Part shown: one piece after another, positions 1 to 40,164 of the stretch
How positions within the stretch are numbered: position 1 is the stretch's first letter
How the letters are laid out: each line of letters begins with the position of its first letter
Assembly (NCBI GenBank): GCA_949282255.1
Contig: CASDPA010000018.1
Location: 1-40,164 of the forward strand
DNA: 40,164 nt
Source of the DNA: an uncultured Spirochaetales bacterium
Lineage (GTDB): Bacteria; Spirochaetota; Spirochaetia; Sphaerochaetales; Sphaerochaetaceae
Reading direction: 5' to 3'
Translations under genes and position numbers: made by a program
Notes under the pieces: model-generated
Seen by the model: only the letters and a program-made list of their open reading frames with translations
Database searches by the model: none
What the model was told of the DNA's origin: nothing

Positions 1-43
1 CATAATTCATTATAACATAATTACTTGATTTTTCCAATATATT

Positions 44-87
44 CGGCAATTCATCTCCACCCTGAAAAGGATGGAGTCTTCTTGCCG
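44..87. other. Long hairpin with a GAAA tetraloop
   Basis: Outer arms CGGCAA (44-49) and TTGCCG (82-87) enclose a 5x5 internal loop and an inner stem of CTCCA-C-CCT against AGG-A-TGGAG with one C/A mismatch. The plus-strand apex is GAAA, a GNRA tetraloop, which favours a plus-strand RNA. Neither strand has a U-tract after it. It could be part of a structured RNA entering from outside the window or a processed 3' end. No known RNA family was recognised. Confidence 0.35.
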
Positions 88-93
88 ATTTTT

Positions 94-128
94 GATAAAA
101 ACCCCTTTGCAACTGATATGCAAAGGGG
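94..128 (-). terminator. Intrinsic terminator of the amidase gene
   Basis: A perfect 10-bp stem (102-111 with 119-128) and a 7-nt loop are followed on the minus strand by TTTTTAT. It lies 20 bp beyond the stop codon of the minus-strand amidase gene. Confidence 0.8.
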
Positions 129-147
129 AAAAAGGATGAATTTCCTG

Positions 148-1239
148 TCAAATCAGATAGTTTATATCCTGATTCTTAGGTATCTCGTAATAGCCTATGG
201 ATGCCCCGTCAAGAGCCTTAAGGGCTTCAGTAACCCTAAGAGCTGTTATTCTCCTATCTGTATACGGAGAGAAATAATAGGTGGCACTTTCGGAACACAT
301 TACAGAGGTGCAGAGGGTCTGCTCATAATTCTCATGATATGGGCTTTCCTTCAAGAGTCCCTCAGGAATGTCTACGACTGCAAAGCTGTGGAACATTCTG
401 GTGATTCCGTCGATTTCATCCACACCCTTTGGCGCATAATTCTTCATGAAAGCGATGCGTACGAAACGGCTTGGGGAAGAATAACCTCCAGGAAGCCCGA
501 ACATTCCGCCTGTGCCATCACCGAAAGCGGAGAACTGCTCGCCGGCAATCATCCTAGGCTCGGTATGGAGGTTGGAAATGGCGACATAGTTCTTGAGATT
601 GGTTTTCTGCCATTCGTAGTTGGGGCTGTTTGCCATGACTCCTATAGTGCTGCGGTGCACACGGATCCCGTCTTCATCGGGTTCGATGATTATGGTCTCT
701 CCTGTGCTGTCGGAAAGTATGTAATGCACGGACATCACCTTCCCATAAACAGGCTCATCGGTAAGGTTGATCCTTTCCATCGCCTTTGCCGCCTCATCCA
801 CAGTTGCACAGGTTCCCAAAAGATAACCCAGCAAGCTTCCGGGATATATATCGAGGTTTCCTTCCGCCTTATTTGTGTTGAAATATCCATAATCAGGGAA
901 ATTCAGAAGACAGCCCATGAGGCCCTTTTCATTCACACCATCCACGAAAACCGGAGATGCGGTGGTACCCACAACCGTCATTCCCAAAAACCCGTATTCA
1001 GTCTCAACCGTTCTGGAGCCGTCGGGGGAGAGACTGAGCTCATAGCCCTCTCCTATGACAGATATCTTATTGGCATCGAGATTGCCGAACATATCGTAAG
1101 TCCTTCCCAGAAGATGCTTGCCATCTTTTGTGGACCAAGAAAAGCTGCTGCAGTTTGCATCCAGCGGCGTTGGCTCAGCTGCAAATGCAAATCCGGTGCA
1201 GCAGGCAGCCATCAAAATTGGAATAATCATTTTTCTCAT
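148..1239 (-). CDS. Secreted choloylglycine hydrolase-family amidase (bile salt hydrolase / penicillin V acylase type)
   Basis: This 363-residue protein is a probable linear-amide C-N hydrolase of the Ntn superfamily, cleaving conjugated bile salts, penicillin V-like amides or N-acyl signals. A signal peptide of about 21 residues precedes Asn29-Cys30. Cys30, Arg46 and Asp49 keep the spacing of Cys2, Arg18 and Asp21 of bile salt hydrolases. Further family blocks are visible: a GVMANSPNYEWQ segment matching the conserved Asn region, and PGGYSSPSRFVR carrying the late conserved Arg. The signal peptide places it with the exported Gram-negative branch, where Cys must be exposed by cleavage after Asn29. 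The ATG at 1239 follows a strong GGAGGAT ribosome site. The gene is monocistronic, with a terminator at 94-128. Substrate cannot be read from sequence alone. Confidence 0.88.
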   Translation of the reverse strand: MRKMIIPILMAACCTGFAFAAEPTPLDANCSSFSWSTKDGKHLLGRTYDMFGNLDANKISVIGEGYELSLSPDGSRTVETEYGFLGMTVVGTTASPVFVDGVNEKGLMGCLLNFPDYGYFNTNKAEGNLDIYPGSLLGYLLGTCATVDEAAKAMERINLTDEPVYGKVMSVHYILSDSTGETIIIEPDEDGIRVHRSTIGVMANSPNYEWQKTNLKNYVAISNLHTEPRMIAGEQFSAFGDGTGGMFGLPGGYSSPSRFVRIAFMKNYAPKGVDEIDGITRMFHSFAVVDIPEGLLKESPYHENYEQTLCTSVMCSESATYYFSPYTDRRITALRVTEALKALDGASIGYYEIPKNQDINYLI

Positions 1240-1242
1240 CTT

Positions 1243-1265
1243 ATCCTCCGAAGGCTTCCGCCTTC
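1243..1265 (-). promoter_or_regulatory. Hairpin abutting the amidase ribosome binding site
   Basis: On the minus strand GAAGGC-GGAA-GCCTTC (1265-1250) forms a 6-bp stem with a GNRA-type tetraloop and runs straight into the CGGAGGATAAG ribosome site before the ATG at 1239. It may stabilise the mRNA 5' end or modulate initiation. Confidence 0.4.
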
Positions 1266-1366
1266 AATTAAAAAATAACCGCATATCGGAAGAAAAACAG
1301 AGCAGGAAAGAAAATCATACGCATTCTCCACAAAAGAAAAATAAAAACGTGTCATTCCGGCATCTA

Positions 1367-1395
1367 TTGACATTTTCTTCATCCGGGCGAATGAT
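1367..1395 (+). promoter_or_regulatory. Promoter of the ketopantoate reductase-type gene
   Basis: TTGACA (1367-1372), a 17-bp spacer and AATGAT (1390-1395) form a sigma70-type promoter. The expected start near 1402 leaves a leader of about 23 nt carrying the AAGGAG site, which supports translation from 1425 rather than 1401. Confidence 0.6.
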
Positions 1396-1424
1396 TTTTT
1401 ATGAAAAGCAAGGAGAAAAATCAT

Positions 1425-2426
1425 ATGAGAATCGCAATATATGGGGCCGGAAGCCTAGGAACAATCCTTGGCGCTTATCTTACAAAGGCCAATCTCGACA
1501 CCGAACTGATAAATAGGAACAAGGCGCATGTTGAGGCGCTTAAGAAAAACGGCGCAAAAGTCGTCGGGAAGAAGAACTTCACAATACCGGTAAAAGCATT
1601 GCTGCCGGATGAGATGGAAGGATCCTACGACATCATTTTCCTGATGACAAAACAGCTGGACAATCCAATTGTGGTGAAGAATCTGAAACCATTTTTGGGA
1701 GATGAGGGGATAATCTGCACCTGCCAGAACGGGCTGCCTGAACCCGGGATTGCAGAAATCATAGGAAAAGAAAGGACATATGGATGCGCAATCGCATGGG
1801 GAGCTACCCTTCTCTCTCCTGGAGTCTCCGAACTCACAAGCGACGAGATCAGCTTCAGCATAGGCGGCTTCAACGGCAAGAATGACAGGAACCTTGAAAA
1901 GATCGCTTCAGTGCTTTCAAAAATGGGCACATGTGTCATTGAGGAAAACTTTCTCGGAGCACGTTGGTCAAAGCTCCTCATCAATGCGGCCTTCTCCGGT
2001 CTTTCAACGGTCACAGGCTGCACGTTCGGGCAAGTGTCGGTAAACAAAAAAAGCCGCAGGGTATGCCAGGCGATAATAAAGGAATGCATAGACGTTTCAA
2101 AGAAAGCCGGATATACGCTGGAGCCTGTGCAGGGAAAGGATATTGCAAAGCTTTTCAATTACACTAATCCGATAAAAAAGAGAATATCTTTTGCCTTGAT
2201 CCCGTTGGCAATGAAAAAGCATGCAGACCTTAAGGCCTCCATGCTTCAGGATATAGAAAAAGGGAAACCGACGGAAATAGATTTCATCAATGGAATAGTC
2301 TGCACCTATGGCCGCAAGACCAATGTTCCCACACCTGCCAACGACATGGTTGTGAAAATCGTCAAGGAAATCAGCGGCAAGAAGCGTCAGGCCTCAATGG
2401 AGAACATAGAACTTTTCAACGTCTGA
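1425..2426 (+). CDS. Ketopantoate reductase family oxidoreductase (PanE/ApbA type)
   Basis: This 333-residue protein probably reduces a 2-keto acid with NADPH; the classical family reaction is 2-dehydropantoate to pantoate in coenzyme A synthesis. An N-terminal Rossmann fold shows GAGSLG at residues 7-12. The central RWSKLLINA block carries Lys183 and Asn187 in the family K-x3-N arrangement, followed by the helical C-terminal domain (KGKPTEIDFINGIV near the end). The ATG at 1425 is preferred over 1401 because AAGGAG lies at 1410-1415 with good spacing. The stop codon abuts that of the convergent flavin reductase gene. No other pantothenate gene is nearby, so paralogue functions on other 2-oxo acids are possible. 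Confidence 0.8.
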   Translation: MRIAIYGAGSLGTILGAYLTKANLDTELINRNKAHVEALKKNGAKVVGKKNFTIPVKALLPDEMEGSYDIIFLMTKQLDNPIVVKNLKPFLGDEGIICTCQNGLPEPGIAEIIGKERTYGCAIAWGATLLSPGVSELTSDEISFSIGGFNGKNDRNLEKIASVLSKMGTCVIEENFLGARWSKLLINAAFSGLSTVTGCTFGQVSVNKKSRRVCQAIIKECIDVSKKAGYTLEPVQGKDIAKLFNYTNPIKKRISFALIPLAMKKHADLKASMLQDIEKGKPTEIDFINGIVCTYGRKTNVPTPANDMVVKIVKEISGKKRQASMENIELFNV

Positions 2427-2972
2427 TCATAGGCCGGGAGGAAGCTTGTCCTCCATCAGGGTGCGGAAATCAAAACGTTCTCCATCGGCATAGAAGGTAC
2501 CATCGGAAACCGCATGGCAAATTCGCCTGTCGCTCAATTCCGGATTGACCCAGAGCCTTCTGGCTTTCAGAACCAGAAAGCCATATCTTTCAATATGTTC
2601 TGTCAGAGTGCACTCGATTGAAGCGAGGCACTCTCTGATCAATGGAGCCTCGACGACCTCCCCCTTTACCGGAGTCAGCGAAAAGTATCTGAATTTGTCG
2701 ACATCCCGGCCGCTTACCATGCCGATTTCGACTGCGGTCTTCAAAAGGCTCACCGGAGGAATGGCAACAACACACTCCTTCGTCTTCAGGATTGTTTCAA
2801 AGGACATGTTCCAAGGACCGGAGGTGATGACAAGATCCTGCGAAAAACTTGAGGCCATGGTCCAGGTTATGGTCATAAGATTGAATTTTTCGCAATCGGA
2901 TGTTGCTACGAGCGCCACAGGTCCTGGTTCCAGATATGTGAGCACTTCTTCTATTTTTCTTTTTTCAAGCAT
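2427..2972 (-). CDS. Flavin reductase / FMN-binding split-barrel protein
   Basis: This 181-residue cytosolic protein belongs to the flavin reductase-like family (flavoredoxin, DIM6/NTAB), which binds FMN and moves electrons from NAD(P)H or ferredoxin. Typical features are the N-terminal VALVATSDCEKFNLMTITWTM strand pair, the SGPWNMSFETILKTKECVVAIP segment, and the IECTLTEHIERYGFLVLKARRL strand late in the barrel. The ATG at 2972 has no Shine-Dalgarno sequence; a perfect TATAAT ends only 6 bp upstream, so the mRNA is probably leaderless. The gene converges on the ketopantoate reductase-type gene with no spacer. The physiological electron acceptor is unknown. Confidence 0.75.
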   Translation of the reverse strand: MLEKRKIEEVLTYLEPGPVALVATSDCEKFNLMTITWTMASSFSQDLVITSGPWNMSFETILKTKECVVAIPPVSLLKTAVEIGMVSGRDVDKFRYFSLTPVKGEVVEAPLIRECLASIECTLTEHIERYGFLVLKARRLWVNPELSDRRICHAVSDGTFYADGERFDFRTLMEDKLPPGL

Positions 2973-2978
2973 ATATTA

Positions 2979-2984
2979 ATTATA
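2979..2984 (-). promoter_or_regulatory. -10 box for a probably leaderless flavin reductase mRNA
   Basis: On the minus strand TATAAT is followed by only 6 bp before the ATG at 2972, so transcription should start at or next to the start codon. The -35 region is weak (AATACA at 17 bp). Confidence 0.5.
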
Positions 2985-3043
2985 GAACTCAAACAGAAGT
3001 GTGTATTATAAAATAATTCTGCTAAACTGTATGTGGAGGATTC

Positions 3044-3952
3044 ATGCAACTGGAGATAATGCTTTTTTTCCAATCGGTCCAAAATGGATTTTTGACAGCC
3101 CTTGCCAACTTCTTCTCGTTCTTCGGAGAAGAGGTTGCGATGATATTGATACTTCTTTCAATCTATTGGTGCATAAACAAGAAAAAGGGATTCATCCTTT
3201 TTTGCAACCTGATGACATCGCTTATGTGCATGCAGATCCTCAAAGCGATATTCCGGGTGCCCCGTCCGTTTGTCAAGCATCCTGAGCTAATCGATGCAGG
3301 AAGGGTTGAAACCGCCACCGGATACTCCTTTCCTTCCGGACATTCCACAGGGGCATCCGCATTCTTCGGATCCCTTTACAGGCTTTTTTCAAGCAAAACC
3401 CTCAAGGTGATATGCATCGTATTCATAATCTGTGTACCGATATCAAGGCTTTACCTTGGAGTCCATTGGCCGACGGATGTCATTGTGGGAACTGCTATAG
3501 GGCTCTTTTTTGTATTTGTTCTCACAAACGCATTCTCCCATCTATTTGAAAACAAAAAGGAGCTCGTAAAAGTCACCTTACGCTCAGGAATAGCAATATC
3601 TGCAATTTCTCTCATTGCGGCTTTGGCACTGCATTTTCTGCCAATGGATGAGACGGCATTTTCAGACCTCATGAAAAACATGGCGGTTCTGGGGACAGCC
3701 CTGATAGGCATGGGCTTGGAAGAAAAACATGTCAAATTCAAGACGGATGGGACATTGGCAAAGAAAATTCTCAGGCTGGTTTTGGGACTGGCTGTGATAG
3801 TGCTTTTCCAGGCCATGAAATTCGTCTTTCCGGAAAATCTTTATTACCCGGCATCTTATCTGAGATACAGCCTCATAGGGATATGGGCAACATATCTATT
3901 TCCACTGATTGCGATAAAGGCAGGGCTCATGGAGTCTGAAAATGTCAAATAA
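3044..3952 (+). CDS. PAP2-family membrane phosphatase
   Basis: This 302-residue multi-pass protein removes phosphate from lipid phosphates such as undecaprenyl diphosphate or phosphatidic acid. All three catalytic motifs of the acid phosphatase/PAP2 superfamily are intact: K-x6-RP at Lys67 to Pro75, PSGH at 97-100, and SR-x5-H-x3-D with Ser134, Arg135, His141 and Asp145. About six or more membrane segments alternate with these loops, and the C-terminal third adds further helices beyond the core domain. GGAGG sits 5 nt before the ATG. The next membrane gene overlaps its end by 11 bp, so the two are co-transcribed. The exact lipid substrate is not evident. Confidence 0.85.
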   Translation: MQLEIMLFFQSVQNGFLTALANFFSFFGEEVAMILILLSIYWCINKKKGFILFCNLMTSLMCMQILKAIFRVPRPFVKHPELIDAGRVETATGYSFPSGHSTGASAFFGSLYRLFSSKTLKVICIVFIICVPISRLYLGVHWPTDVIVGTAIGLFFVFVLTNAFSHLFENKKELVKVTLRSGIAISAISLIAALALHFLPMDETAFSDLMKNMAVLGTALIGMGLEEKHVKFKTDGTLAKKILRLVLGLAVIVLFQAMKFVFPENLYYPASYLRYSLIGIWATYLFPLIAIKAGLMESENVK

Positions 3953-4544
3953 GGGATATGGACCGCTTGCTGTCTTTGTCCTGATATGCACACTCGCCGC
4001 CACCCTTTTGGTCCTTTTCGTCCTACCTGAAAAAATAAGGCTATCAAGCACGGCGGAGCCGGCAAATAGCCTGAGGCTGCTTCTTATAACATTACTGCCG
4101 CTTCTTCCAATCTTTTTATTCTCGCAAAAAGGATCCGGGAAAAAATTATGCATCCTGATGACAATATCAATAGAGCTCTATGCCTTACTCATAATTCTCA
4201 GCAATCTTGAAATCCTCACCTTGGACTATCCGGCCGTCTTCCATCTTCTGACCAGTCTGCTGTTGATTGTTGAGGCGGTGCATCTGAAAACAAACAAAAA
4301 TAGGGACAGCCGGATTGCAATAAACTTCAAATGGATAGACGATTACCCTTCTTGGCTTGAAGTGCAGAAGAAAGGATTTTTGACCACCATGGCCCTTGCT
4401 GCAGTGCAAATCGTCAATACGGGATTGTACATTTTCGACATATACACATTCAAAACAAGTGCAATCATAACCGCCGCCTGCTTCTATCTGGCGATCCTTA
4501 TCATTTTCAGGCTCGCAAAGCCGAATCAAAAAAGCGTAAGCTGA
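3942..4544 (+). CDS. Small polytopic membrane protein, function unknown
   Basis: This 200-residue protein has about six hydrophobic segments, at roughly residues 8-28, 43-60, 68-86, 92-108, 144-165 and 172-193, joined by short charged loops. A cytosolic-looking stretch around 110-140 contains KTNKNRDSR. No family motif was recognised. Its ATG lies inside the last codons of the PAP2 phosphatase gene with GGAG seven bases upstream, so the two are translationally coupled and it may assist the same lipid process. Its 3' end overlaps the convergent exonuclease gene by 19 bp. Confidence 0.65.
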   Translation: MSNKGYGPLAVFVLICTLAATLLVLFVLPEKIRLSSTAEPANSLRLLLITLLPLLPIFLFSQKGSGKKLCILMTISIELYALLIILSNLEILTLDYPAVFHLLTSLLLIVEAVHLKTNKNRDSRIAINFKWIDDYPSWLEVQKKGFLTTMALAAVQIVNTGLYIFDIYTFKTSAIITAACFYLAILIIFRLAKPNQKSVS

Positions 4545-5130
4545 ACAGATGCAGGAGGCTCTATCTCAAGACGTCTGGGATATCCGCTCTGATTATCTTG
4601 GCCATAAACCTGGTGCATAAACAGCTCCATATCGGAATCAGAGAAAAGCGCATCGCCGCAAAGCCGGGAAAAAAGCTTTCCGCACACAAATGCATCATCA
4701 AGCGCCATATGGAGCCAAAATCCTCCGCCAGACTCTTAAGCCTGTAACTTGTCCTGTTGGCAAGCACGCGTCTTGCAAGGGACAAAGTGCAATAATACCT
4801 TGTCTTTAATCCGCCAACCTTGGCCGCCTCGGCACTTGCCTTAAGCACCGGAATGTCGAAATTCGCATTATGCGCAACGAGGGGAAGACCATAAATGAAA
4901 GCGGTAATATCATCCCAGATATCAGCAAGCGTGGGAGCTTTGGAGATGTCAAGAGGATCAAGACGGTGTACGGCGGTACACCGGGGATCGAAGATGAGGC
5001 GCGAAGGCCTGATCAGAGAATAGTACTTGTCCTTCAGACAGCCTTCCTCGTCAAATTCGCAAAGTCCTATTGCACATGCACTATCCGGATACTGGTTGGC
5101 CGTCTCAAAATCTATGCTGCAATACCTCAT
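4526..5130 (-). pseudogene. DEDDh 3'-5' exonuclease (DnaQ-like), frameshifted
   Basis: The upstream frame encodes Exo I with Asp7 and Glu9 (DFET) and Exo II with Asp92 in VAHNANFD, then leaves frame after the LKSLAEDFGS block. The continuation, starting MALDDAFVCGKLFSRLCG, is in another frame and ends at 4526. Adding one G to the GG at 4711-4712 would join the frames and create S-H-M-A-L-D-D, restoring the catalytic His of Exo III. The repaired product would be about 201 residues, resembling stand-alone PolC/DnaQ-type proofreading or repair exonucleases. AGGAG precedes the ATG at 5130. As written the protein lacks Exo III and should be inactive. Sequence error in a G run is as likely as a true mutation. 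Confidence 0.8.
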
Positions 5131-5153
5131 GTGCTCCTACCGCCCTTTCAAGC

Positions 5154-5170
5154 ATGATAACCGATATCAT
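5154..5170. promoter_or_regulatory. 17-bp palindrome upstream of the exonuclease gene
   Basis: ATGATA-ACCGA-TATCAT is a perfect inverted repeat 24 bp before the exonuclease start. Its left arm on the minus strand also reads TATCAT, a -10-like hexamer, so it could be an operator over a promoter. The -35 region is unconvincing. Confidence 0.3.
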
Positions 5171-5220
5171 AATAACATCCGCCCTTATCCTACATAATTT
5201 TTACAGAGCAGTCCTATCCA

Positions 5221-6537
5221 TCATACTTTTGAGAGTATCCTCTTATAGAACTCCACCCCTTTTGATAGTGTGTCGATATTGATGTTCTCATCGATGCCAT
5301 GAATCGACTTATACTGCTGTTCGTTTATTTCCAAAGGAGCAAAACGTATCGCATTGTCCGTAAGCCCACTGTAATGGCGTGCATCCGTGCCTCCTGTCAT
5401 ACAATAAGGAACAGGAATGACGGAAGGAAAAACCTCTGCTACGACATCTTCTACCAGATGAAAGGCCTTGCTGTTGTAATCAACAACAGGATAGGCATCA
5501 TGCCCTTCGATCATCTCAACCTCAACATCATGCCTTGCAGCGATCCTTGTCAAGGCAACAAGGGTCTCATCAACACCCTGCTGATGGGAAAACCGTATAT
5601 TCCCGGTGACATAGGCTTCTTGCGGAAGCACATTGAGCCCATCACTGCCCTTTGCTGTTGTAAAAGCTATCGTGGTGGTGATCATCGCTGAGGCAAGACG
5701 GTTTGCACGCGGCAAAAGGAATTCCAAAAGCGGAGAGAAACCTTTTGAATGCCTGAATACGAATCCAAGAGGTCCGGACATATGCCGGCCTAGACGGCGC
5801 AGCATCTCACAGGAAGTTGGATTCATCTTTGTTTTGAACGGGGAATGCTTTTCCACATCCAAAATAAAAGACGCAAGCCTTTCAAGCGGCGTGTTCCTAC
5901 CGGGAGTGGAAGCATGTCCTCCTGCGCTTCTTGCAATGAACTTGAAATTTCCGGTACCCTTCTCCACACAGCCGATCATGGCAAAACGGCCAACCGCACC
6001 CTTAAGCGGCTCAGCCTTGATCATCCCACCTTCGTCAAGAAGGAACTGCAGCCGCACCCCCTGGCTTTTGAGATATGCCGCAGTATCAATTGCGCCGGGA
6101 CCATTTGTCTCCTCGTTGCAGGAAGATGCAATATAAATATCGACAGAGGGCCTGAAATCCTCCTGCATGAGCTCCTCCACTGCCTGGAAGATACAATAAA
6201 GAGAACCTTTGGTATCGACTGTACCCCGCCCCCATATGACACCATTTTCGATATCACCGGAGAAAGGAGGATGCTGCCAGCATCCGGACGCCTCAACAAC
6301 ATCCTGATGGCTCATAAGAAGCACAGGATCCCCTTTTGCAGCCTCCGCCTTCCATCTCAGAAGCAGGGCACCGGAAAATTCCTTCAGCTCCATCTTTTCA
6401 AAGCAAAGCGGGAAAAGTTCCTTCAGCACCTTATGGAAAGCTTCAAACTTTTCCTTGTCGTAATGATCCTTGATGCTTACGGTATCCACCATTATCATCT
6501 TTTTCAATCTGTTTGCATGGGACATATCGCCGTTCAT
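5221..6537 (-). CDS. M20 family metallopeptidase (PM20D1/CPS1-like)
   Basis: This 438-residue cytosolic enzyme is a dinuclear-zinc peptidase or deacylase of the M20/M25/M40 family, acting on small peptides or N-acyl amino acids. Visible metal and catalytic residues are His77-x-Asp79 in MSHQDVV, bridging Asp108 in GRGTVDTKGS, and Glu142-Glu143 in SSCNEETNG. The GGTDARHYSG segment near the C-terminus holds the last His ligand, and a dimerisation lid domain lies between. Start choice: ATG at 6537 overlaps the TGA of the upstream membrane gene (ATGA, 4 bp), which is better than a GTG three codons earlier. It is the last gene of an operon with two membrane proteins, suggesting that these import its substrate. 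Confidence 0.85.
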   Translation of the reverse strand: MNGDMSHANRLKKMIMVDTVSIKDHYDKEKFEAFHKVLKELFPLCFEKMELKEFSGALLLRWKAEAAKGDPVLLMSHQDVVEASGCWQHPPFSGDIENGVIWGRGTVDTKGSLYCIFQAVEELMQEDFRPSVDIYIASSCNEETNGPGAIDTAAYLKSQGVRLQFLLDEGGMIKAEPLKGAVGRFAMIGCVEKGTGNFKFIARSAGGHASTPGRNTPLERLASFILDVEKHSPFKTKMNPTSCEMLRRLGRHMSGPLGFVFRHSKGFSPLLEFLLPRANRLASAMITTTIAFTTAKGSDGLNVLPQEAYVTGNIRFSHQQGVDETLVALTRIAARHDVEVEMIEGHDAYPVVDYNSKAFHLVEDVVAEVFPSVIPVPYCMTGGTDARHYSGLTDNAIRFAPLEINEQQYKSIHGIDENINIDTLSKGVEFYKRILSKV

Positions 6538-7212
6538 TTCAACCACCCCTTCCTAAACATGATATAAGAAAGCCCTATGCTCAAGCCTCCGATGAGAATC
6601 AGCATCGTACTTGTCTGATTGATCAACGACGGAATCAGCACGCAGAGCAGAGACATGAGAAAAAGAGGGAATATGGAAAGCTTGAGGCTCTTTGAAAAAT
6701 ACTGCATTCCCAGCGCACCGAAAAGGGCCGGCAAAACGTTGTCGAAAGCCGGTTTGATCACCGGATTTTCCAATACAGGCGTCAAAGGAATCAAAAGAAG
6801 AACTCCCAAAAAAAATCACAAGCATTGTGACCAGCGAAGAAACCGCAACGCTCAGAGTTGATATGATCTCGCTTTGCGCGCTTCCAACCTCGGCGCCAGC
6901 TATCTCCCTGCTGTTGAATGCACATGGAAGCTTCAGATTGGTGATGTTGCCGGTTATGAAAGCCAGATAGCATGCCCCCGCCCCCAGTAATGGCACATAA
7001 ATCAAAAATTCCACCACGCACGAGGGAATGTAGACAATGAGAACCTTGACCAAAGCAGGCCAGAAGCCCTGCCAATTTATCGAGGCCCCGGTCAGACGGG
7101 CAATCACAAAAGGAGCTGCAATAAGCATCAAAAGCGCTATTGAAAGGCATATCCTTCCTGTAAGGTGCATACTTTCAACATAATCTTCATAACTGAATTT
7201 ATTATCCTTCAT
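6534..7212 (-). pseudogene. Membrane partner of the DUF5058 protein, frameshifted at a T8 run
   Basis: The first frame (from ATG 7212) gives about 135 residues with three or four membrane segments and a conserved-looking FITGNITNLKLPCAFNSREIAGAEVG stretch, then leaves frame at a run of eight Ts on the coding strand (plus-strand A8, 6808-6815). With seven Ts the reading continues as VIFLGVLLLIPLTPV through two or three more membrane helices to TGA at 6534, about 225 residues in all. That TGA overlaps the ATG of the peptidase gene, which supports this as the true end. ATG 7212 fits the AAAGGAGA ribosome site better than 7218. The break could be sequence error, phase variation, or be bypassed by slippage on T8. 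Confidence 0.7.
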
Positions 7213-7226
7213 TGACATTCTCCTTT

Positions 7227-7967
7227 CTAAATCAGGATGTCCAGCACGACCGCGCAGGCCATTGCAAAAAGCATGCTGAGCGCCAAGGAAAAGCTCTCAA
7301 GCCCCGTCATGCCTTTTTTCCTCACAAGGTAATCAAAAACCGCCGATACTGCAGCAGCAGAAACCGCCGTAAGCACAGGAACAGCTTCCCCATAGACGCA
7401 GAGTCGTCCAACATAAGAGCCGAGGAATGTCGCACACAGCCCTATGAACATGGCAACCATCGCCCAGGAAGCGAACGAAGGACCACTTTTTTTCTCAACA
7501 TCGGGAGATTTTGAAGAGATCTTCTTCGAATAGGCTTTCAATGTGAAAATGGACAGGACGCATCCCCAGATTATACCCATTGTCATCACAAGCATGATCG
7601 TGACAAGCGCATCCATATCCAAAACGGATGAATCAAGGGCAAGACCCATGCTCTCTGCAGCTATGGATGCAACCGTGGCCTCGTACTGCAAATTGCCGAT
7701 GACCGAAAGCCTGAGCCAAGAGATGGGTACCCCGAGAGACCCGGAAAGTGCGATGACACCTAAAAGGATGGAGATGCTTGGCAGAACAGTGAACATCGCC
7801 GATGAGGTTATCGCCTTGTTGAGGACCTTCTTGTCCATGCCGATCCTGAGCCCCGCCTTATAGCTTTTGATTATGAAGATCAGGCATACAGCTGTGATAA
7901 AGAGCAATATAATAGAGACAACAAGATAAAGAGGAAGGGAGTTGGCCATCCCCAGATATCCGCTCAT
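7227..7967 (-). CDS. DUF5058-type integral membrane protein
   Basis: This 246-residue protein has about six to seven hydrophobic segments, with N-terminal SLPLYLVVSIILLF, a SISILLGVIALSGSLGVPISW block and the following WLRLSVIGNLQYE motif, which I recognise as characteristic of the DUF5058 family. A charged cytoplasmic loop (KKISSKSPDVEKKSG) lies near residue 155. Function is undetermined in the family as far as I know. ATG 7967 is chosen because AGGAGG lies seven bases upstream; an in-frame start at 8036 lacks this. It is followed after 14 bp by a second membrane gene and then an M20 peptidase, so it is probably half of a transporter feeding that enzyme. Confidence 0.7.
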   Translation of the reverse strand: MSGYLGMANSLPLYLVVSIILLFITAVCLIFIIKSYKAGLRIGMDKKVLNKAITSSAMFTVLPSISILLGVIALSGSLGVPISWLRLSVIGNLQYEATVASIAAESMGLALDSSVLDMDALVTIMLVMTMGIIWGCVLSIFTLKAYSKKISSKSPDVEKKSGPSFASWAMVAMFIGLCATFLGSYVGRLCVYGEAVPVLTAVSAAAVSAVFDYLVRKKGMTGLESFSLALSMLFAMACAVVLDILI

Positions 7968-7998
7968 ATGCTTTCCTCCTGAAAAAACTGGAATAAGT

Positions 7999-8027
7999 TT
8001 ATTAACAAAAACCTGCTGTTTTGTCAA
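7999..8027 (-). promoter_or_regulatory. Promoter of the DUF5058 / M20 peptidase operon
   Basis: On the minus strand TTGACA (8027-8022), a 17-bp spacer and TAATAA (8004-7999) form a strong sigma70-type promoter about 30 bp before the first start codon at 7967. Confidence 0.7.
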
Positions 8028-8076
8028 AATAAACACCTAATGCAATATATCTTATTCCAACGCATCGTTTCAAGGG

Positions 8077-8103
8077 AAAAAAAGCCTCTTTCCAAGAAGA
8101 GGC
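8077..8103 (-). terminator. Intrinsic terminator of the ABC-glucuronidase operon
   Basis: GCCTCTT (8084-8090) pairs with AAGAGGC (8097-8103), and on the minus strand the stem is followed by seven Ts. It lies just beyond the glucuronidase stop codon. Confidence 0.85.
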
Positions 8104-8110
8104 CCAACGT

Positions 8111-9889
8111 TCATTTAATCGTTGAATAGAATTTTGAGAGCACATGGAAGGCAAGCTTTTTGGTTTTCCTGTCTGCATCGACAAGCCCTTTCCGGTTAAA
8201 GCCCTCCTGGTAGGTGTTCTGCCTTCTGGCAGCCCTGAAATCGTAAAGTATCCAAGGTGTCATGCCCTTTATATAGCGGCAGGAGGAGATTTCCTTAACC
8301 TGCTTCTTGTAAAGCTCTTCCTGGAATTCCTCACACCACAGCATATTCTTCGTGCCATGGAATCCGCTTCTGGCATCCGCACCGAATTCGGTGATTATCA
8401 CAGGCTTGTCAGGATTGGAATTCTCCAAAATTCTTCCAAGCTCTGTAAAATCTGGTTTATACCATCCGTAATATTCATTGATACCAATGATATCCAGACA
8501 AGCGGCGAGACGATCCTCAATCTTGAGGTCCACCTCGTTTATGAGGCATGCCGCACTCACAGCCCTTGTGGGATCTACAGAATGTACAAATGACGCAAGA
8601 GAAGACATGAACCTGAACCTGTCGTCGGTGTCGGCATTCTCATTTCCCACTGACCAGACGACAACACTCGCCCTGTTCTTATCCCTTCTGATGAGTTCCG
8701 CAATCTGGTTCTCCGCATCAGAATAGGTTTTGTCGGATGCAAAGCTTATAGCCCAATAAACAGGTATCTCCTCCCATAAAAGGATACCCATCTCATCCGC
8801 AATACGGGCAAACGCCCTGGTGTGGGGATAATGTGCGACACGGATGAAACATCCGTTAAGCTCATCCTTGACCAAACGGATTGTATCCCTTATCACACTT
8901 TCATTTGTGGTCTTTCCCAAAAGGTAATGGTCCTCGTGTACGGACACCCCTTTCAAAAATCGTTCCTCGCCATTGAGGAAGATGCTGTTTCCAACCACTT
9001 TGAATTCCCTGAAACCGATCTTATCGCACAATTCATCCCCGCAAGCAGAAAGCCTGACTTCATAAAGCTTAGGATTCTCCGGAGACCATAGTGACACATC
9101 TGCATCAAAGACAATGCCACCCCTTCCATTTTCAAATGTTATCTCCTTATGAATTCCAAGTTCGGGAATTTCAAAGCTCGCAATACCGGAGGCTGTTCCA
9201 TCTATCTCGAAGTCCACTGCGATCTTTTTGAATGAGGTGCCGGGCTGAAGCCTTACGAACCAGTCCTTGATGAAAACCTTTGGGCAACGCAAAAGGAAAA
9301 CATCCCTATAGATTCCACCATAATTGAACCAATCGGTATTGCTCATGGGCACACGCAAATCGTTTCTAGAGGCATCCACAGCCACAAGGAGTGTATTGTC
9401 CCTCTGCACAAGCTCAGTGATTTCAACATCAAACGGAGTTGATGCCCCATCATGCATGGCTATGTATTTCCCGTTCAAGAACACATATGCCCTGTATGAT
9501 ACACCCTCGAAGCATAAGAAAAGCCTTTCATCCTTATCGGCCTTCTCGTAGCGGAAAGTTCGGTAATATATACCCATGTTCTCATAATAAAAAAGTTCCG
9601 GACGCTCCATGTTCCAACATGAAGGGACCTTCATGAAATCCATGTTCGGAAAATCAAAATCCACAGGAAGCTGGCGCCCGTCAGCAGTATATTCGGGGGC
9701 GTTGTACCAATTCGCCCTCAAAAAGGTCTCATATGGGTCCACTGTAAAATTCCACTTGCCATTGAGACTTTCCGTAGCCCTTCCTTCTATGGAAATCAAA
9801 GAAGAAGACGTCACTCTGGATCCGTCATAGCGGCTCCTGTAATCAGAGACATGGATATCCTGATTAAAATTACCTGGTGCTTTTGCCAT
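8111..9889 (-). CDS. uidA: Beta-glucuronidase, glycoside hydrolase family 2
   Basis: This 592-residue cytosolic enzyme hydrolyses beta-D-glucuronides. The N-terminal sugar-binding jelly roll covers about residues 20-185, the immunoglobulin-like domain 186-280 and the TIM barrel the rest. The acid/base is Glu417 in WSVGNEN and the nucleophile Glu501 in VIITEFGADA, close to Glu413 and Glu504 of the E. coli enzyme. Asn565-Arg-Lys567 matches the N-x-K motif that recognises the glucuronate carboxylate and separates glucuronidases from galactosidases. There is no signal peptide. ATG 9889 sits 6 nt after GAGGA; an ATG at 9895 is possible but too close to it. It is last in an operon with an ABC transporter that presumably supplies the glucuronide. 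Confidence 0.87.
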   Translation of the reverse strand: MAKAPGNFNQDIHVSDYRSRYDGSRVTSSSLISIEGRATESLNGKWNFTVDPYETFLRANWYNAPEYTADGRQLPVDFDFPNMDFMKVPSCWNMERPELFYYENMGIYYRTFRYEKADKDERLFLCFEGVSYRAYVFLNGKYIAMHDGASTPFDVEITELVQRDNTLLVAVDASRNDLRVPMSNTDWFNYGGIYRDVFLLRCPKVFIKDWFVRLQPGTSFKKIAVDFEIDGTASGIASFEIPELGIHKEITFENGRGGIVFDADVSLWSPENPKLYEVRLSACGDELCDKIGFREFKVVGNSIFLNGEERFLKGVSVHEDHYLLGKTTNESVIRDTIRLVKDELNGCFIRVAHYPHTRAFARIADEMGILLWEEIPVYWAISFASDKTYSDAENQIAELIRRDKNRASVVVWSVGNENADTDDRFRFMSSLASFVHSVDPTRAVSAACLINEVDLKIEDRLAACLDIIGINEYYGWYKPDFTELGRILENSNPDKPVIITEFGADARSGFHGTKNMLWCEEFQEELYKKQVKEISSCRYIKGMTPWILYDFRAARRQNTYQEGFNRKGLVDADRKTKKLAFHVLSKFYSTIK

Positions 9890-9891
9890 AA

Positions 9892-10992
9892 TCATTCCTC
9901 ACTGATATTCAACAACCTGACACGGTCGGGTTCAAAATCGATCGCGACACTAGTGCCTTCATCATAATGGGCTTTGACTCTCGGATCATCTATCTGTACC
10001 AGCACTTCACCAAAATCCGTCTCGATAAAGGTTTCCATGCTGTTGCCTAAATAAACATTCAGCTTCACATGCCCATCGATCTTTCCCTCCCCTTTCTTGG
10101 TTATGGTCAACGACTCAGGACGGGCCATAAGCACGGCATCACTTTTCGGGGTGACATTATCTGCGGCATTATGCACCTCGATCAGCTTTTGGCCCAAAAG
10201 GCATTTCCAAACACCATCAGAAACGCTTTCAACCTTTACAGGAAAGAACGCCGCCTTGCCGACAAAACCGGCGACAAAACGTGAATTGGGTTCCTCGTAG
10301 ATCTCACTGGGTTTACCGATCTGCCGTACAAAGCCGTCCTTCATGACTATGACCCTGTCTGAAAGGCTCATGGCCTCAACTCTGTCATGTGTTACATACA
10401 CCGCTGTCAACCCCAGCTTCTTCTGTATCTTTTTGATCTCAACCCTCATCTGCTCCCTCAAAAGGGCATCGAGATTGGAAAGGGGCTCATCGAACAGCAA
10501 GACCGCAGGTTCGACGATGAGAGTGCGGGCAAGGGCCACACGCTGCTGCTGCCCGCCTGAAAGCTTGCTGGGAGCACGGTCCCCCATGTCATTCAGGCCC
10601 AGCAATGACAGCATGGCCTCAACCCTCTTTTTTATCTGTTCCTCAGGAACCTTACGAAGCCTAAGTCCATAAGCGACGTTGTCGAAAACAGTCATATGGG
10701 GAAAAAGACCATAGCTTTGGAACATGGTCGCCGTATCCCTCTTATTGGGAGGAAGCATCGTAACATCCTGATCTCCTATCAGAATCTTTCCTTCCGTGGG
10801 CAGCTCGAAGCCGGCTATCATGCGCAGCGTAGTCGTCTTTCCACATCCGGATGGTCCCAAAAGAGTAACAAGCTCCCCCGGTTCAATAACGAAATTGGAA
10901 TCATTCACCGCAATGACATCGGCTTTGCCCTTCACATTCTTAAATCTCTTTGTCACATGATCCAATGTGACCGAAACACTTTTCTTATCCAT
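9892..10992 (-). CDS. ABC transporter ATPase, FbpC/AfuC/PotA type
   Basis: This 366-residue cytoplasmic ATPase powers the permease encoded just upstream. Walker A is GPSGCGKTT at residues 46-54, the signature is [13 protein letters not shown], Walker B is VLLFDEPLSNLD, and the switch His is in VYVTHD. The C-terminal 120 residues form a TOBE-type regulatory domain, typical of importers of iron(III), putrescine, phosphonates and hexose phosphates. ATG 10992 lies 5 nt from GAGG; the GTG two codons earlier is less likely. It is two bases after the permease stop and overlaps or touches the glucuronidase start, so it is translationally coupled on both sides. Confidence 0.85.
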   Translation of the reverse strand: MDKKSVSVTLDHVTKRFKNVKGKADVIAVNDSNFVIEPGELVTLLGPSGCGKTTTLRMIAGFELPTEGKILIGDQDVTMLPPNKRDTATMFQSYGLFPHMTVFDNVAYGLRLRKVPEEQIKKRVEAMLSLLGLNDMGDRAPSKLSGGQQQRVALARTLIVEPAVLLFDEPLSNLDALLREQMRVEIKKIQKKLGLTAVYVTHDRVEAMSLSDRVIVMKDGFVRQIGKPSEIYEEPNSRFVAGFVGKAAFFPVKVESVSDGVWKCLLGQKLIEVHNAADNVTPKSDAVLMARPESLTITKKGEGKIDGHVKLNVYLGNSMETFIETDFGEVLVQIDDPRVKAHYDEGTSVAIDFEPDRVRLLNISEE

Positions 10993-10994
10993 AA

Positions 10995-13235
10995 TCACCT
11001 CTGGGAAATTGTCTTTTGTGTCAGCTTGTCATCCTTGACAAGCACCTGCATCAGGAAGAACACCAGCAGGACGATTGCAATAAGGACTGTAGATAGTACA
11101 CTTGCAAGGCCGAATCTGAGGTTTTCACTGAAATTGAATATGAGAACCGTAAGATGGTTCCATCTGGCACTGATAAGGAAGATGATTGCGGAAACTGCGG
11201 TCATGCTCCTTACGAATGTATAGCTCATCGAAGAGATGAATGCGGGACGCACCAGCGGAAGCACAATCGTCCTGAATACCGTCGGCACATCCGCACCAAG
11301 GTCGCTTGCGGCCTCCTCGATCGCAGGATCTATCTGATGAAGCGCGGTTATTCCATTTTCAAGCCCGACCGGGAGCTCCCTGATAACATAACAGATGACA
11401 ATTATGGCTCCGGTTCCGACAAGAAGTATGGGCTGTTTGTTGAATGCAAGAATATAGGAAATACCGATAAGAGTTCCTGGAATTGCATACGGAGTCATTA
11501 TAAGCATCTCCAGCAATCTCTTTGCAGGAAATTTTTTCCTGACTATCAACATCGCAGCTATCATGGCAAGCAGTCCGGCAATAGGCGTTGCGATTGCGGC
11601 AAGGATCACAGTATCCCTGATGCTGGTCCAGCCACGGCTTATGGCTTCCGGCCAGTTGGACAATGTGAACGAATAATCTATACCCCAGTTCTTCACAAAG
11701 CATCCCGCGACAATCGTAAGATAAAGCAGGAGTATGAATGCCATGATCACCCATGCTGTCGCAGCCAGAATCTTGCGGACAGTGGCATTTGTAAGCTCGG
11801 TGAGATTAGTGCTTGGTTTTCCAGTGACGGTGACAAAGCTTTTCTTGGACACCCACAGCCTCTGGGCAAGAAATGCAGTAAGGGTGGGAAGCAGCAACAA
11901 AAACGATAATGCGGATCCGGCCCCAAGATTGCTTCTGCCTGTAACCAGCATGTAAGCCTCGGTGGAAAGCACACGATAATCTCCTGAAAGAAGCAAAGGG
12001 TTCGCAAAATCGGCAAGGCTGTTTGTGAATACCAAAAGCCAAGCGGAAAGCACACCAGGCATGGCAAGAGGAAGCGTAATGGTCTTAAAGGTCTGCAATC
12101 TCGTTGCAGAAAGATCCAACGCAGCATCCTCAACTGTAGAATCTATCTGCTTCAGCACCCCCGAAATTGTCATAAACGCAATCGGGAACATGCCTATGGT
12201 CTCAACAAGAACGAGTCCGCCAAGCCCGTATATCGAAGTGTTTATATGCAACAGCTGCTTTGTTATCAGACCGTTGTTTCCAAAAAGCAATATTATCGAA
12301 AGGGACAATGAAAAAGGAGGAGAGATGACGGGCATGGTTGCAAGCGTGGTCATCAGCTTCTTCTGTTTGAAACTTGTCCTTTCTATCAGGAAAGCAAAAA
12401 GAAATCCGACAAAAGTCGAGAAGGTTGCGGTGAGGATACCAAGTTTCAAAGATCCCCACAATGCCTTGAGATATGTCGGTCCGAGACATTCCTTCCACGT
12501 TGCAAGGCTGAAACGTCCATTAACCACGAAAGAAAGACGGACAGCCTCAAAAAGCGGATAAGCAACAAACAGGCCAACAATCACAAACAGACCAAGGACC
12601 AAAAAACCTGTCATGGGATCCCGTGTGAACATAAGGATAAAGGAAATTATGATGAATGCCGCTGCCGCACCTATGAGAAGTGTCCGCAAAAGGGAATCAA
12701 ATCCGGAAACGGCTATATCAGGAACGGTGATAAGAACAGCTCCAGCCGCCTGATATCCGGTATCATCCACCACAGGCACCATATATACCAGGCTTCTCTC
12801 GAGAGAGGATACTGTGGAATCGGGATCCAATGAATAATCCACAGAGTAAATGCTCGGAAGCAATATCGGCTCCAGATAATAACAGCTGTCCAATGCCTTG
12901 CGGAACTCCGCGTTGCCACCATAATTCATATACAGATCCAGAGCAGACTCACTTCCGGAATCAGGTACGAAATTGAAAGCTGTGTAATCATAAACGAAAT
13001 ACGAGGCTCTGGCTCCCGGGATCATTTCCGATACTCCATCAAGCCACAAATCCATCTCTGCCTGCGCCGCATCCGATGCAGGAGCGGTTTTTGCAAACAG
13101 CTCGATCTCATTGAAATTCCGGGAATCGACATAAGCGGAGAAATTATCACTGAGCTTCGTATATATCCAGAGATCGGCGGCAAGGAAGATGAGAGCAAGC
13201 GCCAAAAACCGGATCAATCTTTTTTTAGTAAACAT
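10995..13235 (-). CDS. Fused double ABC permease with an N-terminal extracytoplasmic domain (FbpB/AfuB type)
   Basis: This 746-residue membrane protein carries two binding-protein-dependent transport domains in one chain, each with an EAA loop: VEDAALDLSATRLQTFKTIT around residue 367 and IEEAASDLGADVPTVFRTIV around 637, both followed by LPL-x-x-P. This two-domain layout matches FbpB/AfuB/CysTW-like permeases. Unusually, residues about 26-180 form a periplasmic domain between a first helix (7-25) and the second; its end (SLERSLVYMVPVVDDTGYQAAGAVLITVPD) reads like the close of a Cache/PAS-like sensory fold. Family permeases are usually near 550-690 residues without such a domain. ATG 13235 fits GAGGA at 6 nt better than the TTG at 13241. 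Confidence 0.8.
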   Translation of the reverse strand: MFTKKRLIRFLALALIFLAADLWIYTKLSDNFSAYVDSRNFNEIELFAKTAPASDAAQAEMDLWLDGVSEMIPGARASYFVYDYTAFNFVPDSGSESALDLYMNYGGNAEFRKALDSCYYLEPILLPSIYSVDYSLDPDSTVSSLERSLVYMVPVVDDTGYQAAGAVLITVPDIAVSGFDSLLRTLLIGAAAAFIIISFILMFTRDPMTGFLVLGLFVIVGLFVAYPLFEAVRLSFVVNGRFSLATWKECLGPTYLKALWGSLKLGILTATFSTFVGFLFAFLIERTSFKQKKLMTTLATMPVISPPFSLSLSIILLFGNNGLITKQLLHINTSIYGLGGLVLVETIGMFPIAFMTISGVLKQIDSTVEDAALDLSATRLQTFKTITLPLAMPGVLSAWLLVFTNSLADFANPLLLSGDYRVLSTEAYMLVTGRSNLGAGSALSFLLLLPTLTAFLAQRLWVSKKSFVTVTGKPSTNLTELTNATVRKILAATAWVIMAFILLLYLTIVAGCFVKNWGIDYSFTLSNWPEAISRGWTSIRDTVILAAIATPIAGLLAMIAAMLIVRKKFPAKRLLEMLIMTPYAIPGTLIGISYILAFNKQPILLVGTGAIIVICYVIRELPVGLENGITALHQIDPAIEEAASDLGADVPTVFRTIVLPLVRPAFISSMSYTFVRSMTAVSAIIFLISARWNHLTVLIFNFSENLRFGLASVLSTVLIAIVLLVFFLMQVLVKDDKLTQKTISQR

Positions 13236-13260
13236 CGTCAATCCTCAAATCATAATTAAA

Positions 13261-13282
13261 GCCTGTCCCAGGCGGAACAGGC
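13261..13282 (-). promoter_or_regulatory. Intercistronic stem-loop between binding protein and permease genes
   Basis: GCCTGT and ACAGGC form a 6-bp stem around a 10-nt loop in the 58-bp gap. There is no U-tract. In ABC operons such a hairpin commonly protects the binding-protein mRNA or lowers read-through, giving excess binding protein. Confidence 0.5.
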
Positions 13283-13293
13283 TATTGATACAA

Positions 13294-14409
13294 TCAGCGC
13301 TTGTTTCCGATTTCGCTGGTCCACCAGTTGAGCAGCCTTTCTTTGTTGGCCGCATCACCGTCCCAGAGGAAATCCTGCTTGACAGTATTGATTTCGTCGA
13401 TGGCGAGTGCATCCGGATGCTTCACAGCACCATTTGCTACGAGAACGACATACCATTCGGTGAAAATCTTTTGGGCATCCTCGTCGCTGAGGATCCAGTC
13501 ATAAAGTTTCTTTGCATTCACAGTATCCTTGCCTCCCTTTACAAGTGACATGGAAGCAAGCTCATAGCCTGTTCCTTCACTTGGGGCTGTGATTGCGATG
13601 TTTGCACCAGCGGCTTTAAGCTTGACCTGGTCATGGGCATATCCGATAGCAACCGGGATTTCTCCTGTTGCAACGCTCTTGCCCGGAGCGGATCCGCTCT
13701 TTGTATACTGGTCGATGTTTGCATCGAGCCTCTTCATGTAATCCATCATCTTCTCTTCATCTTCGTCAAATACATAGCGCATCGTCGTAATCACGTTGTA
13801 GGCAGTACCGGAAGAATTCGGATTAGCCATCCTTATATACCCTTTATATTCAGGCTTTGTCAGATCCTCCCAGCTTGTCGGGACATCGAGACCGAGTTCG
13901 GCGGCCCTGTCTAGGTTGGTCACAAATGTGAGCGGACCGACATAAAGTCCGATCCAATAGTTTTCAGGATCACGGAACTCGTCAGGGGTGTTGGCGCTGT
14001 AACGTGACACGTAAGGGGTTGTAAGCCCTTTTGTCTTAGCGGTGATATGGTCAAGGCCTACCCCGCCCACCCAGATCGAAGCCTGGGGATTTGCACTTTC
14101 CGCTTCAAGTCTGGCAACACATTCACCACCGGAAAGGCGTACAAAATTAACCTTTATGCCCGTCTCCTTCTCAAATTGGGCAAAAAGCGCGGCGGCCAAT
14201 GGCTCTTCAAGGGTTGTATAAGCATTCACGCTTCCAGCCTCCGTTGCTGCCGGGGCTGCTGCTGCCGGTGCGGCCTCCTTTTCCGGGGCCGCTGCGGGAG
14301 TTGCGGCAGGGGCTGCAACAGGTGCTGCAGAGGAGGTTTCACTTGTTCCGCCGGCAAACAGGAAGGATGCGGCTAAAAGAACACAAACCAGAACCAATAA
14401 TTTCTTCAT
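13294..14409 (-). CDS. Periplasmic substrate-binding protein, AfuA/FbpA type
   Basis: This 371-residue exported protein delivers substrate to the downstream permease. The signal peptide ends LLAASFLFAGG without a Cys, so it appears to be released or anchored only by its leader. An Ala/Pro/Glu-rich linker follows at residues 25-58. The mature fold begins VNAYTTLEEPLAAALFAQFEKETGI and shows PTSWEDLTKPEYKG and ANPNSSGTAYN blocks typical of SBP_bac_6/iron(III)-type proteins. Related proteins bind ferric iron, 2-aminoethylphosphonate or hexose phosphates. The AAAGGAG site lies 7 nt before ATG 14409. Being first in an operon that ends in beta-glucuronidase suggests an organic, perhaps uronide or sugar-phosphate, ligand rather than iron. 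Confidence 0.82.
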   Translation of the reverse strand: MKKLLVLVCVLLAASFLFAGGTSETSSAAPVAAPAATPAAAPEKEAAPAAAAPAATEAGSVNAYTTLEEPLAAALFAQFEKETGIKVNFVRLSGGECVARLEAESANPQASIWVGGVGLDHITAKTKGLTTPYVSRYSANTPDEFRDPENYWIGLYVGPLTFVTNLDRAAELGLDVPTSWEDLTKPEYKGYIRMANPNSSGTAYNVITTMRYVFDEDEEKMMDYMKRLDANIDQYTKSGSAPGKSVATGEIPVAIGYAHDQVKLKAAGANIAITAPSEGTGYELASMSLVKGGKDTVNAKKLYDWILSDEDAQKIFTEWYVVLVANGAVKHPDALAIDEINTVKQDFLWDGDAANKERLLNWWTSEIGNKR

Positions 14410-14429
14410 ATTTGGTCTCCTTTTATTTT

Positions 14430-14466
14430 TTTATCATGATAAATCAACTGGTATTTGTTCGCAAAT
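14430..14466 (-). promoter_or_regulatory. Promoter and two palindromic operators of the ABC-glucuronidase operon
   Basis: On the minus strand TTGCGA (14464-14459), 17 bp and TATCAT (14441-14436) form the promoter. A perfect 14-bp palindrome TTTATCATGATAAA (14430-14443) covers the -10 and ATTTG-TTCG-CAAAT (14453-14466) covers the -35. Such placement suggests repression by a dimeric regulator that is not encoded next to the operon. Confidence 0.6.
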
Positions 14467-14526
14467 TTTTTTTACTGTTTCATCCGTATTTCATCTTCTC
14501 CACTTTCAAAAAAAAAATTTTTGTAC

Positions 14527-14532
14527 TATACT
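14527..14532 (+). promoter_or_regulatory. -10 box of the tRNA-Gly gene
   Basis: TATACT ends 10 bp before the tRNA acceptor stem. The A-rich region upstream gives only a weak -35. Confidence 0.5.
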
Positions 14533-14542
14533 CATCTTACGC

Positions 14543-14614
14543 GCGGCAGTTGTATAGTGGTTATTACCCGAGCTTCCCAAGCTCGTGATGGGGGTTCGAT
14601 TCCCCTCTGCCGCT
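14543..14614 (+). tRNA. tRNA-Gly (anticodon CCC)
   Basis: The acceptor stem GCGGCAG (14543-14549) pairs with CTGCCGC (14607-14613), and the discriminator is U. The anticodon stem CGAGC/GCTCG encloses TTCCCAA, giving anticodon CCC for glycine codon GGG. The T arm carries GGTTCGATTCC. CCA is not encoded. Six Ts (14614-14619) follow at once and probably terminate transcription. Length is 72 nt. Confidence 0.95.
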
Positions 14615-14657
14615 TTTTTCATGTCCAGGCATTCATGTCTTTGCCTACTCCGTTCTA

Positions 14658-14686
14658 TTGACTGTTAAGATTTCTTAAAGTATCCT
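14658..14686 (+). promoter_or_regulatory. Promoter of the CorC leader and gene
   Basis: TTGACT (14658-14663), a 17-bp spacer and TATCCT (14681-14686) predict a start near 14693, about 187 nt before the CorC-family start codon, so a long leader is transcribed. Confidence 0.65.
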
Positions 14687-14692
14687 TTTTAC

Positions 14693-14879
14693 ATATTGTT
14701 ACCGCACAGAGAACAGTGCAAGGATATTATAAGAATTGGACGAAGGCCCTGGCAGTAGACTGCTTACCTCAGATAACGACAGCCCGTATCACATACGGAA
14801 CGCGGTGTTTCAAAAACTCCTCCTGTGAAGCCGTTTTAGAAATTCACAGAATCCAAAATAGGAAATAAGAGGAGAAAAA
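14693..14879 (+). promoter_or_regulatory. Structured 5' leader with anti-Shine-Dalgarno potential (candidate riboswitch)
   Basis: Outer arms ACCGC (14701-14705) and GCGGT (14802-14806) close a domain of about 106 nt. Inside are GCAGT-AG-ACTGC (14752-14763) and CCGTAT-CAC-ATACGG (14784-14798), with a GCAC/GTGC alternative at 14704-14719. A second part has CTCCTCCT (14817-14824), able to pair with AGAGGAG (14868-14874) of the ribosome site, and competing hairpin CTGTGAA/TTCACAG (14823-14849). This two-part layout, aptamer-like junction then sequestrator, is what a cis-regulatory RNA should look like. It does not match the M-box, manganese (yybP-ykoY) or NiCo consensus features I know. Ligand unknown; the downstream gene suggests a metal ion. 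Confidence 0.5.
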
Positions 14880-16253
14880 ATGGATACAGCCGTATCAATA
14901 CCTAAACAGATAGTAATCCAAGCAATACTTATATTATTGAACGCTTTTTTTGCCGCGACCGAGATTGCGGTGATATCGCTTAATGCAAACAAGCTCAAGA
15001 AGCAGGTGGAAGATGGGGATAAGAAGGCAGAGAAGCTATTGAAAATGGTTGATAACCCGTCCAACTTCCTTTCCACGATACAGATTGGAATCACTCTGGC
15101 CGGCTTTTTAGGCTCAGCATTGGCGGCAGACACACTTTCCGATTCACTTGTCAATGTGTTTCGGAGCTGGGGAGTGAACCTTTCATACACCGTGCTCAAT
15201 ACGATATCGGTTTTCATAATCACGATCATCATATCGTTCTTCACCCTCATCTTCGGAGAGTTGGTGCCAAAGCGCATCGCGCAGCAGAAGGCGGAAGCGG
15301 TCGCACGTTTTTCCTGCAGCGTCATATCAACCTTGGCGAAGATCATGCGCCCCGTGATCTGGCTTCTTTCCTTCTGCACGAACACAATATTAAAGCTGTT
15401 CAGGTTCAAGACGGATGGAGAAAGCGAACAGGTCACGGAGGACGACATACGCCTGCTTGTGGATGCCGGTGGGGAATCGGGCTCTATTGAAGAAGACGAG
15501 AAGGAATGGATACAGAACGTATTCGAGTTCAACGACACCGCAGTCTCGGAGGTCATGGTCAGGACAAACGACATAATCGCAATCGAGGAAACGATGCATA
15601 ATGCGGAAATTCTCGCGCTCATCAAAGAAAGCGGGAGATCACGCTTCCCTGTTTACGGCGAGGATATAAACGATATCAAGGGAATCCTTAATGCCAGGGA
15701 TTTTTTGCTCAATCTGAACGAAGATAAGATGAAGAAGCTGGGCGAGCTGCTGCGACCGGCATATCTTGTTCCAGAGACCATACATGCGGACAAGCTGTTT
15801 TCCGACATGCAGATGAAAAAGCAGCACATGGCAATCTGTGTGGACGAATACGGACAGACCAGCGGTCTTATAACGCTTGAAGACCTGCTTGAGGAGATAG
15901 TCGGCAATATTTACGACGAATTCGATGAACAGGAGGAAGAGGAACTCCAGAAGCTTGGTGATAATCTCTGGAAGGTCTCCGGATCGCTTCCTGTCGAGGA
16001 TCTGGAAGAGGCACTGGATATCGCGTTGCCTGATGAGGAACTGGATTTCGACACTGTCGGAGGCATGGTCTTCTCCTGCCTGAACGAAATACCCCAGGAC
16101 GGGACGGAACTGGATGTGGAGATTTTCGGCATGAAAATCCATGTTACAAAAATAGAGGACAGGAGAATTGTTGAAGCGCTTGTTTCAAAAACAGATTCGG
16201 AAGCTCCTGCTCCAAAGGACAAGGAAACAATGCCGGAGATGATGGAGGAATGA
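14880..16253 (+). CDS. CorC/HlyC (CNNM-CBS) family transporter
   Basis: This 457-residue protein is a CNNM-type magnesium/cobalt efflux or Mg-Na exchange protein. An N-terminal CNNM membrane domain (about residues 1-175) has helices near 8-28, 62-95, 105-130 and 145-165, and the FFAATEIAVISLN and GELVPKRIAQQK motifs typical of the family. A Bateman pair of CBS domains covers about 205-325, with VMVRTNDIIAIE and RSRFPVYGEDINDIKGIL. The CorC/HlyC C-terminal domain follows at about 350-435, and an acidic Glu/Met tail ends the chain. AGAGGAG precedes the ATG. Its long structured leader suggests post-transcriptional control. It is monocistronic, with a terminator at 16277-16306. Confidence 0.87.
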   Translation: MDTAVSIPKQIVIQAILILLNAFFAATEIAVISLNANKLKKQVEDGDKKAEKLLKMVDNPSNFLSTIQIGITLAGFLGSALAADTLSDSLVNVFRSWGVNLSYTVLNTISVFIITIIISFFTLIFGELVPKRIAQQKAEAVARFSCSVISTLAKIMRPVIWLLSFCTNTILKLFRFKTDGESEQVTEDDIRLLVDAGGESGSIEEDEKEWIQNVFEFNDTAVSEVMVRTNDIIAIEETMHNAEILALIKESGRSRFPVYGEDINDIKGILNARDFLLNLNEDKMKKLGELLRPAYLVPETIHADKLFSDMQMKKQHMAICVDEYGQTSGLITLEDLLEEIVGNIYDEFDEQEEEELQKLGDNLWKVSGSLPVEDLEEALDIALPDEELDFDTVGGMVFSCLNEIPQDGTELDVEIFGMKIHVTKIEDRRIVEALVSKTDSEAPAPKDKETMPEMMEE

Positions 16254-16276
16254 TATAAGCGCTCAGAATGCGCATG

Positions 16277-16306
16277 ATGCTATGGCCGAGTCCCATAGCA
16301 TTTTTT
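16277..16306 (+). terminator. Intrinsic terminator of the CorC gene
   Basis: ATGCTATGG (16277-16285) pairs perfectly with CCATAGCAT (16293-16301), followed by a run of Ts. The run also contains the stop codon of the convergent TetR gene. Confidence 0.85.
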
Positions 16307-16889
16307 ATTCAACAAGCTCCAGCACAAGCCCTCTGATCAGCGTGTGCATGGCCTTATCCAGATCCTCTATCATATCATCATGCAGGAGTATATAATATAT
16401 TGAGGAGAAAGCCTGTTGGAATGCCTCCACATCCTCTTCATCGTCTATCGCAAAATAGGATAGCAGATTCTCTATATAGCCTTTTTTCGCCTTTTCCATC
16501 TCAGTGCGTTCCTGAGGGGAAATCTTTCTCATGACAAGCTCCATCTGATTATCGTCCAAAAACCTATATATGCCCCTTTCATAGGCACTCATCACCATCT
16601 TGTGGAATATGGTAGTCAGGCTTGTTACGATATGGTTCTCATCCAGTTCCTGCAGCATGTCCAGATAACGCTTGTTCTCGCTTTCCGTAAAAGCCTTCAC
16701 AACATCCAAAAAAAGATGCTCCTTGCTTTCGTAAAATAGGTAGAAGGTTCCCTTTGGAATCCCTACCATCCGAACAAGCTCATCAACAGTCGTCCTCTTC
16801 ACCCCATACCTTGCAAGACATTTTTCAGCAGCCCTGCGCAGGCTTATCCTTATGTTTTCTTTTTCTTGAGGGGAGTATATCTTCGGCAT
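16305..16889 (-). CDS. TetR/AcrR family transcriptional regulator
   Basis: This 194-residue protein has an N-terminal helix-turn-helix at about residues 15-60, with AAEKCLARYGVKRTTVDELVRMVGIPKGTFYLFYESKEHLF matching the TetR DNA-binding consensus. The C-terminal ligand and dimerisation domain is acidic and unassigned. GAGGT precedes the ATG at 16889. A 24-bp near-palindrome at 16902-16925 lies just upstream, in the gap to the divergent sugar-ABC ATPase gene, so autoregulation and control of that ATPase are plausible. Confidence 0.85.
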   Translation of the reverse strand: MPKIYSPQEKENIRISLRRAAEKCLARYGVKRTTVDELVRMVGIPKGTFYLFYESKEHLFLDVVKAFTESENKRYLDMLQELDENHIVTSLTTIFHKMVMSAYERGIYRFLDDNQMELVMRKISPQERTEMEKAKKGYIENLLSYFAIDDEEDVEAFQQAFSSIYYILLHDDMIEDLDKAMHTLIRGLVLELVE

Positions 16890-16901
16890 TTTACCTCTTT
16901 T

Positions 16902-16925
16902 TGACTAAATCAGTATATATAGTCA
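16902..16925. promoter_or_regulatory. Candidate TetR operator
   Basis: TGACT (16902-16906) and AGTCA (16921-16925) bound a 24-bp element matching at 9 of 12 half-site positions. It sits 12 bp upstream of the TetR start codon and about 60 bp before the divergent ATPase promoter. Confidence 0.5.
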
Positions 16926-16986
16926 TCAAAACACATTTTTTAGGATTTTTCAAGCAAAAAAAACGCTTTTGATGCATAACTTTCAT

Positions 16987-17016
16987 TTGACCCGAAAGGA
17001 AAATGGGCGGTATGCT
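16987..17016 (+). promoter_or_regulatory. Promoter of the sugar-ABC ATPase gene
   Basis: TTGACC (16987-16992), an 18-bp spacer and TATGCT (17011-17016) predict a start near 17023 and a short leader with an AAGGAG site. Confidence 0.6.
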
Positions 17017-17049
17017 GGATTCATAGGAAAAAAACTAAGGAGAAACGCA

Positions 17050-18144
17050 ATGAGTGCAGTTGTATTGAAGAATATCTGCAAGATCTACGATGGCGGAGTC
17101 AAGGCTGTTGACAACGTAAACATCAACATCGAAGATCAGGAATTCGTTGTTCTCGTAGGTCCTTCCGGTTGCGGTAAGTCCACAACACTCAGGATGGTCG
17201 CCGGCCTTGAAGACATCTCCTCCGGAGAGCTCTACATCGACGGCAAGCTTATGAACGACGTTCCACCAAAGGATAGGGACATCGCAATGGTTTTCCAGAA
17301 CTATGCTCTTTATCCCCACATGACCGTTTATGATAACATGGCATTCGGTCTCAAAATCAGGAAATTCCCGAAGGAAGAGATCGACCAGAGAGTTAGGGAA
17401 GCTGCAAAGATCCTCGACATTGAGATGCTTCTTGAGAGAAAGCCGAAGGCTCTTTCCGGAGGACAGAGACAGAGGGTTGCTGTAGGTCGTGCAATCGTCC
17501 GCAAGCCAAAAGTATTCCTTTTTGACGAACCGCTTTCAAACCTTGATGCTAAGCTCCGTGTTCAGATGAGAGCTGAGATCTCCGGCCTCCACCACAGGCT
17601 CAAGGCAACGATGATCTATGTTACCCACGACCAGGTTGAGGCTCTCACCATGGCTGACAAGATCGTTGTCATGAAGCTTGGTGTCATCCAGCAAATCGGC
17701 GGACCGCTCGAACTTTACAACGAGCCGGACAACAAGTTCGTCGCTGGCTTCATTGGAAGCCCACCCATGAACTTCATGGTTCTCACCGTCAAGGAAGAGG
17801 GTGGCAAGATGTACGTTGACGAGGGCAAGTTCCGCCTCGAAGTCACCGATGCACAGGCCAAATTCCTCAAGCCGTATGTTGGTAAGGAAATCACATTCGG
17901 TATCAGACCGGAAGATGTGGAATTCTCACACACACCGGTTGACGGAAAGACAATCAATGGAAAGGTCAACGTTGTGGAGCCTCTCGGATCCGAGACACAG
18001 GTTCACATCGCAACCGACAGGGCGAATGTTGTTGGAAAGATCGATCCTTCCATAACTCCTGTTGTTGGAGAAGAGGTAAGCCTAGTCGTCAACATGGAGA
18101 AGGCAAGGTTCTTCGACCTCGAGACAGAAGTCAGAATCAGATAA
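17050..18144 (+). CDS. ugpC: Sugar ABC transporter ATPase, MsmK/UgpC/MalK type
   Basis: This 364-residue ATPase energises carbohydrate importers. Walker A is GPSGCGKST at residues 38-46, the signature LSGGQRQRVAVGR, Walker B VFLFDEPLSNLD, and the switch His is in YVTHDQ. The C-terminal regulatory (TOBE/OB) domain has the FVAGFIGSPPMNF and FGIRPEDVEF blocks typical of MalK/UgpC. ATG 17050, with AAGGAG seven bases upstream, replaces a longer in-frame start at 16969. No permease or binding protein is adjacent, so it is probably a shared ATPase like MsmK serving several sugar transporters. Codon use looks smoother than that of its neighbours, suggesting high expression. A strong terminator follows. 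Confidence 0.9.
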   Translation: MSAVVLKNICKIYDGGVKAVDNVNINIEDQEFVVLVGPSGCGKSTTLRMVAGLEDISSGELYIDGKLMNDVPPKDRDIAMVFQNYALYPHMTVYDNMAFGLKIRKFPKEEIDQRVREAAKILDIEMLLERKPKALSGGQRQRVAVGRAIVRKPKVFLFDEPLSNLDAKLRVQMRAEISGLHHRLKATMIYVTHDQVEALTMADKIVVMKLGVIQQIGGPLELYNEPDNKFVAGFIGSPPMNFMVLTVKEEGGKMYVDEGKFRLEVTDAQAKFLKPYVGKEITFGIRPEDVEFSHTPVDGKTINGKVNVVEPLGSETQVHIATDRANVVGKIDPSITPVVGEEVSLVVNMEKARFFDLETEVRIR

Positions 18145-18162
18145 GATTTCGCCTTCAAAATG

Positions 18163-18192
18163 GAGCCGCCGTTTATCGGCGGTTCTTTTTTT
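18163..18192 (+). terminator. Intrinsic terminator of the sugar-ABC ATPase gene
   Basis: GAGCCGCCG (18163-18171) pairs with CGGCGGTTC (18177-18185) with one G-U pair, followed by seven Ts. Confidence 0.9.
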
Positions 18193-18610
18193 GCAGAAAT
18201 TCCTTGAAATGATGGTATGTGTAAAAAGAGAGGACAAGCCCCGTATAATACTATAATATGTGGACAACAGATGCAGACCGCTGAGCCTCCAAGTATACCG
18301 GCTTTTTACTGCAATCTGTAATCATTTCATCATGTTTGACGTCTCAATGGGAAAATAAGACTTACATCTTTGTTTTGGGATTTTCATGCCCTTGCGTGCA
18401 GAAGGCTCGTGATGGCGCTCTCGAATCCAAGTAAAAAAGAAAACAATATGTTTCTATCATTATGCTCAAACGAGGAGAGAAGCATCTGCCTTAAAACAGC
18501 TTATAACGTAAAGGCATACAACATCTGAAAAACTGCAGGAAAAGCAGAGAAATTCAAATATGCGTTTTCCCTACTACCCCCCCCTGTCCCCATATGCGGC
18601 TTCAATCTGA
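18193..18610. other. Intergenic stretch without a recognised gene
   Basis: These 418 bp hold no convincing coding region. There are two overlapping TATAAT-like hexamers at 18244-18257 without a good -35, a C-rich tract near 18576-18590, and stops in all plus frames. It may contain decayed 5' sequence of the mgtE-like gene that follows, but I could not read an MgtE N-domain in it. Confidence 0.5.
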
Positions 18611-19467
18611 ATGGAGTACAGGAAGAGCGATTTGGAAATCAGAAAAGCCGATATAAAAGGATGTTCTGGAACCTGCTATGTGACAGATGCCGAAAACAGA
18701 TTTGCCGGGACAGTGGGAACGGCACATCTGATTGCCTCGGAAATGGATATGCCGTTAAGGGACAATCTATCTTATTCACACCATTTCATAGACGGAAGCC
18801 TGGAAATCTCCGATGCAGCAGCAGAGGCAAAGGACATGTTTTTAGAAGAAATCCCGATACTCGACAACGAGGGCAGGCTTATATCTGTGATCAAACGGGA
18901 ACAGCTTATTAGAGAAAAAGACAGTCAATATTTTACAGGAAGCATGTTCGCTCTCGCCAAAAACAGAATGCTTTGGTTATTATTGCTGATGTTTTCCGCA
19001 ATGATCACCGGGAAGATCCTCGGGCGCTATGAAAATGCATTTGCGGCCCTTCCTGCTCTCGTAACCTTCATCCCGATGCTTACCGATACAGGAGGAAACG
19101 CAGGAAGTCAAAGCTCCACTATCGTAATCAGGCGATGGCGATGGGAGAAATCAGAACAAAAGATATGGGAAAGGTACTGCTCAAGGAATTCTTCTTGATA
19201 GCACTAATAGTGGGCTTCAGCCTTGCAGCATTCAATTTTCTGAGGCTTGAACTTGTAGGAAATCCTTTAGCCATAGCTCTCACGGTCTCGCTTTCACTTT
19301 ACGCCACTGTTGTGATTTCAAAATGTACCGGAGGAACCCTTCCCCTGATAGCAAAAAAATTAAACTTGGATCCGGCAATGATGGCCGCTCCTTTAATCAC
19401 AACGATTGTGGAAGCGGTGAGTCTGATCATATATTTCTCAATCGCCAGCCATCTGCTTGCATTATAA
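18611..19467 (+). pseudogene. mgtE: MgtE-type magnesium transporter, 5'-shortened and frameshifted
   Basis: The first frame gives the end of one CBS domain (CYVTDAENRFAGTVGTAHLI), a second CBS domain to about residue 100, and the first MgtE membrane helices, including the highly conserved PMLTDTGGNAGSQSS motif. It leaves frame after TIVIR. The next frame resumes AMAMGEIRTKDMGKVLLKE and runs through four helices to 19467. One extra G at 19131-19132 (AGGCG to AGGGCG) would join them into a 285-residue protein. A normal MgtE is near 450 residues; the N-domain and half of CBS1 are absent, an in-frame stop directly precedes the ATG, and no ribosome site is seen. Probably a decaying copy, although the single-base break alone could be error. 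Confidence 0.8.
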
Positions 19468-19495
19468 AAAAGAAAAGGGCACTGCAGGTGCCCTT
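19462..19495 (-). terminator. Intrinsic terminator of the aspartokinase gene
   Basis: AAGGGCAC (19475-19482) pairs with GTGCCCTT (19488-19495). On the minus strand it is followed by TTCTTTTTTA. It overlaps the end of the convergent mgtE-like gene. Confidence 0.8.
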
Positions 19496-19499
19496 ATGC

Positions 19500-20804
19500 T
19501 CATCTGAAAAGTTTGTCGTAAACCACGCTGACCGCTCTCTGCCTGTCCTCTTCATTTATACCAAAGGTGAAGGAAACATCGCTTGCACCGTAATTCAGGA
19601 AGGAAATCTTTATCCCGCTGTCATAAAGGGACTGCGATGCTCTCAGGTAATCACTGGTCTCCAACAGGTTCGTACCGACAACCCCAAGAATCGCATATCC
19701 GCTGTCGACAGAAATCGAATCAAGATCAAATTCAGACTTAAGCCTTTCACACATGGCTTTAACAACACTCTCGGTTGCATTGCTGGTCTCATAAAACCAC
19801 ACCATGCTGTCAATCCCCTGAAGGGAATATACAGGCCTGATGCCGAATATATGGAGCATTGTGAGCAGTGCATGCCTCATGCCCTGCTTCTTGAAAAGCA
19901 TGAGCTTCCTGATGCTTATGCGCGAAAGACCTCCGCGGGCAGATACGCCGGCAAGCTTCATCTCCCCTGATTCGGGAACAATGAGTGTGCCGGGATCATC
20001 AGGGCTGTTGGTATTTTTGATATTTATTGGAATCTCAACGGGAAGTATCGGAGCAATAGCCTCCTCATGGAAGACAGAAGCACCCAGATCCGAAAGCTCC
20101 CTGACCTCCCTGTAGCTTATCGCATCGATCACCTTGGCATCAGGAATCAGCCTAGGATCGGCACTGAAAATTCCGGACACATCCGTCCAGTTTTCATACA
20201 TGTTGGCATTTATTGCGCGTGCGACAATGCTTCCTGTTATATCGGATCCCCCTCTGGTGAATGTCTTTATCGTATTATCTTCTGTAGAACCGTAGAACCC
20301 AGGAATGACAAAGCCCTTTGCCTTCTTATTATCGAGCATCATCGAAACGCGGTCATAGCTGAACGGATTCACAGTCCCATCGCTGTTGATGACGATGCAT
20401 TCCGCAGCATCCACAAACTCCCATTTGAGATATTGGCTGATAAGAAATGCGCTGAGATATTCTCCACGGCTTGCAGCATAATCCGCGCCCCTGCCCGCAT
20501 CGATCATGCATCTGATCTCATCAAGCTGCGCCGAAAGAGCCTTCGTATCGAGGCCGAGCTCCTGTGCTATGCCAAGATACCTTTCGGCGATGACCTGGAA
20601 AACAGGCTTGCAGCTCTGCCCCTTCTGGACCATCTTGTTGCACTGATACAAAAGATCAGTGATCTTGTCATCTTCCTTGCATCTTTTTCCCGGAGCGGAA
20701 ACTACTATGACCTTTCTCTTCTTATCCTCGTCAAGGATGGCCTTGACCTTCTTGATCTGGGAGGCGTCAGCTACGCTGGAACCGCCGAATTTGCAAACTG
20801 TCAT
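19500..20804 (-). CDS. lysC: Aspartokinase
   Basis: This 434-residue cytosolic enzyme phosphorylates aspartate, the first step to lysine, threonine and methionine. The N-terminal kinase domain starts with the diagnostic KFGGSSVAD and includes VIVVSAPGKR, RGEYLSAFL, and TFTRGGSDITGS near residue 190, followed by WTDVSGIFSADPR. Two C-terminal ACT domains (about 290-434) provide allosteric feedback. GAGGA lies 7 nt before ATG 20804. It is monocistronic, with a consensus promoter whose spacer lies between the arms of an inverted repeat, implying transcriptional control. The length suits a monofunctional enzyme without a homoserine dehydrogenase fusion. Confidence 0.92.
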   Translation of the reverse strand: MTVCKFGGSSVADASQIKKVKAILDEDKKRKVIVVSAPGKRCKEDDKITDLLYQCNKMVQKGQSCKPVFQVIAERYLGIAQELGLDTKALSAQLDEIRCMIDAGRGADYAASRGEYLSAFLISQYLKWEFVDAAECIVINSDGTVNPFSYDRVSMMLDNKKAKGFVIPGFYGSTEDNTIKTFTRGGSDITGSIVARAINANMYENWTDVSGIFSADPRLIPDAKVIDAISYREVRELSDLGASVFHEEAIAPILPVEIPINIKNTNSPDDPGTLIVPESGEMKLAGVSARGGLSRISIRKLMLFKKQGMRHALLTMLHIFGIRPVYSLQGIDSMVWFYETSNATESVVKAMCERLKSEFDLDSISVDSGYAILGVVGTNLLETSDYLRASQSLYDSGIKISFLNYGASDVSFTFGINEEDRQRAVSVVYDKLFR

Positions 20805-20845
20805 GTCCTAATCCTCATCAGTTAAAAACCGTCATCACGCTATGG

Positions 20846-20882
20846 ATTATACTTGAGAATCCCCTACATGGCAATTCTCAAG
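20846..20882 (-). promoter_or_regulatory. Aspartokinase promoter with inverted-repeat operator
   Basis: On the minus strand TTGCCA (20874-20869), 17 bp and TATAAT (20851-20846) form a strong promoter. A perfect 9-bp inverted repeat, CTTGAGAAT (20852-20860) and ATTCTCAAG (20874-20882), flanks the spacer, with arms touching both promoter elements. Confidence 0.65.
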
Positions 20883-20909
20883 CCACAACAGAGCCTTAAT
20901 TTTTATGTG

Positions 20910-20938
20910 TGGACAAAAATAAAATTTAACAATATAAA
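20910..20938 (+). promoter_or_regulatory. Promoter for a probably leaderless MATE mRNA
   Basis: TGGACA (20910-20915), 17 bp and TATAAA (20933-20938) predict transcription starting within about 3 nt of the ATG at 20948. No Shine-Dalgarno sequence is present. Confidence 0.6.
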
Positions 20939-20947
20939 GTAGTCTGT

Positions 20948-22300
20948 ATGAGTGAACAGAACACACCAAAAAGAAACATAATGGGATACGAGCCTATCGG
21001 CAAGCTCATATTCAAGATCAGCTTTCCGATAATGCTCAGCATGCTCATCCAGGCGATGTACAACATCGTAGACAGCATTTTCGTCTCCTGGCTTTCAGAA
21101 GAAGCTCTTGCCGCCGTCACCCTGGCCTTCCCACTTCAAAACCTCATGATCGCATTTGGCATAGGAACCGCGGTCGGAGTCAACAGCCTGTTGGCAAGAC
21201 GGCTCGGGGAAGGCAATTACAATGATGCGGAAAAAGCGGGCAACAATGGGCTCTTTCTGTCATTCTGCACCTGGCTGCTGTTTGCAATAATCGGCATATT
21301 GTTTGCAAAACCGTTTTTGTCGCTTTTCACCAAGGATGTGGAACTGCTCGGCATGGCCACCTCATATTCCCGCATCGTGCTCATAATCTCATGTGGAATA
21401 TTCTTTGAAGTGACATGCGAGCGCATCATGCAGGCCACAGGTGACAGCATACACCCGATGATAACCCAGACCGTGGGGGCTGTTGCAAACATCATACTCG
21501 ACCCTATCTTCATATTTACTCTCGGCATGGGAGTATCAGGAGCTGCAATTGCAACCGTGATCGGTCAGCTTATTGCAATGGCTATGGCCTTCTGCTTCGT
21601 ATTCAAGAACAAGCAGATACATCTGTCGCTCAAAGGATTCCATCCTGATAAGAAAATCATAAGCGACATATATGCCGTAGGCGTACCGACAATAATAACC
21701 AACAGCATCAGCACCGTCATGGTAAGCGGTATAAATGGCATCCTTATAGCCTTCAGCACCACGGCAGTATCCATATTCGGAATTTACTTCAAGCTTCAGA
21801 GTTTCGTTTTCATGCCGATTTTCGGCCTATCCGCAGGTCTGGTGCCGATTATAGGGTTTAACTATGGAGCAAGAAACAGGCACAGGATCACTGAAACAGT
21901 AAGAAAAGGATGCATCATCGGCTTTGTGATCATGGCAGTAGGATTCTTGATTTTCCAATTCTTCCCTGAAGAGCTTTTGGGAATGTTCAAATCCAGTCCG
22001 GAAATGGATGCCATGGGAATACCTGCCTTGAGAATCATCTCCATCAACTTCATGATGGCTGCCGTTTCAATCGCCATGGGTGCTACATTCCAAGCTGTCG
22101 GCGTCGGAATATATACGATGATAGTATCCATCGGAAGACAGCTTGTCATCCTTTTGCCTGGAGCGTTCATCTTGAGCCGCATAGCTGGAATAACAGGAGT
22201 CTGGTGGTCATTCCCATTTGCGGAAATCGTCGGACTCTGCATAACAATATTCCTTTATATACGTATATACAGAAAAAAGATCAGGCCTTTAGAAGCATAA
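20948..22300 (+). CDS. MATE family multidrug/cation antiporter
   Basis: This 450-residue protein exports organic cations or drugs in exchange for Na+ or H+. It has about 12 membrane helices in two MatE repeats; the first repeat shows SMLIQAMYNIVDSIFVSWLSEEALAAVTLAFP and the second AFSTTAVSIFGIYFKLQSFVFMPIFGLSAGLVPIIGFNYGAR, both family-typical. A bacterial DinF/NorM-like subgroup is likely. The ATG has no ribosome site and the -10 box ends 9 bp upstream, suggesting a leaderless mRNA. A strong terminator follows, so the gene is transcribed alone. The second MATE gene in the window (36457-37842) is only distantly similar. Confidence 0.88.
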   Translation: MSEQNTPKRNIMGYEPIGKLIFKISFPIMLSMLIQAMYNIVDSIFVSWLSEEALAAVTLAFPLQNLMIAFGIGTAVGVNSLLARRLGEGNYNDAEKAGNNGLFLSFCTWLLFAIIGILFAKPFLSLFTKDVELLGMATSYSRIVLIISCGIFFEVTCERIMQATGDSIHPMITQTVGAVANIILDPIFIFTLGMGVSGAAIATVIGQLIAMAMAFCFVFKNKQIHLSLKGFHPDKKIISDIYAVGVPTIITNSISTVMVSGINGILIAFSTTAVSIFGIYFKLQSFVFMPIFGLSAGLVPIIGFNYGARNRHRITETVRKGCIIGFVIMAVGFLIFQFFPEELLGMFKSSPEMDAMGIPALRIISINFMMAAVSIAMGATFQAVGVGIYTMIVSIGRQLVILLPGAFILSRIAGITGVWWSFPFAEIVGLCITIFLYIRIYRKKIRPLEA

Positions 22301-22311
22301 GGCAAAACCTG

Positions 22312-22336
22312 CGCCGTATGGATACGGCGTTTTTTT
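22312..22336 (+). terminator. Intrinsic terminator of the MATE gene
   Basis: CGCCGTAT and ATACGGCG form a perfect 8-bp stem (22312-22329) followed by seven Ts. Confidence 0.9.
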
Positions 22337-22350
22337 ATAAAATAATTTTT

Positions 22351-22398
22351 GGAATATTTATGCAGGATATTGACAGCGTTATGCATATTTTTTATATT
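22351..22398 (+). promoter_or_regulatory. Promoter with ArgR-like boxes, amino-acid binding protein gene
   Basis: TTGACA (22370-22375), 17 bp and TATATT (22393-22398) form a near-consensus promoter. GGAATATTTATGCA (22351-22364) lies just upstream and TTATGCATATTTT (22379 onward) fills the spacer; both resemble ARG-box half sites (TGAAT/ATGCA with an A/T core). This suggests repression by an ArgR-type regulator. Confidence 0.5.
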
Positions 22399-22400
22399 AT

Positions 22401-22416
22401 CTCCTGTAAACAGGAG
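22401..22416 (+). promoter_or_regulatory. Inverted repeat covering the ribosome binding site
   Basis: CTCCTGT-AA-ACAGGAG is a perfect inverted repeat whose right arm contains the AGGAG ribosome site of the binding-protein gene. As RNA it would be a 6-bp hairpin with a TAAA loop at the extreme 5' end of the mRNA, but a start near 22405 would trim its left arm. Confidence 0.4.
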
Positions 22417-22424
22417 AGAAAAAA

Positions 22425-23192
22425 ATGAAAAAATATTCACTCATTGCAGTTTTGCTTGTAATCTTGATGCTCCTTCCGTTCTCCATATTTGCAAATGGCA
22501 ACAAGGAAAGCGCGGAAAAAGACACATATATCTTCGCCGCGGATGCCACTTGGCCACCACTTGAATTCATCGACGAAAACGGTAATCTCACCGGTTTTGA
22601 AGTTGAGCTCATGCCTCTTATCGGAGAAAAGGTTGGAAAGACATTCGAAGTGAAGAACATTCCTTGGGATACAATCTTTGCAGGACTTAAGAATGGCAGT
22701 TACGATGGAGTATCTTCAGGTGTGACTGTAACCGAAGAGAGAAAGATGACAATGGCTTTCAGTCAGACCATCCTAGAAGCAGGACAGGTCATAATTGTCG
22801 AACAGGGCTCCGCAATCAAGGGGGTGGAGGATCTCGATGGCAAAAAGGTTGGAGTCCAGATCGGAACAACAGGCGACCTCACCCTCTCCGACAACTACAA
22901 GCAGGTCGTAGTCGCCAGATATGATGATATCGGCCTTGCTATCGAAGACATGCTCAATGGCAACCTCGATGCAGCAGTCTGCGACTCGTTGATTGCATCA
23001 GATTTCGTCCTTGCAAACGAAAACTACAAAGACAAGCTTGCAATCGCTGGTAGCGCATTCACGGAAGAGGATATCGCAATCGCAGTACAGAAGGATAACA
23101 CCTATCTACTTGATCTTATCAACGAAGGCCTGGACAAGGCAAAGGCAGATGGTTCCTTCGACGCTCTCAAAGCCAAGTGGAATCTTCTCTAA
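22425..23192 (+). CDS. Amino-acid ABC transporter substrate-binding protein
   Basis: This 255-residue exported protein belongs to the SBP_bac_3 family (HisJ/ArtJ/GlnH type). The signal peptide ends LLPFSIFANG with no Cys lipobox. The mature domain opens TYIFAADATWPPLEFIDENGNLTGFEVEL, the family start including the ligand-pocket aromatic and the acidic F-E-V-E segment, and later shows VGVQIGTTGD and ALKAKWNLL. Ligand is probably a polar or basic amino acid; ArgR-like boxes in the promoter hint at arginine or a related compound. It has its own promoter and terminator, apart from the permease and ATPase genes downstream, which lets it be made in excess. Confidence 0.87.
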   Translation: MKKYSLIAVLLVILMLLPFSIFANGNKESAEKDTYIFAADATWPPLEFIDENGNLTGFEVELMPLIGEKVGKTFEVKNIPWDTIFAGLKNGSYDGVSSGVTVTEERKMTMAFSQTILEAGQVIIVEQGSAIKGVEDLDGKKVGVQIGTTGDLTLSDNYKQVVVARYDDIGLAIEDMLNGNLDAAVCDSLIASDFVLANENYKDKLAIAGSAFTEEDIAIAVQKDNTYLLDLINEGLDKAKADGSFDALKAKWNLL

Positions 23193-23209
23193 AATATCCA
23201 TTACTGGTC

Positions 23210-23240
23210 AGCCTCTCTTTTCAGGGAGGCTTTTTATTTT
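23210..23240 (+). terminator. Intrinsic terminator after the binding protein gene
   Basis: GCCTCTC (23211-23217) pairs with GGGAGGC (23224-23230) with one G-U pair, followed by TTTTTATTTT. Confidence 0.85.
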
Positions 23241-23279
23241 GCATAAAAAACCGATAAATTTCGTGAGATAATTTGAATA

Positions 23280-23331
23280 TTGCATTTTTATGCAAGATAA
23301 GCTTGACCAAAGCGAATATAATCAACATGAT
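23280..23331 (+). promoter_or_regulatory. Promoter and ArgR-like palindrome of the permease-ATPase genes
   Basis: TTGCAT-TTTT-ATGCAA (23280-23295) is a perfect 16-bp palindrome preceded by GAATA, resembling an ARG box. TTGACC (23303-23308), 17 bp and CATGAT (23326-23331) form the promoter. The same TGCAT/ATGCA half sites occur before the binding-protein gene, so both units may be co-regulated. Confidence 0.5.
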
Positions 23332-23360
23332 AGACATATCTTATAAACATAGGTAATCAG

Positions 23361-24209
23361 ATGAAGGATATTGATGAACAACTAAAACAGGATGCAATAA
23401 GAAAGAAATTCGTAAGCATCGACAGGACAAAGGGCAACAACCCGTCCGTCATCAAAATGACAGACGGACCGCTAATACCCAAAAGAGGCGAAAAGCATGT
23501 CATGAGTTCCTGGAGGCTGACCTTCATATTGTCGATAGCTCTTTTGGCATATCTTTTGATATTCCACAGCGATCCATACTGGAGCATCTTCAAGGTTACG
23601 ATACAGGGAACTCCAGTAACATTCGAGGTCACGATATTTGCAATCATCGGAGCTGTGGTGATCGGTACATTCACAGGACTCGGAAGCGTCTCAAAGATGC
23701 GTATCATAAACATGATAAGCGGGCTTTATGTGGAGCTTATCCGCGGTATTCCATTGCTTGTACAGCTCATCTTCCTTTATTATGCGCTTGGAAGCATAGT
23801 GCATGTGGAGGGAATGATAGCTGCCATCATTGCACTCAGCATATGTTTCGGCGCTTATATCGGAGAGATTGTCCGGGCTGGAATACAGGCCATTCCCAAG
23901 GGACAGATGGAGGCTGCAACCGCTCTTGGGATGAGCAGAAGCCAAGCCTTCATACATATCATTCTTCCACAAACCGTGAAAGTGATTCTGCCTGCTATTG
24001 GAAATGAATTCATAAGCATGCTCAAGGATTCATCCCTTGTGTCCACCCTAGCCCTTTCCGATATTCTCAGAAAAGGAAGAGAGTACATATCAAGGACATT
24101 CCTTTCCCTTGAGACGATGCTCATAGTCGCGCTCATCTATCTTATCATAACCCTCGTGCTTTCAAGGCTCGTAGGTCTTCTAGAGGAGAGGCTCCACAAA
24201 AATGGCTAA
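23361..24209 (+). CDS. Amino-acid ABC transporter permease
   Basis: This 282-residue inner-membrane protein is a HisM/GlnP-type permease. A hydrophilic N-terminal extension of about 48 residues precedes the first helix, which is longer than usual in the family. The transport domain shows [23 protein letters not shown] and the EAA loop [45 protein letters not shown], both diagnostic. The ATG at 23361 has only a weak AGGT upstream. The gene overlaps the ATPase start by 8 bp, indicating a translationally coupled pair, and it works with the binding protein encoded at 22425-23192. Confidence 0.87.
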
Positions 24210-24945
24210 AATCGAAATCATAGATCTTTGCAAGGATTACGAAACAAATGGAACATCGACCGTGCATGCGGTGAAAAATGCAAACCTGGTTGTCAACGAC
24301 GGGGAGGTCGTAGTGATCATCGGGCCCTCAGGAAGCGGTAAGAGCACCCTGCTGAGAACCGTGAACAAACTGGAAAGCGCCACCAGCGGGCATATTCTGA
24401 TCGATGGAGTGGACGTAACAGATCCCAAGACCGACATCAGAAAAATCAGGGAAGAGGTCGGCATGGTGTTCCAATCGTTCAATCTCTTTCCCCACCTCAC
24501 CGTCCTGGACAACGTCACAATAGGGCCTGTCAAGGTTCTCAAGATGGAGAAAAAGAAAGCCAGGGAGCTTGGGTTGTCGCTCTTGAAGCGGGTCGGCCTT
24601 GAGGAAAAGGCGAATGTACACCCTACACAGCTTTCCGGAGGCCAACAGCAGAGGGTGGCCATAGCCAGGGCCTTGGCCATGCAACCAAAGGCGATGCTTT
24701 TTGATGAACCCACAAGCGCACTTGATCCGGAAATGATCAAGGAAGTTCTCGATGTAATGCTCGAGTTGGCAAAAAGCGGCATGACAATGCTTCTTGTCAC
24801 CCATGAGATGGGCTTTGCCAGAGCAGCGGCCGACAAGGTCATCTTCATGGATTCAGGAGAAATCATAGAAAGCGGCACGCCTGAACAGATGTTCTCTAAT
24901 CCTAAGAGCGAAAGGACAAAGAGTTTCCTGGATCATATCCTTTAG
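24202..24945 (+). CDS. Amino-acid ABC transporter ATPase (GlnQ/HisP type)
   Basis: This 247-residue cytoplasmic ATPase drives the adjacent permease. Walker A is GPSGSGKST near residue 40, the Q-loop region is [19 protein letters not shown], the signature [19 protein letters not shown], Walker [14 protein letters not shown], and the switch His is in [11 protein letters not shown]. This set is typical of polar amino-acid transporters, and there is no C-terminal regulatory domain. The ribosome site GAGGAGAGG lies within the end of the permease gene. No terminator hairpin was seen in the 42 bp before the next gene. Confidence 0.9.
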
Positions 24946-24951
24946 CCCATC

Positions 24952-24980
24952 TTAACAGGCTCGGGATTTACCGGTATCAT
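24952..24980 (+). promoter_or_regulatory. Promoter for a probably leaderless dehydrogenase mRNA
   Basis: TTAACA (24952-24957), 17 bp and TATCAT (24975-24980) predict a start at about 24987, next to the ATG at 24988. A second hexamer TATAAT (24982-24987) touches the ATG. No ribosome binding site is present. Confidence 0.5.
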
Positions 24981-24987
24981 CTATAAT

Positions 24988-25953
24988 ATGAGAATAACTG
25001 TTTTGGATGGATACACGTTGAATCCCGGGGATTTGAGCTGGGAAGGTTTTTATTCTTTAGGCGAGGTGGAGATATATGACCGCACCAGCCCGGAAGAGCT
25101 TTTTCAAAGAGCTGAAAACAGCGATGCCATCATCATCAACAAAGTGGTAATCGGAAAAAAAGAACTCGAACAGCTTGCGAGGTTGAAATACATCGGCATC
25201 ACGGCAACCGGATACAACAATGTCGATTTGGAAGCTGCCAGCAAGAATGGAATCACAGTTACAAACGTTCCCGCCTACAGCACCTTCTCAGTTGCACAAC
25301 ACACATTCGCGCTTTTGCTTGAGATAATGAACAAGACAAGCCTTCATTCGGATCTGGTCAAGAACGGCCGGTGGTCCGCATCGAAGGACTATTGTTTTTT
25401 TGAAGGCCGCCTTAGCGAGCTACATGGCAAGACAATAGGAATAATCGGAATGGGCAACATAGGCATGCAGACAGCGAAGATCGCTTCTGCGTTCGGCATG
25501 GATGTCATATATTATTCCAGATCTGAAAAAGAGAGTGCAAAAGCATTAGGATTCATTCCGGTGCAACTGGAAGAGCTATTGGCAAAATCGGATGTGATAA
25601 GCCTGCACTGCCCCCTTACGGAAAAGACCAGAAACCTGATAAACGAACATACCATCGCACTTATGAAAAAAGACGCTGTGCTCATAAACACTTCGCGAGG
25701 ACCGCTTGTTGACGAGAATGCACTTTATCATGCTCTCAAGCAAGGAAAGCTGCAAGCGGCGGGCCTCGATGTGCTTTCCATAGAGCCGCCGCAAAAACAG
25801 AGTCCGCTTATGGGAATGCCGAACTGCATCATAACCCCGCATATCGCATGGGCGACCCTCGAGGCACGAAGAAGGCTGATGGCAACAGCCTGCGACAACC
25901 TAAAATCCTTTATCCTCGGCAATGCCAAAAACCAGATAAACAAGCGCACTTGA
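24988..25953 (+). CDS. D-isomer-specific 2-hydroxyacid dehydrogenase (glycerate/hydroxypyruvate reductase type)
   Basis: This 321-residue NAD(H)-dependent enzyme probably reduces hydroxypyruvate, glyoxylate or another 2-keto acid. The catalytic domain wraps around a Rossmann domain showing GIIGMGNIGMQTAKIA. Active-site residues are visible: Arg237 in NTSRGPLVDE, a Glu in LDVLSIEPP, and the His of TPHIAWATLEARRR. NVPAYSTFSVAQHTFALLLE is typical of the glycerate dehydrogenase branch. The ATG lacks a Shine-Dalgarno sequence and lies against a -10 box, so it is probably leaderless. It follows the amino-acid transporter ATPase gene by 42 bp but has its own promoter. Confidence 0.85.
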   Translation: MRITVLDGYTLNPGDLSWEGFYSLGEVEIYDRTSPEELFQRAENSDAIIINKVVIGKKELEQLARLKYIGITATGYNNVDLEAASKNGITVTNVPAYSTFSVAQHTFALLLEIMNKTSLHSDLVKNGRWSASKDYCFFEGRLSELHGKTIGIIGMGNIGMQTAKIASAFGMDVIYYSRSEKESAKALGFIPVQLEELLAKSDVISLHCPLTEKTRNLINEHTIALMKKDAVLINTSRGPLVDENALYHALKQGKLQAAGLDVLSIEPPQKQSPLMGMPNCIITPHIAWATLEARRRLMATACDNLKSFILGNAKNQINKRT

Positions 25954-25991
25954 AAACGGATTGCCGGTACGATAGAATATATTCATGATGT

Positions 25992-26009
25992 CAAGCCGGC
26001 TCCGGCTTG
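25992..26009. repeat. Perfect 8-bp inverted repeat
   Basis: CAAGCCGG-CT-CCGGCTTG lies 38 bp beyond the dehydrogenase stop and just before the terminator. It may be a 3'-end stabilising hairpin. The tight centre means the RNA stem would open to a 4-6 nt loop. Confidence 0.5.
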
Positions 26010-26018
26010 CATTCATCC

Positions 26019-26040
26019 AGCCCTGACGGGCTTTTATTTT
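26019..26040 (+). terminator. Intrinsic terminator of the dehydrogenase gene
   Basis: AGCCC-TGAC-GGGCT (26019-26032) is followed by TTTATTTT. Confidence 0.75.
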
Positions 26041-26079
26041 CGTCGCATAATATTTGGTTTTCAATTGGTTTTGGTAAGA

Positions 26080-27285
26080 ATGAAAAAGAATCTTGAATTG
26101 AGAAAAGTCGGAATCAATGATTTCGAGCAATATAATGAACTGCTGAAATATGTATTTCAGGTAACTTATAACAAGCTGAATCTGATAGGCTGGCAAGAGA
26201 AGGAAATGAAAAAGGCCAAACAGCCGACACTTGAAAAAGCGGATGTAATAGGATGGTTTGACGATGGCCAGCTTGTCAGCCAGGTCGCAGTATATCCGAT
26301 GCACGTGAGAATCTTCGGGCACACATATTTCATGGGAGGCCTTACAGGAGTAGGCACTTATCCCGAATATTCCAATCGTGGATTGATGAGCAAGCTTTTG
26401 AAAAGGGCCTTGGAAGACATGAGAAGCAGGGGTCAGCATATCTCATATCTCTTCCCCTATTCCATTCCTTTCTATCGGAAAAAGGGATGGGAGATAATTT
26501 CCGACAGAATCGAATATGAGATACAGGACTTCCAGCTTCCGAAATACCAGGAGGTGGATGGCGAAATACAGAGGGTGCAGATCAATGATAAGAAGCTGCG
26601 TGAGGCCTACCAGCGGTATGCAATGAGAACGCATGGGGCGCTGCTGCGCGATGATCTGGCATGGAACGAGTATTTCTTATGGGACAGTGACGATTTGATG
26701 GCGGCGATATATTACAATGCCAACGGAGATGCCGATGGATACATAATCTATTGGATCAGCGACGACATCTTCCACATAAAGGATATGATACATCTCACCA
26801 GAGAGGCGCGTATCGGGCTGTGGAACTTCATCAGCGCCCATTTTTCCATGATAAAAAGTGTTGAAGGATATACCTATACCGACGAGCCGCTGGCATTCTT
26901 GCTTGAGGATGCAAACATCAAAGAAACGATCTGCCCCTACTACATGGCAAGAATCGTTGATGCAGAACGCTTTATCGCCGAATATCCTTTCAAGCCGGAT
27001 ACGGAAAACCGGGTATGGGAATTCAATCTTTCAGATCCGCTCTTATCCTGGAACCAAGGATCTTTCCGCCTTGAGATAGGCAAGGACGGGAAAGGAAGGC
27101 TTGAAAGGATCAGGCAAGCCTCTTCAGACCGGATAGACATACAAACGCTTGTCACAATGCTTTTGGGCTATAAGAGACCTAAATACTTGAATAAGATAGG
27201 CCGGCTTGAGGTGAATGAGGACATACTGAATATGCTTGAGGATTCAATATCTCAGCAGGTGCCATATTTTTCAGATTATTTCTGA
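26080..27285 (+). CDS. Eis-like GNAT N-acetyltransferase
   Basis: This 401-residue protein has the three-part layout of the Eis family: an N-terminal GNAT domain, a second GNAT-like domain and a C-terminal SCP2-like fold. The acetyl-CoA site is in GLTGVGTYPEYSNRGLMSKLLKRALEDM (around residues 88-115), and the family segment YLFPYSIPFYRKKGWE follows. The C-terminus ends FSDYF, consistent with the Eis terminal carboxylate used as general base. Known Eis proteins acetylate aminoglycosides or other amines; the substrate here is not predictable. ATG 26080 is taken rather than an upstream TTG at 26065. The gene is convergent with the candidate small RNA and the Fe-alcohol dehydrogenase. Confidence 0.85.
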   Translation: MKKNLELRKVGINDFEQYNELLKYVFQVTYNKLNLIGWQEKEMKKAKQPTLEKADVIGWFDDGQLVSQVAVYPMHVRIFGHTYFMGGLTGVGTYPEYSNRGLMSKLLKRALEDMRSRGQHISYLFPYSIPFYRKKGWEIISDRIEYEIQDFQLPKYQEVDGEIQRVQINDKKLREAYQRYAMRTHGALLRDDLAWNEYFLWDSDDLMAAIYYNANGDADGYIIYWISDDIFHIKDMIHLTREARIGLWNFISAHFSMIKSVEGYTYTDEPLAFLLEDANIKETICPYYMARIVDAERFIAEYPFKPDTENRVWEFNLSDPLLSWNQGSFRLEIGKDGKGRLERIRQASSDRIDIQTLVTMLLGYKRPKYLNKIGRLEVNEDILNMLEDSISQQVPYFSDYF

Positions 27286-27301
27286 TTGCCGGCCATAGGA
27301 C

Positions 27302-27414
27302 AAAAAAATTGTGGTACGAGATGTGCAATGGCTTTTACAAAGGAGTCCTCGTACCACAATTCAGCTTAACTAACAGGGAACTAAAAGAGGGAGATATATG
27401 TTTGTTTAAGCTAA
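27302..27414 (-). ncRNA. Candidate small RNA with two anti-Shine-Dalgarno loops
   Basis: Read on the minus strand from about 27414, TTAGCTTAA (27414-27406) pairs with TTAAGCTGA (27369-27361) to close a 36-nt loop containing ATCTCCCTCTTTTAG. The next base begins a perfect 13-bp stem (27360-27348 with 27320-27308; 14 bp with flanking A-T) around a 27-nt loop containing ACTCCTTTG, followed by a run of Ts, i.e. an intrinsic terminator. An extended -10 promoter lies exactly upstream. No ORF of note is inside. The C/U-rich loops are complementary to GGGAG and AAAGGAG ribosome sites, as in trans-acting regulatory RNAs. No known family was recognised. Confidence 0.5.
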
Positions 27415-27420
27415 CTTAAT

Positions 27421-27447
27421 AGTATATCAAAAGACATATTTATGCAA
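27421..27447 (-). promoter_or_regulatory. Promoter of the candidate small RNA
   Basis: On the minus strand TGATATACT (27429-27421) is an extended -10 element, with TTGCAT (27447-27442) as a -35 at a short 15-bp spacing. The predicted start, near 27414, coincides with the first base of the first stem. Confidence 0.45.
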
Positions 27448-27510
27448 GCATTTTCTCAATTCATTTTGAAAAAATTGCAAAAACAATCATAAGAGTTAGC
27501 TTGACCAAAT

Positions 27511-27539
27511 AAATAAGAGCGGCATGACCGCTCTTATTT
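27511..27539 (-). terminator. Terminator of the Fe-alcohol dehydrogenase gene
   Basis: AAATAAGAGCGG-CATGA-CCGCTCTTATTT is a perfect 12-bp stem directly after the minus-strand stop codon. A/T-rich outer arms allow function in both directions. Confidence 0.8.
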
Positions 27540-27542
27540 CCA

Positions 27543-28730
27543 TTAATAGCTTTCACTCAATATAGTCAGGATATCTGAGATTCCTGCATTTCTTGGATTG
27601 ACTATAAGCGCACCATCATTCACCGCCCTTCGTGCAATCTGCTCAAAATCAGACTTATTCACCTTGGCATCCCTGAGCCGGGTGTTTATTGGAGCAGCGG
27701 CCTTTATGCCATCTATGAAAGCACACACAGCCTCGACTGTTTTCAAAGCCCTATCTTCCTCTCTTGTTTTGGCATAAGCATCATCTCCGGCGATATGCAT
27801 CAAAAGCTCCGAATAATCCTTTTTGGCATAATCAAGATTATAACGCAAGCAAGCAGGAAGAAGAATTGTCATCGCCTCCCCATGAGCAACGGAACATGTG
27901 GCTCCAAGGCTGTGCCCGATGGCATGGACAATCCCAACCATGCTATTTGAAAATGACGAACCGGCTATGTAGGCGGCATTGGCCATGGCAAGACGCGCTT
28001 TCTTATCCTTTGGATTGGCTATAGCCTGTGGCAGATACTCTACAATGAGTCTTATAGCGGCTATTGCGTAACTCTGGCTGACAGGATTCTTTTGCAGGCA
28101 GGAATATGCCTCAATCGCATGGGTGAAGGCATCAAGCCCGGTAAGAGCCGTGATGCGTGCGGGCATGGAAACAAGCAGGCGTGTATCGAGAACCGCAACA
28201 TCCGGCAGCAGGAACGGAGAGATGAATTCAAGCTTGAACTTTCTTTCATCATCCTTGATCACCGCCACACCTGTGGCTTCGCTTCCTGTCCCGCTTGTGG
28301 TCGGAATGGCGATGAAAGGAACATGCACGCCCCTTGGCAACGTCTCGCAGCCCGCATAGGAAAGGATATCTTTTCCACCTTGGCTTATGAGCATCCTCAA
28401 TCCTTTTGCAGTATCAAGGACAGAGCCTCCTCCAAGAGCTATTATTGAATCACAATTCGACTGCCTATATATCTTCGATATCTCATTTACGACTGTTATG
28501 GACGAATCAAGCGGCACATCGGTAAAAAGGGAGGCAAAGGAAATTCCACCTTTCTTGAGCGCCTGACGCAGGATATCGACAGATCCTATCTTTTCCAAAG
28601 TCCGATCAGAAAGGACCATCGGACGGGAAGAACCCAGAAGCTTCATCTCGGAAGCGATGTTCTCCAGCGCGAATTCTCCGCTGAGAAGCTTTGCCGGATT
28701 CACAAATTCAAAATATGACGGAATATGCAT
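27543..28730 (-). CDS. Iron-containing (group III) alcohol dehydrogenase
   Basis: This 395-residue NAD(P)-dependent enzyme interconverts alcohols and aldehydes or ketones, as in fermentation. The N-terminal nucleotide domain holds the family GGGSVLDTAKGL motif, and PFIAIPTTSGTGSEAT follows. Metal ligands appear as Asp and His in GLDAFTHAIEAY, then His in HAIGHSLGA and in VAHGEAM, so the iron site is complete. ATG 28730, seven bases after AGGAG, is chosen over a TTG two codons earlier. It starts 2 bp after the stop of the SCP2-like gene, forming a two-gene operon. The specific substrate is not evident. Confidence 0.9.
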   Translation of the reverse strand: MHIPSYFEFVNPAKLLSGEFALENIASEMKLLGSSRPMVLSDRTLEKIGSVDILRQALKKGGISFASLFTDVPLDSSITVVNEISKIYRQSNCDSIIALGGGSVLDTAKGLRMLISQGGKDILSYAGCETLPRGVHVPFIAIPTTSGTGSEATGVAVIKDDERKFKLEFISPFLLPDVAVLDTRLLVSMPARITALTGLDAFTHAIEAYSCLQKNPVSQSYAIAAIRLIVEYLPQAIANPKDKKARLAMANAAYIAGSSFSNSMVGIVHAIGHSLGATCSVAHGEAMTILLPACLRYNLDYAKKDYSELLMHIAGDDAYAKTREEDRALKTVEAVCAFIDGIKAAAPINTRLRDAKVNKSDFEQIARRAVNDGALIVNPRNAGISDILTILSESY

Positions 28731-28732
28731 CT

Positions 28733-29209
28733 TCAAACTCCTAAGAATGTCATTGCATAAACCCTGAGGCTGCTCATCTGCTTTTTGGGCACCTCTCTCA
28801 ATATCCTTTTGGTCATGATGTATGGGAAAAGATATGATTCGGCTATGTCTATCATCCTAACAAGGGTCATCGTCTGCCCGATATCCCCGGAAAGAGCGAA
28901 ACGGTGTTCAGCGTAAGCTTTGGAAATTCCCATGAAGCCTGTAAATACAAGAAAAGCGGCATCTATGCTCTTGAATGTTATTGCGACATCTGCAGGGCGT
29001 TTTTGCAAGGCTCTGACCAATTTCCCGTTTTCTTTGGCAAAAGTGATGGATCGGCCGTTATCGGAAAGAAAAATCCGCACAGTAAAACCTTCATTGAAAG
29101 ACTCGAAATCCTCCCTTACCCTGCTATCGGATTTTGTGAGCACCTTGAGCGCCCGGTAAAGCACAACAAGAACCACGGAACATATCCATGTCTTAATAAT
29201 AGTTTTCAT
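28733..29209 (-). CDS. Membrane-anchored SCP2-like (sterol carrier) protein
   Basis: This 158-residue protein has one N-terminal hydrophobic segment (about residues 7-22) and a following domain resembling the SCP2 lipid-transfer fold: FTVRIFLSDNGRSITFAKENGKL, PADVAITFKSIDAAFLVFTG and FALSGDIGQTMTLVRMIDIAESYL. SCP2 domains bind lipids or acyl chains. It is first in an operon with an Fe-alcohol dehydrogenase, so it may present a hydrophobic alcohol or aldehyde to that enzyme. The ATG at 29209 has no clear ribosome site and the -10 box ends 8 bp before it. The assignment rests on pattern only and needs a profile search. Confidence 0.6.
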   Translation of the reverse strand: MKTIIKTWICSVVLVVLYRALKVLTKSDSRVREDFESFNEGFTVRIFLSDNGRSITFAKENGKLVRALQKRPADVAITFKSIDAAFLVFTGFMGISKAYAEHRFALSGDIGQTMTLVRMIDIAESYLFPYIMTKRILREVPKKQMSSLRVYAMTFLGV

Positions 29210-29217
29210 ATCGTCTT

Positions 29218-29254
29218 TTATTACATATATTCTATCTTATGTCAATAATGACAT
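29218..29254 (-). promoter_or_regulatory. Promoter and palindrome of the SCP2-like / Fe-alcohol dehydrogenase operon
   Basis: On the minus strand TTGACA (29245-29240), 16 bp and TAATAA (29223-29218) lie so close to ATG 29209 that the mRNA should be nearly leaderless. ATGTCA-ATAA-TGACAT (29239-29254) is a perfect palindrome over the -35 box and a likely operator. Confidence 0.55.
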
Positions 29255-29290
29255 TTATTGAAAACATGTAATAAAATTGGCAAGAATAAT

Positions 29291-29311
29291 GGGCACCCGT
29301 AAAAGATGCCC
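29291..29311 (-). terminator. Weak intrinsic terminator of the aconitase X operon
   Basis: GGGCACC (29291-29297) pairs with GATGCCC (29305-29311) with one wobble. On the minus strand only ATTATTCTT follows, so termination may be partial. Confidence 0.45.
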
Positions 29312-29319
29312 TGACGCTA

Positions 29320-29760
29320 TCATAAGATTGTGACAGTACCGTCTTCAGATACCTCCAGGCTATCTCCGGTCTTCACCGTTTCCAAAAACTCCTTGCCAAG
29401 CTGGTCGATTGCAATCACAGGATTGCTTTCCCATACACGGGCAAGGACAATACCGGAAGCGGCAAGCGGATCCACATGTTCAGAAAACAGGAAACAAGAA
29501 GGATTGATTCCCATTGAACATATGGTCTGTATGACAAGACCGCCGGTGGTGCTTCCGATTGTGATCGGAAGGCAGAGAGCCTTTCCCGTAAGCTCTTTTC
29601 CATATATATCAGGATTATTCTGATCGGAAGCGATGACTTTCTTTGCATTCTTAAGCGCGCTGGCCTGGAAAGTTGCGAGCGTGTTGACTCCCTGATGGGA
29701 AACGACAGCCTCCCCTGTAAATTTTCCTCCTGCCAAAACTCTTCCTTTGAACTGTTTCAT
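29320..29760 (-). CDS. Aconitase X swivel (small) subunit
   Basis: This 146-residue protein is the DUF126-type swivel domain that pairs with the aconitase X catalytic subunit encoded immediately upstream. Family blocks are KGRVLAGGKFTGEAVVS at the start, SDQNNPDIYGKELTGKAL, and PITIGSTTGGLVIQ carrying the conserved Ser. In bacteria such enzymes dehydrate cis-3-hydroxy-L-proline, and in archaea mevalonate 5-phosphate. AAGGAGG lies 6 nt before ATG 29760, so a longer in-frame start at 29802 is rejected. The stop of the large subunit is one base away, so the two are translationally coupled. Confidence 0.85.
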   Translation of the reverse strand: MKQFKGRVLAGGKFTGEAVVSHQGVNTLATFQASALKNAKKVIASDQNNPDIYGKELTGKALCLPITIGSTTGGLVIQTICSMGINPSCFLFSEHVDPLAASGIVLARVWESNPVIAIDQLGKEFLETVKTGDSLEVSEDGTVTIL

Positions 29761-29761
29761 C

Positions 29762-31054
29762 TCACACCTCCTTGCCGCAGATGATATCAAGAATATCTGC
29801 ATCCATATAATATCTGGCCGCCGAATATGTCCTGAGCTTGTTTGAGTTGGTGGCTATCGCATGTTTCTTCGTCAGCGGGTTATTGGTATACATAAGCGGA
29901 CAGATTGATGTCAGATGAGCTCCTGTCGAGATAAGCCGTTTATAATCCGGCTCCTTTTTGAATTTCTCCACGACATCCGGAGCGCTTGTCAAAACCACAT
30001 TGAGCGCCACAGTCTTGCGTCCCGAGCCCTCCAGTGCGCTGCAGATCCGTCCAGTCCAATCTTTAAGCTGCATAAAAGAAAGGTGCGGGCACCCAATGAA
30101 TACCATTTCAGCCTTGGTCTTGCCTTCCTTCCACATCACAGGATAGCTTTTATAAACCCTCTCGATCTCCGCATCGTCGATTATATATGTCTTGGCATCA
30201 TCCAAAACCAGCTTCTCTCCAAGCTCTACAGCCTCGGGGGTGAGACCGTCTATATGATAAAGGCCGACAGCCCCGTTGGAAGCCGTAGCCGCGCCAAAAT
30301 CCTTCAGATAGGATTTGACCCCGTCATCAAGGCTGTTCCCCAAGAATCGGTCAAGGCCGAACACGTAGGGGACATCCTCCATCACATGCATTCCAACCGC
30401 GGATCCCAACACCTGTGCCTCCGGCAGCTTTGACGTTTTCACATAAACCTTCCAGGAAGCCTTGCGCCCTTCATCCGTAACCAGACCGAAATCCGGAACA
30501 AATCCCAATATCGATCCGAACAGATCGAGCATTCCGCTGTTTCTGTTGCACCTTGCCCCGAGAACACTGTTTGCATAAACCACAGCACTCGATTCAGCCC
30601 ATGAAAGCACATCCCCTTTTTGCGGGATATTCCCGACCTCATCCAAATAACAGGCACAAGAAAAAGCATTCCTATCCTTAAGGCCGACCATGCCGAGCTG
30701 CTGCTCATACATTTTCTGTTTAGAATAAAGTATCTTATTAAAAACAAGCTTCTCCAACAGGGAACATTTCACGTTCTCGTAATCCAAGGGACGGGGATCG
30801 ACGGTAAATCCGCCTTCCGCTTCAACTCCGGCTTCTATGAGCTTGTCCATCGTCGAAAAAAGCGGCTTAAGAAGCCCTATTCCAAACGATGTGACCAGAT
30901 GCCCCTGCTTATGGGTTACGGGAATCAGGCGTCCGGCTCCAAATATATCTCCGAACCTGACCACGGTCTCCATCATCTTCGCCATCACCTCCCCTTTTTC
31001 CCCCTTGAGGATCGACAGCTGCTCATCAGTTAACTTCATCTTTGCTTCGTACAT
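29762..31054 (-). CDS. Aconitase X catalytic (large) subunit
   Basis: This 430-residue protein is the DUF521-type Fe-S dehydratase subunit. It begins MKLTDEQLSILKGEKGEVMAKMMETVVRFGD, characteristic of the family, and contains the conserved segment YANSVLGARCNRNSGMLDLF with a likely cluster Cys, and FIGCPHLSFMQL carrying another. A third Cys ligand probably lies in the C-terminal third. The bacterial reaction is probably cis-3-hydroxy-L-proline to a pyrroline carboxylate, which would fit collagen-derived hydroxyproline use in the gut, but no proline racemase or imine reductase is adjacent. ATG 31054 follows AAGGAG. A divergent TetR gene with a palindromic operator in the gap is the likely regulator. 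Confidence 0.85.
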   Translation of the reverse strand: MYEAKMKLTDEQLSILKGEKGEVMAKMMETVVRFGDIFGAGRLIPVTHKQGHLVTSFGIGLLKPLFSTMDKLIEAGVEAEGGFTVDPRPLDYENVKCSLLEKLVFNKILYSKQKMYEQQLGMVGLKDRNAFSCACYLDEVGNIPQKGDVLSWAESSAVVYANSVLGARCNRNSGMLDLFGSILGFVPDFGLVTDEGRKASWKVYVKTSKLPEAQVLGSAVGMHVMEDVPYVFGLDRFLGNSLDDGVKSYLKDFGAATASNGAVGLYHIDGLTPEAVELGEKLVLDDAKTYIIDDAEIERVYKSYPVMWKEGKTKAEMVFIGCPHLSFMQLKDWTGRICSALEGSGRKTVALNVVLTSAPDVVEKFKKEPDYKRLISTGAHLTSICPLMYTNNPLTKKHAIATNSNKLRTYSAARYYMDADILDIICGKEV

Positions 31055-31203
31055 CAGACACTCCTTATATTCCAATGGGAAGAACACCAATACAATTCAT
31101 CCTGCAAAAGACAAAACGTATCCGATCTTTTCTTAAATATTATCAAAAAAAACATGTAAAAGATATCGGCAAAGAAAACAAGGGAAACAGAGTGGCAAAT
31201 GAT

Positions 31204-31242
31204 GTTACAAATTGTAACACAAAGCAAAAATGTTTGTTACAA
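31204..31242. promoter_or_regulatory. Operator in the TetR / aconitase X divergent gap
   Basis: GTTACAA-A-TTGTAAC (31204-31218) is a perfect 15-bp palindrome, and TTGTTACAA (31234-31242) repeats the half site 24 bp from the TetR start. This is a typical site for a TetR dimer controlling itself and the divergent operon. Confidence 0.65.
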
Positions 31243-31265
31243 TAATAAAAGAGGGATGAGGTAAT

Positions 31266-31787
31266 ATGAAAAGCAGAGCTTTTGCAAAGGAATGTCTCCT
31301 TGAAGCTCTTTTGGAGCTGCTGAAGATAAAACGGCTCAGAGCCATCTCCATATCGGAATTATGCCAGGCAGCGGGAATCTCACGGATGTCTTTCTATAGA
31401 AATTACTCATCCATAGAGCAAATAATAATCGACTATCACGATTCACTGATAAAAGAATACCGCGCCCTCATAAGCGCCAATGCGAATAATGACAAAAGCA
31501 TAAACTATGAGAACGTGGTATTTTTTTTCAAATTCTTCAAGCCTTACACAGAAGTGACCCGTTACAGATATGAAAACATCCCCGGCAAGATGATTCTAGA
31601 GTCGATAACCGAATTTGCACTCGAATATTTCACTCCAGAAAAAGGAAGCCGGAGATATTATGAGGTCCTGAGCTATGCGGGAGCACTCTGTTCCATCTAC
31701 ATGGCCTGGTCGGAAAACGGAACAAAAGAAAGTCCTGAAGAGCTTGCAGACATAATCTACAAACGCTTCGGATCCTGGTCCTCCTGA
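31266..31787 (+). CDS. TetR family transcriptional regulator
   Basis: This 173-residue protein has a TetR helix-turn-helix at about residues 12-50 (AISISELCQAAGISRMSFYRNYSSIEQII) and a short C-terminal domain like those of TetR proteins near dihydroxyacetone-kinase-type or small-molecule pathways. GAGGT precedes the ATG. It is divergent from the aconitase X operon with a palindrome between, so it likely senses that pathway's substrate. Its 3' end overlaps the convergent reductase gene by 31 bp. Confidence 0.82.
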   Translation: MKSRAFAKECLLEALLELLKIKRLRAISISELCQAAGISRMSFYRNYSSIEQIIIDYHDSLIKEYRALISANANNDKSINYENVVFFFKFFKPYTEVTRYRYENIPGKMILESITEFALEYFTPEKGSRRYYEVLSYAGALCSIYMAWSENGTKESPEELADIIYKRFGSWSS

Positions 31788-32977
31788 GAAAGCCTGTTTT
31801 CGGAAGAGACCACTATCTCCATATCTGAAAGAGGATAGCTGCAGCAAGGATGGAAATACTGGAAATCCTTATCCGCCAATCTCAATTTCTCATATTTCGT
31901 TGCAACATAGTTCCCACTTATTATCTTCGAGCGGCAGAATCCACAACCGCCGACACGGCACATGTTCCTCAAAGCAAAGCCTGATTTTTCCAATGAGGCA
32001 AGAACTGTTTCACAGGAGGGAGCCTCGATCTCAAAGACCTTCTCCCTGCTATGCACCTTTATCTTATAGACATCATCCTCATCACGGCAGAGTGCGTCAG
32101 GAGTCCTTTCGATCCTTATATATTTCCTTTCCAAGCCCAGGGCTGGAATCTGTTTTTCCAAGAATGAGCACATAACATCCGGACCGGAGGCAAAAAGAGA
32201 ATAAGGACCACAATCAGGAGCATACTTTTTTATTATTTCCGAGGTGACAAAACCGTATTCAGCCCCTTCTACCTTCTCCTCACTATAAACGTGCACGATG
32301 CGGAACTTATCAGGATTATCCTTCTCTATACGTTCCAAAACATCTTTAAAGACAACATCCTTCTGTGTTCTGGTGCCATAGATCAGCACAAGACAAAAAT
32401 CCTCGCTCCTTTCATCAATGGCCTTGGCCATGGAGATAAAGGGTGTGATTCCGACACCGCCGGCGACCGCAACAACCGTATGAGCATCCCTGATCCTGTT
32501 ATATGTCATCCGTCCGAACGGCTCGCTGGAGGATAGCCTCATCCCGGGGCAGGCATGCTCAAAAAGATAGGTGCTGAAAAATCCACCATCCTTTTTCTTT
32601 ACGGTCACCATGTATTTTCCTTCCAGCACATCCCTTGGAGATGAGGAAAGGGAATACACACGGCTTGCCACCGAAGATCCGATACGCATACGCAGGTTAA
32701 TGTAGCTTCCGGCTTTAAACGGAGCAAGCTCCATGGTCCCTTTCTGCCTGTCAGGAATGAGGATGAATGACTTCACCCCTTCAGCCTCATCGATGATCTC
32801 CTTCACGACAAGGTTCTGAACTTCCGGATGGTAATGCCTGGCAAGCGCATTGATATCGTATTCGCTCTCCAGATGGGCTGAAGAGGAATTTTCTATCATC
32901 CTCATCCTATCCCTTTTTAGATTTTTAAACTTCAGCATGTCGAACAAACCGATCATGCCTACTTTGACCTTTTTCAT
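31757..32977 (-). CDS. FAD/NAD(P) oxidoreductase with a C-terminal plant-type ferredoxin domain
   Basis: This 406-residue protein moves electrons from NAD(P)H through FAD to a [2Fe-2S] cluster. The FAD motif is SRVYSLSSSP, and GGVGITPFISMA marks the nucleotide domain. The C-terminal ferredoxin shows C-x4-C-x2-C (CRVGGCGFC) and a distal Cys in FHPCCS. An N-terminal extension of about 50 basic residues is not explained. The start overlaps the stop of the CrtI-like gene by 4 bp (ATGA) with AAGGAGG upstream, so the two are co-translated and this protein is probably the electron donor or acceptor for the CrtI-like enzyme. Confidence 0.87.
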   Translation of the reverse strand: MKKVKVGMIGLFDMLKFKNLKRDRMRMIENSSSAHLESEYDINALARHYHPEVQNLVVKEIIDEAEGVKSFILIPDRQKGTMELAPFKAGSYINLRMRIGSSVASRVYSLSSSPRDVLEGKYMVTVKKKDGGFFSTYLFEHACPGMRLSSSEPFGRMTYNRIRDAHTVVAVAGGVGITPFISMAKAIDERSEDFCLVLIYGTRTQKDVVFKDVLERIEKDNPDKFRIVHVYSEEKVEGAEYGFVTSEIIKKYAPDCGPYSLFASGPDVMCSFLEKQIPALGLERKYIRIERTPDALCRDEDDVYKIKVHSREKVFEIEAPSCETVLASLEKSGFALRNMCRVGGCGFCRSKIISGNYVATKYEKLRLADKDFQYFHPCCSYPLSDMEIVVSSENRLSQEDQDPKRL

Positions 32978-34503
32978 TTTGCATCCTCCTTCATATCCGA
33001 AAGTGTCAAATTGGCAGAAAGATTGCCGGAAAGATACGAGGAATTATACCCGGAAACACGCATGGAATGACCTCCTGCGAACCTCAATCCAGGAAGCCTC
33101 TTTTCATCGTACATCGTCATCAGGCGCGGCATGAGATTGTCCAGACCAGAAGCAAGATAACCATAAATGGTTCCCTGAGGGCTGTCGGTATAATGGGCAT
33201 AAGTCAAAGGAGTACCCACCTCTATTTCTTCTATGTAAGCCCTGATTCCAACTCCAGTGGCCTTTTCAAATGTGTCGATGAATGTATCGGCTATCTTGTC
33301 CTTAACATCAAAGTAATCCGAATTTCCTATCTCATCCGCATAACAATCGGTGAACGAAAGGGATGTGAAATAAAGTATCGCCGTCCCCTCAGGACTGCAA
33401 TTCGGGAGGCCGTTGTTAAGACATACTGTCACCTGGGAGCCGCAATACGGCTTCTTCATTGTTTCAAATTCCTTATCGGAATCCAGACTGTGGTAAATGA
33501 AATAACTGTAGCTGTCCAAGCCAAGTTCCTTTGCGGACCTGTTGAGGCCAAGGAACATCGACAATCCACGACCGGCAAAGCTTCGGGCATTCGCAAGCTT
33601 TATCTCATCGGAAGGGATATCATCCGGCTCGACCATCTTTCCATAAACCGTATGTGGGGATGCGTTGCTTATGACATGCGCTGTCCTTATCTCAAGACCA
33701 TCTGACAGCTTGACTCCGGCCACCCTGCCATTTTCGACAAGTATTTCAGACACCTCGCTGTCATACCATATCTCGCCACCTTTTTTGATTATCTCTTCGG
33801 CAAGGGTCAGGCTGATCCCATGGCTTCTTTTTGTTGGTATCTGCGCCCCAAGATCGATATAAAGATTTACCATCAGCGCATAGTGTATGAAGCTGAGCTG
33901 GCTTTCCGGCGCCCCAAGATATGACCAGTACACATTTAGTATCCGCTGTGCCTTTTGAGGCATTTTTATCGCATCAAGAACTTTCTTGACCGGATAAGCG
34001 GCAACCCTCATAAAATTGGGATACCTGCTTCTCAAAACCTTGCTGTCCGGCCGCCCCCTCATCTTCGTCAGATAAGCCATGGCCTCCGACGTTTCATCTG
34101 CAAGATCGAAAAAAGTATTCATGGACGGTCTGCTTCCAGGCACGTACGACTCCATTTTATCTATGAACTCCTTTCGGCCGAACGGCATGCTGTACTCCTC
34201 ACCGGTATCCAGGCATATAACCTTGAACGCTTCGGGAACGGTCACAAATTCCAATTTGTCCACAACCCCGAACTGCTTGAAAAGCTTATATAGGTTTCCG
34301 TTCTTATCTCTGGTGCCATAATCGCAAAGCTCATGCAACGAAGCCTCAAACTCAAACCTTCCTCGGATAAAGCTGGTGGCAAAGCCTCCGGGAACACTAC
34401 CCTTCTCAAGCACCAGCACCTTCTTATTTTTCAGCGCCAAAGTAAGTGCGGCGGCGAGGCCTCCATTACCGGCTCCGATGACTACGGCATCATATTTCAA
34501 CAT
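32974..34503 (-). CDS. CrtI/RetSat-like FAD-dependent oxidoreductase (phytoene desaturase family)
   Basis: This 509-residue flavoprotein opens with a dinucleotide-binding fold ([34 protein letters not shown]) and ends with the family motif [29 protein letters not shown]. It belongs with phytoene desaturases, carotenoid isomerases and retinol saturases, which add or remove hydrogen at isolated double bonds of lipids. There is no phytoene synthase or other carotenoid gene nearby. ATG 34503 follows GGAGG. The gene downstream encodes a ferredoxin-flavoreductase in a 4-bp overlap, which argues for a reductase or saturase acting on a lipid under anaerobic conditions rather than an oxygen-linked desaturase. 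Confidence 0.83.
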
Positions 34504-34610
34504 ATGCCCTCCATCTGTTTTTCTGCTTATCATTTTATTCCATCAACAAGCCAATGTGATGAAAAAAAACTACTTGCAATAAAAATAATATCAAATACGG
34601 AATGTGCACA

Positions 34611-34619
34611 TGGTATCAT
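34611..34619 (+). promoter_or_regulatory. Extended -10 for a probably leaderless macrodomain mRNA
   Basis: TGGTATCAT is an extended -10 element ending 7 bp before ATG 34627. No ribosome site and no good -35 are seen. Confidence 0.45.
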
Positions 34620-34626
34620 GATAAGT

Positions 34627-35112
34627 ATGATAAAAATAATCATCGCAGATATCACAGACCTCGATGTGGATGCAATAGTAAACGCTGCAAATGAAAGCTT
34701 GCTTGGCGGCGGAGGTGTCGACGGAGCGATACACAGGGCCGCAGGAAAAGAGCTTTTAGCGGAATGCCGCACTCTTGGAGGCTGCAGGACCGGAGACGCG
34801 AAGATAACAAAGGGCTACAAGCTCAAAGCGCGGCATGTGATACATACAGTCGGCCCCGTATGGCATGGCGGAGAATACGGGGAAGAGGAAAAACTCAAAT
34901 CCTGTTATAAGCGTTCGTTGGAGGTCGCAAAAGAAAACGGGATAAAAAGCATAGCATTCCCCCTTATAAGCTGCGGAGTGTATGGATATCCGAAAAAAAA
35001 GGCGGCAAAGGCCGCCCTGGAAATCCTCAGAGAATCTGATCTGGACATAACGGTCTGCTGTTTTTCAGCCTCAGATGCCCAGATCTATCTTGAAGAAATG
35101 GGAAAAGACTAG
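34627..35112 (+). CDS. Macrodomain protein (O-acetyl-ADP-ribose deacetylase type)
   Basis: This 161-residue single-domain protein binds ADP-ribose and probably removes acetyl or ADP-ribosyl groups. MacroD-type motifs are intact: [26 protein letters not shown] near the start, VIHTVGPVW in the middle and ISCGVYGYP near residue 118. The ATG at 34627 is preferred over one at 34618, which lies inside the -10 hexamer; no ribosome site is visible. It is divergent from the CrtI-like gene, 123 bp away, and its stop overlaps the convergent uracil permease stop by 4 bp. Confidence 0.88.
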
Positions 35113-36395
35113 TTCTCCTTGCTTCCCGCATCAACAGTCCTAGGTATGATGAGGTTCAAAAGAATGCCCACAACAGTTGCCAAGGCAACTCCTCCGAGAG
35201 AGAATTCAAAATTCCCTCCGACTTTAAACTGAAGCATCCCGCCTCCGATTCCTATGACCAGGATGACAGACGAGATTGTAAGGTTTCTCTTATCCTTATA
35301 ATCGACTCCGCTTTCCACTATGGTCCTGAGTCCGGAAGAGGCGATCAAGCCGTAAAGCAGCATTGAAATTCCTCCCATCACAGGACTCGGGATTGTCTGT
35401 ATGATCGCTCCGAACTTATGCAGGAAGGAGAGTATGATCGCAATAACAGCAGCTCCGCCGATGACCCATACCGAATAGACCTTTGTTATGGCCATTACGC
35501 CGATGTTCTCACCGTAAGTCGTATTGGGTGGACCTCCCCAAAGAGCAGCCCATGCGGTTGCAAGGCCATCTCCCGTAAGAGTTCTATGCAACCCTGGATC
35601 CTTATAAAAATCCCTGCCTACGACCTTACTCGTGACCAGGGTATCTCCAAGATGCTCGCATATTGTGGCCAGAGAGACGATTATGAATGTCAGTATCGGC
35701 ACAAAAGAGAACTTGGGAATTGCGAACGTCGGAACTCCGAACCAGTCTGAATTTCTGACGATTGAGAAATCGATAAGATGGTATGAGGGGAAGAAGAACC
35801 CCATGAGAAGGGTGAAAAGATATCCACCCACCAGGCCGATGAGAATGGAAAGGGTGTTGAAGAATCCCTTGAAGAATATTGTCGCAATGATCGCTATTGC
35901 AAGTGTGACAAGAGCAATAGAGAAATAAACAAGCGAATAGGTGCCGTTATTATACATTGCACTGTCCATCGCAGTCGGTGCCAAATTCAAACCGATGACT
36001 ATGATCACCGAGCCGATCACAACCGGCGGCAACGCCCTGTCAAGCCAGCCTGTTCCAACAAATTTGATTATAAGAGCGACGATGGCGTAGAAGATACCCG
36101 CACAGAACGCACCACCCAATGCATAAGGCATGCCGTAAGCGCTGCCGATGCTGGTCAAAGCAGGAATGAACGCAAACGAGGATCCGAGGAAGGCCGGTAC
36201 CTTCGCACCTGTGATCAGGATGTAGATTAAAGTTCCTGTTCCAGCAGAAAAGAGAGCGGTGGACGGAGAAAGCCCCGTCAGGAGCGGGACAAGGATGGTC
36301 GCTCCGAACATCGCAAACACATGCTGGAAAGACAGCGGGACCCATCTCGCAAGATTCGGTCTGTCGGAAGGTCCCAAAATGGTGTTGTCTTTCAT
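35109..36395 (-). CDS. uraA: Uracil/xanthine permease, NCS2 family
   Basis: This 428-residue inner-membrane symporter takes up uracil with H+. It has about 14 membrane segments. [39 protein letters not shown] at the N-terminus and [22 protein letters not shown] near residue 275 match the UraA/PyrP branch, the latter carrying the conserved Glu of the substrate site. AAGGGGT precedes the ATG. It appears to be a single-gene unit; no PyrR-type attenuator was seen in the 61 bp upstream. Confidence 0.92.
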
Positions 36396-36456
36396 AATGA
36401 CCCCTTGATAATAATGTTAGAAAGACTATATCACCAAAGGGCTTTTGTTTAAATAC

Positions 36457-37842
36457 TCAAAGGCTCACCTGTTCGGCTTTCTGCGCCCTCTTCCGGCCTT
36501 TCAGGTTTTTAAGGAATCCGACATACATTACGATTCCAACCGCAAAAGTCAGCACATCTGCTATCGGCTGTGCCAATTCTATACCGGTTATGCCTAAAAA
36601 TCGTGGAAGACCAAGAATCAAAGGTATGAAGAAGACTCCCTGGCGACAAAGGGCGAGAAAGGTTGCCATCGCAGCCTGGCCCGTACATTGCAATGCCATA
36701 TTGGCGGTTGTCGATATCCCTGTGAGACACAATGCGACACACTGGGCCCGCAAAGCAACGACTCCGATTGCAATCACCTCCAGATCATCATGTCTGAAAG
36801 CCATAATGATCGGCTTGGCAAAAATAAAGCAGAGAGAGGAGACGACAAACATGGCAAGGGTTCCCACATTGCTTGTGAATCTGGTCGCATCATGCACCCT
36901 GTCAAAGCGGCGGGCTCCGTAATTGAATGCCGCAACAGGCTGATAGCCCTGCCCCAGTCCAAGCATGAACGAAAACAGGAAATATGTTATGCGGCCTGTG
37001 ATGCTCATTGCAGCCACCGCAGCATCACCATATCCGGCGCTCATGATATTCAGGGCAATGGTGGCAACAGAGGCAAGCCCTTGTCTGGCTAGAGTCGGAA
37101 GCCCGATGAAACATATCTCCCTGTATGTTCCCAATTTTTTGGAGATGTTGCGCACCGACAGCTTGAGATTGCTTTTTCCTCTCAAAAACATCGATAAAAG
37201 TATGCAAAAGGAAATGAATTGGCTTAATGCGGTTGCTATGGCAGCTCCAGCCGTTCCCAAATTGAAACCGAATATGAAAATCGGATCAAGTGCGATATTC
37301 AAAACTCCACCGGTGGTGATTCCGATCATGCCATAAACCGCTTTCCCTTCGGCGCGGAGATAATTATTCATAATAAACGACAGACACATCACCGGAGAAG
37401 CCAGCAAGATATATCTGGCATATGCCCTGGCGTATGGAAGAATTGTTTCAGTTGCACCCAAAAAACGCATGAAACCATCAATGAACACAGACCCCAGCAC
37501 TGCCAGCAGGAGAGAAAAGACGATGCCAAGAAAGAATCCGCTGGAGGCATATATATTGGCTTGCTCATCCTCCTTTGCCCCAAGACGTCTGGAAGAAAGG
37601 TTTCCGGCCCCCATTCCGATTGTGAAGCCTATTGCCTGGATTACCGCCATGATGGAAAACACAATGCCGACCGCTCCTGCCGCAGAAGTTCCTAGCTGCG
37701 AGACAAAAAAGGTGTCGGCCATGTTATATATGCTCGAAACGAGCATGGAGACTATTGTCGGAACCGCAAGTTTCAAAACAAGCCGTCTCACCGGTGTCTC
37801 CGTCATTTTCTTATAGTGTGCTTCACGAACGGCAGCTTCCAT
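36457..37842 (-). CDS. MATE family efflux transporter
   Basis: This 461-residue protein has about 12 membrane helices in two MatE repeats. The first repeat shows LAVPTIVSMLVSSIYNMADTFFVSQLGTSAAGAVGIVF and the second DAAVAAMSITGRITYFLFSFMLGLGQGYQPVAAFNYGARRFDRV, family consensus segments. It probably exports a cationic compound with Na+ or H+ exchange. AGGAAG lies 5 nt before ATG 37842. It is transcribed alone from a clear promoter and lies upstream of the convergent-direction neighbours uraA (same strand) without evidence for co-regulation. Confidence 0.88.
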   Translation of the reverse strand: MEAAVREAHYKKMTETPVRRLVLKLAVPTIVSMLVSSIYNMADTFFVSQLGTSAAGAVGIVFSIMAVIQAIGFTIGMGAGNLSSRRLGAKEDEQANIYASSGFFLGIVFSLLLAVLGSVFIDGFMRFLGATETILPYARAYARYILLASPVMCLSFIMNNYLRAEGKAVYGMIGITTGGVLNIALDPIFIFGFNLGTAGAAIATALSQFISFCILLSMFLRGKSNLKLSVRNISKKLGTYREICFIGLPTLARQGLASVATIALNIMSAGYGDAAVAAMSITGRITYFLFSFMLGLGQGYQPVAAFNYGARRFDRVHDATRFTSNVGTLAMFVVSSLCFIFAKPIIMAFRHDDLEVIAIGVVALRAQCVALCLTGISTTANMALQCTGQAAMATFLALCRQGVFFIPLILGLPRFLGITGIELAQPIADVLTFAVGIVMYVGFLKNLKGRKRAQKAEQVSL

Positions 37843-37872
37843 ATCGACTTCCTGTTGTTGGTATTGGAAAAT

Positions 37873-37902
37873 ATCATAATTCGGAAGTCCCCAGTTTGTG
37901 AA
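37873..37902 (-). promoter_or_regulatory. Promoter of the second MATE gene
   Basis: On the minus strand TTCACA (37902-37897), 18 bp and TATGAT (37878-37873) lie about 30 bp before the ATG at 37842. Confidence 0.6.
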
Positions 37903-37923
37903 GTACTTAACAAAATTTCATTC

Positions 37924-39849
37924 TCAGTTAAACAGCCCTGCTATCTCCTTGGCGTATATCTCGTTTATCTTGTGCCGCTTCAATTCCTGTTTGGCACTTA
38001 ATTCCTCACCTACCTTGAAACTCTTTTCCAATAGAGCAAACCTATTGATCTGTTCAAAAGCCTTGAAGCCACGCCGCGAAGAGACCTTTTCCTGGATCTC
38101 CCTGTTTATCAGGGCCTTCACCTCTTCCATTTCAGAGAGTTCCTCCCTGTTGACATACGGTATCTTCATATCCTTCAGATACCTTTCCACATTCTTTTCC
38201 GCAATTACAATCAATGCTGCAAGATATTTCTTATCCTGACCGACAACAACCGCGGTTTCAATGTATTCGCTCTCGTTTAAAGCCGCTTCGATTGGAACCG
38301 GTTCGATATTCTCTCCACCCGAAAGCACAATCGTATCCTTTGCTCTTCCTGCAATACAGAAAAGGCCGCTTCTTGTCGTTATTGCAAGATCTCCGGTATT
38401 GAACCAACCATCCTTGTCAAGAACCTTATCGGTGAGATCCTGCCTCTTGAAATAACCTTTCATCACCTGAGGTCCACGGACATAAAGAACACCCTTTTCC
38501 CCAGGAGCGGCCACAGTGCCATCATCTTTGAGGCATTTGATTTCCGTGCCTTTCATGGCGAACATGAAACCACGGGTTGGATGATCGAAGTTCTGCGCAC
38601 CAACCAAAGGTGCAGTCTCGGTTAGGCCGTATCCATCTATTAAGGTGACGCCGATTGCGGAAAAGAATGTCTGGACATCCTTGCTCATTGATCCGCCACC
38701 GGAAATTCCCCCGATAAAGTCTGGGCCGAATTTTGAAGTGATCGGCTTGAAAGCGATCCTGCGTCCAAGTGCAGCTATTGGTGAAAGCACAAGATACGGA
38801 ACAATTCCAACAATCCAGTCAAGAATCCTCGATCTGCGTTTGATATCCGGAATGCGCCCATCGATAAGCTCCTTGGCTGCATACTGCTTTTTCGCAGCAG
38901 CCAGGAATAAATTAAATATTTTCCTCTGGGCAGGCGATTTGGATTTAAGGTTCTGGTTAACACCAGCCTTCACTGTCTCCCATATTCTTGGTACAGAACA
39001 GATATAATGGGGTTTGACCTTCGCCATGTCGACAAGCATGATCTTTCCTATAGGCTTGCTGTATGCGATCACATCAAGGTTGTCAAGAATAACATACTGG
39101 ATAAGGCGTTCGAAGGAATGCCATACGGGAAGGACCGCAAGCCACCTCTGCTGGGGACGCACATTCTTTATCGATGGTATCTGGGCAAGCTGGTAGAGCA
39201 TGTTGCCATGGGTAAGCATGACACCTTTTGGATTACCTGTTGTACCGCTTGTGAATATGATGGTACAGATATCCTCCTCGCTTCCAAGTGCTATCTCATG
39301 CTCAATTGCCTTGCGGCCCCATTCCTTTGCCAAAAGCTCCATGCCCTCTTTGACAAGATCGGACTGCAAACATACAGCCAGCCCGGAAGCTTTCTTGCGA
39401 TTTTCCAGTTCCTCCTGCCCCACTGCAGGCTTCAAGCCATCCATTATGACAACAGTCTCGAGCATTGGAAGCTCTTTCTTGAGGGCTATGATCCTGTCGG
39501 CCATCTCAAGATTTTCCGCAAAGCAGAATCTTGCCCCGGTTTCAAAGAGTATATAACGGATCTCATAATCCATCGCATCCCTTCCACGTGGTGCATCAGC
39601 AGCTCCCAAAGTAAGAATTGCAAGATCCGCAACCATCCATTCAGCCCTGTTATCACTCATGAGCCCCACGATTTCTCCCCGTTTCAGGCCAAGCTGTTTA
39701 AGAGAAGACGCCAAGGCCCTTACATTCTCCTGCAGCTGGATATAGGTTGTAGGGTGGAATTTAGCTTTATCATCTTTCGACAGCTGGGCTGTATAAAGTG
39801 GATTTGAAGCAACCCGCTCATCAAACATCTGAACCAAAGTTCTATACAT
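37924..39849 (-). CDS. Long-chain acyl-CoA synthetase, AMP-binding family
   Basis: This 641-residue enzyme activates fatty acids to acyl-CoA with ATP. The P-loop-like motif TIIFTSGTTGNPKGVMLTHG is near residue 200, DGYGLTETAP near 405, and GWFNTGDLA with AGRAKDTIVLSGGENIEP near 480-510, all diagnostic of FadD15/ACSL-type ligases. The C-terminal lid carries the KRHKINEIYAKEI segment. ATG 39849 is chosen; an in-frame TTG at 39885 is unlikely. The AGAGG upstream is 11 nt away, longer than ideal. A palindrome at 39880-39894 in its upstream region suggests control by a fatty-acid-responsive repressor. Confidence 0.9.
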   Translation of the reverse strand: MYRTLVQMFDERVASNPLYTAQLSKDDKAKFHPTTYIQLQENVRALASSLKQLGLKRGEIVGLMSDNRAEWMVADLAILTLGAADAPRGRDAMDYEIRYILFETGARFCFAENLEMADRIIALKKELPMLETVVIMDGLKPAVGQEELENRKKASGLAVCLQSDLVKEGMELLAKEWGRKAIEHEIALGSEEDICTIIFTSGTTGNPKGVMLTHGNMLYQLAQIPSIKNVRPQQRWLAVLPVWHSFERLIQYVILDNLDVIAYSKPIGKIMLVDMAKVKPHYICSVPRIWETVKAGVNQNLKSKSPAQRKIFNLFLAAAKKQYAAKELIDGRIPDIKRRSRILDWIVGIVPYLVLSPIAALGRRIAFKPITSKFGPDFIGGISGGGSMSKDVQTFFSAIGVTLIDGYGLTETAPLVGAQNFDHPTRGFMFAMKGTEIKCLKDDGTVAAPGEKGVLYVRGPQVMKGYFKRQDLTDKVLDKDGWFNTGDLAITTRSGLFCIAGRAKDTIVLSGGENIEPVPIEAALNESEYIETAVVVGQDKKYLAALIVIAEKNVERYLKDMKIPYVNREELSEMEEVKALINREIQEKVSSRRGFKAFEQINRFALLEKSFKVGEELSAKQELKRHKINEIYAKEIAGLFN

Positions 39850-39879
39850 TATAATTATAACCTCTTTATTTCTACATTC

Positions 39880-39894
39880 TGACAATAATCGTCA
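39880..39894. promoter_or_regulatory. Candidate operator upstream of the acyl-CoA synthetase gene
   Basis: TGACAATAATCGTCA is a 15-bp near-perfect palindrome (one mismatched pair), 31 bp before the ATG. A further TGTCA half site lies at 39898-39902. Confidence 0.45.
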
Positions 39895-39941
39895 ATCTGT
39901 CAATAACATATATTAATCCAACCACTTGTGTCAATACGGGG

Positions 39942-40061
39942 GTTTTAGGTATTGAATTTATCTTTTCTTTTTGTTACAAGGAAATTACAAGGAAAATGAA
40001 TTCCTTGGCACAAACCTAAAACTGCAAAGGGGGCTGCCGTTTGATCGGTGGCTCCTTTTTT
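39942..40061 (+). ncRNA. Candidate structured RNA ending in an intrinsic terminator
   Basis: GTTTTAGGT (39942-39950) pairs perfectly with ACCTAAAAC (40014-40022), enclosing a pyrimidine-rich strand and an inner hairpin of CAAGGAA with TTCCTTG around AATGAA. A tandem TTACAAGGAAA repeat precedes that inner stem. Downstream a 10-bp stem (40030-40039 with 40046-40055) is followed by six Ts. No ORF fits and no plus-strand gene lies upstream, so the terminator must belong to a short RNA starting near 39920-39940. The promoter is unclear; TATATT at 39909 is the best -10. No known family was recognised. Confidence 0.4.
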
Positions 40062-40072
40062 ATACAATCATG

Positions 40073-40139
40073 ACTACCGGCTCAGCCGGTAGTTTGCTCT
40101 GACCCTATAAGGGTCTGGTACCAACCAGCGCAACAGCGC
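40073..40139. repeat. Cluster of four adjacent hairpins (REP-like or IS200/IS605-like end)
   Basis: ACTACCGGC-TCA-GCCGGTAGT (40073-40093), GACCCT-ATA-AGGGTC (40101-40115), CTGGT-ACCA-ACCAG (40115-40128) and GCGC-AACA-GCGC (40129-40140) follow one another. Such imperfect palindromes are typical of subterminal ends of IS200/IS605 elements or REP arrays. The window ends 24 bp later, so any transposase would be outside. Confidence 0.4.
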
Positions 40140-40164
40140 CCTGAATTGTAACGCCACGTGCACC

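Follow-up and report, generated by a model that had tools for sequence, protein, structure and literature searches.

A conserved small RNA gene in Ornithospirochaeta with a putative metalloregulator operator and predicted pairing to iron-sulfur protein mRNAs

The window analysed here is a 40,164-nt stretch of contig CASDPA010000018.1 (assembly GCA_949282255.1) from an uncultured Spirochaetales bacterium. It contains a 257-bp intergenic gap between a convergent gene for a GNAT/SCP2 acetyltransferase (26065-27285, plus strand) and the gene for an Fe-alcohol dehydrogenase (Fe-ADH; 27543-28736, minus strand). The first-pass annotation had placed a small RNA gene on the minus strand of this gap, and the fold (z about -5), the finding of 12 copies and covariation bear this out: the predicted gene (27302-27412, minus strand) would encode an RNA of about 109-111 nt ending within a T run, and both its promoter and its terminator are conserved. 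In particular, the alignment of the 12 copies gives a -35 element TTGCAT (27442-27447, minus strand), with TTG kept at a fixed position in all of them, and, after a 17-nt spacer, a TATAAT-like -10 element TACTAT (27419-27424, minus strand) at a fixed position in most. The extended -10 promoter proposed initially is not upheld, the TG being not conserved, and the positions of the aligned elements move the predicted start from 27414 to nearer 27412-27411. A perfect 12-bp inverted repeat with a loop of five bases lies 3' of the Fe-ADH gene (27511-27539) and is a probable terminator setting the sRNA unit apart. The Fe-ADH gene is adjoined by a gene for a 158-aa protein (28733-29209, minus strand), which is also present in related loci holding Fe-ADH and had no match in a Pfam search.

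The predicted RNA consists of two hairpins, the second abutting the first directly, as originally described. Hairpin 1 (27361-27414, minus strand), defined by the fold and by counted pairs, has the stem AGCUUAA/UUAAGCU with flanking pairs, and its loop 1, AUAUCUCCCUCUU, has the seed CAUAUAUCUCCCUCUUUU (27383-27400, minus strand). Hairpin 2 (27302-27361, minus strand) is an intrinsic terminator, whose 14-bp stem is formed by a perfect inverted repeat (27307-27320 with 27348-27361), and a run of seven T comes after it on the minus strand (27308-27302); its loop 2 reads ACUCCUUUGUAAAAGCCAUU (27327-27346, minus strand). Anti-Shine-Dalgarno sequences are present in both loops, as the first-pass annotation stated. 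The 113-nt RNA folds at -29.4 kcal/mol compared with a mean of -14.5 kcal/mol for shuffled sequences (z -5.1), and none of 200 shuffles was as low. Two other identities were ruled out: a repeated element or MITE, since its own genome has only one copy of the element, and a small plus-strand ORF reading AAAAGAGGGAGATATATG TTT GTT TAA, since the minus strand is the one that fits the promoter, the conserved loop and the T run of the terminator.

The sRNA was found in 12 of 48 genomes of Ornithospirochaeta, which are gut spirochaetes. A BLASTN search of these genomes yielded nine copies besides that of the window, and a covariance search of the related genomes, which had been suggested with the initial annotation, recovered two more, in G039 (E 4.9e-13) and G037 (E 0.02 with the first model). 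The G037 copy has the same kind of promoter, anti-Shine-Dalgarno stretch and terminator loop, and scores higher, as expected, in a model built with it included. No convincing homologue was found beyond the genus: the one candidate of the family search (G067, E 0.009) has neither the promoter nor the loops, and a GTDB pattern scan had matches only in Spirochaetales records (n=9). In Rfam, whose sRNA families include RyhB, FsrA and 6C, only a tRNA was matched over the window at the gathering score, and at E <= 10 no match overlapped the RNA on its own strand.

The structure of the RNA is well conserved. Among ten sequences, 98.1% of the alignment cells are paired and five pairs have changed on both sides; among 12 sequences, the values are 95.2% and seven. 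Neither covariation value was reached in 500 shuffles (counts that, the sequences being related, should not be read as probabilities), and both lie far above slid controls. The double changes are mostly in the terminator stem, where six of the 14 pairs have changed on both sides among the 12 species; hairpin 1 has one such change and, in the G041 copy, a 5'-arm insertion of 4 nt with its match on the 3' arm. Loop 1 itself is almost invariant over most of the 12 species. The RNA thus shows compensatory stem changes beside a conserved loop, the pattern that the first-pass annotation had named as support. The terminator stem of G020 is largely different (GAGGCAGGGG/CCCCTGCCTC), with the loop kept. 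The G037 copy departs from the common structure: the fold of its 5' end is GUUAGC-AUUA-GCUAAC, with the anti-Shine-Dalgarno stretch placed between the hairpins.

The sRNA occurs in at least five gene neighbourhoods. In most genomes it lies downstream of Fe-ADH, with a varying neighbour on the other side; in G038, G020, G039 and G037 the whole neighbourhood is different. This bears on the possibility that the element acts only in cis, as a terminator plus operator or as an attenuator of a neighbouring gene, and yields no free RNA, a reading suggested by the frequent position behind Fe-ADH and by the fact that one part of the element is a terminator. However, the element has its own promoter and is separated from Fe-ADH by the hairpin described above, its other neighbour in the window is convergent, and its surroundings differ between genomes, which makes a role in cis unlikely; we consider this explanation extremely improbable.

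The sequence at the start site, beyond what was noticed initially, is also a conserved DNA operator. The 16-bp element GTTAGCTTAAACAAAC (27400-27415, minus strand), a degenerate palindrome GTTAG-N6-CTAAC overlapping the start, is conserved in the 12 copies (in G041 as GTTAGCTTAAGAAAAC); it corresponds to the first 16 bases, with the consensus GTTAG-N6-C(T/A)AAC, and its ends match as GTTAG/CTAAC in G020 and G037. Alignment and repeats indicate a possible second, half operator, GTTAGCTTGACCAAAT on the plus strand (27494-27509), about 80 bp upstream of the sRNA start and only in the three closest genomes (G000, G044 and G040). The classical DtxR/IdeR box, TTAGGTTAGSCTAACCTAA, is 19 bp long and has GTTAG and CTAAC one base apart. 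The best alignment to this box leaves 4 of 19 positions mismatched, and the conserved half-sites are six bases apart instead.

We searched eight genomes with the operator pattern. Since the total counts are no higher overall than those of a reversed control, the argument for the operator rests on the location of the sites and on finding them repeatedly in front of the same genes. The operator precedes feoB and a divergent DtxR-family gene in G022, G027 and G008, and feoB without a dtxR gene in G000, G044 and G040 (L253, 2158-2436; L276, 2352-2682; L244). It is also found before a DUF3793-flavodoxin pair in G000, G040, G008, G022, G027, G039 and G020, often as two sites about 100 bp apart, and further sites lie in front of TetR genes with paired ABC exporters, genes for a pyruvate formate lyase (PFL) and a peroxiredoxin, and a region that includes a P-type ATPase and ferritin. 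The CAAAC variant of the sRNA operator recurs at flavodoxin and feo sites. The sRNA promoter thus appears to carry an operator common to feoB, flavodoxin and exporter genes. No perfect GTTAGN6CTAAC site exists in 400 kb of sequence sampled from G000 in stretches, of which two were picked for candidate targets and the rest regardless of content, and the relaxed form occurs once in these stretches and the window, at the sRNA itself. The flavodoxin operator is also present in G006, where the RNA was not found; the regulon therefore probably predates the sRNA.

Two features of these sites deserve mention in their own right. In all cases seen (L236, 2946-4034; L239, L240, L242, L248, L250 and L277), DUF3793 comes with a short flavodoxin and the pair has one or two operators, an arrangement that would link the DUF3793 family to iron limitation. 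On contig 12 of G000 (positions 1-30000; L234, L235), seven GTTAGN6CTAAC sites within 30 kb surround TetR-plus-twin-ABC-exporter units, PFL, peroxiredoxin, ferritin and P-type ATPase genes, and the region is apparently an iron-response island.

The presumed regulator of the operator is the DtxR-family protein, as suggested by the adjacent dtxR genes in three genomes. The G008 protein matches the Pfam domains Fe_dep_repress (E 3.6e-12) and Fe_dep_repr_C (E 4.7e-14), and in G000, the genome of the window, a 40%-identical MntR/DtxR-like homologue is encoded at C3:12806-13186 (L210), with no operator nearby. We infer that the metal sensed is iron. It could be manganese, because the NCBIfam models place the DtxR-family proteins nearer to MntR, at scores below the equivalog cut-off; moreover, TroR of T. 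denticola responds to manganese and iron alike (PMC2628430). A true conserved trans-acting sRNA might accordingly answer to another metal or redox signal, for example manganese via an MntR/TroR-like protein, and Fe-S genes might be only part of its targets, the start sites scanned being a sample. However, an operator at feoB and flavodoxin/DUF3793 and near ferritin marks a typical iron-limitation set, and we regard a signal other than iron as rather unlikely.

Loop 1 is predicted to pair with the ribosome-binding site of the [2Fe-2S] ferredoxin/[FeFe]-hydrogenase mRNA and, more weakly, with that of an mRNA for a DUF362 protein with 4Fe-4S domains. The ferredoxin was exposed by a search for AGAGGGAG-spaced-ATG restricted to the three closest genomes, all of which have the same extended match, AAGAGGGAGATATCAGT(T/A)ATG, before the gene for an 82-aa thioredoxin-like [2Fe-2S] ferredoxin; the gene for an [FeFe]-hydrogenase large-subunit/PAS protein follows, and a Rex-like gene lies upstream. 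Comparison of the ferredoxin orthologues of 23 genomes revealed the loop-1 complement in the RNA-bearing genomes and TAGGAG-type leaders in nine sister-group genomes without the RNA. Uninterrupted Watson-Crick pairing between the ferredoxin leader and the genome's own loop 1 extends over 9-13 nt in 11 of the 12 RNA-bearing genomes: 13 bp in G044, G000 and G040, 12 in G027, G046, G041 and G008, 11 in G020, 10 in G022, and 9 in G038 and G039; in G037 it is 7 bp. In the 11 genomes where the RNA was not found, the leader pairs over only 4-7 nt with the loop of G000, and duplex energies largely separate the two sets. In the two divergent species G020 and G039 the loop (UUACUCCCUCUUU) and the ferredoxin leader (AAAGAGGGA) have changed together.

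The DUF362 leader is complementary to loop 1 in most of the RNA-bearing genomes, reading AAGAGGGAGAAATATG in G000 and G044, GGAGAGATATATG in G022, G046 and G008, and AAGGGAGTA in G020, whose RNA reads UACUCCC; the pairing is weak in G041, G037 and G038, and the gene was not found in G039. When 458 start sites of G000 were ranked, DUF362 came second and the ferredoxin seventh, and so was not the single best; the sample comprised the 400 kb, the window and the regulon stretches, with both candidate-bearing stretches fetched on purpose. The rplI gene was set aside as a target, its AGAAGAGGGAGATGTATG matches in G008, G027 and G046 falling inside apparent coding sequence.

An anti-Shine-Dalgarno loop fits any purine-rich Shine-Dalgarno sequence, and several unrelated starts score equally well in one genome. 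The complementarity to the two leaders might then be a coincidence, and the structured RNA might have other targets or bind a protein. Yet the pairing runs beyond the Shine-Dalgarno core (GAUAU) and follows the occurrence of the RNA among 23 genomes, and the changes in G020 and G039 are paired; coincidence thus seems very unlikely to us. Of the initial proposal that both loops of a trans-acting sRNA are aimed at ribosome-binding sites, the part concerning loop 1 is supported, as complementarity to two conserved sites follows the RNA, and for loop 2 no target is established.

In a midpoint-rooted tree of Rex, ferredoxin, hydrogenase and DUF362 proteins, in which the target genes themselves were used, all RNA-bearing genomes together with G001 and G034 form one group, apart from the nine RNA-free genomes (support 77-100, of which the 77% at the key split is modest). 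In principle, a clade-specific leader could reflect shared ancestry, not selection. The ferredoxin leader of G001 and G034, AAAAGGGAGAAC, is intermediate, part-way to the paired form. These two small genomes (1.5 Mb) are nested in the RNA-bearing clade, and the RNA was not detected in them (stretches L175 and L174). On balance we lean towards an sRNA family that was born within one Ornithospirochaeta clade under a spirochaete metalloregulator whose operator follows a design of its own (GTTAG-N6-CTAAC), the target leaders having been rebuilt from plain TAGGAG to loop-1 complements. Since a single genus includes known genomes that carry the RNA and others without it, the origin of an sRNA-target pair can be traced directly, and such a history, if true, would be a natural record of an sRNA and its mRNA targets evolving together.

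The sequences show a conserved RNA gene, an operator that it shares with other genes, and ribosome-binding-site complementarity following the RNA across species. These findings are best explained, we hold with reasonable confidence, by an iron-sparing trans-acting sRNA that is derepressed by a DtxR-type metalloregulator under iron limitation and blocks translation of Fe-S proteins. When iron is plentiful, the DtxR-family repressor bound to GTTAGN6C(T/A)AAC over the start site would keep the sRNA gene silent, together with the feoB, flavodoxin and exporter genes. Under iron scarcity it would leave the operator, and the RNA of about 110 nt would be transcribed; its C/U-rich loop 1 would pair with the Shine-Dalgarno region of iron-sulfur protein mRNAs, first of all that of the ferredoxin/[FeFe]-hydrogenase operon and also that of the 4Fe-4S DUF362 protein, and this pairing would repress the target by stopping its translation. 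Such a function would give a reason for the anti-ribosome-binding-site loop noticed at the outset.

RyhB and PrrF of Gram-negative bacteria are iron-starvation RNAs that lower the synthesis of iron proteins and depend on Fur and Hfq. The spirochaete RNA, which has no Rfam match, would follow the same physiological logic. IsrR of Staphylococcus is likewise iron-repressed and conserved within its genus, and its unpaired C-rich regions pair with the Shine-Dalgarno sequences of iron-enzyme mRNAs, as predicted here; it differs in being 174 nt long, with three stem-loops in addition to the terminator, in its three C-rich regions and its Fur boxes, and in its nitrate-respiration targets (PMC9410917), and, given the different phylum, a sequence relation would not be expected. 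FsrA of Bacillus subtilis is also iron-sparing and binds the Shine-Dalgarno sequence through a C-rich motif, but is controlled by Fur and needs the chaperones FbpA/B/C (as described in PMC9410917). MrsI (ncRv11846) of Mycobacterium, like the present RNA, is about 100 nt long, has a promoter site for IdeR, a DtxR-family protein, and represses iron-protein mRNAs; it differs in its six-nucleotide seed, its targets hypF, bfrA and fprA, and its phylum, and its control by IdeR is described as potential or predicted (PMC8628891, PMC9410917). The actinobacterial 6C RNA likewise has two stem-loops with conserved cytosines, but these are six in number and its targets are other (PMC8628891). IsrR, FsrA, MrsI and RyhB would thus be the nearest analogues, alike in working and apparently not members of the same sequence family. 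A search of the open literature gave no record of an iron-sparing sRNA in spirochaetes, and in a review of 2022 DtxR is an iron regulator for which no sRNA had been reported (PMC9294342), although MrsI does have its predicted IdeR site. If our interpretation is true, the spirochaete phylum too makes use of Fe-S economy by sRNA, under a DtxR-type regulator, and the RNA probably evolved independently of the Fur-controlled RNAs.

Finally, loop 2, for which no conserved target was found, has its own pattern of conservation. All 12 copies contain AGCCAUU, usually together with CUCCUU; in G041, where the loop reads UUUUUCUUUG, the anti-Shine-Dalgarno part is lost and AGCCAUU is kept.
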